64,000 nt of DNA, taken from the NCBI GenBank assembly GCA_028693235.1, contig JAQUVW010000004.1:248001-312000 (forward strand), given 5' to 3'. The DNA comes from Candidatus Gastranaerophilales bacterium (GTDB lineage: Bacteria; Cyanobacteriota; Vampirovibrionia; Gastranaerophilales; Gastranaerophilaceae). Both the position numbers and the translations under genes were made by a program. The notes beneath the pieces are model-generated. The model was not told the origin of the DNA and made no database searches. It worked only from the letters and a program-made list of their open reading frames with translations. This document shows, piece after piece, positions 1 to 64,000 of the stretch. Position 1 is the first letter of the stretch, and the number at the start of each line of letters is the position of its first letter.

Positions 1-61
1 CGATTAAAAATTTTTTCATATCCGCATTATAAATTTTTACTTAAAGCCTGTCAATTAATGC

Positions 62-90
62 TTTCAAGCAAAGTTCCTTTGTGCTATCCT
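62..90 (+). promoter_or_regulatory. Possible promoter of valS
   Basis: An extended -10 element (TG at 82-83, then TATCCT at 85-90) lies about 40 bases before the valS start. A weak -35 (TTTCAA, 62-67) sits 17 bases upstream. The call rests on these short matches only. Confidence 0.3.
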
Positions 91-128
91 GTTGTCACGA
101 ATAAAAATAAAAAGGTGGTTAAAAACAG

Positions 129-2777
129 ATGAATTTAACAAAAATTGAAGATTTGCCTACTACCTATGAGGCAAAGCAAACAGAAGAATCTATATACAAA
201 TTTTGGGAAGAAAATGAATGTTTCAAAGCGGACGCAAAATCCCCCAAAACCCCGTTTTCAATAGTTATCCCGCCACCAAACGTGACAGGCGTCTTGCACA
301 TGGGTCACGCACTTGATGAAACCTTGCAAGATATTTTAGTTCGTTATCACAGAATGTCAAATTTCGAAACTCTCTGGCTCCCCGGCACCGACCACGCAGG
401 AATTGCAACCCAAAACGTTGTTGAAAAACAACTGCGAAAAGAAGGCAAAAGCCGTTTCGATTTAGGCAGAGAAAAATTCTTAGAAAAAACTTGGGAATGG
501 GCTAATGAACATAAATCCGCAATTCTTGACCAATGCAAAAGATTAGGAGCTTCTTTTGACCGTTCAAGAGAACGTTTTACCTTTGACGAGGGCTGTTCTC
601 AAGCTGTAAAAGAAGTATTTATAAGACTTTATGAAAAAGGCTTGATTTATAAAGGTGCCTACATTGTAAACTGGTGCCCACGTTGCCAAAGTGCAATCTC
701 TGACGTTGAAACAGAATACGAAACAGAACAAGGTCACTTGTGGGAAATCAGTTATCCGCTAAAAGATGAGCAAGGTGCGATAGTCGTTGCGACAACTCGC
801 CCCGAAACCATTTACGGTGATGTAGCGATTGCCGTCAATCCAACCGATTATAAATATAAAGACTTAATCGGAAAAACAGTTTGTATTCCACTAACAGGAA
901 GAGAAATTCCGATTATAGCTGATGAATACGTTGAAAAAGGATTTGGAACAGGTGCTCTAAAAATCACCCCCGCTCACGACCCTAACGATTTTGAAGTCGG
1001 AAAAAGACACGGATTTAAACCAATCTGGGTCATTGACGAACAAGGAAAAATGAAAAACTGTGCCGAAGTTCACCCCGATGTTCAAGGCTTAGACAGATAC
1101 GAAGCAAGAGAAAAAACTATCGGCTTGTTAAAATTGAATAATTCTTTGGTAAGAATTAAAGACCATGAACACAATGTCGGCAAATGCCAAAGATGTAACA
1201 CAACAATTGAACCACTACTTTCAGAACAATGGTTCGTGAAAATGGAACCACTTGCAAAAGCTGCAATTGAAGCTATTGATAAAGGTGAAATAAAATTCAT
1301 TCCGGAACGTTGGACAAAAAATTATTTAGGCTGGATGACCAATATCAGAGATTGGTGCATCTCACGTCAACTTTGGTGGGGACATCAAATTCCTGCTTAT
1401 TACAACAACGAAACAGGAGAAATGATTGTTGCCAAAGAAAATCCTGACCCAACTAAATATACCCAAGATTCTGACGTCTTAGATACTTGGTTTTCATCAG
1501 GTTTATGGCCTTTTTCAACTATGGGTTGGCCAAATACAGATGCGGAAGATTTCAAAAAATTCTACCCGACAACAACGCTTGTAACAGGTTTTGACATTAT
1601 TTTCTTCTGGGTCGCAAGAATGATTACTATGGGCTATGAATTTACAGGAAAAGCCCCATTCTCAACAGTTTATATCCACGGGCTTATCCGTGATGAGCAA
1701 GGTCAAAAAATGTCTAAATCAAAAGGCAACACAATTGACCCTGTCGAGATTATTGACAAATACGGTTGCGACGCTTTGCGTTTCACCCTTACATCTTTGT
1801 GCACTTATGGCGGCCAAGATATTAAAATCAGTGACGAAAAATTTGAATACGGAAGAAATTTCGCAAACAAAATATGGAATGCTTCAAGATTTGTTTTGAT
1901 GAACCTTGATGGCGTTGATAACAATCCGATTGACAAAAGCAATCTCACTTTGGCTGATAAATGGATTTTAAATAAATTAAACAACACAGCAAAAGAAATC
2001 AACGAAGATATCAAAACCTACAGAATAGGTGAATGTGCCCACGTTCTATATGATTTCTTCTGGAATTCATACTGCGATTGGTATGTTGAAATTGCAAAAG
2101 TTCAATTACAAAACGAAAATACAAAATTGAATACACAAAGAGTTTTAATGTATGTTTTAGACCAAACATTAAGACTGCTTCACCCGATTATGCCTCATAT
2201 TACAGAAGCTATTTGGCAACTTTTGCCACTTGAAAATGAAGCGAAAAGTATTATGCGTTCAGATTTTCCTGTTTATAAAGAGGACTTATCTTTTAATGAT
2301 GAAAACACTCAAATGGAGCTTGTCATTGAAACCATTAAATCCCTAAGAAACACAAGACAAAGCTTCAATATCCCAGTTTCAACAAAAGTTGATATCGAGG
2401 TTGTCGCTAAAGAAAAAGATGAACAAATTTTCAAAAAAGTTGAAGCATACATTCACCGTTTGGCAAAAGTTGAAAATATCTCTTACAAAAAAGAGAAAGA
2501 AGTCACCTTAAACCAATCCGCAACTGCCGTTGTCGGTGACTCAAAATTAATTATTCCTCTAGCAGGTTTAATCGACTTAAACGCTGAAATAGCAAGACAA
2601 GACAAGAAACTTCAAAAACTTTTAAATGAAAAGAAAAGTCTTGAAGGTAGATTGAAAAACGAAAAATTCACATCTTCTGCCCCTAAAGACGTTATCGAAA
2701 AAACTCAAGCAAGAGTGGATGAAATATCGATTCAACAAAAGGCGATTGAAGATTTAATTGATTCGCTAAAAGGTTAA
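129..2777 (+). CDS. valS: Valyl-tRNA synthetase
   Basis: Cytosolic class I aminoacyl-tRNA synthetase that charges tRNA-Val. The 882 residues are the usual full length. The HIGH-type motif reads HMGH at residues 57-60 and the KMSKS loop is intact near residue 526 (KMSKSKGN). Between them lie the CP1 editing domain, with the TTRPET-type segment near residue 220, and a long insert. The C-terminus (about 805-880) is the lysine- and glutamate-rich coiled-coil arm typical of ValS. The ATG at 129 has a Shine-Dalgarno sequence (AAAGGTGG, about 110-117). A perfect hairpin terminator follows the stop. The gene stands alone. No T-box is visible in the 128 bases upstream. Confidence 0.98.
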   Translation: MNLTKIEDLPTTYEAKQTEESIYKFWEENECFKADAKSPKTPFSIVIPPPNVTGVLHMGHALDETLQDILVRYHRMSNFETLWLPGTDHAGIATQNVVEKQLRKEGKSRFDLGREKFLEKTWEWANEHKSAILDQCKRLGASFDRSRERFTFDEGCSQAVKEVFIRLYEKGLIYKGAYIVNWCPRCQSAISDVETEYETEQGHLWEISYPLKDEQGAIVVATTRPETIYGDVAIAVNPTDYKYKDLIGKTVCIPLTGREIPIIADEYVEKGFGTGALKITPAHDPNDFEVGKRHGFKPIWVIDEQGKMKNCAEVHPDVQGLDRYEAREKTIGLLKLNNSLVRIKDHEHNVGKCQRCNTTIEPLLSEQWFVKMEPLAKAAIEAIDKGEIKFIPERWTKNYLGWMTNIRDWCISRQLWWGHQIPAYYNNETGEMIVAKENPDPTKYTQDSDVLDTWFSSGLWPFSTMGWPNTDAEDFKKFYPTTTLVTGFDIIFFWVARMITMGYEFTGKAPFSTVYIHGLIRDEQGQKMSKSKGNTIDPVEIIDKYGCDALRFTLTSLCTYGGQDIKISDEKFEYGRNFANKIWNASRFVLMNLDGVDNNPIDKSNLTLADKWILNKLNNTAKEINEDIKTYRIGECAHVLYDFFWNSYCDWYVEIAKVQLQNENTKLNTQRVLMYVLDQTLRLLHPIMPHITEAIWQLLPLENEAKSIMRSDFPVYKEDLSFNDENTQMELVIETIKSLRNTRQSFNIPVSTKVDIEVVAKEKDEQIFKKVEAYIHRLAKVENISYKKEKEVTLNQSATAVVGDSKLIIPLAGLIDLNAEIARQDKKLQKLLNEKKSLEGRLKNEKFTSSAPKDVIEKTQARVDEISIQQKAIEDLIDSLKG

Positions 2778-2793
2778 ACTCAAGCAATATTAA

Positions 2794-2825
2794 CAAAAGA
2801 GCCTCAAGAGGCTCTTTTGTTTTAA
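2794..2825 (+). terminator. Rho-independent terminator of valS
   Basis: A perfect 13-bp inverted repeat (ACAAAAGAGCCTC and its complement) with a 2-base centre is followed by a T-rich tract, 17 bases after the valS stop. Confidence 0.9.
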
Positions 2826-3105
2826 TTTTGTTAACCTGACAGACACTAGGTGATATGGTTCTCATATCTAATAAGCACAAACCTTTTGACCAAATCCATT
2901 AAAAAAACCAACCTTTTATAATACATTAAAACCATCTAAAAGCCAATGAGAATAATAGGTTAAAGCTTATTTGTCATAAATTTTTATTTTTAGATATCGC
3001 CCAAACCGCAACAATGACAATGATTTCAGAAAAAGTCCAACAAAGCATCTGACAAAAAACCATATAAAACAGTCATAGAGAAGCATTAGAGCGTACAAAT
3101 GATTT
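2826..3105. other. Intergenic stretch with no recognised feature
   Basis: Together with the valS terminator this makes a gene-free gap of about 330 bases between convergent valS and ispF. It is AT-rich. No convincing reading frame, RNA gene or repeat was seen on either strand. Confidence 0.6.
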
Positions 3106-3585
3106 TTAATCTTTTACAAGCAAAACAATGCTTTGAGTCGAAACCGCTCTTTTTTCACCTACAGCGTCAACACCTTCCATTGTTTTTGCTTTAATAGAAA
3201 TTTGATTTTTATCGACCCCTAAAACGACTGCCAACTTTTCTTGTATCAAAGGGATATAAGGCTTCATTTTAGGAGCTTGAGCCATAATAGTATTATCAAG
3301 ATTATTGATTAAATAGCCTTCTTTTTTAACGAGCCCATAAGCCTCTTTTAAAAGCAAAATGCTGTCCGCTCCTTTGTATTTTGGGTCATTATCAGGAAAA
3401 TGAGTACCTATATCACCTAAAGCCAAAGCACCAAAAAGTGCATCGATAATCGAATGGCACAATGCGTCAGCGTCAGAATGTCCAAATAAGCCCTTTTCGT
3501 ATGGAATTTCAATTCCGCCGAGGATAAATTTTCGACCTTCGACTAATTTATGTAAATCAAAGCCCTGCCCTATTCTATACTGCAT
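3106..3585 (-). CDS. ispF: 2-C-methyl-D-erythritol 2,4-cyclodiphosphate synthase
   Basis: Fifth enzyme of the non-mevalonate (MEP) isoprenoid pathway. It converts CDP-ME 2-phosphate to the cyclic diphosphate with release of CMP. At 159 residues the length is typical. The zinc site is complete: D10 and H12 in GFDLH, and H44. The GHSDAD signature (35-40) and the TMEGVDAVGEKRAV-like C-terminal CDP-binding segment are present. It is the last gene of a three-gene operon (Nudix, HAD, ispF) and its start overlaps the HAD gene by 16 bases, so translation is probably coupled. No other MEP-pathway gene is in the window. Confidence 0.96.
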   Translation of the reverse strand: MQYRIGQGFDLHKLVEGRKFILGGIEIPYEKGLFGHSDADALCHSIIDALFGALALGDIGTHFPDNDPKYKGADSILLLKEAYGLVKKEGYLINNLDNTIMAQAPKMKPYIPLIQEKLAVVLGVDKNQISIKAKTMEGVDAVGEKRAVSTQSIVLLVKD

Positions 3586-4388
3586 TTTAGCTCCTTAATG
3601 TCGCAAAATTTTTCTATTGCAAAACAAACTCCATCTTCGTCGACAGATTTTGTTATAAAATTTGCCACTTTTTTCAATTCATCAGTTGCATTTTCCATCG
3701 CAACTTTTATTCCGGCAGCTTTTAACATTTCAATATCGTTATCTTGATCTCCTGCAACCATAATTTCGTCTTGATTTATACCCCACATTTTAGCCAAAAA
3801 TCTTACCCCATTTCCCTTTGTTGCCAATGGATTTGACACTTCGCAAAAATTCGGAGTAGAACGGATAATATAAAGTTCTTCTTTATATTTATCTTGAAAA
3901 TATTTAACAAGCTCAATAGTTTTTTGCTCATCATAATCAATCGCCAAAATCTTGTTCAAATTAGAATAATCAAGATTATCAAGAGTATCAATCAAATTAT
4001 AACTTATGTTTTTATCGCTAACATAATCTTTGACCTCATCAGAGTCTTTCTCAACAAATAGTTCATCATTAACATAGGTATTAATATGAATATTTTCTTT
4101 TCTCAAATATTCAATCACTTCTTTAGCACATTTTTCGTTCAGTAGCTTATTCCATAAGACTTTTCCGTCCGAATCAATTATCAAGCCGCCCTGATAAGAA
4201 ATCACAGGTTCATCTGTCCCTAAATCCTCTGCGACATGTTTAGCTGAGCAGTGCATTCTGCCAGTAGCAATAACAACTTTCACGCCATTTTCTCTCAAAA
4301 TTTTAACGTGGTGTTTCAATTTTTCTGAAATCGGGCTTACTCTGGTTTTTATTGTGCCGTCAATATCAACAACAAGCATTTTTATCAT
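3570..4388 (-). CDS. Cof-type HAD-IIB family phosphatase
   Basis: Haloacid dehalogenase-fold hydrolase of the Cof/YbiV-like IIB class, usually a sugar-phosphate or nucleotide-phosphate phosphatase. Motif I is DIDGT (residues 8-12) with the nucleophile D8. Motif II lies in the IATGR segment. Motif IV is GDQDNDIEML. The cap domain lies in the middle, and 272 residues is the usual size. The start overlaps the end of the upstream Nudix gene as ATGA, and the 3' end overlaps ispF by 16 bases, giving a tight operon. The substrate cannot be read from sequence. Confidence 0.9.
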   Translation of the reverse strand: MIKMLVVDIDGTIKTRVSPISEKLKHHVKILRENGVKVVIATGRMHCSAKHVAEDLGTDEPVISYQGGLIIDSDGKVLWNKLLNEKCAKEVIEYLRKENIHINTYVNDELFVEKDSDEVKDYVSDKNISYNLIDTLDNLDYSNLNKILAIDYDEQKTIELVKYFQDKYKEELYIIRSTPNFCEVSNPLATKGNGVRFLAKMWGINQDEIMVAGDQDNDIEMLKAAGIKVAMENATDELKKVANFITKSVDEDGVCFAIEKFCDIKELKCSIE

Positions 4389-4915
4389 AATTTATAAGCT
4401 TTCATCACTGCACAAATTGTTTTGGCATCAGTAATTTCACCATTTTTAATCATTTCAAATACTTTATTTTTCTCGATTGCTTCAAATTTTAATATTTCGC
4501 CTTCGTCAAGATTTTGCTCTGTCTGAGTTAGGTCTTTAGCAAAAAACAAATACAACTTTTCAGAACTAAAACCGGGGCTTGTATGAACAAAGCCTAGAGA
4601 TTGCCAATTTTTCGCTTTATGCCCTGTTTCCTCTTCAAGTTCTCTTTTTGCTGCGTCCAAAATATCTTCATTTTTTTTGTCGAGTTTCCCAGCCGGAAGC
4701 TCCCACAATGTAAGCCCAACAGGATAACGAAACTGTTTAACCATAAGGATTTTATCATCTTTTTCAGCTAGAATGACAACTCCACCATTATGCTTTACGA
4801 CTTCTCTATCTCTTAAAAGCCCGTTGCTAATCAAAACTTCATCTTTTACAACTGTAATTATTTTACCTTTAAAAATCGTAGTTGATTTTAATTTTTTTTC
4901 TTCAAAATTATCCAT
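4385..4915 (-). CDS. Nudix hydrolase, ADP-ribose pyrophosphatase-like
   Basis: Cleaves nucleoside diphosphate-linked compounds and most resembles the NudF/ADP-ribose pyrophosphatase branch: an RDREVV-like strand near the N-terminus, a KQFRYP element and ELPAGK just before the Nudix box. The box runs from the glycine of PAGK to REL.EE.TG. It has six residues instead of five between the glycine and the first glutamate, a one-residue insertion in the Nudix loop (KLDKKN, then E). The catalytic REL-EEE-TG part is intact. It is the first gene of the Nudix-HAD-ispF operon and overlaps the HAD gene by 4 bases. Confidence 0.9.
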   Translation of the reverse strand: MDNFEEKKLKSTTIFKGKIITVVKDEVLISNGLLRDREVVKHNGGVVILAEKDDKILMVKQFRYPVGLTLWELPAGKLDKKNEDILDAAKRELEEETGHKAKNWQSLGFVHTSPGFSSEKLYLFFAKDLTQTEQNLDEGEILKFEAIEKNKVFEMIKNGEITDAKTICAVMKAYKL

Positions 4916-4971
4916 ACAAAAATTATACCTGTTTTAAAAATTTTTATCCACATTTATATTATAATATTTAT

Positions 4972-5691
4972 ATGAAAAATATAATAGGATTTTGGGGCTA
5001 TCCGCACCCTAATGTTATAAAAAGATATAAAGACGCTTACCCTCAAGCTGATTGGGTAGATTTGGACATAGATTTTTCCTATCCTGACACAAAAATTTTG
5101 CCCGAATCCTATTGCAAAATAATTAAAAACATAATCAACAACGCACTATACTTAAAAAACTCGATAATAACAATCCTAGCACCTATAGGAAAAGACAAAT
5201 GTGACAGCGGTTGGTTTGCCGCACAATTGTTAAAAGATATGGGGTTTGATGTTGTAGAAACAATTTTCGAAGATTTGTCACCGAAAAATGAGATAAAAAT
5301 CTCCACTTCAAACCTCCCATTACGGAAAAAAATTGAAATTATCACTGCAAATATTGTCGATAAAAAAGACATATCAACTTCATATATAACGCCTACATTC
5401 GGGTTTTGGGGCGTTCCGCCGAATGATTTATCAATTTTAGAGCTATTTCCAGACTCAACTCACCTATACGGCTGGACTCGTTGCGTTGAAGCAGGTACCC
5501 CCGCTGATATTGAACTCGAAATGTTTGTTCAATCAGAAGTTCCGACCGTTTTTTACGCTCAAGCTTTTTGTGCAAAAGCTCAACTCGCTAAATACTTAGC
5601 GGACAAATATAACGGGCTTTTTGTCGACATTGATGATTGTGCTACAAATTCTACAAAAGCTAAAATTGAAGCTTTTTTGAGGTTAAGATGA
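4972..5691 (+). CDS. Unknown protein paired with an activase-like ATPase
   Basis: I do not recognise this 239-residue protein. It is soluble, with no signal peptide or membrane segment. It contains two similar segments, GFWGYPHPN at the N-terminus and GFWGVPPND in the middle, so it may be an internal duplication of an alpha/beta domain. Several cysteines lie in the C-terminal half. I place the start at ATG 4972, because an upstream in-frame ATG at 4882 would run into the divergent Nudix gene and the homologous-looking repeat begins right after 4972. There is no Shine-Dalgarno sequence, and a TATAAT lies only 6 bases upstream. Its stop overlaps the start of the BadF-type ATPase gene (ATGA), so the two products probably work together. 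Confidence 0.75.
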   Translation: MKNIIGFWGYPHPNVIKRYKDAYPQADWVDLDIDFSYPDTKILPESYCKIIKNIINNALYLKNSIITILAPIGKDKCDSGWFAAQLLKDMGFDVVETIFEDLSPKNEIKISTSNLPLRKKIEIITANIVDKKDISTSYITPTFGFWGVPPNDLSILELFPDSTHLYGWTRCVEAGTPADIELEMFVQSEVPTVFYAQAFCAKAQLAKYLADKYNGLFVDIDDCATNSTKAKIEAFLRLR

Positions 5692-6389
5692 TAAATATAG
5701 TTCTCGACGCAGGTACAACTTGGTCAAAAATAATTGAAACAAATAACTCGGACAAAATGAGCCGCTATAAATCTTGCCTTGTAAAAGAAGAAAACGGAAA
5801 AAAATATTATATAATCCCATCTTCTAAACTACCTGATATTGATTTCAAATTCGACAAAGCAACAGGGCACATGACACAAAATCTTATCCCCTCAGATAAA
5901 GACTACGAAAATGAAATTATTGCATTGGTTCAAGGTTTTAGAAAAAAAGTAAAAGAAGACGCAATAATTCTCGACCTCGGCAGTCGTGATTCAAAGTGGG
6001 TAAAATACACTGACGGCAAGTTCAAAGACCTTGACTGGAATAGTGCCTGCTCCAGTAGCACAGGGGCAACAATCGAAATGCTATTGAAATTCTACAATCT
6101 TTCATCTAAAGACCTATCTTTTGTGAACGAAAAATACGTAATTACCTGCGGAATATTCGGATTAGAAAAAATTATGGACGACATAGCAAAAGGTGGCTCA
6201 CCTAAAATTGCAGTCTCAAAATTTGTTCACGGAATAGCCCATAACGCTTGGAATTTCGCTAAAAAACCCGAGAAACTTTATCTTTCAGGCGGTTTTTGCA
6301 AAAATCAATGTTTTATCAATTCTCTGTCAAAATACACAGAAATTGTTACCCTCGGCAGATTTCTCCTAGCAGAAGGGCTTTTGGATTAA
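5688..6389 (+). CDS. BadF/BadG/HgdC-type ATPase, dehydratase-activase-like
   Basis: ASKHA-fold ATPase similar to activators of 2-hydroxyacyl-CoA dehydratases and benzoyl-CoA reductases, which use ATP hydrolysis to inject an electron through a [4Fe-4S] cluster shared by a dimer. Visible motifs are phosphate-1 DAGTTWSK (7-14), phosphate-2 DLGSRDSK (96-103), and the adenosine segment SGGFCKN near the C-terminus. The two cluster-ligand positions of HgdC appear conserved as C121 (NSAC) and C154 (ITCG). At 233 residues it is slightly shorter than HgdC (about 260). No HgdA/HgdB-type dehydratase is adjacent. The coupled upstream gene is the only candidate partner, so the substrate is unknown. Confidence 0.78.
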   Translation: MINIVLDAGTTWSKIIETNNSDKMSRYKSCLVKEENGKKYYIIPSSKLPDIDFKFDKATGHMTQNLIPSDKDYENEIIALVQGFRKKVKEDAIILDLGSRDSKWVKYTDGKFKDLDWNSACSSSTGATIEMLLKFYNLSSKDLSFVNEKYVITCGIFGLEKIMDDIAKGGSPKIAVSKFVHGIAHNAWNFAKKPEKLYLSGGFCKNQCFINSLSKYTEIVTLGRFLLAEGLLD

Positions 6390-6401
6390 TAAAAATAAAA
6401 A

Positions 6402-6836
6402 CTACATTTCGTTATAAGCAGAATATTCTTTGGATTCTTCCATCCAATCAGCTTCTTCGACTCTTAAAGCGTGGTTCCAAAATTTTTCTATTGCATAAGT
6501 ATCACGTTCTTCTTTATGCAAAACGTGAACAATTACATCGCCATAATCAACCAAATTCCAACGGTGTTTGAGGTCATTTTCTTCACCGATAGGGAGTCTG
6601 CCAAAAAACTTTTTAACTCCATCGTGGACACTATTTGTCAAAGCTTTTACCTGAGTTGTGGTATCTGCTGAACAAATAACAAAATAATCAGCCAAAACTG
6701 ATACATTTGATATATTCAAAATTGAAATATCTTTACCTTTTTTATCGTCAATCAATCTGGCAACAACGCTGGCTAATTTGTATGATGTAATTTCTTCCAA
6801 GTTAAAATCTCCACTTACGGCTACATTACAAGCCAA
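6402..6836 (-). CDS. rsfS: Ribosomal silencing factor RsfS (Iojap family)
   Basis: Small protein that binds ribosomal protein uL14 and blocks subunit joining in starvation. At 144 residues it has the family core, with DYFVICSA near residue 50, then the RWNLVDYGDVIVHVLHKEER-type segment that ends with YAIEKFW. An N-terminal extension of about 15 residues precedes the core. It is the last gene of a probable operon with the sigma factor and rlmB upstream. Confidence 0.93.
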   Translation of the reverse strand: MACNVAVSGDFNLEEITSYKLASVVARLIDDKKGKDISILNISNVSVLADYFVICSADTTTQVKALTNSVHDGVKKFFGRLPIGEENDLKHRWNLVDYGDVIVHVLHKEERDTYAIEKFWNHALRVEEADWMEESKEYSAYNEM

Positions 6837-6906
6837 TGTTTTAACTATTTAAACACCGACCGGTTTTCACAAGTGATTATATCATGAAAAAAGCATAATC
6901 TGAATT

Positions 6907-7899
6907 TTAAATATAATTTTTCAAATTCTTATTCAGCATTGCATTTCTGCATAATTTTTTAAGTTTGCTCATAGCACGATTTTCAATCTGACGAATTCTT
7001 TCTCTAGAAACACCATATCTTGCACCGATTTCTTCCAAAGTTTTTTTCTGCCCGTTGTCGTCAAGACCATATCTCATAATTAAGACATCACGCTCTTTCG
7101 GGCTTAATTGATTAAGAATTTTTCTTATATCAGAAAACAAATTGTCTTGTGTAACTTTTGAATCAGGCGACAAAGAATTTTCGTCAACGATAAAGTCAGC
7201 AAGTTTTGTTGACTCATCTTTTTGGTTAGCAGGTGATTCAATACTCACAGTACCTTGAGCTGATTCAATCAATGCAGCAAGTTTATTAACAGACATTCCG
7301 ACCTTGTATGCGATTTCTTCTTTACTTGGGGCATGCCCGTAGTCCATAGTCAAATCAAGTGAAACTTTTTTAATTTTACTCAAAGTTTCAATCATATGAA
7401 CAGGAAGCCTTATAAGTCTTGACTTATCGGCAATGGCACGGGTAATAGCCTGTTGAATCCACCACGTTGAATAAGTCGAAAATTTGAATCCTTTTGTATA
7501 ATCAAATTTTTCAGCAGCTCTCATCAAGCCCAAATTGCCTTCTTGAATTAAATCCAAAAATGACAAGCCACGTCCGATATATTTTTTTGCAATACTAACG
7601 ACAAGACGCAAATTAGCATTAATCAATGCATCTTTAGCTGCTTCAGAATTTTCTTCTTTAATTTGCCTTGCGATTTCCAATTCTTGCTCAACCGTCAACA
7701 ACGGAATCTTGCCTATTTGTTGTAAGTATATTTTTACAGAATCATCTGCAGCAACAGAACTCGCAGTTTCTGCAACTTTAGGCTCTTCAACAGAGGCAAT
7801 TATGTCTTCATCTTGAGGAGTTGCCTCAGTAGCAGGTGCTTCTGCTTCTGTTTCAGTTTCATCTTGATTATTTGAATATTTATCAATCTTGTTTGCCAT
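6907..7899 (-). CDS. RNA polymerase sigma-70 family factor (RpoD/SigA-like)
   Basis: Sigma factor of the primary/group 2 type. In order: an acidic, low-complexity N-terminus rich in E, A and T; region 1.2 ([17 protein letters not shown]); region 2 with the -10-recognition helix ([19 protein letters not shown] and [14 protein letters not shown]); region 3; and region 4 with the -35-recognition helix-turn-helix ([18 protein letters not shown]). At about 330 residues it lacks a long region 1.1, like the SigA proteins of cyanobacteria. I chose the ATG at 7899 because GGAGG lies 5 bases upstream. A TTG six codons earlier has no such site. Whether it is the main housekeeping sigma cannot be settled from this window. 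Confidence 0.93.
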
Positions 7900-7927
7900 T
7901 AAATCCTCCAAGGACAAAAATATTATA

Positions 7928-8671
7928 CTATAATATTCCTTTTTGGGCTATTTGCTTAACAGCCTCGTACATGATTATAGATGCGGCATTTGCAACATTT
8001 AACGAATCAAAGTCATTGTACATAGGAATTTTTACCTTGAAATCAGCTTGTTTCAATACGCTTTGAGATATACCCGACTTTTCAGAGCCCATTACTATCG
8101 CAAAATTCATATTGGTATAATCGATTTCAAAATAATTATCTGCAGATACTGCATCAGATGCAATTATCCAGAAGTCGTTATCCTTTAACTTCATAACTGC
8201 GGACGAAAGACTATTAACCATTATTATATCTATGTGATTAATTGCTCCTGCTGACGATTTTTCAACCGTAGAATTAACAATCGAGTTGCGTCTTGAGGGC
8301 ATAACAATTGCGTCATAACCAGCACAAACAGCCGTTCTGACGATAGAACCAAAATTGTGAGGGTCCTCTACTCCATCAAGAATTACTATCCTGCGGTTTT
8401 TGCCCCCCTTTTCAAGAAAATCATCTATCTCCATATACTCTATCGGGGAAACATAAGCTACAACTCCTTGATGAGAAACATCTGAAAACTGTTGAAATTT
8501 TTCTTTCGGTACAAACTGAAACACAATACCCTGCTCTTTTGCCAAGTCAACTATCTTATTTAATTTCGCATCAGCGTGCATTCCTTTTGAAAAAAGAATT
8601 TTGTTAACATTGCGTTTACCTTGAGATAAAAGCTCCAATACGCTGTTCTTGCCGTATATATAATCACTCAT
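7928..8671 (-). CDS. rlmB: 23S rRNA 2'-O-methyltransferase, RlmB/TrmH family
   Basis: SpoU-class (SPOUT, knotted) methyltransferase that transfers methyl from S-adenosylmethionine to a ribose 2'-OH in 23S rRNA. The N-terminal L30e-like substrate-binding domain covers residues 1-75 ([10 protein letters not shown] at the start). The catalytic domain has motif 1 ([17 protein letters not shown]), motif 2 ([11 protein letters not shown]) and motif 3 ([17 protein letters not shown]). At 247 residues it is full length. It is probably first in the operon that continues with the sigma factor and rsfS. RlmB is the likeliest assignment, but other TrmH-family members share these motifs. Confidence 0.9.
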
Positions 8672-8802
8672 GTTCGATTTCCCTCAACCATTTCACCTAT
8701 TTTTCTGCAAATATTAAGAATCTTTTCAAAAATCCTATATTATTATATTATAATATAATGAAAGAATAACAATATAATAATTACGTAATTAATGGGTTAA
8801 GT

Positions 8803-10626
8803 ATGGACGATCTTTTAACAAAATTTGGTTTTAATTCAAGCACAGTGGTCGGTGTGTCAATTTCATCTAACAATTTAGTTGAAATGATATGCATTGACAA
8901 AAATAACCACTCTATTTCACAATATGCGGCTCGCGAATTGAAATACAATAACGCTATTAGAGAAATAGTAGACTATGAAGAATTATATGCGGACCTTGTT
9001 GAAATGTTTAGAGAATTGGGACTAAATCCCAAAAGCTGTAAAGTTATTTTAAACATGCCTAATGTCCATTTTGGATTTATTCACCTACCTCTTATTTTGC
9101 CTGATGACCAAGTCTCTAGTGCTATTATTTCCGAGGTTGAACAACTATATTTATTTAAAAGAAATGACCCCATAGTCAGCTGGAACACTGTTGACCAAAG
9201 TGCTGAACAAGATAAAAGATATATTGTATATTCGGCAATTCAAGAAGACACTATCCAAAACGTCAAAGAAGTTTTCGATAGATTAGGCTCAAAGCTTATA
9301 GTTATTGAAAACTCTCACTCATCTATGATTAAAGGTGTCCAATACAGCAAAATCCTTGACGCTGAAATGTCTACAGGTGCACAACTTAACATGCTCTTAA
9401 TTACAGCCAACAGTTATGCTATTTTCTGTATGAACGGCAACCAACTTATTGACTACTACGAAGAACCTCTTGCTATTAAATCTTTCACCGGCGATGAGGT
9501 CTATTTAGCGATTGCATCTGCTGCAAGTAGCACACTTGAACATTACCCGACAAGAAATCTGTTGATTGTCAGCGAAACAAACGACGTTAGTGCAGAATTG
9601 CTATCTACTAAAATTAATTTCGAAGGTGATGTAAAATATCTCGATAGAAATAAATACACAGACAAATCCTTTATAAATATTGATTTTGCAGTTTTGCAAA
9701 CGTACACACCTCTTATAACTCTTGAAGCTGTCGGTACTGCCGCTTATAACTACGAACCTTACCCTATCAAATTTAACTTCTTAGAAGATGCCGGCGTCCT
9801 TGATACAGTCACTCCTTTAACCATCAATTTATTCGGAAAAGATATCGATATCGACAGAAAAGCTATCGGCTTAATTTTCGGGGCAGCTGCTGCGGTTATA
9901 ATTATTTTCTTTGTATTAATAGCTTTGCTCTTTAACACCCTCGACAGTAATATTAAAAAAGACCTGACCGAATTAACTCAACAAGAAACACAACTCAAAG
10001 ATAAAGTCGGACAAAGCGGTATGAACGCAAATAAAGCTGACATTTTCACTGTTTCTCAACAAATTTTTAACGAAAATAAACACGAATTTACACTCTACAA
10101 CGCATTATCAACTGACATTCCAAAAGATGCTTGGGTTGAATATTTCGCAACAAACTCAGACGGCGAAGTTACTATACAAGGTAAATCAGCAGGAAGCGAC
10201 TCTATTTATACTTTCTTTAGAGGACTTAAAAATGCAAATCCTGATGTCTATATTTCTCAGTTGCAAACTGATTTAAACAGCAATGCCGCTGTTCCTGATA
10301 TCACTGCAACTAACGGATTATATACTTTTGAAATTAAAAGTTCTAAAAATAAACCTAATTCTTCAACAAGTCCTGTCACTCCATCTACTCAACAAGATTC
10401 GAACAATAAAGACGGACAACCTAACAATGCTGAAAAATTAGGTATTCCAAACTCAGCAGCAGCTCCAGATTTGCCACCGGTACCTGCACCAAACGACTCC
10501 GTATCTCATAAAGCAGCCAAAACAATGATGGCACCTATGAACTCTGCAAATAAAGTTAAAAGAGATACTCAAAACAAAGTTGACTCTTCAAGAAGACAAA
10601 ACAAAGAATTTATGAATGGCAGATAG
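8803..10626 (+). CDS. PilM/PilN-like type IV pilus assembly protein (fusion)
   Basis: This 607-residue protein seems to join two pilus-assembly proteins normally encoded separately. Residues 1-340 look like the actin-like PilM domain (GVSISSNNLVEM at the start, NMPNVHFGFIHLPL near 85). A single membrane segment follows (about 354-378), then a coiled coil (about 385-402) and a PilN-like periplasmic domain. The last 100 residues are a low-complexity tail rich in P, S, N and K. The gene is followed 14 bases later by a PilO-like gene, which is the normal pilM-N-O order. The fusion reading is an inference from domain order and length. The Shine-Dalgarno sequence is weak. Confidence 0.65.
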   Translation: MDDLLTKFGFNSSTVVGVSISSNNLVEMICIDKNNHSISQYAARELKYNNAIREIVDYEELYADLVEMFRELGLNPKSCKVILNMPNVHFGFIHLPLILPDDQVSSAIISEVEQLYLFKRNDPIVSWNTVDQSAEQDKRYIVYSAIQEDTIQNVKEVFDRLGSKLIVIENSHSSMIKGVQYSKILDAEMSTGAQLNMLLITANSYAIFCMNGNQLIDYYEEPLAIKSFTGDEVYLAIASAASSTLEHYPTRNLLIVSETNDVSAELLSTKINFEGDVKYLDRNKYTDKSFINIDFAVLQTYTPLITLEAVGTAAYNYEPYPIKFNFLEDAGVLDTVTPLTINLFGKDIDIDRKAIGLIFGAAAAVIIIFFVLIALLFNTLDSNIKKDLTELTQQETQLKDKVGQSGMNANKADIFTVSQQIFNENKHEFTLYNALSTDIPKDAWVEYFATNSDGEVTIQGKSAGSDSIYTFFRGLKNANPDVYISQLQTDLNSNAAVPDITATNGLYTFEIKSSKNKPNSSTSPVTPSTQQDSNNKDGQPNNAEKLGIPNSAAAPDLPPVPAPNDSVSHKAAKTMMAPMNSANKVKRDTQNKVDSSRRQNKEFMNGR

Positions 10627-10640
10627 TAAAGGACTAATCA

Positions 10641-11345
10641 GTGAATAACGTAAGGGAATTAATATTAGGTGCTATAGTTTTATTATTGCTTGTAATTTTC
10701 GGAATAAAACAAGTTTCGGGCATTATCGGCGATTTTAGAAATGACTTGTCAGCTAAAAATGAAAAAGTTACTTCTATTACAGATTTGACCACTCAAGTTA
10801 AATCTATAGAAGAAGCTAATACCAAAATGAGCAAACAACAAGAAGCTTTGCGTCCATTCTTTAAACAATCATCAGCACCTGATGACTCAATTGCCTCTTT
10901 TGGCGGAATGTTTGAAGATATTGTTGATTTTATCAAAGTTGACGGGCTTTTATTACGTTCTATCGAATACGTTATAAACCCTGAACAAGATTTAATTTAT
11001 AAAAACTTTTCAAACACTCATAATGTCTGCGAAATTAGAATTAGCTTGATTGGTACTTATTCTCAAATTCAAAACTTCTTTAAAGATGTTTATATGTACC
11101 CTTATTTCGTTAATGTATCAAACATAACTATTATACCTTATGAAGCTAACAAAAAATATCTGGTGGCAAGAGTTTCTATCAATTTATATTCTGTGAAGAA
11201 TAATCCTACAAAAGCAAAAGCACAAGGGGCAACCCCCACTGACGGTGCTGCTAATCCAACACCTGCAGGAATGCCTGCAGATGGAGTCCAACCTCCTAAT
11301 ATGCCCGGTAGTCCGGCTGAACCAATGAGTGGTGAAACACATTAA
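10641..11345 (+). CDS. PilO-like type IV pilus assembly protein
   Basis: Inner-membrane protein of 234 residues: one N-terminal membrane helix (about 8-26), a coiled-coil stalk (about 35-70), and a periplasmic ferredoxin-like domain with the SLIGTYSQIQNFFKDV element typical of PilO (a short sliding-window helix before the final strands). The C-terminal 45 residues are rich in proline, glycine and alanine. The start is GTG at 10641, with AAAGGA 8 bases upstream. It lies directly behind the PilM/N-like gene, which is the strongest support. A bidirectional terminator follows. Confidence 0.65.
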   Translation: MNNVRELILGAIVLLLLVIFGIKQVSGIIGDFRNDLSAKNEKVTSITDLTTQVKSIEEANTKMSKQQEALRPFFKQSSAPDDSIASFGGMFEDIVDFIKVDGLLLRSIEYVINPEQDLIYKNFSNTHNVCEIRISLIGTYSQIQNFFKDVYMYPYFVNVSNITIIPYEANKKYLVARVSINLYSVKNNPTKAKAQGATPTDGAANPTPAGMPADGVQPPNMPGSPAEPMSGETH

Positions 11346-11358
11346 ATATAATAACTAT

Positions 11359-11397
11359 AAAAAAACGAGGTTTGAAACAACAAACCTCGTTTTTTTA
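11359..11397. terminator. Bidirectional rho-independent terminator
   Basis: A perfect 14-bp stem (AAAAACGAGGTTTG, 11361-11374, and its complement at 11381-11394) encloses a 6-base loop, with a T-tract on either strand. It serves the pilO-like gene from the left and the HTH gene / secDF operon from the right. Confidence 0.92.
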
Positions 11398-11413
11398 ATT
11401 CTTAATGTGCAAT

Positions 11414-11827
11414 CTATTTTATTTGGAATGGACATTTCTTACAATTTGCTTTTGGGTGCAAAACCAAATTATCCTCCAAATCATACATCTTTACAATCTT
11501 TGTAGTCAACTCTGAGCCGCAAATAGGACATCTCAATTCATCGGTTTCTCCCCCCAAAATTGCTCTACGCATAAACTCAACCAATTCCATATCGGTATCA
11601 AAACTTGAGTCTATAACTTTTTCATATTTTTTAATATCCATTGGCAACAACTTCAAGCCTTTTGCAAGCTGCTGACGGTGTGTAGATGGCAAAAAAAGTT
11701 CCTTGCCTGATTCAATATCTTCAATAACAGACAAAGGAAGGTTGGACTTCTTAGACAACCCTGTCTGTGAAAGTCCAACTTTTTCTCTTTGTTTTGAAAT
11801 ATACTGTGCGAGAGAAATATCTTGCAT
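11414..11827 (-). CDS. HTH (XRE-type) protein with C-terminal zinc ribbon
   Basis: A 137-residue protein with an N-terminal Cro/C1-type helix-turn-helix (residues 7-60, REKVGLSQTGLSKKSNLPLSVIEDIESGK) and a C-terminal four-cysteine zinc-ribbon-like motif (CPIC near residue 100 and CKKC near 131). It starts 8 bases after secF and is probably co-transcribed with secD-secF. The DNA target is unknown. Its position suggests a regulator or an RNA/ribosome-linked protein tied to secretion, but that is only context. Confidence 0.75.
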   Translation of the reverse strand: MQDISLAQYISKQREKVGLSQTGLSKKSNLPLSVIEDIESGKELFLPSTHRQQLAKGLKLLPMDIKKYEKVIDSSFDTDMELVEFMRRAILGGETDELRCPICGSELTTKIVKMYDLEDNLVLHPKANCKKCPFQIK

Positions 11828-11834
11828 AATTATT

Positions 11835-12812
11835 TTAAGCCTTTTTATCTACTTTTTCATGATACCAAGCTAAAGCCATACTTGCAAAGAAAATACTTGA
11901 ATAAGTACCGATTGCAATTCCGAGCATCATAGCCAATACAAAATCTTTAGTTGTTACACCACCAAAGAAATACAAAGCAGCTAACGTAATCAATGTAGTT
12001 AATGAAGTATTGATACTTCTTGCTAAAGTTTGATTTACACTGGCATTAACGATTTCTCCATAAGTAGCTTTTTTAGCCAAGAATTTTGCGTTTTCTCTGA
12101 CTCTGTCAAAAACAACAATGGTGTCATGGACGGAAAAGCCTATGACCGTAAGAATTGCCGTTATAAACAAAGCATCTATTTGAACTCCACATAGCAATCC
12201 CAAAATAGAGAAAGCACCTACAATAAACAACGCATCATGAACCAACGCCAAAATTGCGATTACGCCATATTCAATACGGAATCTAAAGCCCAAATAAGCG
12301 ACTATAGCAGTAAAGGCCAAAAGCAACGCTACCATAGAATTTTTAAAGAGCTCGGCCCCTAAAGTCGGTCCGACTGAACTTACTTGTACCAATTTTGCTT
12401 TAGGGAAATCCTTCATCACAACTGATGAAACATTTGCCATTGCTTTATCATTTTTTTCTGAAGCGAATTGAGTTCTTACTGACAAAATATTATTGAACTC
12501 GTTATGCTTTGAGCCTACAGCAGAAGCCGTCAAGACTTGAATTACAGGGTTTTTAATTCCTGTTTTTTCTAACTTTGTTCTAATATCTGCCATTTTGGCA
12601 TTATCGACTGCTTTGTCAACTGAATATTGAACAATTGTACCACCTGTAAAGTCAATACCGACTCTAAGTGGCATATGGGTCGGATAAGTCATCATTGAAT
12701 ATATCATTGCCACAATACCAGGTATGATTAACAATGCTGAAAGGGAAACCCAAACCCATCTATATTTGACAACATCTATTATTTTTTTTGAATTTAACAG
12801 CGTATTAGCCAT
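11835..12812 (-). CDS. secF: Protein translocase subunit SecF
   Basis: Membrane subunit that, with SecD, uses the proton motive force to assist Sec-dependent export. At 325 residues it has the first membrane helix at about 20-40, the conserved VGIDFTGGT motif (51-59), a periplasmic P1 domain to about 135, and five C-terminal helices with the RVRENAKFL-type loop after the VHDTIVVFDR segment. It lies 30 bases after secD and is followed by the HTH gene. Confidence 0.96.
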   Translation of the reverse strand: MANTLLNSKKIIDVVKYRWVWVSLSALLIIPGIVAMIYSMMTYPTHMPLRVGIDFTGGTIVQYSVDKAVDNAKMADIRTKLEKTGIKNPVIQVLTASAVGSKHNEFNNILSVRTQFASEKNDKAMANVSSVVMKDFPKAKLVQVSSVGPTLGAELFKNSMVALLLAFTAIVAYLGFRFRIEYGVIAILALVHDALFIVGAFSILGLLCGVQIDALFITAILTVIGFSVHDTIVVFDRVRENAKFLAKKATYGEIVNASVNQTLARSINTSLTTLITLAALYFFGGVTTKDFVLAMMLGIAIGTYSSIFFASMALAWYHEKVDKKA

Positions 12813-12842
12813 TTTTATCTCCTTTAAATTGAATTTTCAAAC

Positions 12843-14153
12843 CTAGTCCAAAATACCGAATCTTGCTTTTTCTTTTTTGGTTTCAGAAGCCTCATAAGCA
12901 GTATTAATATCGCTTTCTTTCAAGCCAAACCAACCGGGGTGTTTCAACTGTCCTGTACCGAACAACAAGTGCATAAAGTTTTTAGTAACTGTGATTGCAC
13001 TGAACATACTCACCAAAACACCAATTAACAAGGTTAAAGCAAAACCTTTAACTATACTTGAACCTAGCATATACAAAATTACGCAAGTAATAATCGTTGT
13101 CATATTAGAGTCAAAAATACTTGTAAAAGCTCTGTCGAAACCTGTATTAATAGCTGTAAACAAGGTTCTACCAGACTTTAATTCTTCTTTTGTTCTTTCG
13201 AAAATCAAGATATTGGCATCGACCGCCATACCTATACTCAAGATAAAACCTGCAATACCTGCTAAAGTAAGAGTTACAGGAATAATCTTAAAGATAGCAA
13301 ATACAATTATTGAATATATTATCAACGCAATATCGGCAATAAATCCAGGGACTCTATAGTACATAATCATGAAAATCATAACTGCACCAAGCCCAATCAT
13401 GCCTGCCAATTTACTCTTTGCAATACTATCAGCACCAAGAGTAGGACCTACAGTATTTTCTTCAATGATTTTTGCAGGGATAGGAAGAGCACCTGCGTTC
13501 AAAAGGTCAACCATTTTTTTAGCTTCTTCATAAGCAAAACCAGCGGAACCGCCTGAAATTTGAGCTCTGCCGCCTAATATTCTTTCGTTTATAACAGGAG
13601 CTGATTGAAGTTCATTATTGAAGAATATAGCCATTTGTTTCCCAACGAGTTGAGTTGTCAAATCGCCGAATTTTTTTGTTCCTGCGTCATTAAACTCTAA
13701 GCTTACAACATATTGACCAGTTTGGTCTGTAGCAACAGCTGCTTTTCTCAAATCTTTACCTGTCAACCCCGTAGAAGCCCAACCTTCGTTTCCGCCTTGT
13801 ACGGTAACTGGTTTTTTGAATTCTAATTCAGCCGTATCTCCAATAAATTCTTTAGCTTTAGCAGGATCTGAAATATCAGGAATTTCAATTAATAATCTTT
13901 TTTCTCCTGTTTGTTGAACTACAGTTTCAGAAACGCCCAAAGCATTAACTCTGTTTTCTATAGCAAACTTCAAGCTATCCATCATATCTTGTTTGATTTC
14001 AGGAATTGTAGCTGTAGTTTGAGCTTCCAGCACCAATCTGGAACCGCCAACCAAGTCAAGACCTAATTTTGTAGGCTTTATTGCAATGATTGTCAAACAA
14101 ACTGCGACAAGTCCCATAATTGCCCAAAACAGAATTTTCTTATTTTTCATCAT
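12843..14153 (-). CDS. secD: Protein translocase subunit SecD
   Basis: Partner of SecF in the Sec auxiliary complex. At 436 residues it sits at the short end of the family. It has an N-terminal membrane helix (8-26), the GLDLVGGSRLVLE motif (31-43), a periplasmic domain containing the P1 base and head, and five C-terminal helices with the AVDANILIFERTKEEL segment. A cytosolic tail of about 35 residues closes it. Two adjacent ATG codons can start translation, behind an AGGGGA-type site. It is the first gene of secD-secF-HTH. Confidence 0.96.
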   Translation of the reverse strand: MMKNKKILFWAIMGLVAVCLTIIAIKPTKLGLDLVGGSRLVLEAQTTATIPEIKQDMMDSLKFAIENRVNALGVSETVVQQTGEKRLLIEIPDISDPAKAKEFIGDTAELEFKKPVTVQGGNEGWASTGLTGKDLRKAAVATDQTGQYVVSLEFNDAGTKKFGDLTTQLVGKQMAIFFNNELQSAPVINERILGGRAQISGGSAGFAYEEAKKMVDLLNAGALPIPAKIIEENTVGPTLGADSIAKSKLAGMIGLGAVMIFMIMYYRVPGFIADIALIIYSIIVFAIFKIIPVTLTLAGIAGFILSIGMAVDANILIFERTKEELKSGRTLFTAINTGFDRAFTSIFDSNMTTIITCVILYMLGSSIVKGFALTLLIGVLVSMFSAITVTKNFMHLLFGTGQLKHPGWFGLKESDINTAYEASETKKEKARFGILD

Positions 14154-14341
14154 TATCCCCTGTTTTTTGTACTTTTACAGGGCTATTTTACCAAAAACAA
14201 GAATTTTAATCTAACCTAAGTGGCTATACTTTACAAAAAAACATTATTCATTTTTAGCTTGAAATATATTTGAACAAATAAAAACAAAAACCGCTTTCAT
14301 GTTAAAATTCTATCGGAAACAGTTTTGTGGAAGAAAAAACA

Positions 14342-14683
14342 ATGTTGCGAAGCTTTACGCCTATAATTTTGTTGACAATTTCTAATATATTTATGACATT
14401 TGCCTGGTACGGACATTTAAAACACAGAAGTTCTGCATTATGGATTGTAATCCTTGTTAGTTGGGGAATTGCATTTTTCGAATATTGTTTCCAAGTCCCT
14501 GCAAACAGAATAGGTAGAATGGTTTACGACACAGCACAACTAAAAACCATGCAAGAAGTCATAACGCTTGTTGTCTTTTGTATCTTTTCTGTTTTTTACC
14601 TCAAAGAGGAGCTCAAATGGAACTATATCGTAGGATTTCTCTTTATTATAGGTGCCGTATTTTTTGTTTTTAAAAAGTGGTAA
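14342..14683 (+). CDS. DUF486 (DMT-type) small membrane protein
   Basis: A 113-residue integral membrane protein with four predicted helices. It matches the DUF486 pattern: FMTFAWYGHLK near the N-terminus, SWGIAFFEYCFQVPANRIG in the middle, and two C-terminal helices ending FKKW. The family is related to EamA/small multidrug-resistance transporters and its substrate is unknown. I chose ATG 14342, with GGAAG 8 bases before it, over an in-frame GTG at 14327. It stands alone, convergent with the pseudopilin gene that ends 7 bases after it. Confidence 0.85.
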   Translation: MLRSFTPIILLTISNIFMTFAWYGHLKHRSSALWIVILVSWGIAFFEYCFQVPANRIGRMVYDTAQLKTMQEVITLVVFCIFSVFYLKEELKWNYIVGFLFIIGAVFFVFKKW

Positions 14684-14689
14684 GCAATT

Positions 14690-15286
14690 CTACATCGGAC
14701 AGGTGCAACCATATTCCGAATCAAGACATTTTAACCCATCCAAAACAAAATTAGTTGGACAAGCAGGATATACATATTCTCCGATTTTGTTCCAGTTCGA
14801 ATCTTGCTTATCTTTAACAATAAAACGATATCCGTCTTTTATGTCGGCATTGCCATTTAAACGATAAGAAGTTCTTGTATTCGGTCCTTTGTCACCATTT
14901 AGATCAACAAAAATCTCACTTGTATATTTATCAAATGAATATGCCATACCATCTGCAGTGTAAAAAGTCAAATCACCACCACCACTGTATGCAACAGGAC
15001 TCAATGTAGAGGAAACTACATTCATCCTTTTAGCAAAAAATTCTTCATAAATACAATCTACATCATTCTCACAATTGTCTTGAGCCTCTTCATAACTCTC
15101 GCCTGTCAATGCATAGTGTTGCAAAAGAGCTTGGCTCAAGACAGAATATGATTTTTTAAGGGAGGTTATTGTTTCCTGCTTGTTTGTATTATTCAACAAC
15201 GACGGAATTGTCATCGCTGCTATTACGCCAATTATAACCAGCGTAATCAAAACTTCTGCAAGTGTAAACGCTTTTCTATTTTTCAT
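14690..15286 (-). CDS. Type IV pilin-like / pseudopilin protein 1
   Basis: A 198-residue secreted or membrane-tethered protein with a class III prepilin leader. A short basic leader (MKNRK) is followed by AFTLAEVLITLVIIGVIAA, where the glutamate sits at position 5 of the processed protein as prepilin peptidase substrates require. The rest is a globular domain with cysteine pairs and the segment VDLNGDKGPN. The same segment occurs in the two other pseudopilins of the window. No assembly ATPase or prepilin peptidase is adjacent, so it may feed a pilus or type II-like machine encoded elsewhere. Confidence 0.85.
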   Translation of the reverse strand: MKNRKAFTLAEVLITLVIIGVIAAMTIPSLLNNTNKQETITSLKKSYSVLSQALLQHYALTGESYEEAQDNCENDVDCIYEEFFAKRMNVVSSTLSPVAYSGGGDLTFYTADGMAYSFDKYTSEIFVDLNGDKGPNTRTSYRLNGNADIKDGYRFIVKDKQDSNWNKIGEYVYPACPTNFVLDGLKCLDSEYGCTCPM

Positions 15287-15511
15287 ATCTCTATATTAAT
15301 CCTTGTAAATATATAATACCCACTTTTTAAAGATTTTCCACGCTCTGTCAAAGATTGGAGTTATCATTCATTTTAAAATAACAAAACAATAAATCATTCA
15401 AAAAGCCCTATTATATCTTTGAATAAATAGTAGAATTATTATGTAAAGGTTATTTTGAAAAATTGTGCTTTTATTTAAAAAGTTTCACAATTTACACAGT
15501 AAGAGGGTTTT

Positions 15512-18500
15512 ATGCTCCAAGAAGCAACAAAAATATTGAACTCAGCGTTCCACAACAGTTTTATCAAAAGATTAAGTCTATATCTTCACGATTGCGTCAG
15601 GGAAGAAGTCAAAAGCTCCACCTTCCGCAACCTAAAACAAGATAAAGACAACAAGTGGATATTTTTGAATAATTACGATTCTGTTATCGACAAAAATGAC
15701 TCACAAGAATTGTCCCTTTTATCAGATGAAAAATTGTTCACAAACTTTGGCGAACCTTTACGGCTTGACGGCTCTGACAGCTATTTGACTGAACTTATGA
15801 TTCAGACAGAAATGAGTCAAAAAGACAAATATTTGATTTACGGCTACTTGTTTTTAGTCGGCAAAAGTGGCAAAAACAAACGTCTAAACGAATTTCTAAC
15901 TCCATTGTTATACATGCCCTGCAAACTTGAACGTGACGGAATGAACATAAATTGCACACTTCAAGATGAAGTTTTGTCGCTTAACACCGGAGCATTGACC
16001 GCCTTGATGAACAAAACTGATGACGAAGATGAAATGGAACATATGCTGGACGGTCTGCTTGAAGTTGTCCCTGAGCTACCTTTAAAAGAAGAAAGTTTAC
16101 AAATTTTCTTGACCACTTTGAAGTCAATAATTCCTGATATAGAAATAAAATTAACTCACGAAGATGATGAATTCGAAAACAACGTATCAGCTTCAAACCC
16201 TGACGTTACAGTGAATTACGACAATCTCGATGATATAACAGGCGAAGATAGACCAAAAACAAAAGTCAAGATTGACAAAGTTTCAATAACAAATCAAAGT
16301 GCTATTATCTTGACAAAACGCCCTGACGTTACAGCGGGCGTCTTACACGAACTCACTCAAATATCAGAAAAACCAAGCGGTTTATTTAGAGAAACAGCAC
16401 TAAACGTGATAAACGAGGAATACCTTATTACAAAAGGCAAAAACCTCGACAAACAGCTGAAGAAAGAAAAAGAACTTAAAGATTTTGCCGCTATTACGCC
16501 ACTATCTTTGAGCGACTCTCAAGAAGCAGTTATAAAAAAAATCGAAGAAAATCCGCTTGTTGCAGTCTATGGACCTCCTGGAACAGGAAAATCACAAACC
16601 ATTGTTAATCTTGTCGCACACTTAATTGCCACAGGAAAAACCGTCCTTGTAGCTTCCAGAATGGACAAAGCAACAGACGTAGTAGCTGACCGTCTAAACA
16701 AGCTTGGAGCACCCTATTTGGCTCTAAGAGCCGGACGCCCTAACTACCAAAAACAACTCTCTTTTGAGCTTCAAGATTTATTGTCAAACAAAGTTGACCT
16801 TGATTCGGGGTTTGAAAACGCTGTTCTTGTCGACGTATCTGATATGCACAAGCTTCTAAAAAGCATAAAAGATATTGAAGATAAATGTGAAAATATAATC
16901 AAGCTCGAACAAGAATGGCAAAATGCGATATCTGAAAGAGAAAATGAGGCAAAATTGCTCGGCAAACCCACTTTCATCACAAAAAATCTTAAACGTGATG
17001 AAATAATTGCTATTGATTCTGTTTTGAAAAATTTAGAAAAAAATCTCGAGAAAACAGGCTTTTTATCAAACATTTCAAATCAAATAAATTCGCATAAATT
17101 GAACAAAATATTAAAACCAATTTTGTTTCACGCCGATTATGAGAATATTGCTAAACTCAGAGATGAACTCAAACTTTCTGAATTGACCGCAAAAGCCCGC
17201 AATATAGAAGCTAAAATATTTAAAATCGGCAATCTCCATCAACTAATTTTGCAAATGAAAACATTAAAGAAAAAACAAAGAATTCTTGCCGTTGAAATCC
17301 TCAAAAACAAACGTAGAGAATCTCTTAAAGGTCTTTTGCGTGACCAAGTAAAACGCCAAAGATTGATAGTTCACACAAAAGCTTTAGTTGAAAAGAAAAG
17401 AAATCTGCAAAACAGACTTCTTGAAGATGAAGATTTTAGACCACTTTTGGAAGCTTTTCCTTGCTGGTGCGTTACTACCTACGCCGTTTCAGGTTCATTG
17501 CCGATGAAGCCGGGGCTTTTTGATGTAGCAATAATCGACGAAGCTTCTCAATGTGATATCGCAAGCTGTTTCCCGATACTTTACCGCTCAAAAAAAGCCG
17601 TAATCGTAGGTGACGACAAGCAACTTCCGCATCTATCCTTCTTGGAAAAAGCTAAAGAACAATCATTCTTGAGCCAATATGAAATACCTGACAAATATCA
17701 GTTAATGTGGCGTTTTAGAACAAATTCAATGTTTGATTTGGCAAACTATTACTCTATGAGTCCAGTCCTCTTAGATGAACATTTCAGGTGTTTAGAACCT
17801 ATTATCGAGTTCAGCAACCGAGAATTCTACGGCGACAGAATGCGTATCATGACAAAAAACTTTGAGAAAAAAGATGTACTGGAACTTTGTCTTGTTCAAG
17901 ATGGGAAAGTCGACTCCGACGCAACAAGAAACAGACCGGAAACCGAAGCCATCATTAAAAGGGTTCACGAAATAATTCTCGAAGATAAAAAAAATATCGA
18001 AGCCGGCAATGAGCCAACCACTATCGGTATAATTTCGCCATTCAGAGGACAAGTTGAACTCATAAAAAAAGCAATGGCTCAAGTTTTTTCTGACTCAATA
18101 ATCCGTAAACACAAAATTGAAGTCGGTACAGCCCACACCTTCCAAGGTGATGAACGTGACATTATGGTACTATCTTGGGCAGTTGCAGACAACAGCTTCT
18201 CTCAAAGTTTGACATTCTTGCAAAAACCAAACCTTTTCAATGTTGCAATTACTCGTGCAAAAAACAAAACCATCTGTTTCTTATCAAAAAATCCTAAAGA
18301 TTTGCCCCAAGGTCTTTTAAAGGATTACATTGAATATATTCAAGCCTATGAAGCCAAAAATAAGCTGGAAACAGCTCTTGACAATGAACTTGACGACAAT
18401 ATTTACAAAAATAATTTTGAAAAAGAAGTCGCAACTCAACTCAAAGAAGAAGGCTACAACGTTAAAGCAGGCTACAAAATGGCTGGTTTTAGCACAGATT

Positions 18501-18706
18501 TGTTAGTATTTGACCCTATGAAAAATATCCTTTTAGTAGAATGTGACGGGGTTGAAGATAACCCCAAAATGTATAACACTCAGATTAAAAAACACGTTAT
18601 ATTAGAGCGTTCGGGACTGAAAATCGAAAGAATATCTTTCAGAGAATGGAAACAAAGCAAAGACGCCTGCATCGAAAGAGTAAAACTCGCTTTAGCCGCT
18701 CAATAG
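15512..18706 (+). CDS. SF1 helicase with C-terminal nuclease-like domain
   Basis: A 1064-residue superfamily I (UPF1/DNA2-like) helicase. The N-terminal 330 residues are not recognised. Walker A is GPPGTGKS (354-361). A long insert follows, largely coiled coil (about 440-640). Motif II is DEAS (676-679), then motif III (GDDKQLPHLS), DEHFRC, the TFQGDERD motif and the ITRAKNK motif VI. The last 100 residues look like a Vsr/MTES_1575-type PD-(D/E)xK fold, with STDLLVFD followed by LLVECDG. Helicase-Vsr-type fusions occur among phage-defence proteins (the Hhe type, for example), so defence is possible. The gene stands alone between two pseudopilin genes. It starts at ATG 15512 behind AGAGGG. Confidence 0.85.
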   Translation: MLQEATKILNSAFHNSFIKRLSLYLHDCVREEVKSSTFRNLKQDKDNKWIFLNNYDSVIDKNDSQELSLLSDEKLFTNFGEPLRLDGSDSYLTELMIQTEMSQKDKYLIYGYLFLVGKSGKNKRLNEFLTPLLYMPCKLERDGMNINCTLQDEVLSLNTGALTALMNKTDDEDEMEHMLDGLLEVVPELPLKEESLQIFLTTLKSIIPDIEIKLTHEDDEFENNVSASNPDVTVNYDNLDDITGEDRPKTKVKIDKVSITNQSAIILTKRPDVTAGVLHELTQISEKPSGLFRETALNVINEEYLITKGKNLDKQLKKEKELKDFAAITPLSLSDSQEAVIKKIEENPLVAVYGPPGTGKSQTIVNLVAHLIATGKTVLVASRMDKATDVVADRLNKLGAPYLALRAGRPNYQKQLSFELQDLLSNKVDLDSGFENAVLVDVSDMHKLLKSIKDIEDKCENIIKLEQEWQNAISERENEAKLLGKPTFITKNLKRDEIIAIDSVLKNLEKNLEKTGFLSNISNQINSHKLNKILKPILFHADYENIAKLRDELKLSELTAKARNIEAKIFKIGNLHQLILQMKTLKKKQRILAVEILKNKRRESLKGLLRDQVKRQRLIVHTKALVEKKRNLQNRLLEDEDFRPLLEAFPCWCVTTYAVSGSLPMKPGLFDVAIIDEASQCDIASCFPILYRSKKAVIVGDDKQLPHLSFLEKAKEQSFLSQYEIPDKYQLMWRFRTNSMFDLANYYSMSPVLLDEHFRCLEPIIEFSNREFYGDRMRIMTKNFEKKDVLELCLVQDGKVDSDATRNRPETEAIIKRVHEIILEDKKNIEAGNEPTTIGIISPFRGQVELIKKAMAQVFSDSIIRKHKIEVGTAHTFQGDERDIMVLSWAVADNSFSQSLTFLQKPNLFNVAITRAKNKTICFLSKNPKDLPQGLLKDYIEYIQAYEAKNKLETALDNELDDNIYKNNFEKEVATQLKEEGYNVKAGYKMAGFSTDLLVFDPMKNILLVECDGVEDNPKMYNTQIKKHVILERSGLKIERISFREWKQSKDACIERVKLALAAQ

Positions 18707-18712
18707 TTTGCT

Positions 18713-19396
18713 CTACCAGCTGACATCTTGTCTCAAATAATCCATATTACCTTTCAAAATAACCCACGCAGTGCAAGGACCACCATCTGTTTTGCAACCT
18801 GTCATTGGAACGCCTATATCTTTAGGTGATCCAGCAGGCATAACTCCATATTTAGTCAGCTCAAAGTTAAACGTATCTTTTCCGAAAGTATTAGGACCTT
18901 TGTTACCATTGACGTCTATTACTATAAGTCCAAACACATTTTTTAGAGCAGGTGTACTTCCAAAATACTCATATGTAAAGTAAAGGTATAAACTAAACGA
19001 CATGTTATCATTTAGCCGAACTTTGTAATAACTAGAACTTAAATTCAGACTACCATGATTATTACCATTTAGGTACTTATAAGTAACAGCAGGAAAGCAG
19101 TCACCATCTGATGTCATGCCACAATTTTTCTCAACATTGAGGTATTTAACAACAAGGTCACCATATGCTTTTGTGGATTCCGCATCAGAGGCATAATCAG
19201 TTGGATCAAAGCCATCTTGCGACATTACCATATTGTGGGCTTGCGATAAAGTGGAATAAGCCTTCTTTACAGCACTTACGCTTTCTTGCTCATTAGTTTT
19301 ATTCAAAAGCGACGGTATTGTCATCGCTGCAATAACACCAATAATTACGAGCGTAATCAATACTTCTGCCAGAGTAAACGCCGATTTTGTTTTCAT
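18713..19396 (-). CDS. Type IV pilin-like / pseudopilin protein 2
   Basis: A 227-residue pseudopilin with leader MKTKS and then AFTLAEVLITLVIIGVIAA, identical over this stretch to pseudopilin 1. The globular part carries four cysteines in pairs and the segment IDVNGNKGPN. I start it at ATG 19396, right at the prepilin leader. An in-frame ATG 15 codons upstream would give an atypical leader. It ends 7 bases from the helicase stop, in convergent orientation. The near-identical N-termini next to unrelated cargo suggest these loci can recombine. Confidence 0.85.
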   Translation of the reverse strand: MKTKSAFTLAEVLITLVIIGVIAAMTIPSLLNKTNEQESVSAVKKAYSTLSQAHNMVMSQDGFDPTDYASDAESTKAYGDLVVKYLNVEKNCGMTSDGDCFPAVTYKYLNGNNHGSLNLSSSYYKVRLNDNMSFSLYLYFTYEYFGSTPALKNVFGLIVIDVNGNKGPNTFGKDTFNFELTKYGVMPAGSPKDIGVPMTGCKTDGGPCTAWVILKGNMDYLRQDVSW

Positions 19397-19521
19397 TATT
19401 TTTTGTTTCCTAAATCTCAGATTTATTAAAATATATTGCATGAAAATGCATTGATTCTGTACCGTTCTACAATAATTTCAAACTAAAGTCAAGTGAAAAC
19501 TAATTCTTTTATACTTATTGA

Positions 19522-19723
19522 ATGATTAAAAATAATTCATCAAAACTTTTTGGCGAACGCAGAATTAAAATGATTGAACATTGCAGACTTACAGGACTCA
19601 GTAAAATACGGTTCACAGATGTATCACGCAGAAATATCTATTTTTAGTCTAGATACAATAAATAAAATATGTAATGAATTGAACTGCAAGACTCAGGATT
19701 TATTTGAATTTATTCCTGATTAA
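19522..19723 (+). pseudogene. Frameshifted Cro/C1-type HTH regulator
   Basis: Two overlapping frames give the two halves of a small HTH_26-type repressor. The first, from ATG 19522, reads NNSSKLFGERRIKMIEHCRLTGLSK, which matches the N-terminal helices, and stops at 19645-19647. The second, one base out of frame, reads SLDTINKICNELNCKTQDLF and ends at 19721-19723; it matches the C-terminal half that in this family runs LDKIC.AL.C...DLLEYIPD. The break falls around 19600-19615, where the recognition helix should be. It is most likely a dead regulator. Confidence 0.65.
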
Positions 19724-19810
19724 AATTGTTTTTGGGTTAATTCTTTTTGTCAAAAAGATTAACATTATAGCAAGAAAAGATGCTAATCAAGATTGACATT
19801 TGAAAAGTAA

Positions 19811-19840
19811 TTGTTAAGCAATGTAACAAGGGTATATAAA
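19811..19840 (+). promoter_or_regulatory. Possible promoter of the candidate non-coding RNA
   Basis: TTGTTA (19811-19816) and TATAAA (19835-19840) with an 18-base spacer, upstream of a gene-free transcribed-looking segment that ends in a strong terminator. Support is by motif only. Confidence 0.4.
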
Positions 19841-19846
19841 ATGAAT

Positions 19847-20183
19847 ATAAAAAAGCAATATTTAAAGATAAAAATACTTTATTAAAGTACGAGAGATGAA
19901 AAAAGAGAGAACCACAAACCCACACCACGAGAGAGTTTCGAGAACGAGAGAAATTAACCACACGAGAGATTAGAGAAAACAAAAATTTAAAACCACGAAT
20001 GAAATCGATTAAGTCTACAACATATTAGAGGGAGTAATAGAGAGACAAAAGCCAAAAAGCTTTTTAAAACAAATTTTTTAACCACACACACTCCACACTA
20101 CTTACTAACCTTACACTTTACTTTTACACACACGAGGAATCAAAACAGATTCAAAACCCTTTCATTAGAAAGGGCTTTTTTTT
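19847..20183 (+). ncRNA. Candidate non-coding RNA of about 335 nt
   Basis: A segment bounded by a plausible promoter and a clear terminator (CCCTTTC, ATTA, GAAAGGG, then eight or more T at about 20157-20182) with no reading frame longer than a few codons. It has strong strand asymmetry. The first half is purine-rich with four copies of ACGAGAGA (about 19889, 19927, 19944, 19962), often next to CCACA. The second half is rich in C, A and T with few G (about 20080-20135). It does not match RNase P RNA, tmRNA, SRP RNA or 6S RNA by the signatures I know. It could instead be a decayed region. Confidence 0.4.
20157..20183 (+). terminator. Rho-independent terminator
   Basis: A 7-bp stem CCCTTTC/GAAAGGG with ATTA loop is followed by C and a run of T. 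No protein gene lies in this orientation upstream for over 400 bases, apart from the broken HTH. Confidence 0.85.
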
Positions 20184-20590
20184 GCCTTCTTTTCAAGGCT
20201 AGTTACGAGCCGTAGAAAATGGCGTCACGATAAACAAAAGAGCTTCTCTTGTGATAAGAACTTAGAATAGTGACCGGATTTTAGCAAGAGCCGAGTCGAG
20301 AGAAAGTGAGCGAGCTCGTCCCAGTGAACAATTTAATGAAGCAAAATGAAAGATTTTCAACTGCAAATAATCCAAGACGTGGTTATATTTAAACAAAGAT
20401 AATCAACAGTAAATAAAAATCAAAACCTTTACAGCATGCTGAACTTGTTTCAACCCCCTAAAGGGCTTTTTGCCACAGTCAGCAAGGACAATTTCAAAAG
20501 AAAAAACGGATAATCAAACAATCATCCGTAATAATAAGTAATAAGTGAGAATTTATACTTTTTATTCATAATTTATTAGCATTTTGTAAA
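20184..20590. other. Gene-free stretch with short hairpins
   Basis: No reading frame is supported. It holds a degraded palindromic element near 20430-20475 (CAGCATGCTG and a small CCCT/AGGG hairpin with T5) and, at 20500-20529, a hairpin read on the minus strand. Nothing else was recognised. Confidence 0.5.
20500..20529 (-). terminator. Terminator of the 182-residue unknown gene
   Basis: On the minus strand ACGGAT (20529-20524) and ATCCGT (20511-20506) form a stem with a 12-base loop, followed by TTTTTT, about 60 bases after the gene's stop. Confidence 0.65.
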
Positions 20591-21139
20591 TTATGCGAAT
20601 ATATTCAAAGGTTCTTTTTCAGATTTTTCTTCTTTGTTTGCTGCAGGTTGGTAGAATGAAAATGGGTTTGAACCTCTTTTATCTTTATTTAAGTTTTGAG
20701 CTCCAAAAAGTTGAGCTGCTTGAGGAACTGCAAATACGTTTTTTACGTTAGCATCTGTTGCTTCTGAAACAGGAAGTACAACTTTGCCTTCTACTTGTTT
20801 TGCTGTTTTAACTGAATCTTGTGCTGCTTGTGCATTCAAGTATTGAACGTTAGCGATGAAATTTTGGTTCAAGTTGATATCCAAACCTGCATTTCTAACT
20901 GCAACTTGAGTTGCTTTTTCGATGTTTGTTCTTGAATTATACAAGTCTAAGCCTAATTGAGCTCTGTTGAATTTTGTAAGATCAACTGAATCGAGATCAA
21001 CGGTTTTAATGTTTTTATCTAAGATTTGGCTTGTGATATCTTTTACTGCATTTGTATCAATACCTTGGTTCTTAGAAGTCAAACCGTATGTATTATTCAA
21101 GCTATTGTAGTTGTTAATGTTAAGACTCATTTTCGCCAT
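20591..21139 (-). CDS. Unknown protein, 182 residues
   Basis: I do not recognise it. It is soluble, rich in N, Q, A and K, with no signal peptide, membrane segment or cysteine. The N-terminus (SLNINNYNSLNNTYG) is asparagine-rich, the centre is predicted helical, and the C-terminus is charged and ends EPLNIFA. Translation may start at ATG 21139 or at the fourth codon, ATG 21130. An imperfect sigma-28-like promoter lies upstream (21188-21215), divergent from the HD-GYP gene's sigma-28 promoter. A link to motility or the cell surface is possible but unproven. Confidence 0.75.
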   Translation of the reverse strand: MAKMSLNINNYNSLNNTYGLTSKNQGIDTNAVKDITSQILDKNIKTVDLDSVDLTKFNRAQLGLDLYNSRTNIEKATQVAVRNAGLDINLNQNFIANVQYLNAQAAQDSVKTAKQVEGKVVLPVSEATDANVKNVFAVPQAAQLFGAQNLNKDKRGSNPFSFYQPAANKEEKSEKEPLNIFA

Positions 21140-21187
21140 ATCCCATTTATTACTTATTGTTGTTTGTACTTATTACTTACATTTATT

Positions 21188-21215
21188 ATTTCGACATTAT
21201 TGAATATCAACTTTA
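21188..21215 (-). promoter_or_regulatory. Weak sigma-28-like promoter for the 182-residue gene
   Basis: On the minus strand TAAAGTTG (21215-21208) and GTCGAAAT (21195-21188) are separated by 12 bases. The consensus is TAAAGTTT-N11-GCCGATAA, so the -35 is good, while the -10 and the spacing are off. The rest of the 21140-21474 gap holds the divergent sigma-28 promoter and AT-rich DNA. Confidence 0.35.
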
Positions 21216-21356
21216 GGTTTTAAGACGATGTTGTTACATTTGTTTACAATGTGTTTTCTAATTTTAATTTGCTTAAACTTTCTTAATTTAACGCCCTAAA
21301 CTCATACTTTGCTATCAAACTTCTACAACTAAAGTATAAATTTTTGTAAAAAGCAT

Positions 21357-21383
21357 CAAAGTTTTATTTTTATTTGCCGATAA
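21357..21383 (+). promoter_or_regulatory. Sigma-28 (FliA-type) promoter of the HD-GYP-like gene
   Basis: CAAAGTTT, 11 bases, then GCCGATAA. The -10 is a perfect match to the sigma-28 consensus and the -35 has one mismatch, with exact spacing. It lies about 90 bases upstream of the start at 21475 and resembles the flagellin promoter of the same window. Confidence 0.8.
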
Positions 21384-21474
21384 TCTCAAAGTAAGGATTT
21401 TTTCCTAAAAAAAAACCTTTTGAAAAACACGAAAAAATGCCTTAAAATAAAGAGAAATTGAAATAGGAAGACCT

Positions 21475-22848
21475 ATGACGGAAGAAAAATCAGAACAAAA
21501 TGTATCACTGTTTTCACGCAGTGCCGATTTCATGGATGCTGACCCATTAGAAGAAATTTTTGCTTTGAATTTGGGCGACTTTTTATCAGAACATTTAATC
21601 TCTGATGATTTAGCTCAAAAAATAAGCAAAGGCGGTAGCGTCGATAAAATTGAAAGCCTTAAAAATCAATTACAAGAATTGACTTCTATTTATTCAATAG
21701 ACAATACTTTGAAAATTTTAGGCTTTACCGATAAAGAAGATTATGTCATCTACAACTCAATCGCAAAAACTATAAAACAAATGCTTGAAGTTGATGCATG
21801 CCAAATTTTCTTGGCTAAAGAATATGCTAAAGGTCTTGATAAAGCTGATAACGACTTGGTCCTTGTCGGTTCATCTTTGAACTTCCGAGATGATATTTAC
21901 TCACATAATATAGGCTACTCTCTTAACGATAAAAGCCTTGTGACAAAAGCGTTCACTGACCATGAAATAATTGAAACTTTTGGCTACGGAAAAGGCAAAG
22001 AATATACCCCTATCCTTAAATTAAAAGAAAACAAAGTTGACTACTGCGTTGCCGTTCCAATGTATAGCAACCTTGAAAATGTCGGCGTTATCGTTATTCA
22101 AAATCACTCTAATAAAAAAGTGAACAAAGAATTTGTAGAACTCGTACATGTTACAGCTAAACTTTTTGCAACTTCGTTTGCTTTGCAAAAATTGACAGAA
22201 GAAACCGAAATTCTCATAAATAACTCTGAAGTTACAACAACTCAATTGCAACACCATAGAGCAGAATTGACTGCCGTAATAGGTGATTTGGGCGACGAAC
22301 AACAAATGTTTGTAGAAAACATGGCTAAAGCTGTTGACGCTAAAAGCAACTTCAAAGCAAATCACTCTAAAGAAGTTGCCGACTTGGCTCGAGATATTTG
22401 CTCTCATCTCGGATTGAACGAAAAAACTAAAGATTTAATATATTATGCAGCTCTTTTGCGTAACATTGGCAAAATAACAATTCCTCAAGAATTGTTTAAC
22501 AAAAAAGAAAAGTTATCTCGAGAAGATTGGGAAAAACTTCAAAACCACCCCAATATCGGTGTTAATCTGCTTATGAGCATCAACTTCTTATCTGAAGTCG
22601 TCCCTTATATTCACTACCATAAAGAACGTTGGGACGGCAAAGGTAAACCCGAAGGACTCAGCGGATACAGTATTCCTCTCGGTTCAAGAATCGTTGCAAT
22701 TGCAGACGCTTTCTGTGCTTTACTTGAAAAACGAACTTATCGTGATGCATTAAGTGTTAAAGAAACTTTAGACGTTATACATCAAGAATCTCAAATCAAA
22801 TGGGACCCTTGTCTTGTTGACGCTCTTATACAGATAAAAAACAAATAA
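21475..22848 (+). CDS. GAF and degenerate HD-GYP domain protein
   Basis: A 457-residue cytosolic protein: an N-terminal unknown part, a GAF-like sensor domain (about 85-240), a short helical linker, and an HD-GYP domain (about 285-450). HD-GYP proteins normally hydrolyse cyclic di-GMP. Here the metal-binding HD pair is replaced by R329-N330 (LLRNIGKI instead of LLHDIGKI), and the GYP tripeptide reads GKP (390-392). H358, H382 and D411 remain. Loss of the HD pair predicts an inactive enzyme, perhaps a c-di-GMP or partner sensor. A sigma-28 promoter upstream ties it to motility. The start has AGGAAG 5 bases upstream. Confidence 0.88.
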   Translation: MTEEKSEQNVSLFSRSADFMDADPLEEIFALNLGDFLSEHLISDDLAQKISKGGSVDKIESLKNQLQELTSIYSIDNTLKILGFTDKEDYVIYNSIAKTIKQMLEVDACQIFLAKEYAKGLDKADNDLVLVGSSLNFRDDIYSHNIGYSLNDKSLVTKAFTDHEIIETFGYGKGKEYTPILKLKENKVDYCVAVPMYSNLENVGVIVIQNHSNKKVNKEFVELVHVTAKLFATSFALQKLTEETEILINNSEVTTTQLQHHRAELTAVIGDLGDEQQMFVENMAKAVDAKSNFKANHSKEVADLARDICSHLGLNEKTKDLIYYAALLRNIGKITIPQELFNKKEKLSREDWEKLQNHPNIGVNLLMSINFLSEVVPYIHYHKERWDGKGKPEGLSGYSIPLGSRIVAIADAFCALLEKRTYRDALSVKETLDVIHQESQIKWDPCLVDALIQIKNK

Positions 22849-22912
22849 AAAGGTAAAAGGTAAAATTAAAAACTATTAGAGATTACCCCGTCGGGGAAAT
22901 TAAGGCGATGAG

Positions 22913-23707
22913 ATGAAAAAATTTATAATATTTATTGTTGTATGCATATTTACAACGTCTTGTGCTTTCGGTGCTGCGTTGTCTAAAAAAGTATCTAAAG
23001 CTTCTATCGACCTTGAAGTTGAAACTAAAGACGGTTTCTTATTAACTTCTAAATTGTATATGCCTAAAGAAAAACGAAAAAAATATCCGCTGGTAGTTTT
23101 ATTACATTCTCTAGGATATTCCAGTGCATACTGGATTGATTTACAGTCGAAATTTAATCAAGCAGGATTCGCCGTGTTAGAAATGGATTTCAGAGGTCAC
23201 GGCAAAAGCATCTATACCGCAAACTTTAGAAAAACAAACTGGAGATATATGTCTGAAAAGACTTATAAAAAATATCCCTCTGATGTATGTGACGTTTTAC
23301 TTTATGTAAGTGAAAATTACAAAAATATTTCAGTTTCAAACATGGCTATTGTTGGAGCTGACATAGGTGCAAACACTGCCATTCTGGCTTCTTCCAAATT
23401 AAAAACTAAACCTATTGCTTTAGTTTTGATATCTCCTTCTGCCAAATTTAAAGGTTTATACACGCCCATAATCCTTGCAGATATTGGAAACGTTCCGATT
23501 TGCGTTCCCCTTAGTGCAAAAGACAGATACTCTCAAACTCAAGCTTATTATTTAAAAAGATTTGCTCAAGGACCCTATTATATAAAAACTTATCCATATG
23601 GCGGAATAGGAATGCTTATTTTGAAAGTTAACAAAGGTATTACAACCGATATTGTAAACTGGACTGTTCAAGAATTTAACTCGAAATTAAAAGTTAAACA
23701 TAAATAA
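22913..23707 (+). CDS. Exported alpha/beta-hydrolase-fold protein, probably inactive
   Basis: A 264-residue protein with an N-terminal signal peptide (MKKFIIFIVVCIFTTSC...). C17 is preceded by TTS, a poor lipobox, so signal peptidase I is likelier. The body has the alpha/beta-hydrolase layout: LLHSLG oxyanion segment (63-68), MDFRGHGKS (91-99), and the nucleophile elbow at 148-152. The elbow reads GADIG, so aspartate (D150) replaces the usual serine. Where a catalytic histidine is expected near the C-terminus the sequence is YGGIGM. It could use Asp as a nucleophile like dehalogenases, or be non-enzymatic. It sits downstream of the HD-GYP gene with a 64-base gap. Confidence 0.75.
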   Translation: MKKFIIFIVVCIFTTSCAFGAALSKKVSKASIDLEVETKDGFLLTSKLYMPKEKRKKYPLVVLLHSLGYSSAYWIDLQSKFNQAGFAVLEMDFRGHGKSIYTANFRKTNWRYMSEKTYKKYPSDVCDVLLYVSENYKNISVSNMAIVGADIGANTAILASSKLKTKPIALVLISPSAKFKGLYTPIILADIGNVPICVPLSAKDRYSQTQAYYLKRFAQGPYYIKTYPYGGIGMLILKVNKGITTDIVNWTVQEFNSKLKVKHK

Positions 23708-23736
23708 AATTTCATCTATCGTAATGATTTAAAAGC

Positions 23737-24666
23737 ATGGACTACCCTTTATACTTAAGAAAAACAGAGGGGAGATATTGGGATATGCCAACTTTGAGTC
23801 ATAACAAGGTTAAAGAAAATTTTCAAAGACCTGATTTAAAAATCGTTCCTAAGAAAAAATCATTAACCAAGCCATATAGCGATATTAGATTAGATAAGTG
23901 GAAAGATTATCCACACATAAAAACTGATACGTGGTGGGAGTTCGCATCACGTGACAAAACCGGTAAACATTCTAATGAATATCACGGAAACTACATACCT
24001 CAAATAGCCCAACAACTATATGAACGTTATACAAAAAAAGGGGATGTCGTTTTAGATTTATTTTTAGGTTCCGGAACTTCTGCCATTGAAGCTCTTAATA
24101 TAAAACGTAGATGTATAGGCGTCGAACTAAAACAAGAATTGGTTGACCATGTCTCACAAAAATTTACACAAAAAGAACTTGTTACTGAAACAAACCTGAT
24201 TTGTGCAGATAGTGCTTCTTCTGACGCAAAAGAGAAAGTTCAAGCAAGACTAGATGTTATGGGTAAAGATAAAGCTCAATTTTTAATTCTACACCCACCT
24301 TATGACGATATTATAAAATTTTCAGATAAAAAAGAGGATTTATCTAACTGTGCTACAACTGATGAATTTTATGATTTATTTGAGAAAGTAGCTAAAAACG
24401 GCTATGATTTACTTGAAAAAGGAAGATTTGCAGCTTTAATTATCGGCGACAAATATGCCAACTCACAAATCTACCCCTTGGGAGCCGATTGTTCAAGAAA
24501 AATGAATGAGCTTGGCTTCATAACTAAAGCAATCATAGTAAAAAATATTGAAGGCAACGAAAAATGTAAGGGTAGAACAGCCAATCTATGGCGTTATAGA
24601 GCTCTAAGCGGTGGCTTCTATATTTTCAAACACGAATACATTTATATTTTCCAAAAAGTAAAATAA
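23737..24666 (+). CDS. Site-specific DNA methyltransferase (N4/N6 amino type)
   Basis: A 309-residue amino-methyltransferase. Motif I is DLFLGSGTSAIEAL (107-120), with the IGVELK strand that binds S-adenosylmethionine. Motif IV reads HPPY (186-189), where D/N/SPPY is the usual form. Motif I precedes IV. No restriction endonuclease or specificity subunit is adjacent, so it is an orphan, with either a regulatory or a protective role. The start is uncertain: ATG 23737 has no ribosome site, while ATG 23788 (residue 18) follows GAGGGGAGA. A strong bidirectional terminator follows the stop. Confidence 0.85.
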   Translation: MDYPLYLRKTEGRYWDMPTLSHNKVKENFQRPDLKIVPKKKSLTKPYSDIRLDKWKDYPHIKTDTWWEFASRDKTGKHSNEYHGNYIPQIAQQLYERYTKKGDVVLDLFLGSGTSAIEALNIKRRCIGVELKQELVDHVSQKFTQKELVTETNLICADSASSDAKEKVQARLDVMGKDKAQFLILHPPYDDIIKFSDKKEDLSNCATTDEFYDLFEKVAKNGYDLLEKGRFAALIIGDKYANSQIYPLGADCSRKMNELGFITKAIIVKNIEGNEKCKGRTANLWRYRALSGGFYIFKHEYIYIFQKVK

Positions 24667-24698
24667 ACAAAAGGCACTTTTTCAAGTGCCTTTTGTTT
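24665..24698. terminator. Bidirectional rho-independent terminator
   Basis: A perfect 15-bp stem (24665-24679 with 24684-24698) and a TTTC loop, centred on GGCACTT/AAGTGCC, between the methyltransferase and the convergent pseudopilin 3 gene. Confidence 0.92.
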
Positions 24699-24704
24699 AC
24701 ATTA

Positions 24705-25415
24705 TTATTTGCCTATTGTTGCACTATCTTTTCCTTGAAGAATAATTGAAGCTGGCCCGTCTGGAACCGCAACTTTATCATAAAGATAAATAACAGAAAT
24801 TTGGTCTTTTAAATCAAGACTTGAAGAACTAGAAATAAGTGCCCATGCCGGCTGTTCAAAAATAGAGGCAATTGAACCTGCTACAGTGCCGCTATACGCA
24901 AATGTAGTAATTTTGTTGGGACCTTTTGAACCATTTACATCAACAACAACTCCAAAGCAAGGAGGATCTAACATTTCAGATGTATATTTGCAATCTCCAA
25001 CACTCATTGGCTCAACATAATAACCGATTCCATCTGCAGTATATATAAACTCATCAGAAGGAATAGAGCTAGGAGCACTTCCTGCATAAGCTGGCATTTC
25101 AAATAAACTATATTCATCTTCGGGTATGGGAGTTTCATTACCCGTTGGTACACTGACTACATTCATTCTCTTTTTAAATAAATTCTCCTGCAAGTCGTTA
25201 ACTGACGTAAAATCTTCAATGTTTTTGCCCGTATGTGCATACTCCATAGATATTGCATTATTCAACGTAGAAACAGATTTTTTAAGTGCTGTTTTGTACT
25301 CTTCTTTATTTGTATTATTCAACAACGACGGTATTGTAATAGCCGCTATAACGCCAATTATGACAAGGGTTATCAGCACTTCTGCTAACGTGAATGCTTT
25401 TTTACTCATTTTCAT
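24705..25415 (-). CDS. Type IV pilin-like / pseudopilin protein 3
   Basis: A 236-residue pseudopilin with leader MKMSKK and then AFTLAEVLITLVIIGVIAA, as in the other two. The globular part shares the KKRMNVVS segment with pseudopilin 1 and the VDVNGSKGPN segment with both. Two cysteines lie in the middle (CKYTSEMLDPPC). The ATG at 25415 has GGGGT 6 bases before it. It is a single gene with no pilus machinery adjacent. Confidence 0.85.
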   Translation of the reverse strand: MKMSKKAFTLAEVLITLVIIGVIAAITIPSLLNNTNKEEYKTALKKSVSTLNNAISMEYAHTGKNIEDFTSVNDLQENLFKKRMNVVSVPTGNETPIPEDEYSLFEMPAYAGSAPSSIPSDEFIYTADGIGYYVEPMSVGDCKYTSEMLDPPCFGVVVDVNGSKGPNKITTFAYSGTVAGSIASIFEQPAWALISSSSSLDLKDQISVIYLYDKVAVPDGPASIILQGKDSATIGK

Positions 25416-25507
25416 TTTATACCCCGGGTTTTAATTTTAAAATTGCTTAACCATGATATCACAATACCCAATAAGGTAAAAGTTATAACATAAAATTCTT
25501 GCACAAA

Positions 25508-25536
25508 TAAAAGACCGCCATTCCTGACGGTCTTTA
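25508..25536 (-). terminator. Terminator of the hnd hydrogenase operon
   Basis: On the minus strand AAAGACCG and CGGTCTTT form an 8-bp stem with a 10-base loop, followed by TTTATTTG, about 35 bases after the hndD stop. Confidence 0.8.
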
Positions 25537-25569
25537 TGGTTTGATGCAGAATAAACCACTACTATGGGA

Positions 25570-27336
25570 TTACTTTAAATCCTTATATGAACCTTGGAAC
25601 ATATCTTCATAGTGTGTATGTAACAGATCATGAGCTATATGAGAATTTGGTTTCTCAAGTTGGTCTTTATAAAGTTTGATTATCGCTGGATTTTTATGAG
25701 ATTTTCTTAACGGAAGCTCTCTATCTTCTTTATACAAACCTTCTGCTCTTTCTTCTCTGATAGAAATATCATCGCAGCTTCTAGGTTGTCCGCCGCCATT
25801 GATACAACCTCCGGGGCATGCCATTACTTCCAAAATATGGAAATCTGATTTGCCGGCTATCAACTCTTGAAGTGATTTTTCAGCTTCTTTCAAGGTTGAA
25901 ACAACTCTTACTTTTACTTTTGTACCTTTGACATCGACTTCGGCATCTTTAGTTCTTGAAGCTTTATCAACACCTCTTACAACCTTAATGTCAACATCCT
26001 TTAGCTCCTCGCCTGTAACAAATTCGTATGCTGTTCTTAATGCTGCTTCTGCAACACCACCTGAAGCACCGAAAATAGTACCTGCACCTGTATATTCACC
26101 AAACGGAGAATCCGGTTCAACGTCTTGAAGTTTAGCAAGATTGATACCTGCTCCTTTAATCATTTTCCCAATTTCTTGAGTTGTCAAAACATAGTCTGTT
26201 TCAGGTTTCATATCTTTCATCAACTGATATCTCTTTGCTTCAGCTTTTTTTGCAGTACAAGGCATTACTGAAACAACAACAATATCTTCTTTATTAACAC
26301 CTTCATTATATTTTGGCAAAATTTCCTTGATAACAGGTGACAACATACCTTGAGGTGATTTGCAAGTTGATAAATGTTTCAATAGCTCTGGATGTTGAGT
26401 TTCTAAATATCTAACCCAAGCCGGACAACAAGATGTAAACAATGGAAGATTTTTATTTTCTGTAAGGCGACCGATAAACTCAGTAGCTTCTTCCATAATA
26501 GTAAGGTCAGCTGAGAAGTTTGTATCAAATACAAGATCAAATCCGATTGTCTTTAATGCAGCATATAACTTACCAATAGTGTTTTCTCCAGGTTTAAGTC
26601 CAAACATTTCGCCAACTGCAACCCTGACAGATGGTGCGATTTGAACTACAACTTTTTTGTTCGGATTATTTATTTCATTCCAAACATTTTCGATGTCAGA
26701 TTTAATTGTCAAAGCACCTGTCGGGCAAACTGCTTGACATTGACCACAGAATACACAATCGACTTCTGCCAATTGTTTACCTGCAATAGGTTGAACAACT
26801 GTTTTTGAACCTCTGTTTGCAAACCCTAAAACGCTGTGTCCTTGGTATTCAGAGCAAGCTCTAACGCAAGCACCGCAAAGGATACATTTATTTGGATCTC
26901 TAACTATTGATGGGTTTGTATCATCTATTGGAAGATATTCTGATTTAGGTTTTTGATAATATTTAAGGTCTTTTATACCGTATTCTTCAGCGTATTCTTG
27001 AAGTTCACACCTGCCTGATTTTTCACAAGTAGTACATTCTCTGTCGTGGCTTGCCAACAACAATTCAAGAACAGTTTTTCTGATTCTTCTGATTTTTTCT
27101 GTGTGTGTAAAGACTTTTATACCTTCTTCAGGAGGCATTGTGCAAGAAGAATTTATCATTTTTCTTCCGTTTGGATATTCAACTTCTACAACGCACATTC
27201 TGCAAGCACCGAATTGTGTCAAGTCAGGTCTATAGCAGAAAGTAGGTAAATTTAAGCCTGTCTTTCTAATGACTTCAAGGATGTTGGGTTCGTCTGTGAA
27301 CTCCACTTCTTTTCCGTTTATAAATAATGTACTCAT
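25570..27336 (-). CDS. hndD: NADH-linked [FeFe] hydrogenase catalytic subunit
   Basis: A 588-residue group A [FeFe] hydrogenase that makes or consumes H2 in the cytosol. In order: an N-terminal [2Fe-2S] domain (C34, C45, C48, C65); a His-Cys3 [4Fe-4S] site (H97, C101, C104, C110); two ferredoxin-type [4Fe-4S] clusters (C151/154/157/161 and C194/197/200/204); and the H-cluster domain with L1 TSCCPAW (301-307), L2 MPCTAKKAE (358-366) and L3 MACPGGCINGGGQP, all intact. With hndC and hndA it forms a trimeric electron-bifurcating or NADH-dependent hydrogenase. The maturases HydE, HydF and HydG are not in the window. Confidence 0.96.
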   Translation of the reverse strand: MSTLFINGKEVEFTDEPNILEVIRKTGLNLPTFCYRPDLTQFGACRMCVVEVEYPNGRKMINSSCTMPPEEGIKVFTHTEKIRRIRKTVLELLLASHDRECTTCEKSGRCELQEYAEEYGIKDLKYYQKPKSEYLPIDDTNPSIVRDPNKCILCGACVRACSEYQGHSVLGFANRGSKTVVQPIAGKQLAEVDCVFCGQCQAVCPTGALTIKSDIENVWNEINNPNKKVVVQIAPSVRVAVGEMFGLKPGENTIGKLYAALKTIGFDLVFDTNFSADLTIMEEATEFIGRLTENKNLPLFTSCCPAWVRYLETQHPELLKHLSTCKSPQGMLSPVIKEILPKYNEGVNKEDIVVVSVMPCTAKKAEAKRYQLMKDMKPETDYVLTTQEIGKMIKGAGINLAKLQDVEPDSPFGEYTGAGTIFGASGGVAEAALRTAYEFVTGEELKDVDIKVVRGVDKASRTKDAEVDVKGTKVKVRVVSTLKEAEKSLQELIAGKSDFHILEVMACPGGCINGGGQPRSCDDISIREERAEGLYKEDRELPLRKSHKNPAIIKLYKDQLEKPNSHIAHDLLHTHYEDMFQGSYKDLK

Positions 27337-27356
27337 TTTATAAGTTCCCTTTTCTC

Positions 27357-29216
27357 TTAAACTTGTTTAATAGCTTTAAATGGGCAGTTGTTCAAGCAAG
27401 CACCGCATTTAATACATTTTGATTGATCAATCTTGAATGGTGATTTAATTTGACCTGAAATAGCACCAACAGGACAAGTTCTTGCACATTTTGAACAACC
27501 TTTACAAAGGTCTTCATCAATAGCAATTGTTTTCAACGCTGAACATACACCTGCAGGACATTTTTTGTCTTTAATATGTGCTATATATTCATCTCTGAAA
27601 TATTTAAGAGTAGACAAAACAGGATTTGGAGCTGTTTTACCCAAACCGCAAAGTGAACCGTCTTTTACAGCTTTTGCAAGTTCTTCAAGGGTATCAAGAT
27701 CTTCCATCGTGCCTTGACCTTTAACAATTTTTTCAAGAATTTTTAGCATATTTTTTGTTCCTTCACGACAAGGAACGCATTTTCCGCAAGACTCATTTTG
27801 CGTGAAGTTCATGAAAAATCTTGCAACTTCTACGATACAAGTGTCTTCATTCATAACAACAAGTCCGCCTGAACCAATCATTGCACCTGCTTTAATCAAT
27901 GAATCATAATCCATAGACATATCCAAATGTTCTTCCGTCAAGCAACCGCCTGAAGGTCCGCCCATTTGAACCGCTTTGAATTTTTTGCCGTTTCTGATTC
28001 CGCCACCGATATCAAATACAATTTCTCTCAAAGTTGTTCCCATCGGAACTTCAATAAGACCTGTATTGTTGACTTCGCCTGTCAACGCAAATGTTTTTGT
28101 ACCCTTGGATTTTTCAGTACCTAAAGAACTGAACCAATCAGCACCTTTGCGAATGATAACAGGTACATTAGCCAATGTTTCTACATTGTTAATCAAAGTA
28201 GGTCTGCCGAACAAACCTTTATTAGCAGGGAACGGCGGCTTTGGTCTTGGCATACCTCTTTCGCCTTCAATAGAAGCGATAAGGGCTGTTTCTTCACCAC
28301 AAACGAATGCTCCTGCACCTTCTTTGATGTGAATTTCAAAATTAAAATCTGTACCCATAACTTTTGAACCCAAATAATGAGCTTCTTCAGCTTGAGCGAT
28401 AGCGATTTTCAAACGTTTAATTGCCAACGGATATTCAGCTCTAACGTATATATAAGCCTCATCAGCACCAACTGCAAAACCTGCAATCGCAATACCTTCT
28501 AATAGTTTATGAGGGTCACCTTCCATAACGGATCTATCCATGAATGCACCCGGGTCACCTTCGTCACCGTTACAAACTACGTAAGATTTTCCGCCTCTGT
28601 TTGCAGCTGTAAACTTCCACTTCATGCCTGTAGGGAAGCCACCGCCGCCTCTACCACGCAAACCGGATTTTACAATTTCATCGATTACAGCATTTGGGTC
28701 ATTTTGTTTTAGAACTTTTGCCAAGCCTTCGTATGCACCTACGGCAATAGCCTCTGATAGTTCTTCAGCATTGATATTTCCGCAATTTGCAAGTGAAGTT
28801 CTTGTTTGTTTTGCATAGAAATTTATATCTTCATTTTTATAAACAGGTTCACCTGACTTAGGGTCTTTATACAAAAGTCTTTCTACAGGTTTTCCGTCTT
28901 TTATATGGCTTTCAATTATTTCTTCAACATCAGCCAATTTAACTTTCACATAAGTAACATCAAGTTCTGGAATAATAACCAACACACCTTGTTCACAAAA
29001 TCCGTGACAGCCTGTCGGAACAATAGTAACCTTGTCAAAATCACTCAAAGGAGAAACATCTGCCCCCAATTCTTTGAACTTTTTTATAATTTCTAAAGAG
29101 CCGTTTGCAACGCAGCCTGTACCGGCACAAACCAATACTCTCAAGCCTTGGGCTTTAATAGATTCTTTAGCTTTATTTTGTTCGTCTAAAATATTAATGT
29201 TCATTGTATTTTCCAT
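27357..29216 (-). CDS. hndC: NADH-binding NuoF-like hydrogenase subunit
   Basis: FMN- and NADH-binding subunit of the hydrogenase complex. It has an N-terminal thioredoxin-like [2Fe-2S] domain (CAGTGCVANGSL near the start), the NuoF core with the glycine-rich NADH/FMN segments (GLRGRGGGGFPTGMKW and GAGAFVCGEETALI), the SLBB domain, the NuoF [4Fe-4S] motif (ESCGKCVPCREG), and two C-terminal ferredoxin clusters. I start it at ATG 29216, one base after the hndA stop, because AGAGGG lies 6 bases upstream. An ATG 7 codons earlier would sit inside hndA. The three-gene order A-C-D is standard for HndABCD-type operons that lack a separate hndB. Confidence 0.95.
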   Translation of the reverse strand: MENTMNINILDEQNKAKESIKAQGLRVLVCAGTGCVANGSLEIIKKFKELGADVSPLSDFDKVTIVPTGCHGFCEQGVLVIIPELDVTYVKVKLADVEEIIESHIKDGKPVERLLYKDPKSGEPVYKNEDINFYAKQTRTSLANCGNINAEELSEAIAVGAYEGLAKVLKQNDPNAVIDEIVKSGLRGRGGGGFPTGMKWKFTAANRGGKSYVVCNGDEGDPGAFMDRSVMEGDPHKLLEGIAIAGFAVGADEAYIYVRAEYPLAIKRLKIAIAQAEEAHYLGSKVMGTDFNFEIHIKEGAGAFVCGEETALIASIEGERGMPRPKPPFPANKGLFGRPTLINNVETLANVPVIIRKGADWFSSLGTEKSKGTKTFALTGEVNNTGLIEVPMGTTLREIVFDIGGGIRNGKKFKAVQMGGPSGGCLTEEHLDMSMDYDSLIKAGAMIGSGGLVVMNEDTCIVEVARFFMNFTQNESCGKCVPCREGTKNMLKILEKIVKGQGTMEDLDTLEELAKAVKDGSLCGLGKTAPNPVLSTLKYFRDEYIAHIKDKKCPAGVCSALKTIAIDEDLCKGCSKCARTCPVGAISGQIKSPFKIDQSKCIKCGACLNNCPFKAIKQV

Positions 29217-29217
29217 T

Positions 29218-29718
29218 TTAGCCCTCTTTTTCTTCATTTATAATTGTATCTACAACGACATTTATTGCATCTGCTGTCATTTGAGGATAAACTTTTCCGT
29301 TTATAACAACAACAGGAGCCAATCCGCATGCACCCAGACAACTAACTGTTTCCAAAGAAAAGAGGCCGTTATCTGTGGTGAATTTACCATCTTTAAGCCC
29401 CAATTTTGTAGTTATTGCTCTAAGAACAGGCATTGAACCTCTAACATGGCAAGCAGTTCCGTCGCATACTTTTATTTCATATTTGCCTTTTGGATCCAAG
29501 CTAAACTGTGCATAAAAAGTAGCTACTCCATATACAGTCGCTGGTGATAGTCCTTCGATTTTTGTGCCGATGTAAGTCATTACATCGATTGGCAAATAAC
29601 GGTAAGTTTCTTGAACTTTTTGCAACATCGCAATCAAGTTCGATTTCTTACCGGAATAAGCATTGATGATTTCATCAACTTTTGAGTAGTCAATTTTCGT
29701 TTGACTTTCTGTTGTCAT
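29218..29718 (-). CDS. hndA: NuoE-like [2Fe-2S] hydrogenase subunit
   Basis: A 166-residue thioredoxin-like [2Fe-2S] protein with the NuoE pattern: an N-terminal helical part, PATVYGVATFYAQF, the first cysteine pair (CDGTACHVRG) and the second (CLGACGLAP). It passes electrons within the hydrogenase trimer. The start at ATG 29718 follows AAAGGAGAG. An ATG 20 codons upstream has no ribosome site and falls within the untranslated leader that follows the Rex-like operator. It is the first gene of hndA-hndC-hndD. Confidence 0.95.
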   Translation of the reverse strand: MTTESQTKIDYSKVDEIINAYSGKKSNLIAMLQKVQETYRYLPIDVMTYIGTKIEGLSPATVYGVATFYAQFSLDPKGKYEIKVCDGTACHVRGSMPVLRAITTKLGLKDGKFTTDNGLFSLETVSCLGACGLAPVVVINGKVYPQMTADAINVVVDTIINEEKEG

Positions 29719-29778
29719 TTTGCTCTCCTTTTGTAAACATATTTTCTTATTTGTTAATTTGTGCCATTTTGTACGCAT

Positions 29779-29796
29779 TTGTGAAAAATTTCACAA
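29779..29796 (-). promoter_or_regulatory. Rex-type redox operator in front of the hydrogenase operon
   Basis: TTGTGAA, 4 bases (AAAT), TTCACAA: an exact inverted repeat with the layout of Rex binding sites in Firmicutes and other groups. Rex releases DNA when the NADH/NAD+ ratio rises. It sits just downstream of the -10, so binding would block transcription start. Regulation of an NADH-linked hydrogenase by Rex fits the chemistry. The rex gene is not in the window. Confidence 0.8.
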
Positions 29797-29807
29797 TTAG
29801 TACTTTC

Positions 29808-29835
29808 ATTATCTTACTTCAAAAAATAAAATCAA
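29808..29835 (-). promoter_or_regulatory. Probable promoter of the hnd operon
   Basis: On the minus strand TTGATT (29835-29830), 16 bases, GATAAT (29813-29808). The predicted start point falls at the edge of the Rex-like box. Confidence 0.5.
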
Positions 29836-30072
29836 TAAATTGTACTAAAAATTTTTCTCTTATTTTACACTCTCGTTACAATGATTTAAGAGACTTTAGG
29901 CATAACTATATTCTACCATTTTTTTTGATTTTGTCTTCTGTTTTTATTTTTGGCAATGCAAAAGTTTTTATGAAATCAATTTGGGAAAATAAACACTTAT
30001 TGAAACTGTCACCGTGTTTCTTAAAGATTCACTTTCCTTCATTATTAATTCGAAAATAATGTCATAGTCACT

Positions 30073-31017
30073 TTAATCTTTAATTGCGAGTTTTATCGCA
30101 GATATCATACTTTCTTCATCTGCAACTATCTTTCCGGCAATATCAAAAGCTGTCCCATGAGCAGGCGATGTCCTTAATACATCAAGCCCTATCGTAGTAT
30201 TTACAGTTTTATTCATTCCTAAAAGCTTTATAGCAACAAGCCCTTGATCGTGATAACTTGCCAAATAACAATCGTATTCGGGAGCCTTATTCATATCCAG
30301 CTTCGCCAAAACGCCGTCTGCAGGGAGAGGTTTTGTTATTTGCACACCCTTCGATTGAAGCTCTTTGACCGCAGGCAAATATTCTTTGATTTCTTCGTCC
30401 CCGAAAAGCCCGTTTTCACCTGCATGGGGATTCAAAGAACACAATGCAAATTTTGGATTTTGAACTCGAAAATGACGAGTCAAATCCTCACTTACAGAGC
30501 TGACTTTTTTAACTATATAATCTTTTTTCAAAATATCTGATAATTTGCTCACGGCAACATGCCTTGTCAAAAGCAACAATTTAATATCACCACATACAAA
30601 AAGCATTTCGGCTTTTTGACCGTTTTTAGCAATATATTTTTCAATTATCTCTGTTTGACCTGCGTAATGATGACCGGCCATATTCATCGCATTTTTAGAA
30701 ACAGGCCCCGTAGCAATCGCCTCTACCTGCCCAGAATTGACAAGCTCACAAGCTTTCTTTATCGCTTCAAATGAAAACTCACCTGCTTCTTTTGTTTCAG
30801 AGCCGATTTTTATATCATTTTCAGCATAAGGCACTTCTGCAATTTCATATTTTTTGGCAAAACTCAATGCAAAATGTTTTTCATAATAATCAAATACATT
30901 TTTTGAGCCTATTAAAACGATTTTTTCTTGGGGTAAATCAAGTTTATTTAAAGCTTTAATGATAATTTCAGGCGAAATACTATTGGGATCGCCCAGCGTA
31001 ATTGCTATTTTTTTCAT
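30073..31017 (-). CDS. pdxA: PdxA-family dehydrogenase
   Basis: A 314-residue NAD-dependent dehydrogenase of the 4-hydroxythreonine-4-phosphate dehydrogenase family. The metal-binding histidines are visible in GHHYAGQTE, SYHDQGLVAIK and TSPAHGTAFDIAG. PdxA makes a pyridoxal phosphate precursor, but the PdxA2 branch oxidises 4-phospho-D-threonate or erythronate. The start overlaps the stop of a DUF1537 sugar-acid kinase gene (TAATG), and that pairing is typical of PdxA2 in tetronate catabolism. Both roles are possible. No other B6 gene is adjacent. Confidence 0.88.
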   Translation of the reverse strand: MKKIAITLGDPNSISPEIIIKALNKLDLPQEKIVLIGSKNVFDYYEKHFALSFAKKYEIAEVPYAENDIKIGSETKEAGEFSFEAIKKACELVNSGQVEAIATGPVSKNAMNMAGHHYAGQTEIIEKYIAKNGQKAEMLFVCGDIKLLLLTRHVAVSKLSDILKKDYIVKKVSSVSEDLTRHFRVQNPKFALCSLNPHAGENGLFGDEEIKEYLPAVKELQSKGVQITKPLPADGVLAKLDMNKAPEYDCYLASYHDQGLVAIKLLGMNKTVNTTIGLDVLRTSPAHGTAFDIAGKIVADEESMISAIKLAIKD

Positions 31018-32324
31018 TATTTATGTTGCTCGAAATATTTTATAACTTCAATTAACGTATTTGGATTGCCGAGATTGCCTGATTTAGTTACAATCCATTG
31101 AGCCTTATGGTCAATACTCAAAGGAATAGCAGGGGCAACTTCATCTATCAGCTGGATATTTCCGCTATCAATTGCTTTACAACATTTATAAGAAGTTTCA
31201 CCGCCTACACTAATCAATATAACCTCTTTTTTAGCCAAAATTTCTTTTGTAACTTCAGCCAAAAAGTCACCAATCATAGACGCAAACTTCTTCTTTGTAA
31301 GTTCATTTTCAAACAAAATATCGGGTAATTTTTCAGGTGATTCAATCAAATTTGAAGAATGTATAACAACAACATTTCCGCCAACTAGATTGCGAACTGC
31401 TCGTTCTATCACTTCTTGATTATTATTTTTCAAAATATCATCAAGTTTTAATTCGATAAAATAAGTATTTTCAATATCATCATCATCTGCAAGTTTTTTA
31501 AGTTGTGAAGCTGTTAAATCAGTAGAACTTCCGGAAATAATAAGCTTCGGCAACACTGGAATGGTTTTTGTAATATGTTGATACTTCATCTCGGGAAGCC
31601 AAGCATTCCCCAAAGCTTGAGCAGCTCCGGCTGAGCCACACGGCAATATTTTAAAATTACATTTTTCCATTGCGAGTATAACTTGCTCTATATCAACAGT
31701 AGAAACAGCATCTACCACAATAAGCTTTTTACCCTTATTTATAAGCTCTTTGAGCTTCATCAAAATGGGACCGGCCCCTTTCATTACAGTTTCAAGCTCA
31801 ATCAAATCAACCAAGTCTTTTTCGCTATCATCCTCAAGCTGAGATTTAAGTAGCGTCGGGATATGTGACTCATAAATAGGTGAATGAGGGTCACGAGCAA
31901 GTTCTGTTCTTTCAATCGGAACACCCTTCCACAAGTGATATCCGCCCACGGTAATTCTACCTTCATTTGGGAAAGCCGGCATTATTATCGCAGCGTCCCA
32001 ACCCAATATATCAAGCATTCCAAGCACTTCGGGGGCTATATTTCCTCGAATTGTCGAATCTATTTTTTTATAAAAATATTCTATATTAAAATTGTCTATT
32101 AAATTTTCTGTCGCAATTTTAACTTTTTCTTTTGCAGTTTTGGCATCTGTGTTTCTACTCTCCGTAGATAACGCCCATGCCTGAGTGTGAGCCTTGATAT
32201 CAGGTAAAGAATTATAATCTAAAATTATCTGTGTATTACAACCACGCATATGAAACTGCAAAGCTGTATCATTAGCTCCGGTCAAATCATCTGCGATAAT
32301 ACCGATTGTGCTGGAAATAAACAT
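31017..32324 (-). CDS. Four-carbon acid sugar kinase family protein (DUF1537)
   Basis: A 435-residue kinase of the DtnK/OtnK type, which phosphorylates D-threonate or erythronate. The N-terminal domain starts IGIIADDLTGANDTALQFHMRG, the hallmark of the family. The C-terminal nucleotide-binding domain contains GGETSYKCCKAI and the final PLSIDHKAQWIVTKSGNLGN segment. It overlaps pdxA by one base. Together they could turn a four-carbon sugar acid into dihydroxyacetone phosphate. The transporter and the isomerase expected in such loci are not adjacent. Confidence 0.9.
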   Translation of the reverse strand: MFISSTIGIIADDLTGANDTALQFHMRGCNTQIILDYNSLPDIKAHTQAWALSTESRNTDAKTAKEKVKIATENLIDNFNIEYFYKKIDSTIRGNIAPEVLGMLDILGWDAAIIMPAFPNEGRITVGGYHLWKGVPIERTELARDPHSPIYESHIPTLLKSQLEDDSEKDLVDLIELETVMKGAGPILMKLKELINKGKKLIVVDAVSTVDIEQVILAMEKCNFKILPCGSAGAAQALGNAWLPEMKYQHITKTIPVLPKLIISGSSTDLTASQLKKLADDDDIENTYFIELKLDDILKNNNQEVIERAVRNLVGGNVVVIHSSNLIESPEKLPDILFENELTKKKFASMIGDFLAEVTKEILAKKEVILISVGGETSYKCCKAIDSGNIQLIDEVAPAIPLSIDHKAQWIVTKSGNLGNPNTLIEVIKYFEQHK

Positions 32325-32336
32325 ATTTACGCCTTA

Positions 32337-32660
32337 TTAACCTTCGTTTTTGCCACCGAGAAGTCTTAACGTATTAGCTCTGACCAAAAATCTTTCTTTT
32401 TGAGTTCCGTCAGGACCTGTCCATTTGCTGCAAGCGAGTCTGCCGTCTATTCCGACCCAGCGTCCTTTTTTTACATATTCGCCTGCTATTTCAGCTGCTT
32501 TATCCCACAATTCTATATTAAACCAGTCTGTTGTTTCTGCCTTAGCTTTTGAATCCCAACGTGAAACAGCTACTGAAAATGTAGTTTTACATTTTCCTGA
32601 TTCAAAATATTTCATCTCAGGGTCTTGTCCTGCACGGCCAACTAAAACGACTGAATTCAT
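32337..32660 (-). CDS. ssb: Single-stranded DNA-binding protein, short form
   Basis: A 107-residue OB-fold protein that opens with MNSVVLVGRAGQDPEMKYF, as in cyanobacterial SSB. The fold is complete (DWFNIELWDKAAEIAGEYVKKG in the middle). It lacks the glycine-rich linker and the acidic DDDIPF-type tail that recruits partner proteins in most bacteria. It ends 13 bases before the sugar-acid kinase start and lies downstream of cca. It may be the only SSB or a second, specialised copy. This window cannot tell. Confidence 0.92.
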   Translation of the reverse strand: MNSVVLVGRAGQDPEMKYFESGKCKTTFSVAVSRWDSKAKAETTDWFNIELWDKAAEIAGEYVKKGRWVGIDGRLACSKWTGPDGTQKERFLVRANTLRLLGGKNEG

Positions 32661-32738
32661 ATCAATTTCCTTTATTTCCTCTTACTTATAGATTATAGTC
32701 AAAACCAAACGTTTTTCAAAATTATATATATATTTTTG

Positions 32739-34145
32739 TTACGCATTTATATTTTTGACAAAACTTATAGCATCTTCTCTAGTTTCGACATCACCAGAAA
32801 TTTGAGCCTCTTTAAGCTGTTTGATTATCTCACCGAGAACTTTTGATTGAGGAATTTTCAATAGCTCCATAATCTCTTTTCCGTTCAATAATTTTGGTAG
32901 TGGCTTAATTTCTTCTTTTGTCTGCATATATATATTAAGAAGATTTTTCAAACCACTTATGTTCTTTTCGACAATTTCATCAGTAATCTCGACTCCTCTT
33001 GCACTCAAACGGTCAGCCATAGCAAGGAAAATCACCTCAACAACAGAGCCCTCCATTTTTCTAAAAAATCGCATTTGGGCTTTGTAAGAAACTTCCCCTT
33101 GATTTGTCAAAGTTGATGGATAAATATGATATTTTATAAGGTTTGTAATATGCGAGATTTGTTTTTTTGACAATTTCAAATCTTTTAAAATAGGTACAGC
33201 AAGCTTTGAGCCGACATCATCATGCTTTATAAACCTATGTCGCTCTGTATCTTCTTCAATCGTCCAAGTTTGAGGCTTACCTATATCATGCAAAAAAGCG
33301 GAAAGCTTTAAATAGCCAAGGTTTGAAGTTACGCCATAGTCAATTTTGTCCAAATAAGATTTTGTATCAACATTAGCTTCTTTATATTTCTGCTGAACTT
33401 GTCTAACAGACTCGACCGAATGATGAAACAAATCCAAATGATGATGCAGGTTTGGCGGCACTTTTTTTACATCTTTCATTATAGGAAAAAGTATATCAAC
33501 AAGCCCTATTTCATCCATTTTTAAAATCGCATCATCAGCCCTAAAGCCCTCAAACAACTTCAAAAGTTCAGTTGCAATTCTTTCTTTTGCACTGTTATTA
33601 ATTAATAAAACATGTTTTTTGGTAATTTTAAAAAGTTCATCATCAATTTCAAAACCAAGCTTTGAATAAAATCTATACACTCTCAAAATTCGTAAAGGGT
33701 CATCTACAAAATTGCCCTCTGAAATCCCTCGAATAACCTTGTTTTTAATATCTTGAATGCCACCTGATATATCAACGAATTCAGCTTTTTTAATATCGTA
33801 TGCGACAGAATTTAAAGCCAAATCTCTGCGTTTCAAGTCTTTTTCAAGGTCATTTTCGACAGGAGAAGTAATATCCAAATAATTGATTTTGTCTTTTAAA
33901 ACGATTCTATATATTTTATTAACTTCGTCTAACGGCACAAAATAAGCGTCAAGCTTGTCTGCCAAAAATTGCGAAACACCTCTTACATCATCACAATCAA
34001 CAATCAAGTCCCTATCAACACTCACCTTACCCATTAAAGCATCTCGAACATAACCGCCTACAACGTAGATATTTCCTTTATCTACGTATTTTTTTACGGA
34101 ATTTAGTATCTCATCGTTTTCAATTATATTTTTAGCTTTTTCCAT
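32739..34145 (-). CDS. cca: CCA tRNA nucleotidyltransferase with HD domain
   Basis: Adds or repairs the 3' CCA of tRNAs. The protein has the class II polymerase head (YVVGGYVRDALMG, then the metal-binding DRD), the RRDLALNSVAYD segment, the RNA-binding RILRVYRF and body helices, and a C-terminal HD phosphohydrolase domain (LHDIGKP). I chose ATG 34145, which gives 468 residues and overlaps rsmE by 14 bases. An in-frame ATG 11 codons earlier would add a non-conserved stretch inside rsmE. An A-adding-only or CC-adding-only role cannot be excluded. Confidence 0.92.
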   Translation of the reverse strand: MEKAKNIIENDEILNSVKKYVDKGNIYVVGGYVRDALMGKVSVDRDLIVDCDDVRGVSQFLADKLDAYFVPLDEVNKIYRIVLKDKINYLDITSPVENDLEKDLKRRDLALNSVAYDIKKAEFVDISGGIQDIKNKVIRGISEGNFVDDPLRILRVYRFYSKLGFEIDDELFKITKKHVLLINNSAKERIATELLKLFEGFRADDAILKMDEIGLVDILFPIMKDVKKVPPNLHHHLDLFHHSVESVRQVQQKYKEANVDTKSYLDKIDYGVTSNLGYLKLSAFLHDIGKPQTWTIEEDTERHRFIKHDDVGSKLAVPILKDLKLSKKQISHITNLIKYHIYPSTLTNQGEVSYKAQMRFFRKMEGSVVEVIFLAMADRLSARGVEITDEIVEKNISGLKNLLNIYMQTKEEIKPLPKLLNGKEIMELLKIPQSKVLGEIIKQLKEAQISGDVETREDAISFVKNINA

Positions 34146-34872
34146 TTTCCAATCCGAATAAAACATTTGCAACTGCAACAGTACAGGCTGTATCCGCCCT
34201 ATAAATAAGATTTCCGAGGCTTACTTGCGGAATTTCAAGCTCCTTAAACAAGTCAAATTCCCTCTGCGAAAAGCCACCTTCCGGTCCTATTATAATAACA
34301 ATTTTGCTTTCTTTATTGATTTCTGTCAAATTAAAAAATTCTTTTAACGAATAATCAGCATCTCTTTCAACAAAAGCTATATATTTATATTCTTTATCAA
34401 AAAAGTCTTTGTTTAGTTTTTCATAAGGCAAAACCACTGGAATATCAGCCCTTTCGCACTGTTTAACAGACTCCAATGCAATTTTTTGCCATTTTTCTGC
34501 TTTAGCTTTTATAATACTTTCCCTCACAACACAATTATCCGTCACCAAAGGAAGAATGTTTTTGACCCCAAGTTCTGTAGCTTTTTGTATAGCCAAAAAC
34601 TGAGCATCAGGCTTCAAAACAGCTTGAGCCAATGTAATATCTACGTCAAGTTTACGAAATGACGGATAAGAATCTACAACTTTAGTATAGATTTCAGAAG
34701 ATGAAATCTTATCCACCAAAGTCTTATACTGAACCTCGTTCTCATCAATAAACATAAGGGTTTCTCCCTCTTTAACCCTCATCGCTTTAGCAATATGATT
34801 ATAGAGCTCTTTGCCTGAAACCCTGATATAGCAACCCTCTACAGCTGTTGAATTTATAATAAAATGCGGCAT
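34132..34872 (-). CDS. rsmE: 16S rRNA m3U1498 methyltransferase RsmE
   Basis: A 246-residue SPOUT methyltransferase that methylates N3 of U1498 in 16S rRNA. An N-terminal PUA-like domain (1-70) is followed by the knotted domain with IGPEGGFSQREFDLF and LGNLIYRADTACTVAVA, where most homologues read LR.ETA. It is the first gene of rsmE-cca and overlaps cca by 14 bases. Confidence 0.94.
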   Translation of the reverse strand: MPHFIINSTAVEGCYIRVSGKELYNHIAKAMRVKEGETLMFIDENEVQYKTLVDKISSSEIYTKVVDSYPSFRKLDVDITLAQAVLKPDAQFLAIQKATELGVKNILPLVTDNCVVRESIIKAKAEKWQKIALESVKQCERADIPVVLPYEKLNKDFFDKEYKYIAFVERDADYSLKEFFNLTEINKESKIVIIIGPEGGFSQREFDLFKELEIPQVSLGNLIYRADTACTVAVANVLFGLENGKS

Positions 34873-34990
34873 ATTTTCTCGATTTCTACTCCAAATGGAG
34901 GATATTTCTCAAGTAAGTATAATACACCTAAACCCTATATATAGCAAGCTTTTTCAGGATTTACAATAAAAAAACTACAAAATACCCAAC

Positions 34991-35017
34991 TAAAGTATGA
35001 GAAAAGAGAGTCGATAA
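34991..35017 (+). promoter_or_regulatory. Sigma-28 (FliA-type) promoter of flagellin
   Basis: TAAAGTAT, 11 bases, GTCGATAA: each half has one mismatch to TAAAGTTT-N11-GCCGATAA and the spacing is exact. It lies 32 bases upstream of the flagellin start, which itself has AAGGAGAG as its ribosome site. Confidence 0.88.
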
Positions 35018-35049
35018 CCAGAGTGTGATAAGAGAAGGAGAGATAGAAA

Positions 35050-35928
35050 ATGCCAATCACAGTAAATACAAATGTTTCGGCATTAATTGCCCAAAACAAC
35101 TTAATTGGAGCTAACACAAGTTTGAACAAAGTGTTGCAACAATTATCAACAGGTTTAAGAATTAACAGTGCAGCAGATGACGCAGCAGGCTTAGCAATTT
35201 CCGTAGGTATGGAAAACCAAATTAAAGGTAACGAAAGAGCCGCTACAAACATTCAAGACGGTTTGAGCCTTATGCAAACAGCTGAAGGCGGAATGAACAT
35301 CGTCAACGAGCATTTATCCAGAGTTAGAGAACTTTGTGTTCAAGCAGCCAACGAAATCTACAATACACAAAACAAAATCTCTATTTTGAATGAAATGAAA
35401 CAAAGAATAAGTGATATTGATATCCAAGCCCAATCAATTAACTTCAACAACATACCGCTTTTAGACGGTACCAAAGAACACTTGTTCCTTCAATTCGGTG
35501 CAGGCACTGATCCGGCTTTGAACTCAATCGACATCGGACCAACCTTAACCAACATGAGAATTGATGATACCGGCTTAAATGTCGAACTAAAAGTTACCAC
35601 AGGTCCTGCTACCGGCGATTATGTGAATATTGCCGATTGGGATCCGACTGAAATTATGGGCTATATGGACCAAATTGACGTCGCTGTGAACAAAATCACT
35701 ACTGATAGATCAATGTTAGGTGCTTATTCTAACAGATTAGAAGCAAATAAAAGCAACTTAACTTCATTGAACGAAAATACAGAAGAGTCTAAATCCAGAA
35801 TCATGGATGTTGACTTAGTTAAAGCAAGTACAGAAATGATTAAGTATCAAATCTTGCAACAATCTACAACAAGCGTATTGGGTCAAGCTAACCAAGTTCC
35901 TCAATTGGCACTTCAACTGCTTAAATAA
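35050..35928 (+). CDS. Flagellin
   Basis: A 292-residue structural protein of the flagellar filament. The conserved N-terminal D0/D1 part (INTNVSALIAQNNL, LSTGLRINSAADDAAGLAIS) and C-terminal D1/D0 part (RLEANKSNLTSLNENTEESKSRI, ending QVPQLALQLLK) are both complete. The exposed middle domain is very small (about residues 150-200), so this is a minimal flagellin. It is a single gene under a sigma-28 promoter with a terminator hairpin after it. Chaperone and cap genes are not adjacent. Confidence 0.97.
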   Translation: MPITVNTNVSALIAQNNLIGANTSLNKVLQQLSTGLRINSAADDAAGLAISVGMENQIKGNERAATNIQDGLSLMQTAEGGMNIVNEHLSRVRELCVQAANEIYNTQNKISILNEMKQRISDIDIQAQSINFNNIPLLDGTKEHLFLQFGAGTDPALNSIDIGPTLTNMRIDDTGLNVELKVTTGPATGDYVNIADWDPTEIMGYMDQIDVAVNKITTDRSMLGAYSNRLEANKSNLTSLNENTEESKSRIMDVDLVKASTEMIKYQILQQSTTSVLGQANQVPQLALQLLK

Positions 35929-35952
35929 TACATATAGTCACAATTCTCTCCA

Positions 35953-35990
35953 CGCCGGTTTATTCTTTAAACCGGCGACTCTTCTGTCTT
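35953..35990 (+). terminator. Terminator of the flagellin gene
   Basis: A perfect 10-bp GC-rich stem (CGCCGGTTTA and its complement, 35953-35977) with a TTCTT loop, followed by a pyrimidine-rich tract. Confidence 0.8.
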
Positions 35991-36054
35991 TATATACACT
36001 TATTTTCATAACCTTTAACTTCTACACTTTACTTTATTAACCCAAGATTATATT

Positions 36055-37452
36055 ATGTATTCTATGGTTGAGATTTCTACAAATTTAATTAAAAATGCTG
36101 TTTATAAACTTTGCTTTGACGCAAATACCACACTTGACAACAAAGTTTATTCGAAAATTTTATCAGCATATCAAACTGCAAAATCTCATAAAATGAAATA
36201 TATTTTTGCTTCAATTTTAGAAAATGCAAAAATCGCCTTTGAAAACAAAAGACCACTCTGCCAAGATACAGGGCAAGTAATCATTTTTTTAGAAATCGGA
36301 CAAGATGTTCATATCTCAGGAGAGCCTTTAAAAACAGCCATAAACCAAGCGGTTCAAAATTGCTATTGCGAAAACTTTTTTAGAAAATCAATCGTTAAAA
36401 ATGCCATTTTTGAAAGACTCAACACTAACACAAATACTCCTTGCATCATTCATTCTGAAATAGTTGAAGGAAACAAAATCAAAATCAGCGTATTAATTAA
36501 AGGTGCGGGTTCTGAAAACAAATCTCTGGCAAAAATGCTTCTTCCGACAAGTACAAAAGAAGATGTAAAAAATTTTATTGTCAAAAGTATCCTTGACGCA
36601 GGTATAAATTCATGCCCGCCAATTTTTGCAGGAGTCGGAATAGGGGGTACACTCGAAGACGCCGCTATACTTTCTAAAAAAGCTCTGCTTATAAATACAC
36701 CGGACCCAAAATCCAAAAATTTTGAAAAAGAAATCATAAAAACAATTAATCAAAATGCACCAGAGGATTTTGATGAAAATTTAATTTTAGGCTTAAATAT
36801 TTTGACAGAACACACTCATATAGCATGCCTGCCGGTATCTGTTACTATTAATTGCCATTCTTCACGAGAAGCTTCTGCTGAAATTTCATCAAAAGGAACA
36901 AAATATTTCATTGAAACGCCTGATTTTGCAGATATAAGTGCAGATAACCAAAATACCAAAATCGTAAATCTGCAAAATACAAACGAAATGCGTTCGTTAA
37001 AAAAAGGCGACTCTGTATTACTATCAGGAACCCTTTATGTAGCAAGAGATGCTGCCCATCAGAGATTAGCAGAGTTAATTAAACAAAATAAAAATTTACC
37101 TTTTGAAATAAAAAACGCAACTATATTTTACGCAGGGCCGTGTCCTGCAAATGAAAGTGAAATCATAGGTCCGATTGGTCCCACAACATCTTCAAGAATG
37201 GATAAATTTGCACCTGATTTATACGACCTCGGGCTTTTAGCTACAATCGGGAAAGGGCAACGCTCCGGCGAAGTCACAGACTCCATAAAAAAGAATAACG
37301 GCTTATACTTAACAGTTACAGGAGGTGTTGCAAGCCTTTTGAAATCCAAGATAAGCTCCTCATATATAGTTGCTTATGAAGATTTAGGAGCAGAAGCAAT
37401 TTATAAACTAGAAGTTGAGAACCTGCCGGCTATCGTCCAAATTGCAAAATAA
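36055..37452 (+). CDS. Class I fumarate hydratase (Fe-S)
   Basis: A 465-residue oxygen-sensitive [4Fe-4S] fumarase or related hydro-lyase with alpha and beta parts fused. The alpha part has RPLCQDTGQVIIFLEIG near residue 65 and GIGGTLEDAAILSKKAL. The beta part (from about residue 285) has the YAGPCPANESEIIGPIGPTTSSRMD segment. Cysteines suited to the cluster are present. It interconverts fumarate and malate in a partial TCA or fermentative branch. An L-tartrate dehydratase role is a remote alternative. Starts are possible at ATG 36055 or 36064, and neither has a strong ribosome site. Confidence 0.92.
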   Translation: MYSMVEISTNLIKNAVYKLCFDANTTLDNKVYSKILSAYQTAKSHKMKYIFASILENAKIAFENKRPLCQDTGQVIIFLEIGQDVHISGEPLKTAINQAVQNCYCENFFRKSIVKNAIFERLNTNTNTPCIIHSEIVEGNKIKISVLIKGAGSENKSLAKMLLPTSTKEDVKNFIVKSILDAGINSCPPIFAGVGIGGTLEDAAILSKKALLINTPDPKSKNFEKEIIKTINQNAPEDFDENLILGLNILTEHTHIACLPVSVTINCHSSREASAEISSKGTKYFIETPDFADISADNQNTKIVNLQNTNEMRSLKKGDSVLLSGTLYVARDAAHQRLAELIKQNKNLPFEIKNATIFYAGPCPANESEIIGPIGPTTSSRMDKFAPDLYDLGLLATIGKGQRSGEVTDSIKKNNGLYLTVTGGVASLLKSKISSSYIVAYEDLGAEAIYKLEVENLPAIVQIAK

Positions 37453-37481
37453 AAAGATATTTTTGAAAACAAAAATATCTT
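37452..37481 (-). terminator. Terminator of the HD protein gene
   Basis: On the minus strand AAGATATTTTT and its complement form an 11-bp stem with a 6-base loop, then TTTTTATTTTG. It overlaps the end of the convergent fumarase gene. Confidence 0.75.
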
Positions 37482-37530
37482 AAAAGGTAGGTTATTTATT
37501 TGGTTAGTTTATTAAAATTGTAAGTGATTA

Positions 37531-38340
37531 TTAAACTCTTTCTGATTGATTTACATGACTTTTCAAAGCTTTAACCAATTCGGCATCAACTTGTCCTTTA
37601 TCGACATATCCATCTAAAATCTGGAAGGATTTTTCAGGCGACAATGGTTCTTTGTATGGTCTTTTTGTTGTTAAAGCAGAATAAATATCTGCAACTGAAA
37701 CAACTTGTGTATTTACATCAGGATTTTTGTAAAGTGGTTTGTGGTGATCTCTTACAATAGAAAGGACATCATCACTCATTCCTGTACTTTTCAACATTTC
37801 ATAGCCGAGTCGAGAATGCATGTCGACAATCTTTTTTTCATCAACAGTTAATCTACCATTTTTATTCAACAAAGCGGCAGGAATAAGAATTTTTCCATAA
37901 TCATGGAATATAGCACCATTTTTTATGATTTCTTGTTCTTGTGAAGACAATCGCAATTCTTTTGCAATACCACTTGCAAAATCTCTTGTTGAATCGATAT
38001 GCACTTTTTTTATACCCTTGACGTTTTCTGTATTAACGACAAGTGGCATGTTATGTGCGTTCAAAACGGTTTTTACATTAGGATTTCTTAGCAACAATAA
38101 TTGTATATTTTTATCGTTCAAATAGCTATTTAATAAAACATTGGGGGCAACTTTTTCAAGGATTTTATTATAAAAACTTTGAAATTTATTGGTAGGGATA
38201 GTGATGACACTACTTCTTCTAAAAGAATCGGCTTCCATTGGTTTTGTTTTTAAGCCTTGAGAAGCATTTGGATTGGTGGATGTTATCGCACCAAAAGCCA
38301 CGCCTTTCGACATTAAGTTGTTATCAACGTTTAAAGTCAA
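37531..38340 (-). CDS. HD-domain phosphohydrolase (HD-GYP-like)
   Basis: A 269-residue cytosolic protein with an intact HD pair (H146-D147 in IFHDYGKI) and the later MHSRLGYE, RDHHKP and VADIYSALT segments of the HD-GYP fold. The GYP tripeptide is absent, so the cyclic-nucleotide specificity is open. The N-terminal 100 residues are not recognised, but residues 82-93 (LLLRNPNVKTVL) nearly repeat a segment of the unknown membrane protein encoded at 38959-40521. The HD site, unlike that of the protein at 21475, looks functional. Confidence 0.85.
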   Translation of the reverse strand: MTLNVDNNLMSKGVAFGAITSTNPNASQGLKTKPMEADSFRRSSVITIPTNKFQSFYNKILEKVAPNVLLNSYLNDKNIQLLLLRNPNVKTVLNAHNMPLVVNTENVKGIKKVHIDSTRDFASGIAKELRLSSQEQEIIKNGAIFHDYGKILIPAALLNKNGRLTVDEKKIVDMHSRLGYEMLKSTGMSDDVLSIVRDHHKPLYKNPDVNTQVVSVADIYSALTTKRPYKEPLSPEKSFQILDGYVDKGQVDAELVKALKSHVNQSERV

Positions 38341-38454
38341 ATTACCTTACCTAAAATACTAATAAATTACCTTCACTTACTCTTATATAAAGTATTTTTA
38401 AAAGGCAAGTTTGACTCTTAACTTCAACATGTTACACAAATCGTAACAATTATG

Positions 38455-38949
38455 TTAAAGCTTGGCAGAGTAAGTATTTACAGCAGCAGAGCTTTTCAAA
38501 TATTCTAAAATCGCACCACCTATTTCTTCTGTTGGATCAAAATAGGGACTATTGGGATAAAAAGTTTGTTTTAAAAGCATTTTATTCAATGGACCAAAAG
38601 CGTCAGGGACTTTGGTTTTTCTGTAGATACCCGCTAACAGAACTTGAACATTTGGAGAATTTGTATCGTTAAATCTTGAAATAACAGGATATAACTTGTC
38701 CACTCCTTGCACCCCTGTATCAATCATTCTGTCTAAAGTATAAAGCCCCTCTGAAACTTGCCTTTCGTCATTAACCGTATTCAAAAATCCACCGATATAA
38801 GGAAGTGCAGCCTCTTTTTGGTCTACAATTGACTTAACTAATGGCTGATTAAAAGTACAATAATTGCATTTTTCGTTAGGCATTTGAGTTTGCATACCAA
38901 GACGAGCAACCATATTGTAAGTATTCATATTTATCGAATTAATCTCCAT
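38455..38949 (-). CDS. Unknown protein, 164 residues
   Basis: I do not recognise it. It is predicted helical and soluble, with one CNYC pair (residues about 28-31) and a HEAT-like run of helices (ALPYIGGFLNTVNDERQV, LYPVISRFNDTNSPNVQVLL). ATG 38949 is chosen because AGGTGG lies 6 bases upstream. A GTG three codons earlier is less likely. It ends a probable three-gene operon of unknowns (41182 to 38455). Confidence 0.75.
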   Translation of the reverse strand: MEINSINMNTYNMVARLGMQTQMPNEKCNYCTFNQPLVKSIVDQKEAALPYIGGFLNTVNDERQVSEGLYTLDRMIDTGVQGVDKLYPVISRFNDTNSPNVQVLLAGIYRKTKVPDAFGPLNKMLLKQTFYPNSPYFDPTEEIGGAILEYLKSSAAVNTYSAKL

Positions 38950-38958
38950 ATCACCCAC

Positions 38959-40521
38959 CTATGAATAAACAAACGGAGCACCGTTTTTTACTTCCATCAA
39001 TATATTGTCTGCAAGATTTTTGAGTTCTTCTTCGCTTTTTCCTTCCTTTACTCTCAAATCGAATTCTTCGACCAATGGTTTAACAGCACTGTTTTTCTTT
39101 GATTCAAAATTTTTCAATTCAACATCAACTAGTCGTTGTTGAAGTCCGAGTTCGGTATTAGAATTTTCCTTACTTACAGCAACTGCTTTTAAGGCATCTA
39201 CAACTTGCTTACCTGCATATCCCATTGCACTGATAGAACTGAAAGCTAAAAATACATATTTCATAAATTTGTTATCAGGATTCATAATCCAATTATACAA
39301 ATGCCCTCTATCCTCATCAAGATAGCAATAATATTGTATTTTTTTCGTAATTCCGCCTAATGCTATAGGAGCATCTGCAAATATTGATTTCTTTGCCCTA
39401 GAAACATTTTCAATTACTGATTTTATCTCATCTTCTGTTGCACCAACTTTGCTTAAACCTGCTCTAACATACTCAGGAGTCGCACAAATTGTCTCATACA
39501 GTTTTGAGAGAGCCTCGATATTAGGTTTTTCAGCCTTTGCGGTAACCTTGTCTATAGAATCGACAATATCTTCAGCAAACTTGTTAGTATAATCATTTGC
39601 CAATTCAGTTGTTTTTTTCAAATTTTTAAACGTCATTTTCCCGCACAAAATCCCAGCAATAGTAGTCAAGCCAATTATTGAAGCTAACAAAATATTATTT
39701 TTCTTATTTTCATCAACAAACCTTTTGGTAGCTACAGTCTTGGTTTCTTCTTGCTTTTTAAGAGGCCCTTCCATGTTGCCCTTAAAGCTACTTATGCTAC
39801 TGAATGTTTTTGCAACGTTATTCTTATCAAAATGAGGTTTATTAAACACCTTATCAAAGTAATCGGCAGTGTCGGAAAGAATATTTCTCTCGATTTTCAA
39901 TTTTCCAGAAAAAGCTTGAGTCTCAGTATCAATAAGATTTTCTTGCAAATCCCTTTGTATATCAGCCTCTTGTTTTTTAACCCAAACTTCTTTTACGCCA
40001 TCCACGAAATTTTTAGCAAGCACTGTTAGTCCGCTAAAAGCACAAACACCAATCGCCCCTAGAACAGTTTTTGTATTGGGATTTCTGAGCATCATATAAG
40101 TTGCAAACTGTGGCTCTTGTCTGATATTCATATTCAAAGCCAAGTCCGGAAGTTGTTCAAATGGTTCTGTTTTTAAAATTGTTTTAGCACTTTTTTTCAA
40201 AATCGCACTCATACCTGCAGTTGCAGCAAACAACCCCACCGTCCCGACGGCAAGCGGAGCCAAAGCTTTTTTTAAGTCGAAAGATTTTTGCTCTTTTTTG
40301 ACGTCAACATTTACATTATCATTCATTTTTGATTCAGACATAATTATCAAATCAGATGTCGGTTCATATTTTGTTGAAAATTCTCGTTGACGATTATACA
40401 AAACACCTTTCAGAGTGCTGGCTTGAGCCGGATTATCATTTTTTTCTATATTATTTCTTCTTTGCTGAAAATCATGATAATCTTGAACTTTATATGGAGT
40501 AATGGATGCGTTTTTTCTCAT
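38959..40521 (-). CDS. Unknown membrane protein, 520 residues
   Basis: I do not recognise it. It has a basic, asparagine- and glutamine-rich N-terminus without a signal peptide, then four hydrophobic segments at about 88-107, 151-170, 276-294 and 425-445, separated by charged, helical stretches. Residues 144-154 (MLRNPNTKTVL) nearly match residues 83-93 of the HD protein at 37531. It lies between two other unknown genes with gaps of about 10-20 bases, so all three are probably co-transcribed. The role may be structural or signalling at the inner membrane, but this is a guess. Confidence 0.75.
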   Translation of the reverse strand: MRKNASITPYKVQDYHDFQQRRNNIEKNDNPAQASTLKGVLYNRQREFSTKYEPTSDLIIMSESKMNDNVNVDVKKEQKSFDLKKALAPLAVGTVGLFAATAGMSAILKKSAKTILKTEPFEQLPDLALNMNIRQEPQFATYMMLRNPNTKTVLGAIGVCAFSGLTVLAKNFVDGVKEVWVKKQEADIQRDLQENLIDTETQAFSGKLKIERNILSDTADYFDKVFNKPHFDKNNVAKTFSSISSFKGNMEGPLKKQEETKTVATKRFVDENKKNNILLASIIGLTTIAGILCGKMTFKNLKKTTELANDYTNKFAEDIVDSIDKVTAKAEKPNIEALSKLYETICATPEYVRAGLSKVGATEDEIKSVIENVSRAKKSIFADAPIALGGITKKIQYYCYLDEDRGHLYNWIMNPDNKFMKYVFLAFSSISAMGYAGKQVVDALKAVAVSKENSNTELGLQQRLVDVELKNFESKKNSAVKPLVEEFDLRVKEGKSEEELKNLADNILMEVKNGAPFVYS

Positions 40522-40540
40522 TTTTCTTGACCTTTTGTTA

Positions 40541-41182
40541 TTATTCTTGTTTAGCAGTATTAGTTTCTAAATCTTCTTTTTGAGTATTTATCTCATCGTC
40601 ATCTTCGTCTATTGTTTCAAGAGAAAACAATTTGAATATTTTTTTTGTAGTTTTCTTTAAAAAGTCCGATATTTTTTTATTGATGAAATTTTTCATCTCA
40701 CCATATAGGTTTGCAAGTTTTTCCACCACTTGCAAAATCATATTTCGAACATCTTGTATAAAAGATTGAATTTTATTGAGTAACTTAGGTATCTGTTCTA
40801 AAACAGTAAGCAAAGGAGTAACTATAACAGCATTTAAAGCCATTATCCCTTTCGCTAACACTGGAGGAAGTGAATTTTGCAATATCTGAATTGATTGACG
40901 AACATTGCTAATATAAGTGGTAATATTTTTAGATATTTGTGCTAAAAGTTGTTGTTGCTGAGCCTCTATCTGGGCTTCGGCTCTTGCTTGGGATTGTTTC
41001 ATCATAACGCCCATAGCAAAACATTGCGACCAAGTCATTTCACCTGATTTTCTTACATTATTTGATTGCTTAGTGCTTCCACCACCACCCATTCCGTTAC
41101 AAATCGGGCACGCTCCCATTGGCAAGCCATGTGGGCACGTTCCTATTCTTGGCTGATTTATTCCTGTTATAGGTTGAGGCAT
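40541..41182 (-). CDS. Unknown protein with N-terminal cysteine motif, 213 residues
   Basis: I do not recognise it. The N-terminus carries CPHGLPMGACPICNGMGGGG, a C-x8-C-x2-C pattern that could bind zinc. A helical, glutamine-rich middle (about 60-85) is followed by long amphipathic helices (about 90-180) and an acidic tail. No clear membrane helix was seen, though SLPPVLAKGIMALNAVIVTPLL is hydrophobic. It is the first gene of the unknown operon and lies about 70 bases downstream of a riboswitch-like RNA. Confidence 0.72.
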   Translation of the reverse strand: MPQPITGINQPRIGTCPHGLPMGACPICNGMGGGGSTKQSNNVRKSGEMTWSQCFAMGVMMKQSQARAEAQIEAQQQQLLAQISKNITTYISNVRQSIQILQNSLPPVLAKGIMALNAVIVTPLLTVLEQIPKLLNKIQSFIQDVRNMILQVVEKLANLYGEMKNFINKKISDFLKKTTKKIFKLFSLETIDEDDDEINTQKEDLETNTAKQE

Positions 41183-41249
41183 AAGTATCCCTTGTTAGTA
41201 CAGCGTTTTTGCTGCTTTTATACCATTCATGACTCTCTTACTTTGTTTC

Positions 41250-41345
41250 GTTCTTGACGGTTCGCCGCATCAAAAAGCAAGTAAAGAGTTTTCCGACTAT
41301 ACGGCTGCGGTCCAGTCAGGGAATTGCACCCTATTTCCTCATTAG
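41250..41345 (-). ncRNA. Riboswitch-like structured RNA (cobalamin-like core)
   Basis: In the leader of the unknown operon the minus strand has a hairpin with GGTGCAATTCC in its loop region (stem AGGG/CCCT, 41318-41332), then CCGCAGCCGTA (41310-41300), then paired GACT/AGTC arms and a CGG-CGAA-CCG hairpin near 41255. The order GAGGAAA, GGTGcAATTCC, ACTG, CCGCagCcGTA is like the core of cobalamin riboswitches, but I cannot find a B12 box further on. The region is more GC-rich and structured than its surroundings. It could be a variant riboswitch or another RNA class. Confidence 0.45.
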
Positions 41346-41395
41346 AATTATGATTTCATAAAAATAGGCTTATAACAATATTTTATGTAGATATA

Positions 41396-42271
41396 TTACC
41401 GTTGTAATACATACTGTTTTAAGCGAGAACGGACTTCTTTTTCGACCTCAAGAATATCTGTTTTTTTTACACACAGGTCCTTTTGTATAATACGCAAATT
41501 CAAGGCAAGATTTTCTAATTCTTCAGGATTTAAACTGAGTTTTTGGTCAGTTCCTTTCATATTTTTATCAAGCGTAAAATGACGTTCAATATACTCGGCC
41601 CCTAATGCATATGCTGCTATATCTTGAAGAATACCCAAATGATGCCCCGAAAAGCCAATTGCTTTAACTTGACCTGAATATTCATTTTTTAATCTTGATA
41701 TTTCTAGCAACGCACTATCGCCTATCGGCACAGGATATGCAGACGTGCAAGCATATAAAATTATATTTTGCTTTTTATATTTAAAAGATTTTAAAATTTC
41801 TTTCTCTTCTTCTTTTGTCGTCATTCCCAATGAGATATGAATTTCTCCGTTATAATTCTTATCCAAATAATGTAACAACTCAAAATCTAAATTGTTCGCC
41901 GAGCTGACTTTTATCATAACAGGATTTAAAGTCAAAACTTCCTTCAAAGATTGCCTATCAAAAACTGAAGTTGAATAAACAAAACCCTTAGTTTCACAAT
42001 ATTTTTTTATAACAAAATGCTCTTCAATAGAAAATTCGAGAAATTCTTTATGTTTTCCGTATGTATCACCAAAACTGTTTTCAGGATTAGGATGTGACGA
42101 ATCGTAGAGTTGCTTTGATAAAATTAACTTAGGACATCTCTTTTGAAATTTAATTATGTCAATTTTAGCGTTTTGCGAAAAATTAGAAATTGAATCTATC
42201 ATCTTTTTCACTGTTTCTATTGACCCGTTGTGATTACCACAAAATTCAGCTATTATTTTTAAATTTCTCAT
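41396..42271 (-). CDS. NeuB-family sialic acid synthase-like protein
   Basis: A 291-residue TIM-barrel enzyme of the NeuB family, which condenses phosphoenolpyruvate with an N-acetylmannosamine-type sugar. It has IIAEFCGNHNGS at the N-terminus, the DIIKFQK strand, VSSANNLDFELL, LYACTSAYPVP and FSGHHLG segments, and the IERHFTLDKNMKGTDQKLSL motif near the C-terminus. It stops at about the point where the C-terminal SAF (antifreeze-like) domain of usual NeuB (about 340 residues) would begin, so that domain is missing. It follows the sialyltransferase-like gene by 44 bases. NeuA and NeuC are not in the window. Confidence 0.85.
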   Translation of the reverse strand: MRNLKIIAEFCGNHNGSIETVKKMIDSISNFSQNAKIDIIKFQKRCPKLILSKQLYDSSHPNPENSFGDTYGKHKEFLEFSIEEHFVIKKYCETKGFVYSTSVFDRQSLKEVLTLNPVMIKVSSANNLDFELLHYLDKNYNGEIHISLGMTTKEEEKEILKSFKYKKQNIILYACTSAYPVPIGDSALLEISRLKNEYSGQVKAIGFSGHHLGILQDIAAYALGAEYIERHFTLDKNMKGTDQKLSLNPEELENLALNLRIIQKDLCVKKTDILEVEKEVRSRLKQYVLQR

Positions 42272-42315
42272 AAAAAGCCCTTATTAAGCACTTATTAAAT
42301 AATTATAAATTATTT

Positions 42316-43419
42316 TTACTTATTTTCCAATTTAATTTTTTCATTTAACAATCTTTCGACTCGATAATTTTTAACAGGAATATATATTAATATGTTAGAA
42401 ATCGGAACAGAAAGAATTACTGATGAATTTATACAAATAACCTTATCTGGCATTAAACCAAATAACACAAACATTTCAAATGGGATATTATAGTCTATTG
42501 GAATCATATCTGGATATAACTTAGATAAATTTTCATCAAAATATGAATGTTTCCCCTGATGAGGATGCTCTTTATAAAACCAATTATAAGCTTTATTTTC
42601 AAGCAAAAATTGTTTTTCTCCGGAACGAATCTCTTTTAAATATTTCAAATTTTCATCGACTTTTGCTTCATTATCCCAAAAGCCTGTTAAAAATATTATA
42701 GAAGGATGCTTCTTAAAATAATTTTTATACTTTTTGTAATCAAATCCTGTTAACCGGTATAATTTTTTCTTATCTCTTGCCGAAAGAGAAGCTGCTGTAT
42801 TCTCTAAATCGAAAGGAATTGTTTTATAATTAGCTAGGGCGTTCTTTTGCCTATTGCAATAAAAATCTTTTTCACAATTTTTACTAGATACTCTTTCAAA
42901 CATTGATACGTGTATTATAGTTTTTTCTCTATATTTAGAAAATATTTTAAGGTTGTTTAACCCTCCAGGAAGTGCCATTCGTCCCATGGAATCTTCATAT
43001 AAATGAATTTCTTGTATTTTAGAATAAGGAATCACTGACAAAACAGCCATGATTTCATTTCGATGGTTCAAATTAAGATGCAAAATAAAATTTGATTTTT
43101 TATGTAAATTATAAAATTTTTTAAGATCATTATCTAAAGTTGCCGGTTGCTTGCTTTTGGCTATTTCTTCAATTGTATTATATCTTTTTAGATTTATTCT
43201 ATTTTTAAGCGGATAAAATCGATACCAGAACACAAATTTCGGAGATTTTTCAGGCACCTTTGAATAAGAAATCATCTCTTGCAAGGTGGCAAAAGTTGCA
43301 GTATCAATATAAATATAAGCTGTCTTTTGACTCTGATAATAAAATAGCAACTTTATCGCAAAAATTATTATCAAAAAAGATATTGAGCTTATAAGAAATA
43401 TAATGTTATACTTTTTCAT
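42316..43419 (-). CDS. GT80-type sialyltransferase, membrane-anchored
   Basis: A 367-residue glycosyltransferase. After an N-terminal membrane anchor (about 6-28) the sequence follows the GT80 family, known from Pasteurella PmST1 and Photobacterium enzymes, from start to end: KTAYIYIDTATFATL (32-46), HLYEDS (139-144), YKEHPHQGK (282-290), and IPFEMFVLFGLMPDKV (312-327) with INSS (330-333). Compared with PmST1, the catalytic aspartate aligns with D143, the CMP-binding histidine with H285 and the serine pair with S332-S333. It would transfer sialic acid from CMP-sialic acid to surface glycans. The linkage cannot be predicted. There is no ribosome site, and a TATAAT lies 5 bases before the start. 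Confidence 0.82.
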   Translation of the reverse strand: MKKYNIIFLISSISFLIIIFAIKLLFYYQSQKTAYIYIDTATFATLQEMISYSKVPEKSPKFVFWYRFYPLKNRINLKRYNTIEEIAKSKQPATLDNDLKKFYNLHKKSNFILHLNLNHRNEIMAVLSVIPYSKIQEIHLYEDSMGRMALPGGLNNLKIFSKYREKTIIHVSMFERVSSKNCEKDFYCNRQKNALANYKTIPFDLENTAASLSARDKKKLYRLTGFDYKKYKNYFKKHPSIIFLTGFWDNEAKVDENLKYLKEIRSGEKQFLLENKAYNWFYKEHPHQGKHSYFDENLSKLYPDMIPIDYNIPFEMFVLFGLMPDKVICINSSVILSVPISNILIYIPVKNYRVERLLNEKIKLENK

Positions 43420-43466
43420 ATATTATTATATAGTTTAAAGGTTATCAGATAAACGGTCAATAAAAT

Positions 43467-44738
43467 TTGAATTTTCAAACAGATAAATCAAAAAAATTTA
43501 TCATCTACGGTGGAACTGCCTGTGCTATTATGGACACACTTGTTGTCGGCCCGACAATTTTGGCTTACGCCCTAATTCTTGGGGCATCTCCGATTTTACT
43601 GGGTTTTATCTCCGCAATTCCTTATTTGGGGAATTTAATGCATTTACTGGCTGCCTATCTTATTGAAAAAGGCAAGTCAGTAAAACAAATCTCTGTTATT
43701 TCCGCTTTTGCAAGTAGACCCTTTTATCTTTTTATCGCACTAATCGCACTTTTGCCAAAGAACAAATACTCTCTATTTCTACTCATTTTATTTTTATTGT
43801 GTGCATATCTTATAGGAGCAATTTCAGGAGGTGCTTGGCTACCGTGGATGAAAATGCTTATAAACAAAAATGAATTAGGAACCTTCTTTTCTATCCGTTT
43901 TAAATACATGATGATTGCAAAAACGATTGTTTTCATTTTAGTTTATCTGTTTTTAACAGCTGTAAAGCATTATTATCCAGATTTCGGAATGTACATTTAC
44001 TCGGTTTTGTTTTTATTAGCTTTTATCGTCGGGATATATGGAGCTTATACACTAACACAAGTAGAAGACACCCATATAATTGCAGATAAAGATAACATGT
44101 TTTTCACAAAATTCAAAAAACTATTTACCGAAAAGTCTATAAAAACAGTTCTTTCAAAATTAGGATATTTGAATTTCGTTGTAAATTTTGCAACTCCTTT
44201 TATAGGAATTTACCTTTTGCAAAGTTTAAAAATCGGTTTAAATAATGTAATTTTATTAACCTTAATAAATCAACTTTCTTATATTTCAATAATTAATATT
44301 GTAGGGAAACACGAAGACGAAAAAGGTTCTGACTGCTTAGTGAGAAAGGCTATGCTTACATTAATCCTTAGCTTAGTATTAATTATCACCACTATATATA
44401 TTCCGACTACCAACATTGTAAAAATAAGCTTATTCCTTTTTATCGCTCATATTCTTATCGGATTATTTACTGCTGTTACAAACCTTGTTAATAACAACAT
44501 ACCATTGCGAGAATTACCGGATAAAATGTCTTCTATCTATCTGGCATCTGCAACGATAGCAAAAGCAATAATGACTGCCATTGGCTCAATTAGTGCCGGA
44601 TTCATATTCGCAATCTGCACTAAAATCCCAAATGTTCAAGTACATTGGACTTTGTTTTTCTTGATTTCTATTTTCATATCACTACTGTGTTTTATTATGT
44701 ACAAAAAAACACCAAACGCTAAATCCAATAATTTCTAG
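43467..44738 (+). CDS. MFS transporter
   Basis: A 423-residue integral membrane protein with about 12 hydrophobic helices, of the major facilitator superfamily. A conserved-looking segment YGGTACAIMDTLVVGPTILAYALILGASPILLG spans helix 1 and the first loop. The N-terminal half contains ISGGAWLPWMKMLI. The start is probably TTG 43467, since the next ATG lies after the first helix. It is divergent from the sialyltransferase gene across 47 bases. The substrate is unknown. In this context it could handle a sugar or a surface-glycan precursor. Confidence 0.82.
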   Translation: MNFQTDKSKKFIIYGGTACAIMDTLVVGPTILAYALILGASPILLGFISAIPYLGNLMHLLAAYLIEKGKSVKQISVISAFASRPFYLFIALIALLPKNKYSLFLLILFLLCAYLIGAISGGAWLPWMKMLINKNELGTFFSIRFKYMMIAKTIVFILVYLFLTAVKHYYPDFGMYIYSVLFLLAFIVGIYGAYTLTQVEDTHIIADKDNMFFTKFKKLFTEKSIKTVLSKLGYLNFVVNFATPFIGIYLLQSLKIGLNNVILLTLINQLSYISIINIVGKHEDEKGSDCLVRKAMLTLILSLVLIITTIYIPTTNIVKISLFLFIAHILIGLFTAVTNLVNNNIPLRELPDKMSSIYLASATIAKAIMTAIGSISAGFIFAICTKIPNVQVHWTLFFLISIFISLLCFIMYKKTPNAKSNNF

Positions 44739-44739
44739 T

Positions 44740-45855
44740 CTACGTTATAGAATGAAGATAATCTGATATTTTTTTTAGTGCAACATCAAGTTCATCAGCA
44801 TCAATACAAAAACCAACTCTAAAATACCCCTCTAAATCCAAAGTTTCACCCGGCAAAGTCGCAACACCTGTTTTTTCTTGCAAATCGAGGCAAAATTCTC
44901 TTGAAGGAATATCTTTATGATACTTGACAAAAGCGGTCGTTCCGCCTTTGGGCAGAATGCAAGACACTAGAGGCTCTTTTTCAATCCATTTTTCCAATAT
45001 GTGATAGCCACTTTGAACTATTTTAAGATTTCGCTCTTGAATTTCTTGCCTGTGTTCTAAGGCTATTGAGGCTATATAATCATCAAGAATACTAACGCTA
45101 ATAGTGTTGTATTCCCGTTGATGATTGATTTCTCGGATTAATTTTTCATCGGAACAAACCCAACCAACCCTAATTCCCGGAAGAGAATAAGTCTTTGACA
45201 TGCTTCCAACTGATATTCCTTTGTCATACAAATCTGCTACAGATTTTGAATAACCTGCACCAAATAAATTTAAACCTCTATAAGCTTCATCTGACAATAT
45301 CCATAAATCATACTCTTTTGCAATTTCTATAAGTTTATTTAACTCTTCGTCCACTAATACAGCACCCGTAGGGTTGTTGGGAGTATTTATACAGATTAAC
45401 TTCGTTTTACTATTAACAATATTTTTTAACTCGTTTATATCAAGCTTCCATTCATCGTTTGAATTTAGATATATTTTTTTTACTTCTGCACCTAACGACT
45501 TCGGAATAGAATAATGCTGCTGATAAGTCGGAAGGACTACAACAACCTCATCTTTAGGCTCAATTAAAGACAAAAAAACGAGTTGATTTGCCCCAATTGC
45601 ACCATGAGTTACCGTAATATTTTTCGTTTCTTGACTTTCATAAAGAGATTTAATAGCGTTTTTCAACCTGTTTGAGCCTTGAATATCACCATAAGTCAGT
45701 TTTGCTCGATAGATATTTTCAATATTATCGCCATCAAACAAGTCAAAGAATTCCTCAAGTGAAAAAGGAGAAATGCAAGTAGCACTTAAATCATAATCAG
45801 CTGATGCCTCATATTTGTTCATCCATTCTTCTATTTTGAATTTATCGATTTTCAT
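44740..45855 (-). CDS. PLP-dependent aminotransferase, class I/II
   Basis: A 371-residue fold-type I aminotransferase. It has the N-terminal substrate region, NTPNNPTG (158-164), the cofactor aspartate in SDEAY (188-192), the Schiff-base lysine K221 in SMSKTYSLPGIRVGW, and a C-terminal arginine in YFRVGFC. The substrate is not obvious. Proximity to the sialic-acid-like genes could mean amino-sugar or amino-acid metabolism. It ends 2 bases from the convergent MFS gene. Confidence 0.9.
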   Translation of the reverse strand: MKIDKFKIEEWMNKYEASADYDLSATCISPFSLEEFFDLFDGDNIENIYRAKLTYGDIQGSNRLKNAIKSLYESQETKNITVTHGAIGANQLVFLSLIEPKDEVVVVLPTYQQHYSIPKSLGAEVKKIYLNSNDEWKLDINELKNIVNSKTKLICINTPNNPTGAVLVDEELNKLIEIAKEYDLWILSDEAYRGLNLFGAGYSKSVADLYDKGISVGSMSKTYSLPGIRVGWVCSDEKLIREINHQREYNTISVSILDDYIASIALEHRQEIQERNLKIVQSGYHILEKWIEKEPLVSCILPKGGTTAFVKYHKDIPSREFCLDLQEKTGVATLPGETLDLEGYFRVGFCIDADELDVALKKISDYLHSIT

Positions 45856-45901
45856 AAAATTAACTGACCTATAAAATACAAACCTACATAATTATTATAC
45901 T

Positions 45902-45927
45902 AAAAAAGACTCCCAAAGGAGTCTTTT
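45902..45927 (-). terminator. Terminator downstream of tRNA-Lys
   Basis: GACTCC (45908-45913) and GGAGTC (45918-45923) with A and T flanks form an at least 10-bp stem with a 4-base loop, directly after the tRNA 3' end in the minus direction. Confidence 0.8.
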
Positions 45928-45931
45928 AAAA

Positions 45932-46007
45932 TGGTGCGCCAGCCGCGATTCGAACGCGGGACCTATCCCTTAAAAGGGGAGTGCTCTACCTGCTGAGCTA
46001 CTGGCGC
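45932..46007 (-). tRNA. tRNA-Lys (UUU)
   Basis: 76 bases including an encoded CCA. The acceptor stem GCGCCAG/CTGGCGC, the D arm (GCTC...GAGC), the anticodon loop CTTTTAA with anticodon TTT, and the T arm with TTCGAAT are all present. The outermost anticodon-stem pair is a C-U mismatch. A terminator follows. Confidence 0.96.
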
Positions 46008-46105
46008 ATACAAGTCATAACCGACTGTAATAATAAATTACCAAGAACATACTTTTGAGTCAATCACTTTTTTTGAAAAATTTATACGTCTATAACTTTT
46101 CGTAA

Positions 46106-46138
46106 TAAAAAAGGTGAAGCAATCGCCCCACCTTTTTA
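46106..46138 (-). terminator. Terminator of purA
   Basis: On the minus strand AAAAAGGTG and CACCTTTTTT form a 9-bp stem with a 12-base loop and a T-tract, just after the purA stop. Confidence 0.85.
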
Positions 46139-46146
46139 TTTTTACA

Positions 46147-47442
46147 CTATTTGAAAGGATGATTCAATATTATCGTTTGATCTCTATCCGGTCCCACACT
46201 CACGATATTTATCGGAATACCAACCAAATCTTCCAATCTGGATAAATATTTTTTGGCATTTTCAGGAAGTTCCTCCATAGATTTAGCCTTTGAAATATCA
46301 GATTTCCATCCCTTGTGAGTTTCATAAACAGGCTCTAAATATTTATGCAAATTAATATTGGTCGGATAATCTTCATAAATTTTGCCGTCTCGTTTATCTT
46401 TATATGCAACACAAACTTTGAGTTCATCAAACCCATCGAAAACGTCAAGTTTTGTAATAGCCATGGAGGTTAAACCACCGACCAAAACCGTATATTTAGA
46501 CAAGACTGCATCGAACCAACCGCAACGTCTCGGACGCCCTGTTGTAGTGCCGAATTCATGCCCGATTTCTCTTATTTCATCACCTGTTTTGTCCAACAGC
46601 TCTGTCAAGAAAGGACCTTCACCGACTCTTGTAATATAAGCTTTTGTGACGCCGATTACATTTTTAATATGAGTAGGTCCAACACCTGAACCTGTTGCAG
46701 CTCCGCCACCTATCGGGTTTGAGCTTGTAACATAAGGGTAAGTCCCATAATCGATATCAAGCATTACTCCTTGGGCACCTTCAAAAAGTATTTTCTTTTG
46801 TGATTTTATAGCATCTGTCAAAACTGAAACCCAGTTATCACAAACGTAAGGACGGAATATTTCAGCATATTTTTTACAATAATCTAAAATTTCAGACTTT
46901 GTATAAGTTTTTGAGCCGAAAACTTTTTCCAACATTTTATTTTTCAAAGGCAAAATCGCATCAAGCCTTTTATCCAAAGCTTCTTTATCGTATAAATCCT
47001 GAATTTTGAGTCCATACCGACCTATTTTGTCAGAATATGTAGGTCCAATTCCTTTTTTAGTAGTTCCAATTTTATTTTCGCCTGATTTTTGCTCGGAAAT
47101 CCCATCTATATCAATGTGATAAGGCATAGTAATAGAAGCCAAAGGGCTAACTTTTAACTCTGACACATCAATGTTTTTGGATTTTAAATCTTCAATTTCC
47201 GCTAAAAAAGTTTCTGGATGAATAACAGTACCTGCACCAATCATGCAAAATTTATTTTTATAAAGTATGCCTGAAGGAATCAAATGGAACTTAAAAGTTT
47301 CATTATTCGCAACGACAGTATGTCCCGCATTACATCCACCTTGATACCTGATAATGACATCAGCATCTTGTGCCAACAAATCAGTGATTTTAGCTTTTCC
47401 CTCATCACCCCATTGGGCACCGACAACAACAGTATTTTTCAC
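46147..47442 (-). CDS. purA: Adenylosuccinate synthetase
   Basis: Converts IMP and aspartate to adenylosuccinate with GTP, the first AMP-specific step of purine synthesis. The 431 residues are full length. GAQWGDEGK (residues 8-16) forms the GTP-binding loop. GGCNAGHTVV, GTTKKGIGPTY, DIDYGTYPYVTSSN and TTTGRPRRCGWFD are all intact. The start is GTG 47442, with GAGGA 8 bases upstream. An in-frame ATG 21 codons earlier gives a non-conserved extension. Confidence 0.97.
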   Translation of the reverse strand: MKNTVVVGAQWGDEGKAKITDLLAQDADVIIRYQGGCNAGHTVVANNETFKFHLIPSGILYKNKFCMIGAGTVIHPETFLAEIEDLKSKNIDVSELKVSPLASITMPYHIDIDGISEQKSGENKIGTTKKGIGPTYSDKIGRYGLKIQDLYDKEALDKRLDAILPLKNKMLEKVFGSKTYTKSEILDYCKKYAEIFRPYVCDNWVSVLTDAIKSQKKILFEGAQGVMLDIDYGTYPYVTSSNPIGGGAATGSGVGPTHIKNVIGVTKAYITRVGEGPFLTELLDKTGDEIREIGHEFGTTTGRPRRCGWFDAVLSKYTVLVGGLTSMAITKLDVFDGFDELKVCVAYKDKRDGKIYEDYPTNINLHKYLEPVYETHKGWKSDISKAKSMEELPENAKKYLSRLEDLVGIPINIVSVGPDRDQTIILNHPFK

Positions 47443-47803
47443 GTTTAAATCCTCATGTTCTCTTACCTGTAAAGTATAGACTAAATCAACATGCTTTAAA
47501 AGCATTTTTATATTGTAAATCTAACACTTATCATTAAAAAAGCATTCATACTGTTGGTTTCAGGGGCAAAAAGATATATTAATCTACATCAAAATTCAAG
47601 GTAAAAAAAAGCCACTCTGTTGAGTGGTTTATTTCTGCATCCTAATGGTCTCTTCTTTGTGTTTATTATTTAGGAGTTTATATGTGTTCGGGGTTGTAAT
47701 GTTTCGTTTTTATTATTTGGTGTTTCGATTACACTTAAATCTTATACAATTATTATGACACATTAAAAAATAAAGTCAACCCTATTATTTCTATTTTTTA
47801 AAA
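47443..47803. other. Intergenic stretch between a radical SAM gene and purA
   Basis: About 360 bases. It holds the leader of purA, a minus-strand terminator at 47602-47630, and the AGTGGTTTATTTCTGCATC element that recurs near 25543. No further gene is supported. Confidence 0.55.
47602..47630 (-). terminator. Terminator downstream of the radical SAM operon
   Basis: On the minus strand AAACCACTC, AACA, GAGTGGCTT and then T7. It lies about 175 bases after the stop at 47804. Confidence 0.7.
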
Positions 47804-49393
47804 TTATCGTAACAATCTGTCATATTCTTTTTTAAGTGCCTCTATACCTGGTCGGAGGCATATAAAATCCCACGGATTAGCTTCTGATAAAGACCTTGGA
47901 GCCAATGCGAATTTTTCAGATTTTGGCAATTTGTTTTTCTTTATAAATTCTTTATAAGTGTTCTTAAAACAACCAATATTTGAACCGCAACGATAAACTT
48001 CTACCAAATATTCACTCAATCTCCTATCGCCACGTGACATTATTGCTTGAATATAGTCCCATTTCACGCTTGAACAACGAATTTTGACACCCATTTTATG
48101 AAACTCTTTTTTTAAAAACTCGTATTTTTTTTCTAAAGACTTTGTCGCTTCTCTTTCACAATATTGAAAAGGCGTGTGTGATTTTGGCACAAATGTACCG
48201 AAACTTACCGTTAAATCAAATCCTTTGTGCATTTCTTTTATACGCTTAATCAAATCAATCATTTCAATTAAATCGTCTTGAGTTTCGGTAGGAAGTCCAA
48301 TCATGGCATAAATCTTCAAGCCATGAAGCCCACCTTCTTTTGCCATTTTAACCATATTGAAGATTTGTTCTTCACTTAAATGCTTGTTTATAACTTTTCT
48401 AAGTCTTTCACTCCCTGCCTCAATTGCAATTGTGGCATTTCTTTGACCACATTTTACGAGCATTTCAATTGTTTTTTCTGAAACATAATCCGCCCTTAAA
48501 GATGAAACGGAAACCTCAATATTCTCGCCATTGTCGACCTTATTTATAATATAATCGCAAATATCATCAAAACGAGGATGGGCACAAATCAAAGCACCTA
48601 AAAGTGCGATTTTGTTTGTGTGTTTTAACCCCAACTCTATTGCTTCAATTATTTTTTCATAATCAACAAATCTTACGGGCAAATTCAAATATGCAGCTTG
48701 GCAAAATCCACAACAATTTGAGCAGCCCCTTGCTATTTCAACGATAAAAGTATTTGAAAAATAACTTTCTTCGCTCAAAATCGGGGTATAAATACATTCA
48801 TCAAGTTGAGTGGTGCATTTTTTAACAGAATAGGGGTCTCCTGAAAGAGTTAAAACCTGATTTTTTTCCACGCTAAATTGAGTTAAAGACGGCACATACA
48901 CCCCTTCAATTTTGCTTATCAACTCTAAAATTTCGCTTTTTTTTCGCCCTTTATTAACCCTAATGGTTTCAAACAAAATATTTTTTGTATCTTCTGCGTC
49001 GCCAATCATTATAAAATCAAAAACTTCTGCAAAAGGCTCGGGATTTGAAGATAACACAGGTCCGCCACCATATATTATTGGGGAAAATTCATCTCTATCT
49101 TTTGAAAACAATGGAATATTATACTTTTCTAAAAGCTTAAATATCGACAAGAAATCAAGCTCGAACGATGTAGAGAAGCCGAAGACATCGACATTTTCAG
49201 GTTTAATTTGAGTATTTTTCGTATCTGTAAAAATACGTTCTGCAAAAACATCATCCAACTCATCCAAAGCTCTAAAGACGGACAAATAGCCAATTGACGA
49301 CATTCCAAAAGCATATATACCGGGGAACGCAAGCCATACTTTTAATGATGAGTTTTTGTCATTATTTCTGTCATACAAAAAGGTTTCTTGCAT
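47804..49393 (-). CDS. Radical SAM protein with B12-binding-like N-terminal domain
   Basis: A 529-residue radical S-adenosylmethionine enzyme. Residues 15-135 resemble a cobalamin-binding-type Rossmann fold (AFPGIYAFGMSSIGYLSVFRAL, GFSTSFELDFLSIFKLLE, IYGGGPVLSSNPEPF). The radical SAM core follows with the cluster cysteines C224, C228 and C231 (ARGCSNCCGFCQAAY) and later AIEAGSERLRKVINKHL and GLKIYAMIGLPTET. The layout is like the uncharacterised rSAM family often fused with or next to DUF2344. The reaction is unknown. The start overlaps the end of the permease gene by one base. Confidence 0.88.
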   Translation of the reverse strand: MQETFLYDRNNDKNSSLKVWLAFPGIYAFGMSSIGYLSVFRALDELDDVFAERIFTDTKNTQIKPENVDVFGFSTSFELDFLSIFKLLEKYNIPLFSKDRDEFSPIIYGGGPVLSSNPEPFAEVFDFIMIGDAEDTKNILFETIRVNKGRKKSEILELISKIEGVYVPSLTQFSVEKNQVLTLSGDPYSVKKCTTQLDECIYTPILSEESYFSNTFIVEIARGCSNCCGFCQAAYLNLPVRFVDYEKIIEAIELGLKHTNKIALLGALICAHPRFDDICDYIINKVDNGENIEVSVSSLRADYVSEKTIEMLVKCGQRNATIAIEAGSERLRKVINKHLSEEQIFNMVKMAKEGGLHGLKIYAMIGLPTETQDDLIEMIDLIKRIKEMHKGFDLTVSFGTFVPKSHTPFQYCEREATKSLEKKYEFLKKEFHKMGVKIRCSSVKWDYIQAIMSRGDRRLSEYLVEVYRCGSNIGCFKNTYKEFIKKNKLPKSEKFALAPRSLSEANPWDFICLRPGIEALKKEYDRLLR

Positions 49394-50430
49394 TAAAGAG
49401 TTTCATCCTTTTCTTTATTAATCAATTTAATATAAAGTTCGTCAAATAAAGTAGCAATCATTGCAGCTATTGCAGGAGCCAAAATAACCCCCCAGACGCC
49501 CAAAAACTTTGCAGCTACTAAAAACGAAAATATAACCAAAACGGGGTGTAAATCAAGGAATTTTCCGAACACCAAAGGTCTTACAAGGTTATTGGAGACC
49601 CATTGGGCGACCATATAAACGATTATCGTCGGAATAATCCACAACGGACCTTTCAACAATGCGGCACAAACGCCCAATGTCAAAGCAACAGTCGGCCCCA
49701 CTATCGGAATAATATCTAAAACACCTGCGATTACACCAAGTAACAATGAATATTCTATCCGCATAAATCCAAGCCCGATAGCTGTGAACAAAGCAACTGT
49801 ACCCATCGAAAGAGCTTGGGCTATAATATATCCGCCAACTTTATCCTCGATTGATTTCATTATTCCTGCTGCTCTCACCCTTATTTTTGGCGGGAAAATA
49901 CGCATTATACTATGATCAATTGATTTTTTCTCGTACGTCCAATAAAAAACAATCATTGAAACCGTAAGAGCTATCGTCAAACCTTCGATTAACATAACTG
50001 TGATATTTATAGATTGATTGACCACCTCTGAGGCGATTTGCGTACTATTTGCAAGTACAGCATCAAACTTAACTAAATTTGTAAGAGGAAAACCAAACAC
50101 ACTGTGAGTTTGGATATAAACTAACAAAGATTGTAATTTGGCGGGAAAATCACTGATTATAATCGTTATTTCCCTATATGATATACCGATAATAGGTATT
50201 AAAACCAAAATTATACCCAACAATACACTAATCAATACAACAGTTGCGGCAAGAGCCCTGTTCATTTTCGTAGAAAGCTTATCTACCAATGGATTTAGCG
50301 AACAAGATATCACATAAGCTCCGAAAAACAATAGTGCAATTTCTTTTATCTGAACAACAAACCAGATAAAAAACAGCATCAACATTGTAAAAACAATATT
50401 TTTTATTTTAAAATTTTCTCGATTAAACAT
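49393..50430 (-). CDS. AI-2E family transporter (PerM/YhhT-like)
   Basis: A 345-residue permease with about 8 membrane helices in the AI-2E/TqsA pattern: two N-terminal helices with YVISCSLNPLVDKLS, a periplasmic middle part, and a C-terminal bundle containing LLGVIAGVLDIIPIVGPTVAL and VLVIFSFLVAAKFLGVWGVILAPAIAA. Some family members export autoinducer-2 or Na+/H+. The substrate here is unknown. It is co-transcribed with the radical SAM gene. Confidence 0.92.
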   Translation of the reverse strand: MFNRENFKIKNIVFTMLMLFFIWFVVQIKEIALLFFGAYVISCSLNPLVDKLSTKMNRALAATVVLISVLLGIILVLIPIIGISYREITIIISDFPAKLQSLLVYIQTHSVFGFPLTNLVKFDAVLANSTQIASEVVNQSINITVMLIEGLTIALTVSMIVFYWTYEKKSIDHSIMRIFPPKIRVRAAGIMKSIEDKVGGYIIAQALSMGTVALFTAIGLGFMRIEYSLLLGVIAGVLDIIPIVGPTVALTLGVCAALLKGPLWIIPTIIVYMVAQWVSNNLVRPLVFGKFLDLHPVLVIFSFLVAAKFLGVWGVILAPAIAAMIATLFDELYIKLINKEKDETL

Positions 50431-50496
50431 TCAATGCTCCTTTTAATGTTTCCATCTTAGCATATAAGATAAAAACTCAAAAGAGCCTTATTGATA

Positions 50497-50946
50497 TTAA
50501 CGAATGTCTGACCCTGAAAGCTTTTGTTCTGAAAGTTTTATAGCGTCTTTAACTTTTTGCACGAAATTTTTGTCTTCGACATAAGCTAAAAGTTCATCTT
50601 TTGTGCCACATTCAAAAATCGGACTGTATGAATTGCCTTCTTTTGAGAAAACATCCATTCTCATTATTCTACCTGTTTCATTTGCCGAATCGGTAGATGG
50701 CTTGAATGAAAATTTGAATTTATCCGCTTCTGAATTCAAATCCGGATTTTTGCCCTCAGCTGTCTGAATCTGAAAATTACGTCCTTTTTGAGGTACGTTT
50801 TTCTTAACTTTTTTAGAAAAATCTTTTATAGTATCGTCAATAACATCATCAAGCGTATTTTTAATTCCGCCTGGGTTTGAAACGCCGAAAGACGCTTTAA
50901 AATTTAATTGTTTTGTTATGACGGGAATGTTGAATGCAACTCTCAT
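50497..50946 (-). CDS. Unknown protein, 149 residues
   Basis: I do not recognise it. It is soluble, without signal or membrane segment. The N-terminus (MRVAFNIPVITKQLNFKASFG) has the same feel as the starts of several neighbours, a short hydrophobic tract ending in F-x-x-x-FG or FSGK. The rest is charged and mixed alpha/beta. A ribosome site (GGAGA) lies 6 bases before the ATG. It follows the RelA/SpoT-like gene by 11 bases and is probably in the same operon. Confidence 0.72.
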   Translation of the reverse strand: MRVAFNIPVITKQLNFKASFGVSNPGGIKNTLDDVIDDTIKDFSKKVKKNVPQKGRNFQIQTAEGKNPDLNSEADKFKFSFKPSTDSANETGRIMRMDVFSKEGNSYSPIFECGTKDELLAYVEDKNFVQKVKDAIKLSEQKLSGSDIR

Positions 50947-50957
50947 TTTATTCTCCG

Positions 50958-52745
50958 TTAGGTTTTGTCGTTAACTATATTATTTTCCGCAAGATAAGTA
51001 TTTGCTCCGCCCATCATGGCCTTAACTATAGTTGTTCTGGGCAATTTAGAAATCCAGCCTGCGTCATTATGTAATTTTTCAATGTTGTCTATATCTAGTG
51101 CTTTTAATATATTTTTATAGCATAAATATGATTGTTTTGCAGTTAAATTTTCACCATTATTTAACACAACTTTAGGATTATTATCTATAAAATCAGCTAT
51201 ATTAGGCATCGCAGACACTTCAGCACCTCTTTCAATATCACGATAATGTCTGTAAAGAGCTCTTAGATAACCGTTATATTGCTCGTAACCTTTTTGTGAA
51301 AGACTTTTAACTTTAGCTTCCAAAGGACGATATAAGGTTTTTAACAATGGATTTCCACCTGATAAATCTTTACTTTGGCTCAAATCATAAGGAATATGCT
51401 CAACATCAGCAAGTTTATCGATATGCTTACCTCTAATTTGGAACTCACCTAAAGTGCCGTCTTTGTACTCTATATTTACTTGTGAAGTCGTGTAGCCTGA
51501 ATTTTTATATTTTATTGTTCTTTCAGCAAGAGTCCCTTTGGCTCCGCCTGCTTTAGCTGCTTCCATCAAAGTCTCGATTTGAGAATCAGAAAAATAAGGC
51601 GTAATATCTTTGCCTGTATAGTTGTCTATTTCAGTGAATTTAATCTTGCCATCACGCAATGCTTTAGTTAAAGCCTCTAACAAAGAGTCAACTCTTGCTG
51701 AATCCACCTTGTCTAAAGACACTCTTGTACCAATCAAATCACCTATTTCGGCTCTTGCCTCTTCAACATTGGAAATCCGCTTCATCGAAGTATAATCCGG
51801 GGCTTTGCCGGCTTTTTGAGCTTCTTTTATAATTCGTTCTTTATCAGCGGTCATTCTTGTTATCAATTTATCTTTTATAGAAGATGCACCTTTTACCCTA
51901 AAAGTAACAATATCACGCATATCTTCAGGAAGAACAGCCTTCAATTCATCAACACAACCACCTGAACATGCTTCTTGAGAACCAAGAGCCCTAACCCCTT
52001 CATCGTGAAGTTGCTCAGCATATCTTTGCAATTCATCTAATTTGTCTTTGCCAAATGATGAATCAATTTTTTGCAATCTGCTTATATCATCAGCCTCTCT
52101 TGTATTTACAGGCTTTAAAAACACACCTTTTAAATTTGTAAAGGCAGTTTTATTTTTAATCATTTTAGCTGATTTTGAAAGATTTTCAGGAATAGATTTA
52201 AAACATTCGACAACAGCTTCTGCCATTTTCATGTTTCTGGTACCGTTACCGCAAGCACAATCAGTCTTTACGATTATATCTTTGCCGGCAGCTTTCAATG
52301 AAGATTTTGCACTAAGAGCTGAAGCTCCTATTGAAAAACTTCCTGCACCTATACCTTCCCAAGCTTGTTCTGCAGCCTTATCCGTTTTTGCAGTTGCAGC
52401 TTTAACAGCACTTTTTCCTATTTGAAAAGCACCTGTAGCGACACCTAAAGCCGCCATAACAGGAAGCATCGGGGGAAGAGCTGCGGTAACAAGAGCTCCA
52501 GCAAATAAAACACCGGCACCAATTGCAAGATTTTTTGGGCTCTTAAACAAGTTGGCGATAGGAGAAATTACCCCTTTGGCAAAATGTTTAGCTTTTTCTT
52601 TTGTAGATATTTTTCCGTCATCAAATACATCTGCATTTAAAGACTTATAATCGGTTTTACCGCTGAAAACGGGCGTAGAAACCTTACCTGAAGAATACTT
52701 CAGATTATTTAATAATTTTTCATTTTTAAGAGGTGCTATAAGCAC
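50958..52745 (-). CDS. Membrane protein with RelA/SpoT-like synthetase core
   Basis: A 595-residue protein. Residues 1-70 are basic and not recognised, starting near TPVFSGK. Residues about 72-110 form one or two membrane segments. The middle (110-275) has paired cysteines (CACGNG, CSGGC). Residues 280-480 resemble the (p)ppGpp synthetase fold: FRVKGASSIKDKL (282-294) with R283, GDLIGTR (335-341) with D336, NSGYTTSQVNIEY (415-427), GEFQIRG (433-439) with E434, and DVEH (447-450). R, D and E match the positions that bind nucleotide and metal in RelA/SpoT. It may be a small-alarmone-synthetase-like enzyme or toxin. The start is GTG 52745 behind GAGGG. Confidence 0.65.
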   Translation of the reverse strand: MLIAPLKNEKLLNNLKYSSGKVSTPVFSGKTDYKSLNADVFDDGKISTKEKAKHFAKGVISPIANLFKSPKNLAIGAGVLFAGALVTAALPPMLPVMAALGVATGAFQIGKSAVKAATAKTDKAAEQAWEGIGAGSFSIGASALSAKSSLKAAGKDIIVKTDCACGNGTRNMKMAEAVVECFKSIPENLSKSAKMIKNKTAFTNLKGVFLKPVNTREADDISRLQKIDSSFGKDKLDELQRYAEQLHDEGVRALGSQEACSGGCVDELKAVLPEDMRDIVTFRVKGASSIKDKLITRMTADKERIIKEAQKAGKAPDYTSMKRISNVEEARAEIGDLIGTRVSLDKVDSARVDSLLEALTKALRDGKIKFTEIDNYTGKDITPYFSDSQIETLMEAAKAGGAKGTLAERTIKYKNSGYTTSQVNIEYKDGTLGEFQIRGKHIDKLADVEHIPYDLSQSKDLSGGNPLLKTLYRPLEAKVKSLSQKGYEQYNGYLRALYRHYRDIERGAEVSAMPNIADFIDNNPKVVLNNGENLTAKQSYLCYKNILKALDIDNIEKLHNDAGWISKLPRTTIVKAMMGGANTYLAENNIVNDKT

Positions 52746-52918
52746 AATATTCCCTCTGGTTAGTGGTCACTATTATATAAAAAGCCAAGCCTATAAAAAA
52801 TTGCTAAAACATTACTTACACATGGCATAAGAGATGTTTTTCTTCACACTGCAACATTATATTTTATACTGGTTTAAAGGATTGAATTGGTTTGTAAAAT
52901 TATATTAACGAAAAAAAT

Positions 52919-53941
52919 TTACTTAAATGCAATTCCGACAATATCTCTGACTTTTTCCATAACAGACTCAGCCTCGCATCTTGCTTTTTTGTTACCTTCA
53001 TTCAGAATATCATAGACTTTGTCCATGTCATTTGCGTATTCAAGCCTTTTGGCTCTAATTGGAGCAAATTTTTCATTAATAACTTTTGCAAGTTGTCTTT
53101 TGCAATCGGCACAACCTCTTGAACCAGCAATACATTCATCGGCGACAACTTTTTGTAATTCTTCGTTACCGAAAATTGAATAATAGCTATACGCAACTTC
53201 GCACTTGTCAGGATGTCCGGGGTCGTCTTTTCTTGCTCTGCTTCTATCTGTAATTGCTCGCATAACTTTTTTTGCAGTAGTTTCTTCGTCATCAGAAATT
53301 TTTATATCATTATTAAATGATTTACCCATTTTTTGCCCATCGACGCCTTTTAGCAAAGGGATTTGCGTCAATTTTGGAGCAGGTTCGATAAAGAAATCCG
53401 TGTTGTATATATTATTAAATCTTCTTGCAATATCTCGAGAAATCTCAAGATGTGCCAACTGGTCGGTCCCAACAGGAACAACTGCAGCATTAAACGCCAA
53501 GATATCCGCTGTCATTAAAACAGGATACCCCAACAGCCCATAATTGACCTGCGGTATATTTTCTTTGTTAGCCCCATCTTTGCCTTTCAAAATTTTAACC
53601 ATATCCTTTAACGTCGGGTCACGTTCCACCCAATTATTAGGCGTAATCATACTCAAAAGGATATGAAGCTCAGCAATTTGAGGAATTTGAGATTGAAAAT
53701 ATATATTTGCACTATCAGGATTGATTCCGCACGCTAACCAATCAAGCACAACATCTAATCTGTCTTGCTTTAAAGCTTCTGTTTTATCATATTTTGTAGT
53801 CAAAGCATGCCAATCAGCCACACAATAAAAACAATTAAACTCGTCTTGCAATTTAACCCAATTAGTCAAAACCCCCATATAATGCCCTAAATGAAGTTTT
53901 CCCGTTGGTCGCATACCTGACATAAGTTTTTCTTTTTGCAT
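52919..53941 (-). CDS. trpS: Tryptophanyl-tRNA synthetase
   Basis: Class I synthetase that charges tRNA-Trp. The 340 residues are full length. It has SGMRPTGKLHLGHYMG (8-23, HIGH-type HLGH at 17-20), the tryptophan pocket region, and the KMSKS loop as KMGKS (204-208), a common TrpS variant. It stands alone. Confidence 0.96.
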   Translation of the reverse strand: MQKEKLMSGMRPTGKLHLGHYMGVLTNWVKLQDEFNCFYCVADWHALTTKYDKTEALKQDRLDVVLDWLACGINPDSANIYFQSQIPQIAELHILLSMITPNNWVERDPTLKDMVKILKGKDGANKENIPQVNYGLLGYPVLMTADILAFNAAVVPVGTDQLAHLEISRDIARRFNNIYNTDFFIEPAPKLTQIPLLKGVDGQKMGKSFNNDIKISDDEETTAKKVMRAITDRSRARKDDPGHPDKCEVAYSYYSIFGNEELQKVVADECIAGSRGCADCKRQLAKVINEKFAPIRAKRLEYANDMDKVYDILNEGNKKARCEAESVMEKVRDIVGIAFK

Positions 53942-54132
53942 TTTTAATTCCTTTGCTACATTTCTTACCTTGATTATACATAAAAAATACAGCTACTTTA
54001 ATACCAACTTCAATTTCCTAAATATAAATAGCTTCAAGTTCTAGTAATATATATCAATATTGGTTTTTTAGCCGAAATATGTTAATATTAATTAGTTTAG
54101 AGCATTAAAAGAAGTAGTTAAGGAGATAATAA

Positions 54133-55203
54133 ATGGATTTTATAGACAAAATAAAAGACATAGCAGAACGAGCAAAAAGTCTAGGCGATAAATTGCAAAC
54201 TGAAGAAGCAACAAAAAATGCTTTAATAATGCCATTTATAAGTGCATTAGAATATGATGTTTTTAATCCGATAGAAGTTGTTCCTGAATATACAGCTGAT
54301 GTGGGTGTGAAAAAAGGTGAAAAAGTCGATTATGCAATTATCAAAGATAATAAACCAATAATTCTAATCGAGTGTAAAAAAATAGAAGATGAAAAATTAG
54401 AAGCAAAAAAACATGCTACTCAATTATTTAGATATTTTACAGCAACTGATGCAAAGTTCATAATATTGACTAATGGAATAATTTACAAATTCTTTTCAGA
54501 TATTGAAGAAAATGGAAAACTTGATAATGAACCGTTTTTTACATTTAATTTGCTAAATTTTAAAGAAAAACAAATATCTCAATTGCAAGCATTTAGTAAG
54601 GGAAGTTTTGATATAGAAAAAGCATATGCTAATGCAAGTGACTTAAAATATATAACACAATTTGTAGACGTTTTATTTGAAGAATATAATAATCCAAACC
54701 AAGAATTTGTTAAATATTTAATCAATCGTTCTGGAATCTGCCAGGGCAGAATTACCCCACAAATAATAGAAAAACATACAAAAACCACAATCGAAGCATT
54801 CAATTCATTTATCTCAAAGATAATGAAAAATGTGCTAGATGGCAGTATTTCACTAAATACTGTAAAACAAAACGATAAAGAAGATAAAAAAAATGAAGTA
54901 ATTACAACAATTGATGAGCTTGAAGGATACGCTATTGTTAAAAGCATCTTAAAGGGAACGATTAATATAAAAAGGGTAACTTATAGAGATAATGCAAGCT
55001 ATTTTAATGTTCTTTTAGATGATAATATTAGAAAAACAATTTGCAGATTATACTTTAACAGAAGCCAAAAATACATTTCATTTGTCGATGATAATAAAGA
55101 ACAAAAAGAACCAATATCAAGTGTTGATGATATTTTTAATTTTGCTGATAGAATATGCGAACGAGCAAAATACATTGACACAACAATTCCTTTAAAAAAA
55201 TAA
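54133..55203 (+). CDS. Type I restriction HsdR N-terminal-like nuclease
   Basis: A 356-residue soluble protein with the HSDR_N-type PD-(D/E)xK core near the N-terminus: VDYAI (65-69) with D66, then IILIECKK (76-83) with E80 and K82. No helicase domain follows, so it is not a full HsdR. The C-terminal 200 residues are helical and unknown. Proteins of this shape are usually annotated as endonucleases or DNA-binding proteins of mobile regions. It has AGGAG 7 bases upstream and marks the left edge of the accessory region, just before the transposition module. Confidence 0.8.
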   Translation: MDFIDKIKDIAERAKSLGDKLQTEEATKNALIMPFISALEYDVFNPIEVVPEYTADVGVKKGEKVDYAIIKDNKPIILIECKKIEDEKLEAKKHATQLFRYFTATDAKFIILTNGIIYKFFSDIEENGKLDNEPFFTFNLLNFKEKQISQLQAFSKGSFDIEKAYANASDLKYITQFVDVLFEEYNNPNQEFVKYLINRSGICQGRITPQIIEKHTKTTIEAFNSFISKIMKNVLDGSISLNTVKQNDKEDKKNEVITTIDELEGYAIVKSILKGTINIKRVTYRDNASYFNVLLDDNIRKTICRLYFNRSQKYISFVDDNKEQKEPISSVDDIFNFADRICERAKYIDTTIPLKK

Positions 55204-55905
55204 CTCATCGCTTAAAAATTAAAGGACTCTATATATAGGAAATAGGCTATCAGGCAATCGCATAGAAATTTGTAGTTGAAAAATCAACAAAAATCTCCGA
55301 AAGTATAATTAACCGGACAGAATGCAAAACTAAGTAATTGAAAATATTAGGCGGTTATATAAACCGTGTGGGCGTTTGAGGCACTTCCCTCATTTGACGA
55401 ACCAATAAGGAATTGATGTCCGTTTTGTCCGCTTTTCGCCCCCTAAAAGTCCTGATTGCGGATGCCAATTTTGCCTGAACGTTCAAATATATCTAGCTTT
55501 CAGGCATGGACATTTTGAATTACCTACAATTACCTGAAAGCTTTAATTCCTTCAAAGTAGGAAGTGTGTAGAAATGCTTTTAAAATGCCCTTTTCTGCTT
55601 TTAAACGTGGAAATCTCTTCCCTCTGCTTCGATTACCTGAAGTGAGAATTCTCATTCTGTCTGTTATTTATATAATATTAGCTTTAAACCCTTAAGCAGG
55701 AAGTATTTATGCGAATTTTTAGCGATTTTTCCAAAATTAATCAAAGAATAAAAAATAATAGTGCTCAGGTAATCGAAATTTCAAAAATCAGGTAATTGAA
55801 ACACGACATATTTAAAAATATTTGAACAGGAACGAACACATTTCCCCCAAATCGGTTCCAATTTGAGAATGAACGATTTATCATTCACAACAAAGGAATC
55901 AAGAT
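55204..55905. other. Gene-free left flank of the transposition module with repeats
   Basis: 702 bases without a gene. It holds about seven copies of a TCAGGTAATYGAAA-like motif in both orientations (listed separately), an inverted pair AGCTTTCAGG (55495-55504) and CCTGAAAGCT (55533-55542), and a CGGTT-AACCG hairpin near 55351-55366. The 55350-55480 part is richer in GC than its surroundings. The terminal repeat of the element was not pinned down. TGTAGTTGAAAAATC at 55271 is one candidate for the outer end. Confidence 0.55.
55271..55801. repeat. Cluster of TCAGGTAATYGAAA-like sites, probable transposase binding sites
   Basis: Forward copies: 55765-55778 (TCAGGTAATCGAAA), 55788-55801 (TCAGGTAATTGAAA), and weaker ones at 55332-55343 (AAGTAATTGAAA) and 55271-55283 (TGTAGTTGAAAAA). 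Reverse copies: 55513-55525, 55527-55540 and 55628-55641 (TTCGATTACCTGAA). The last two forward copies are 23 bases apart and end about 100 bases before the transposase start. Arrays of such sites at element ends are typical of Mu-, Tn7- and Tn5090-type transposons. A role in controlling the operon is also possible. Confidence 0.65.
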
Positions 55906-57960
55906 ATGGCAAACATTAATAATATTAATACAGAAAGCACCTGGCTCGATGTTGAGACGGTAGCAAAATTAAAGAGCATAAGCAAAAGAGGAGTTCGGCT
56001 CTCTCTGAATCAGGATCGATACGAATATAAGGTAGAAAAAGTCCGAGGCGGAAAAACATATAAAATTAAACTCAGCTCCTTAGAAGAAGAATATCAGATT
56101 AAATATATAAAAGAATATTATGACGATTTAACATCCGTAAACGGAGAAATAATCGAATTACAAAATTTTAATATTAAACAGGAAAAACTGATATCAGAAA
56201 CCCAAAAACAAAGAGCACTTGCAAAATACGATATAGTGATGTGCTGGTTGGAATTCAGAAGAAGCTTTAAAAAGAATAAAATCGAAAACGCCTGTTCTGA
56301 TAAAAAATTTGTTGAACTATATAATACAGGAATTTTACACGAACATATTTTTAAAACCCTGGGACGAATATCATTCGGGTCATTATATAGATGGCGGTCA
56401 CTTATTAAATTTAATGATGATTGGACGGCATTAGTCGGCCAGTACAAATATTCTACAAGCAAGGAATACAATACATCCCTGAATGAAGAACAGGTCAAGA
56501 TATTTTTAAAAATACTTTTATCTCCAAATTCATTTTCCATAGGAAAATCTATAAGCCTGACAAAACATATATTATCAGAGCGTGGTTATGAAATTCTTCC
56601 CAAGGATGTAACTTTCAGAAGATATGCAGAATGGTTTAGAGATGCAAATTACGACAAATGGATACTTGCTAGAGAAGGTCAAAAAGCACTCAAAGATAAA
56701 GTTGAACCTTACATTGTGCGAAACGCAAGTCTTTTAAAAACAGGGCAGGTGCTAATCGCAGATGGTCACACCCTGAATTTTCAAGTAATCAATCCATTTA
56801 CAGGAAAACCTTGCCGAGCTACATTGCTCGGCTTTTTAGACTGGAAATCAGGAGGGCTTGTAGGTTATGACATTATGCTTGAAGAATGTACGCAAAATAT
56901 TGCATCAGCTCTTCGAAACGCAATATTGAACCTAGACCACGTTCCTGATTTTGTTTATCAGGATAATGGCAGAGCTTTCAAAAGCAAGTTTTTTAACGGC
57001 GACAAAAAGTTTGAAGAATTAGGTTTTACAGGCATTTATCAAAAATTAGGAATAAAACCTATTTACGCTGTTCCATATAACGCAAGGGCAAAGGTAATAG
57101 AAAGATTCTTCCTTGATTTTCAAGAAGGCTTTGAAAAACTTATGCCAAGTTACATCGGCACAAGCATCGAGAATAAACCCGCTTATATGAAAAGGAATGA
57201 AAAATTACACAGGGCACTGCACGAAAAGAACCACTTTATTCCGACTATTGAGCAGGCAATGGCGTTAATAAATGAATGGTTGAAGTATAAACACGCTCAA
57301 CCCTGCACCAATGTTGAGGGTAAAACAATCCAAGAAGTTATAAACGAAGTCGAGAAACAAGACATTAATGAAAGAGACCTTGATGACTTAATGTTGGCTC
57401 AAGAAGTAAAGCACATCGGCAGAAACGGCATCAGGTTCTTAAAAGCTGACTATTTTGATGAGGCACTTTACGGAATAAAAGGGCAATCAATTATAAAATA
57501 CAGCCTCTTTGATTTAAGCTCCATCAAAGTCTACTCGATAAAAGGCGAATTTATATGCAGAGCAAACAGAGTAACAGAAACCCATCCGCTCGCTTACCAT
57601 ATGGGAGATATTAAAGATATTGAAGACTACAAGCACAAGGTAGAACGGCAACAAAAGCTAAGAAGGAAAACTATAAAAGCCGTTAAAGAACATTTTAACC
57701 TGGACGAAATTGATTTGATTGAAAAAGAATTGGTTAATAAATTACTTGTCAAAGATAAACCAAGTCAGCCAAAGCCTCTTCCAAAAGAAGCAAAATTAAT
57801 TCCAAAAGTAAAAACATCAATTGTCGCTCGTCCAATATTTAAAACGAATTTTGAAAGATACGACTGGCATATGAAACACGGTTGCATCTCGCAGGACGAC
57901 AGAACTTGGCTTGCAAGCTACATAAAATCAGAAGAGTACAAAGAAATATATGAAATATAA
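55906..57960 (+). CDS. Mu/TnsB/TniA-type DDE transposase
   Basis: A 684-residue transposase. The N-terminus (10-70) is a MuA-like DNA-binding domain (STWLDVETVAKLKSISKRGVR), then a second helix-turn-helix region (110-250). The integrase core has the catalytic triad D286 (IADGH), D353 (YQDNGRAFKSK) and E399 (NARAKVIERFF). A Mu-type C-terminal beta-barrel and a charged tail follow. Length and layout fit TnsB/TniA/MuA transposases, which work with an AAA+ partner. That partner starts 10 bases downstream. It has AAAGGA upstream, and a cluster of repeated sites precedes it. Confidence 0.9.
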   Translation: MANINNINTESTWLDVETVAKLKSISKRGVRLSLNQDRYEYKVEKVRGGKTYKIKLSSLEEEYQIKYIKEYYDDLTSVNGEIIELQNFNIKQEKLISETQKQRALAKYDIVMCWLEFRRSFKKNKIENACSDKKFVELYNTGILHEHIFKTLGRISFGSLYRWRSLIKFNDDWTALVGQYKYSTSKEYNTSLNEEQVKIFLKILLSPNSFSIGKSISLTKHILSERGYEILPKDVTFRRYAEWFRDANYDKWILAREGQKALKDKVEPYIVRNASLLKTGQVLIADGHTLNFQVINPFTGKPCRATLLGFLDWKSGGLVGYDIMLEECTQNIASALRNAILNLDHVPDFVYQDNGRAFKSKFFNGDKKFEELGFTGIYQKLGIKPIYAVPYNARAKVIERFFLDFQEGFEKLMPSYIGTSIENKPAYMKRNEKLHRALHEKNHFIPTIEQAMALINEWLKYKHAQPCTNVEGKTIQEVINEVEKQDINERDLDDLMLAQEVKHIGRNGIRFLKADYFDEALYGIKGQSIIKYSLFDLSSIKVYSIKGEFICRANRVTETHPLAYHMGDIKDIEDYKHKVERQQKLRRKTIKAVKEHFNLDEIDLIEKELVNKLLVKDKPSQPKPLPKEAKLIPKVKTSIVARPIFKTNFERYDWHMKHGCISQDDRTWLASYIKSEEYKEIYEI

Positions 57961-57969
57961 GGAGGTAAT

Positions 57970-58695
57970 ATGAAAAAAGTTTTTGTTAAAACTAAGAACG
58001 TGAAAAACTTCATCACTATGATGAACAATCTTAAAAACAGAGCAGATGGAGTTCCTGGAATGGCTTTAGTTTATGGAGAACCAGGGTTGGGGAAAACTCA
58101 GGCGGTAGTTTGGTGGGCAGCACAAAATGATGCTGCATTTATTAGAAGCACCAACCTGATGTCAGGGAGATGGCTTCTTGAAGAAGTTGTAGAAGAACTT
58201 GGCGAGGTGCCGTATTACAGAAGTTCAGAACTATTCAAACAATGCATAAGGCAATTAAAAACCGAACCTCGAGTGATTATTGTTGATGAGATAGATTACC
58301 TCGCCGCCGATTCTCACGCAATTGAAACGCTAAGAGATATTCACGACAAGACCAATGTTCCAATAGTTCTTGTTGGAATGGGACAGGCTGATAAAAAACT
58401 TATGCGATATCGACACCTGTATGACAGAATTTCTGAAAAATTAAAATTTGAACCTTTTACTCAAAATGATATTAAAGGAATAGTCGACCAACTTTGTGAA
58501 GTTGAAACTACCGACTGTGCAATAAACTATATTTACAACCAAACAAACCGATTCCGACAGATAGTTAAGCTGATTAACAAGGCTGAAAATATTGCAAAAG
58601 CGAATGGCTTAAAAGGAATTGACGAAGTAACATTAAAGGAGTTTATCAATGACGATCCAATTGAAACTATTGAAACTTGCAAAAAATCTAAATAA
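57970..58695 (+). CDS. AAA+ ATPase, MuB/TnsC-type transposition regulator
   Basis: A 241-residue AAA+ protein: Walker A GEPGLGKT (36-43), Walker B IIVDEID (103-109) with E107, then sensor segments (IVLVGMGQ) and a helical lid. Small ATPases of this type bind target DNA and activate the DDE transposase. The short length is closer to MuB or TniB/IstB than to TnsC. The ribosome site (TAAGGAGG) is strong. Its last 47 bases overlap the start of the tyrosine recombinase gene in another frame, so the two are translationally coupled. Confidence 0.9.
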   Translation: MKKVFVKTKNVKNFITMMNNLKNRADGVPGMALVYGEPGLGKTQAVVWWAAQNDAAFIRSTNLMSGRWLLEEVVEELGEVPYYRSSELFKQCIRQLKTEPRVIIVDEIDYLAADSHAIETLRDIHDKTNVPIVLVGMGQADKKLMRYRHLYDRISEKLKFEPFTQNDIKGIVDQLCEVETTDCAINYIYNQTNRFRQIVKLINKAENIAKANGLKGIDEVTLKEFINDDPIETIETCKKSK

Positions 58696-60355
58696 ATTTT
58701 CGTTTGATGAATTACTAATAATCAGCGAAGAATCGGAAGAATCTGTTAAAGCGTTTATAAATGAAGCTGTTGAGAATAAAAACATAAAGCAGTTAGGCGA
58801 GGATGACTTTGTATTTATTTCATTGCCAAGACCTGAGCAAAATATCAAAAAGGAGTCACGATTGCTGAAGATTGGGGCTCGCACATTTAGACCCGAAAAA
58901 ATTGAAGATATCATTGATCCCAAAGTTCAAAAACGGGAATATGAAATTTTCAAGGCTGCAAAACCATACGCTCAAAATAAGGCTTTAAAGTATTTGCTGC
59001 TGTTTAAAGCTGCAAATGGTCGAACAGGACGAGAATTAAGTCATTTTATTGAGATTTGGAATATTAACTATCCAGACTACAAAACATCTAGGGTTAGTTA
59101 TTATCAAAAAAGAAACGACTATTTAAGAGATGGTATTAGCAGTCTATTGCCAAATTATGGTATTAACTCAACCAAATCAGTGATTCCTGATGATATTTAT
59201 TATAAATTTAGAGAACTATATTTATCGCCGAAAAAAATATCTGCATTTAAATGTATGAGCCTGCTTAAAAATATGTTTCCAGAAGAAGTTATTGATATGG
59301 GATCATCTTTCCCATCTTTGAAAACTTTTTTACGGCGAATAAATAAAGAATTCAAGAAATCAGAAATTGAATATTTCAGAAATATGTCTATTAAAATCCC
59401 TGATTTTATAAAAACTCAAGACCCTATAAACTCTAAGGAAACAGGAGTAAAATCCCCGATAATAAAAACTTTTAAAGAGGCGGGCAAGCATTTTTTGAAG
59501 TCAGATTATTGTAAAAACCTTAAGCCATCTACTTTGTTTTCATATAAAGGCTATGTCGAAAATCAGCTCACGCCATATTTTCACGAAACTCCTTTAACCG
59601 AAATAACAGAGGAGAAGGTCAATGAATTTAAGCACACTATGTTAAATGACGGCTTAAGCACCTCAACCGTGAATAAATATATTGATATATTGATAATCAT
59701 TGTGAACACTTATTCAGCAGGTGATAAACTTCCCGATTCAGTTAAATTTAATTATGAGAGAAATTATTATCAGGATATGCGAATTCTAGAAATTGATGAA
59801 GTTAAAAAATTGCTTCAGACTGCAAAAAAATATTATCCCGATTTTTATCCCTTACTTTTGACAGCAGTTTCAACTGGTATGTCTCGTGGAGAAATATTGG
59901 GTTTAACGTGGCAGGATATTCTGTGGGAAAATAAACAGATACAAGCAAGGAAAAGTCTTTATAAGGGTGCATTGGTAAAGCATAGGACTAGAAATTCAAT
60001 CAGAAATATTGATATCTCTGAGGATTTAATTGTTGTTTTGAAAGAATGGCAAAACGATTGCGTTAAGGGTGAAAAAGATTTTGTATTCCCTAATTCTGAA
60101 GGCGAAGCACAGGATCCTGATAATATGATTAAACGCAGGTTTATTCCAACTGTTAAAAAGTCCGCCGTTCCGCCGATTCGATTTATCGACTTGAGAGATA
60201 TTTATGCATCGCTGTTAATCAAGCAAAACTTGCCACTGATTTATATTCAAGAACAACTCGGTCATAGCTCGCCACAGGTGACAGCTGAAAGATATAAATT
60301 TTTGCTAGAGAAAAATCAGGTTAAAAACTTGAATATTTTAGATGGAGTTTTATAA
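58649..60355 (+). CDS. Tyrosine recombinase with long N-terminal DNA-binding region
   Basis: A 568-residue protein. Residues 1-90 are a small unknown domain. Residues 110-170 (LKYLLLFKAANGRTGRELSHFIEIWN, then YLRDGISSLLPNYG) resemble the HTH region of Mu/IS481-type transposases. Residues 275-355 form the SAM-like core-binding domain. Residues 375-565 are the catalytic domain with R413 (MSRGEILGL), candidate K435 or K444, R516, H539 (LGHSS) and Y549 (ERYK). The first histidine of the HxxR box is replaced by I513 (FIDLRD). It may resolve cointegrates or help integration for the element. It starts inside the ATPase gene behind AAAGGAG. Confidence 0.88.
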   Translation: MTIQLKLLKLAKNLNKFSFDELLIISEESEESVKAFINEAVENKNIKQLGEDDFVFISLPRPEQNIKKESRLLKIGARTFRPEKIEDIIDPKVQKREYEIFKAAKPYAQNKALKYLLLFKAANGRTGRELSHFIEIWNINYPDYKTSRVSYYQKRNDYLRDGISSLLPNYGINSTKSVIPDDIYYKFRELYLSPKKISAFKCMSLLKNMFPEEVIDMGSSFPSLKTFLRRINKEFKKSEIEYFRNMSIKIPDFIKTQDPINSKETGVKSPIIKTFKEAGKHFLKSDYCKNLKPSTLFSYKGYVENQLTPYFHETPLTEITEEKVNEFKHTMLNDGLSTSTVNKYIDILIIIVNTYSAGDKLPDSVKFNYERNYYQDMRILEIDEVKKLLQTAKKYYPDFYPLLLTAVSTGMSRGEILGLTWQDILWENKQIQARKSLYKGALVKHRTRNSIRNIDISEDLIVVLKEWQNDCVKGEKDFVFPNSEGEAQDPDNMIKRRFIPTVKKSAVPPIRFIDLRDIYASLLIKQNLPLIYIQEQLGHSSPQVTAERYKFLLEKNQVKNLNILDGVL

Positions 60356-60448
60356 AAACTATTTATATTTAATTACTTATTTGGCTAAGTTTATTGTAAT
60401 ATTGTCATATAATGTCTCAATTTTCCTAAGTAATTAAGGGTGTAGTGG

Positions 60449-63055
60449 ATGAATAATAAACACAAACAATTTCAAATATACCTTAAAGGTAAAAATGAGA
60501 CTTGGAGAGTCAAAGATTTTAAGCATTTTGGAAGCAAATGCGAAGTTACATTTACTAACGATAAAAAATTTACTTATAATGCTAGAAATGTTCGAATAGT
60601 TGAATCAGCATTAAATGCAAACAAATCGCGCAATTGCTTTGATTATCTAAAAGAAATTGCTGAAGCAATAGGGCTTAAGGCCGAAATTTATGGAGGAAAA
60701 GTTGTAAATATTTTATCTTACAACTATTCTAAAATTGACTTTGTAATGCCAGATAGTATGCTTGGGGCTTTTCTCGGCGGTAAAATTACTGAATCTTATA
60801 TCCGTAATCCTATTGCTCTAACAGATGAAATATATCCTTTTGGATTTAACGCAAGTCAAAAAAGAGCAGTCGAAAATGCATTAACTAACAAACTTAGTAT
60901 AATTGAAGGTCCGCCAGGAACAGGGAAAACTCAAACAATTTTAAATATTATTGCTAATGCTGTTATGAGAGGTGAGAGTGTTGCAGTTGTTTCAAGCAAT
61001 AATTCAGCAACAAAAAACGTCCTTGATAAACTCAAGAAATATGATGTTGATTTTATCGCCGCTTATTTAGGAAACACTGTCAATAAAAAAGACTTTATCA
61101 ATTCACAAAAATCACTACCAAATATCGCTGCTTGGAAGATTGAGCAAAAAGAAATTATTGCTTTACAGCAGATGCTAAAGTCACGTTATAGCACATTGCA
61201 GAAAAAGCTTATTCAGCAGAATGAACTCTCTGCTTTAAAACAAGAGTTGTCTTCTCTAGAATTGGAGCAAAAATATTTCACCCAATATTATGATAGTTTT
61301 GGGCCTCAACTAGAACCACAAGATATTCAAAAAATTCGCTCATCTCAAATAGCTTTAGAAATGTGGTTGTTATGTGAAGATTTTCAAGAATCAAAACAAA
61401 ACGTAGGATTAATTAAACGTGTTTTGGAATTTCTAAAATTTTGGGATAGACGTAAACCATTGGTTAGAAAACTACTTAAACAGTATTCGAAAAATTTTCT
61501 TATTGCCGTGCTACAACAACGATTTTATGAGTTAAAAATAGCAGAAGTCACAAAGCAGATTGCAAACTTAACCACAGAACTTGAATCATTCGACTTCGAT
61601 GCAAAAATGAATGAATATTCGGATCTTTCTGCCCAAATTTTTCGTGCAGTATTAGAGAAAAAATATTCAACTAAAAATCGAAAAATATATGAACTGAACG
61701 ACCTTAAAAAAGAATCTAAATCTTTTATTGATGATTATCCTGTGATTTTAAGTACAACATATTCGCTTCGTTCTTGCTTATCAAATAATGTTATGTACGA
61801 TTATGTTATTGTCGATGAATCTTCTCAAGTTGATTTATGCACTGGCGCACTCGCATTGTCTTGTGCGAAAAAAGCAGTTATTGTCGGAGATTTGAAACAG
61901 CTTCCTAATGTAGTAGATTCAAAATCAGCAGATGCTACAGATGCGATTTTTGAAAAATATAAATTGCCGGAAGTGTATCGGTATAAAAAACACAGTTTGC
62001 TCTCAGCTGTGACTACAATGTTTCCTGATGCACCAAATACTCTTTTAAAAGAACACTACCGATGCCATCCTAAAATTATAGAATTCTGTAATAAAAAATT
62101 CTATGATGATCAACTTATTGTGTTGACAGAGGCTAAGTCTAAGCGTTCACCACTCGTCTTGTATAAAACAAGAGAAGGCAATCACGCACGAAACAGAATT
62201 AATCAGCGACAAATTGATGTTATTAAAAGTGAAATTATTCCTCAACAAAAATTAAATACGGAAGATGGTTCTCTCGGAATAGTAACGCCATACCGGAACC
62301 AAACGAATGCTTTACAAAAGGCTTTTGAGGGCATGAATGTTAAGGCAGATACGGTAGACAAATTCCAAGGACAAGAAAATAAAGTTGTTATTCTATCAAC
62401 AGTTGATAATGAGATTTCTGAATTTACAGATAATGCAAATCGATTAAATGTTGCGATATCAAGAGCTGTTGAACAATTGATTGTAGTTGTAAATGATGAC
62501 GACTCGCTGAAAGATACAAATGTCGGCGATCTTGTTCGCTATATAGAATACAATAATTTTGCAATTATAGATAGTAAAGTTTACTCCGTTTTTGATTATC
62601 TGTATAAGTGTTATGCTAAACGCAGAAGAAAATTCCTTGCAAAAAATAAACGAGTCTCAAAATATGACAGTGAAAACTTAATGTACTCATTAATAATGAA
62701 TGTTTTAAAAGAAAAAGGCGGAAATCGTTTTGATGTTGCTGTTCACGTTCCATTGCAAATGATAGTTCGTGATACAAGTTTAATGACGCCGGCAGAAGAA
62801 AAATATGCAATGAATGCTTTAACACATGTGGATTTTCTTATCTTTGATTCAATTGATAAATCACCACGACTTATGATAGAAGTGGATGGGGTAAAATTCC
62901 ACGCAGAGGGCTCTCGACAAGCAGAGCGTGATGCCTTGAAAAATTCAATTCTCAAAAAATACGACTTGCCATTGCTAAGGTTCAGAACTGACGGAAGTGA
63001 TGAGCGTCAGAAATTACTTAAAATGTTTGAGAACTTTAACAAAGCTTGTAGGTAA
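60449..63055 (+). CDS. SF1 helicase with C-terminal DUF2726-type nuclease domain
   Basis: An 868-residue UPF1-like helicase with an unrecognised N-terminus (1-125). Walker A is GPPGTGKT (154-161). An insert with coiled coil follows (about 210-400), then DESS motif II (YVIVDESSQVDL), GDLKQLPNVV, KEHYRCHPKI, the KFQGQENK motif, and NVAISRA motif VI. The last 120 residues (THVDFLIFD, then LMIEVDGVKFH) match the DUF2726 PD-(D/E)xK pattern. Such helicase-nuclease fusions occur in defence islands. It lies behind the recombinase with a 93-base gap and may be cargo of the element. Confidence 0.85.
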   Translation: MNNKHKQFQIYLKGKNETWRVKDFKHFGSKCEVTFTNDKKFTYNARNVRIVESALNANKSRNCFDYLKEIAEAIGLKAEIYGGKVVNILSYNYSKIDFVMPDSMLGAFLGGKITESYIRNPIALTDEIYPFGFNASQKRAVENALTNKLSIIEGPPGTGKTQTILNIIANAVMRGESVAVVSSNNSATKNVLDKLKKYDVDFIAAYLGNTVNKKDFINSQKSLPNIAAWKIEQKEIIALQQMLKSRYSTLQKKLIQQNELSALKQELSSLELEQKYFTQYYDSFGPQLEPQDIQKIRSSQIALEMWLLCEDFQESKQNVGLIKRVLEFLKFWDRRKPLVRKLLKQYSKNFLIAVLQQRFYELKIAEVTKQIANLTTELESFDFDAKMNEYSDLSAQIFRAVLEKKYSTKNRKIYELNDLKKESKSFIDDYPVILSTTYSLRSCLSNNVMYDYVIVDESSQVDLCTGALALSCAKKAVIVGDLKQLPNVVDSKSADATDAIFEKYKLPEVYRYKKHSLLSAVTTMFPDAPNTLLKEHYRCHPKIIEFCNKKFYDDQLIVLTEAKSKRSPLVLYKTREGNHARNRINQRQIDVIKSEIIPQQKLNTEDGSLGIVTPYRNQTNALQKAFEGMNVKADTVDKFQGQENKVVILSTVDNEISEFTDNANRLNVAISRAVEQLIVVVNDDDSLKDTNVGDLVRYIEYNNFAIIDSKVYSVFDYLYKCYAKRRRKFLAKNKRVSKYDSENLMYSLIMNVLKEKGGNRFDVAVHVPLQMIVRDTSLMTPAEEKYAMNALTHVDFLIFDSIDKSPRLMIEVDGVKFHAEGSRQAERDALKNSILKKYDLPLLRFRTDGSDERQKLLKMFENFNKACR

Positions 63056-63129
63056 TTTTGATTTTTATTAACAAGGCTCTAAAAGCATTTTAGTAAATTT
63101 TTTGCAATAGTTATTGACTATGTTAACTT

Positions 63130-63190
63130 AGCACTGTTAAAATGAAGTGAAGTAAACAAGCTTCATTTTAACAGTGCTGGCTTGTTTTTT
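63130..63190 (+). terminator. 18-bp perfect inverted repeat with T-tract
   Basis: AGCACTGTTAAAATGAAG (63130-63147) is exactly complementary to 63161-63178 across a 13-base loop, and GGCTTGTTTTTT follows. A second, exclusive hairpin (AACAAGC at 63155-63161 with GCTTGTT at 63180-63186, then T4) could form instead. It is most simply the terminator of the helicase gene. It could also be an attenuator or a site bound by the AbiEi-like regulator downstream. Confidence 0.55.
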
Positions 63191-63244
63191 GTTATGAGAA
63201 TTTTTATTAGATTTATTGTTTATTAAACATTATGAAATAATGAC

Positions 63245-63273
63245 TTGATTTTACAGAAAAAGTATGCTATTTT
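63245..63273 (+). promoter_or_regulatory. Promoter of the AbiE-like operon
   Basis: TTGATT (63245-63250), 17 bases, then an extended -10 (TG at 63265-63266, TATTTT at 63268-63273), about 25 bases before the first gene. Confidence 0.6.
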
Positions 63274-63297
63274 TATGTAAAAGTTAGGGTTTTAAAT

Positions 63298-63912
63298 ATG
63301 AAAAAAACAGCGAAAAATCAGATAGTTTCCCGAATATATGGTCGAGGTAGGGGTTGGGCATTCACCCCGAATGATTTTATTAAAGATTTCAAGCGTTGGG
63401 AAATAGATAATTCACTTGAGGATTTGACAAGTGAAAATAGAATTCGCCGAATATTACGAGGACTTTATGATTATCCTTTGTATAGTGAAATTCTTAAAAA
63501 AAATGTAGCTCCTGACATTGAACAGGTTGCTAATGCATTGGCAAGGAAGTTCAGTTGGAGGATTCAACCTACAGGCGATACTGCTCTTAACTACTTAAAT
63601 CTTTCAACTCAGGTTATGGGGAATTATATCTATTTATCAGATGGGCCAAGTAAAAAATATGATATATGCGGACAAATTCTTGAATTCAAACGTACGACAT
63701 TTAAAGAGGCATCTTTGCAAAACAAAACAGCTGCACTTGTTGTTCAGGCAATAAAAGCCATTGGGGAAAATAAAATTACACCAGAATTTAAAAACAAGTT
63801 AAAGAATAAATTCAGTAAAGAAGAATGGCAAAAGATAAAAGAAGATGGTTCAAAATCTCCTCTTTGGGTTTACAATATTATTTCAGAAATAGCCGCCGAG
63901 GATAATAATTAA
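63298..63912 (+). CDS. AbiEi-like antitoxin / DUF6088 family protein
   Basis: A 204-residue protein of the DUF6088 type, related to the AbiEi antitoxin-regulators of type IV toxin-antitoxin systems. The N-terminal winged-helix is seen in GWAFTPNDFI and NRIRRILRGLYDYPLYSE. The C-terminal part is the DUF6088 domain. The stop overlaps the start of the next gene (TAATG), the usual arrangement for AbiEi and AbiEii. It would repress its own operon and neutralise the toxin. Confidence 0.82.
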   Translation: MKKTAKNQIVSRIYGRGRGWAFTPNDFIKDFKRWEIDNSLEDLTSENRIRRILRGLYDYPLYSEILKKNVAPDIEQVANALARKFSWRIQPTGDTALNYLNLSTQVMGNYIYLSDGPSKKYDICGQILEFKRTTFKEASLQNKTAALVVQAIKAIGENKITPEFKNKLKNKFSKEEWQKIKEDGSKSPLWVYNIISEIAAEDNN

Positions 63913-64000
63913 TGTTAGAAAAAATTGCCGCTTCAGCGGAAACTGAAAGAAAAGCTGTTTTTATAGAAGCGGCAAGTGTAAACAAAATTCCCGCATCAAT
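63912..64000 (+). CDS. AbiEii-like nucleotidyltransferase toxin, partial
   Basis: Only the first 29 codons are in the window. The sequence (KIAASAETERKAVFIEAASV, then NKIPASI) matches the N-terminus of AbiEii/AbiGii nucleotidyltransferases that pair with DUF6088 proteins. The start overlaps the stop of the AbiEi-like gene by one base. The catalytic residues lie beyond the window end. Confidence 0.6.
   Translation, partial: MLEKIAASAETERKAVFIEAASVNKIPAS

Follow-up and report, generated by a model that had tools for sequence, protein, structure and literature searches.

Here, we present an analysis of a GT80-type sialyltransferase gene that directly adjoins a gene for a nonulosonic-acid synthase in a genome of the order Gastranaerophilales. 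Gene content, size, and GC suggest a Gastranaerophilales-type member of the Cyanobacteriota. Judging by its sequence, the encoded 367-residue protein is a bona fide GT80 sialyltransferase, i.e., a divergent, membrane-anchored member of a known family in an unexpected lineage. We suggest, with reasonable though not full confidence, that the lineage acquired this anchored GT80, paired it with an accessory synthase (NeuB1), and feeds it by an internal 9-phosphate route, thereby sialylating a cell-surface glycan. The bacterium, presumably a gut inhabitant, probably makes its own sialic acid or the closely related Kdn and attaches it to a surface sugar. The window, i.e., the whole stretch of 64,000 nucleotides that was analyzed, contains the following genes:

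41396 to 42271, minus strand: NeuB1, a predicted SAF-less nonulosonic-acid synthase of 291 aa (PF03102, E 9.4e-59)
42316 to 43419, minus strand: predicted GT80 sialyltransferase of 367 aa, with a membrane helix (residues 2-29) and a two-lobed GT-B catalytic domain
43467 to 44738, plus strand: membrane protein of 423 aa with ~11 hydrophobic segments by hydropathy, divergent from the GT80 gene

The GT80 and NeuB1 reading frames are both open at these coordinates, and GT80 lies upstream of NeuB1 at a distance of 44 bp. The GT80 protein matches the Pfam family PM0188 (PF11477) with 34.4 bits (E 1.5e-8), above the cut-off of 25 bits, and the gene scored 35.9 bits in a six-frame search with this profile. 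Using phmmer, solved GT80 enzymes matched in both lobes (2zwi, E 1.1e-11; 4v2u, 4.2e-9; 2z4t, 4.2e-8), and GT80 enzymes were the only solved structures that gave meaningful E-values with the 367-aa protein. In an end-to-end alignment, the protein is 20-24% identical to five bacterial GT80s, and D143, W248, H285-P286, E315, and S332-S333 are invariant. The catalytic residues of PM0188, i.e., Asp141, His311 (HP motif), Glu338, Ser355, and Ser356 (PMC4202792), align with D143, H285, E315, S332, and S333, and H119 is the HMMER-aligned counterpart of His112. The D/E-D/E-G motif of the N-terminal lobe reads E142-D143-S144, with the Asp retained but not the Gly, and the protein has E-HP instead of G-HP. 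The AlphaFold model (pLDDT 66, pTM 0.66) leans toward GT80 because its input was a six-row alignment including GT80 sequences; based on Foldseek, its best 24 matches are all GT80 (E from 5.8e-16 for 2ihj to 6.5e-13), and the first non-GT80 fold follows only at 9e-5. Using VIA, GT80 structures reached Z 22.5-25.9 over ~315 residues (25.9 for 2ex1) vs 12.9 for the next fold. The hydrophobic N-terminal helix spans residues 2-29 in the model, with a hydropathy peak at 6-24. The sequence evidence suffices for the GT80 assignment without the model. An earlier, sequence-only reading of this DNA had described an end-to-end GT80 alignment with the Asp, His, and Ser-Ser residues and an N-terminal membrane anchor, and our analyses bear out both descriptions.

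Most known GT80 enzymes are from Pasteurellaceae or marine Vibrionaceae, and the family provides standard catalysts for making sialosides. PmST1/PM0188 of P. multocida (2ex0-2ihz), PdST of P. dagmatis (4v2u), and the Photobacterium enzymes (2zwi, 2z4t, 4r9v) have in common with the window's GT80 both GT-B lobes, the Asp base, the HP motif, the Glu, the Ser-Ser pair, and an N-terminal membrane or export segment. However, the window's GT80 differs from these enzymes in that (i) it is only 20-24% identical to them and has E-D-S instead of D-D-G; (ii) its N-terminal helix does not look cleaved, whereas known GT80s have a lipoprotein or signal peptide; and (iii) it is paired with NeuB rather than NeuA and its host is not a gammaproteobacterium. 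To our knowledge, no enzyme activity has been described at this degree of divergence (~20-24% identity).

NeuB1 ends at residue 291 and has no Pfam match to a SAF domain, in agreement with the sequence-only reading, which had the protein stop where this domain would start. Aligned to N. meningitidis NeuB (2wqp), NeuB1 keeps E25, K53, Q55, K129, S132, H215, E234, H236, and D247, which we take to be the active-site residues, as E9, K41, Q43, K121, S124, H210, E229, H231, and D242. The score against NeuB_NnaB (TIGR03569) is 165 bits, i.e., below the equivalog cut-off of 399.65, in part because the SAF part is missing; therefore, TIGR03569 does not assign the substrate. The best solved match of NeuB1 is the pseudaminic acid synthase 8h2c (5.6e-24). 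All 33 NeuBs of the order that we compared (six NeuB1-type and 27 NeuB2-type) have a length of 288-311 aa, and we conclude from these lengths that a SAF-less NeuB is the norm in the order and not peculiar to NeuB1. A solved structure of a SAF-less NeuB barrel is that of the Leptospira sialic acid synthase (6ncs, 290 aa), and NeuB1 and the second synthase of the genome, NeuB2, are of the same type. 6ncs is the best match of NeuB2 (2.8e-41), whereas NeuB1 falls into a separate clade that is less common.

The window lacks a gene for the CMP-sialic acid synthetase NeuA, as had been stated from the sequence alone, but the genome does not. Searching the window's own genome (2.1 Mb, seven contigs, 98.8% complete), we found a NeuA-like protein, P0009, on contig C2 (G000:C2:376865 region), which matches PF02348 with 88.8 bits (E 4.6e-25) and has CMP-Neu5Ac synthetases as its best solved matches (6ifd, 5.6e-28; 1eyr, 1.5e-24). 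Its top-scoring NCBIfam model is PseF with 140 bits, below the cut-off of 205.7. KdsB, GlmU, and IspD were also among the cytidylyltransferase matches and were set aside as not NeuA. On contig C3, the gene for NeuB2 (P0011) overlaps by 8 bp, in an operon, with that for the HAD phosphatase P0010, of which the top NCBIfam model is the Kdn-9-P phosphatase (113 bits vs a cut-off of 180; E 1.2e-32) and the top PDB match is 3e81, a B. thetaiotaomicron HAD protein. NanE, encoded at C2:156141, scores 261 bits with its NCBIfam model, above the cut-off of 189, and a gene for a ROK kinase adjoins it. By contrast, a NeuC-type hydrolysing epimerase was not found in this genome, in which the sole PF02350 (Epimerase_2) gene is WecB-type (TIGR00236, 529 bits, vs NeuC, 109 bits with a cut-off of 235.9), and neither was AGE (PF07221). 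Because a NeuC-type epimerase is missing while NeuA, NeuB2-HAD, and NanE are present, a 9-phosphate route is the best explanation of the supply; this route, of the type known from mammals and B. thetaiotaomicron, is complete on paper, whereas the genome lacks the NeuC route that is usual in bacteria. Thus, of the two genes for which the sequence-only reading had proposed a genome search, we found a neuA-like but not a neuC-type one, and a genome devoid of NeuA-like enzymes, which it had listed as grounds for rejection, is not what we found. The supply route that it had left open is mostly answered by P0009, NeuB2 with its HAD, and NanE; the sugar may be Neu5Ac, Kdn, both, or another nonulosonic acid.

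B. thetaiotaomicron and Prymnesium parvum produce Kdn via a 9-phosphate route (PMC6200933). The B. thetaiotaomicron pathway, with the BT1714 synthase and the BT1713 Kdn-9-P phosphatase (3e81), likewise combines a NeuB-type synthase with a dedicated C0-type HAD; unlike in that pathway, the HAD gene in the genome analyzed here overlaps the synthase gene, and NanE would allow the synthesis of Neu5Ac as well. We know of no GT80 in the B. thetaiotaomicron pathway.

In a tree, NeuB1 and NeuB2 split with 100/100 support. NeuB2 is followed by a HAD phosphatase in nearly every locus seen, in several families of the order, and its neighborhood (a TPR protein and an aspartokinase) is common to the window's own genome and the relative G032. 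NeuB2-HAD belongs to the core of the order. NeuB1 is known from six genomes so far. In three relatives (G016, G051, and G078), its gene either overlaps with or directly borders on that for a polysialyltransferase-like PF07388 protein of 460-480 aa, in the following pairs:

L053:8070-10332: NeuB1 and PF07388 protein
L069:4780-7094: NeuB1 and PF07388 protein
L071:4323-6600: NeuB1 and PF07388 protein

The G016 protein matches PF07388 at 7.6e-25, the genome search gave 90, 84, and 107 bits for the three proteins, and the family is present in 25 of 191 genomes of the bacterial family. As in the window, the orthologous NeuB of these pairs (44-46%) directly adjoins a sialyltransferase-type gene; however, their transferase is PF07388 (GT38-like) and lies downstream of NeuB, whereas that of the window is GT80 and lies upstream of NeuB1. 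In G034, NeuA and HAD come next after NeuB1, and in G033, they lie ~4 kb from it on the same strand. Because GT80, PF07388, or NeuA and HAD are found beside it, NeuB1 appears to provide the synthase step in accessory modules for sialic acid, in which the transferase can be exchanged; we count three transferase settings. It may even be, although we would lean against it at present, that an exchangeable module, composed of NeuB1 and a transferase from unrelated families (GT80; PF07388 in relatives), draws on the core pathway (NeuB2-HAD, NeuA, NanE), and that gut commensals outside the classic pathogens thus have a surface decorated with host-like sialic acid, Kdn, or polysialic acid.

The NeuB2-HAD operon at L010:9934-11302 and L072:8568-9936 shows order-wide conservation of both sequence and setting and has no transferase beside it; its product would be a core nonulosonic acid. 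Near NeuB1 in G033 and G034, two related proteins of 277 and 296 aa with 37% identity (L051:7329-8162 and L052:5456-6346) match no family or PDB entry and are candidates for a new transferase. P0007 and P0008, the genes of which adjoin NeuB1 in G033 and lie close to it in G034, were considered as GT42-like transferases but have no Pfam, PDB, or profile match and were left unassigned.

PF11477 was detected in one of 191 family genomes and in one of 386 phylum genomes, both times the window's own genome, and a direct protein search in 288 genomes of the family gave no other real GT80 match. Four other family genomes yielded weak matches (E 2.7e-4 to 0.009), which span 60-90 residues within other proteins or frames and were rejected; the strongest of them (G187, locus L054) lies in a serine-recombinase-like ORF. 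Single-sequence searches of genome contigs, IMG/VR, plasmids, and phages did not find a close GT80 relative. A scan of 84,980 species, which was profile-guided with two short motifs and not exhaustive, returned GT80 only in the gammaproteobacterial taxa Photobacterium, Pasteurella, Bisgaard taxon 45, and Shewanella, besides two IMG/VR contigs. GT80 (26.9% GC) and NeuB1 (30.9%) have the lowest GC contents of 15 genes measured around them, the others being at ~32-38%. The 423-aa membrane protein has no Pfam or NCBIfam family match and no real homologue among 96 other genomes of the family, and its single-sequence model (pLDDT 46) is unusable; because it is as rare in the lineage as GT80, the three genes may form one accessory segment. 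We consider it likely that GT80 was acquired horizontally. Att-like repeats flanking the GT80 segment were not found in the window, and the tRNA-Lys at 45932-46007 was rejected as an integration site, its 3' end not being repeated in the window. A limited literature search did not turn up any work on Melainabacteria that dealt with sialyltransferases or nonulosonic acids.

On two IMG/VR contigs (L077:1-3745 and L078:1-2767), GT80 adjoins a tyrosine-type integrase, which suggests that mobile elements can carry GT80 genes. Between NeuB1 and the gene at 40541-41182 (minus strand), we also noticed an AdoCbl-II (B12) riboswitch-like aptamer at 41278-41356 (minus strand; 36.0 bits, with the gathering score at 36.5; local-search E 3.5e-7), which would be the leader aptamer of that gene; such an aptamer upstream of a protein of this kind is unexpected.

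According to our model, NanE would convert GlcNAc-6-P to ManNAc-6-P, with Man-6-P as an alternative start; NeuB2 and NeuB1 would condense ManNAc-6-P or Man-6-P with PEP to Neu5Ac-9-P or Kdn-9-P; the KdsC/Kdn-9-phosphatase-like HAD would remove the phosphate; the NeuA-like cytidylyltransferase P0009 would form the CMP-nonulosonic acid; and GT80 would transfer the sugar, for which Neu5Ac and Kdn are the most likely candidates, to a galactose-type terminus of a glycan on the cell surface. From the presence of these genes and the conservation of families and residues, we infer that the enzymes work together, as well as the sugar, the acceptor, and the surface display. The model is supported by the NeuB1 orthologues beside a PF07388 gene (three genomes) or NeuA and HAD (two genomes), by two Pasteurellaceae relatives in which NeuA directly adjoins GT80, and by the Kdn route of the same kind in B. 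thetaiotaomicron and P. parvum (PMC6200933). Several observations argue against it. The genes for GT80, NeuB1, NeuB2-HAD, NeuA, and NanE are spread over four separate places in the genome; P0009 also matches PseF; P0001 and P0011 score under every NCBIfam equivalog cut-off; and the ROK kinase neighbor of NanE may equally fit a catabolic or glucokinase context. Moreover, the catalytic domain of GT80 could, by its N-terminal anchor, be periplasmic while CMP sugars are cytosolic, a question that applies to the known GT80s too.

The PseF match of P0009, the match of NeuB1 to the pseudaminic acid synthase 8h2c, and a flagellin gene in the window (35050-35928), 6.4 kb away, would fit a GT80 that uses another nonulosonic acid of the pseudaminic or legionaminic type, e.g., in flagellin or capsule decoration. 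We consider this unlikely: the NeuB model beats PseI for both synthases (NeuB1, 165 vs 134 bits; NeuB2, 246 vs 204 bits), the LegG/NeuC hydrolysing step is missing given that the sole Epimerase_2 gene is WecB-type, and a 9-phosphatase, with which NeuB2 shares an operon, is not needed in the Pse and Leg routes. Somewhat less probable still is that the donor is scavenged, with host Neu5Ac taken up and only NeuA and GT80 used. The NeuA-like enzyme, a habitat that we infer to be host-associated and rich in sialic acid, and a possible role of NanE and the ROK kinase in Neu5Ac/ManNAc catabolism would agree with scavenging; however, two NeuB genes with intact residues, one of which is operonic with a 9-phosphatase and order-wide, argue that de novo synthesis is the rule. 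The single occurrence in the lineage, the lowest GC content of the neighborhood, and the replacements E-D-S for D-D-G and E-HP for G-HP could also point to a decaying or repurposed acquisition, e.g., a GT80 that only hydrolyzes CMP-sialate or is unexpressed, but the full-length open frame, the retention of every catalytic residue, and the GT80-like modeling of both lobes make this the most improbable of these alternatives. Rather, we favor the 9-phosphate route feeding an anchored GT80. Host mimicry, which the sequence-only reading had associated with sialylated surfaces, is a plausible conjecture.

A divergent, membrane-anchored GT80 in another phylum makes for a wider family. Moreover, GT80 is paired with NeuB here and replaced by a polysialyltransferase-like gene in relatives, which makes it testable whether abundant non-pathogenic residents bear host-like sialic acids, and the route in question for such residents would be via the 9-phosphate rather than NeuC.
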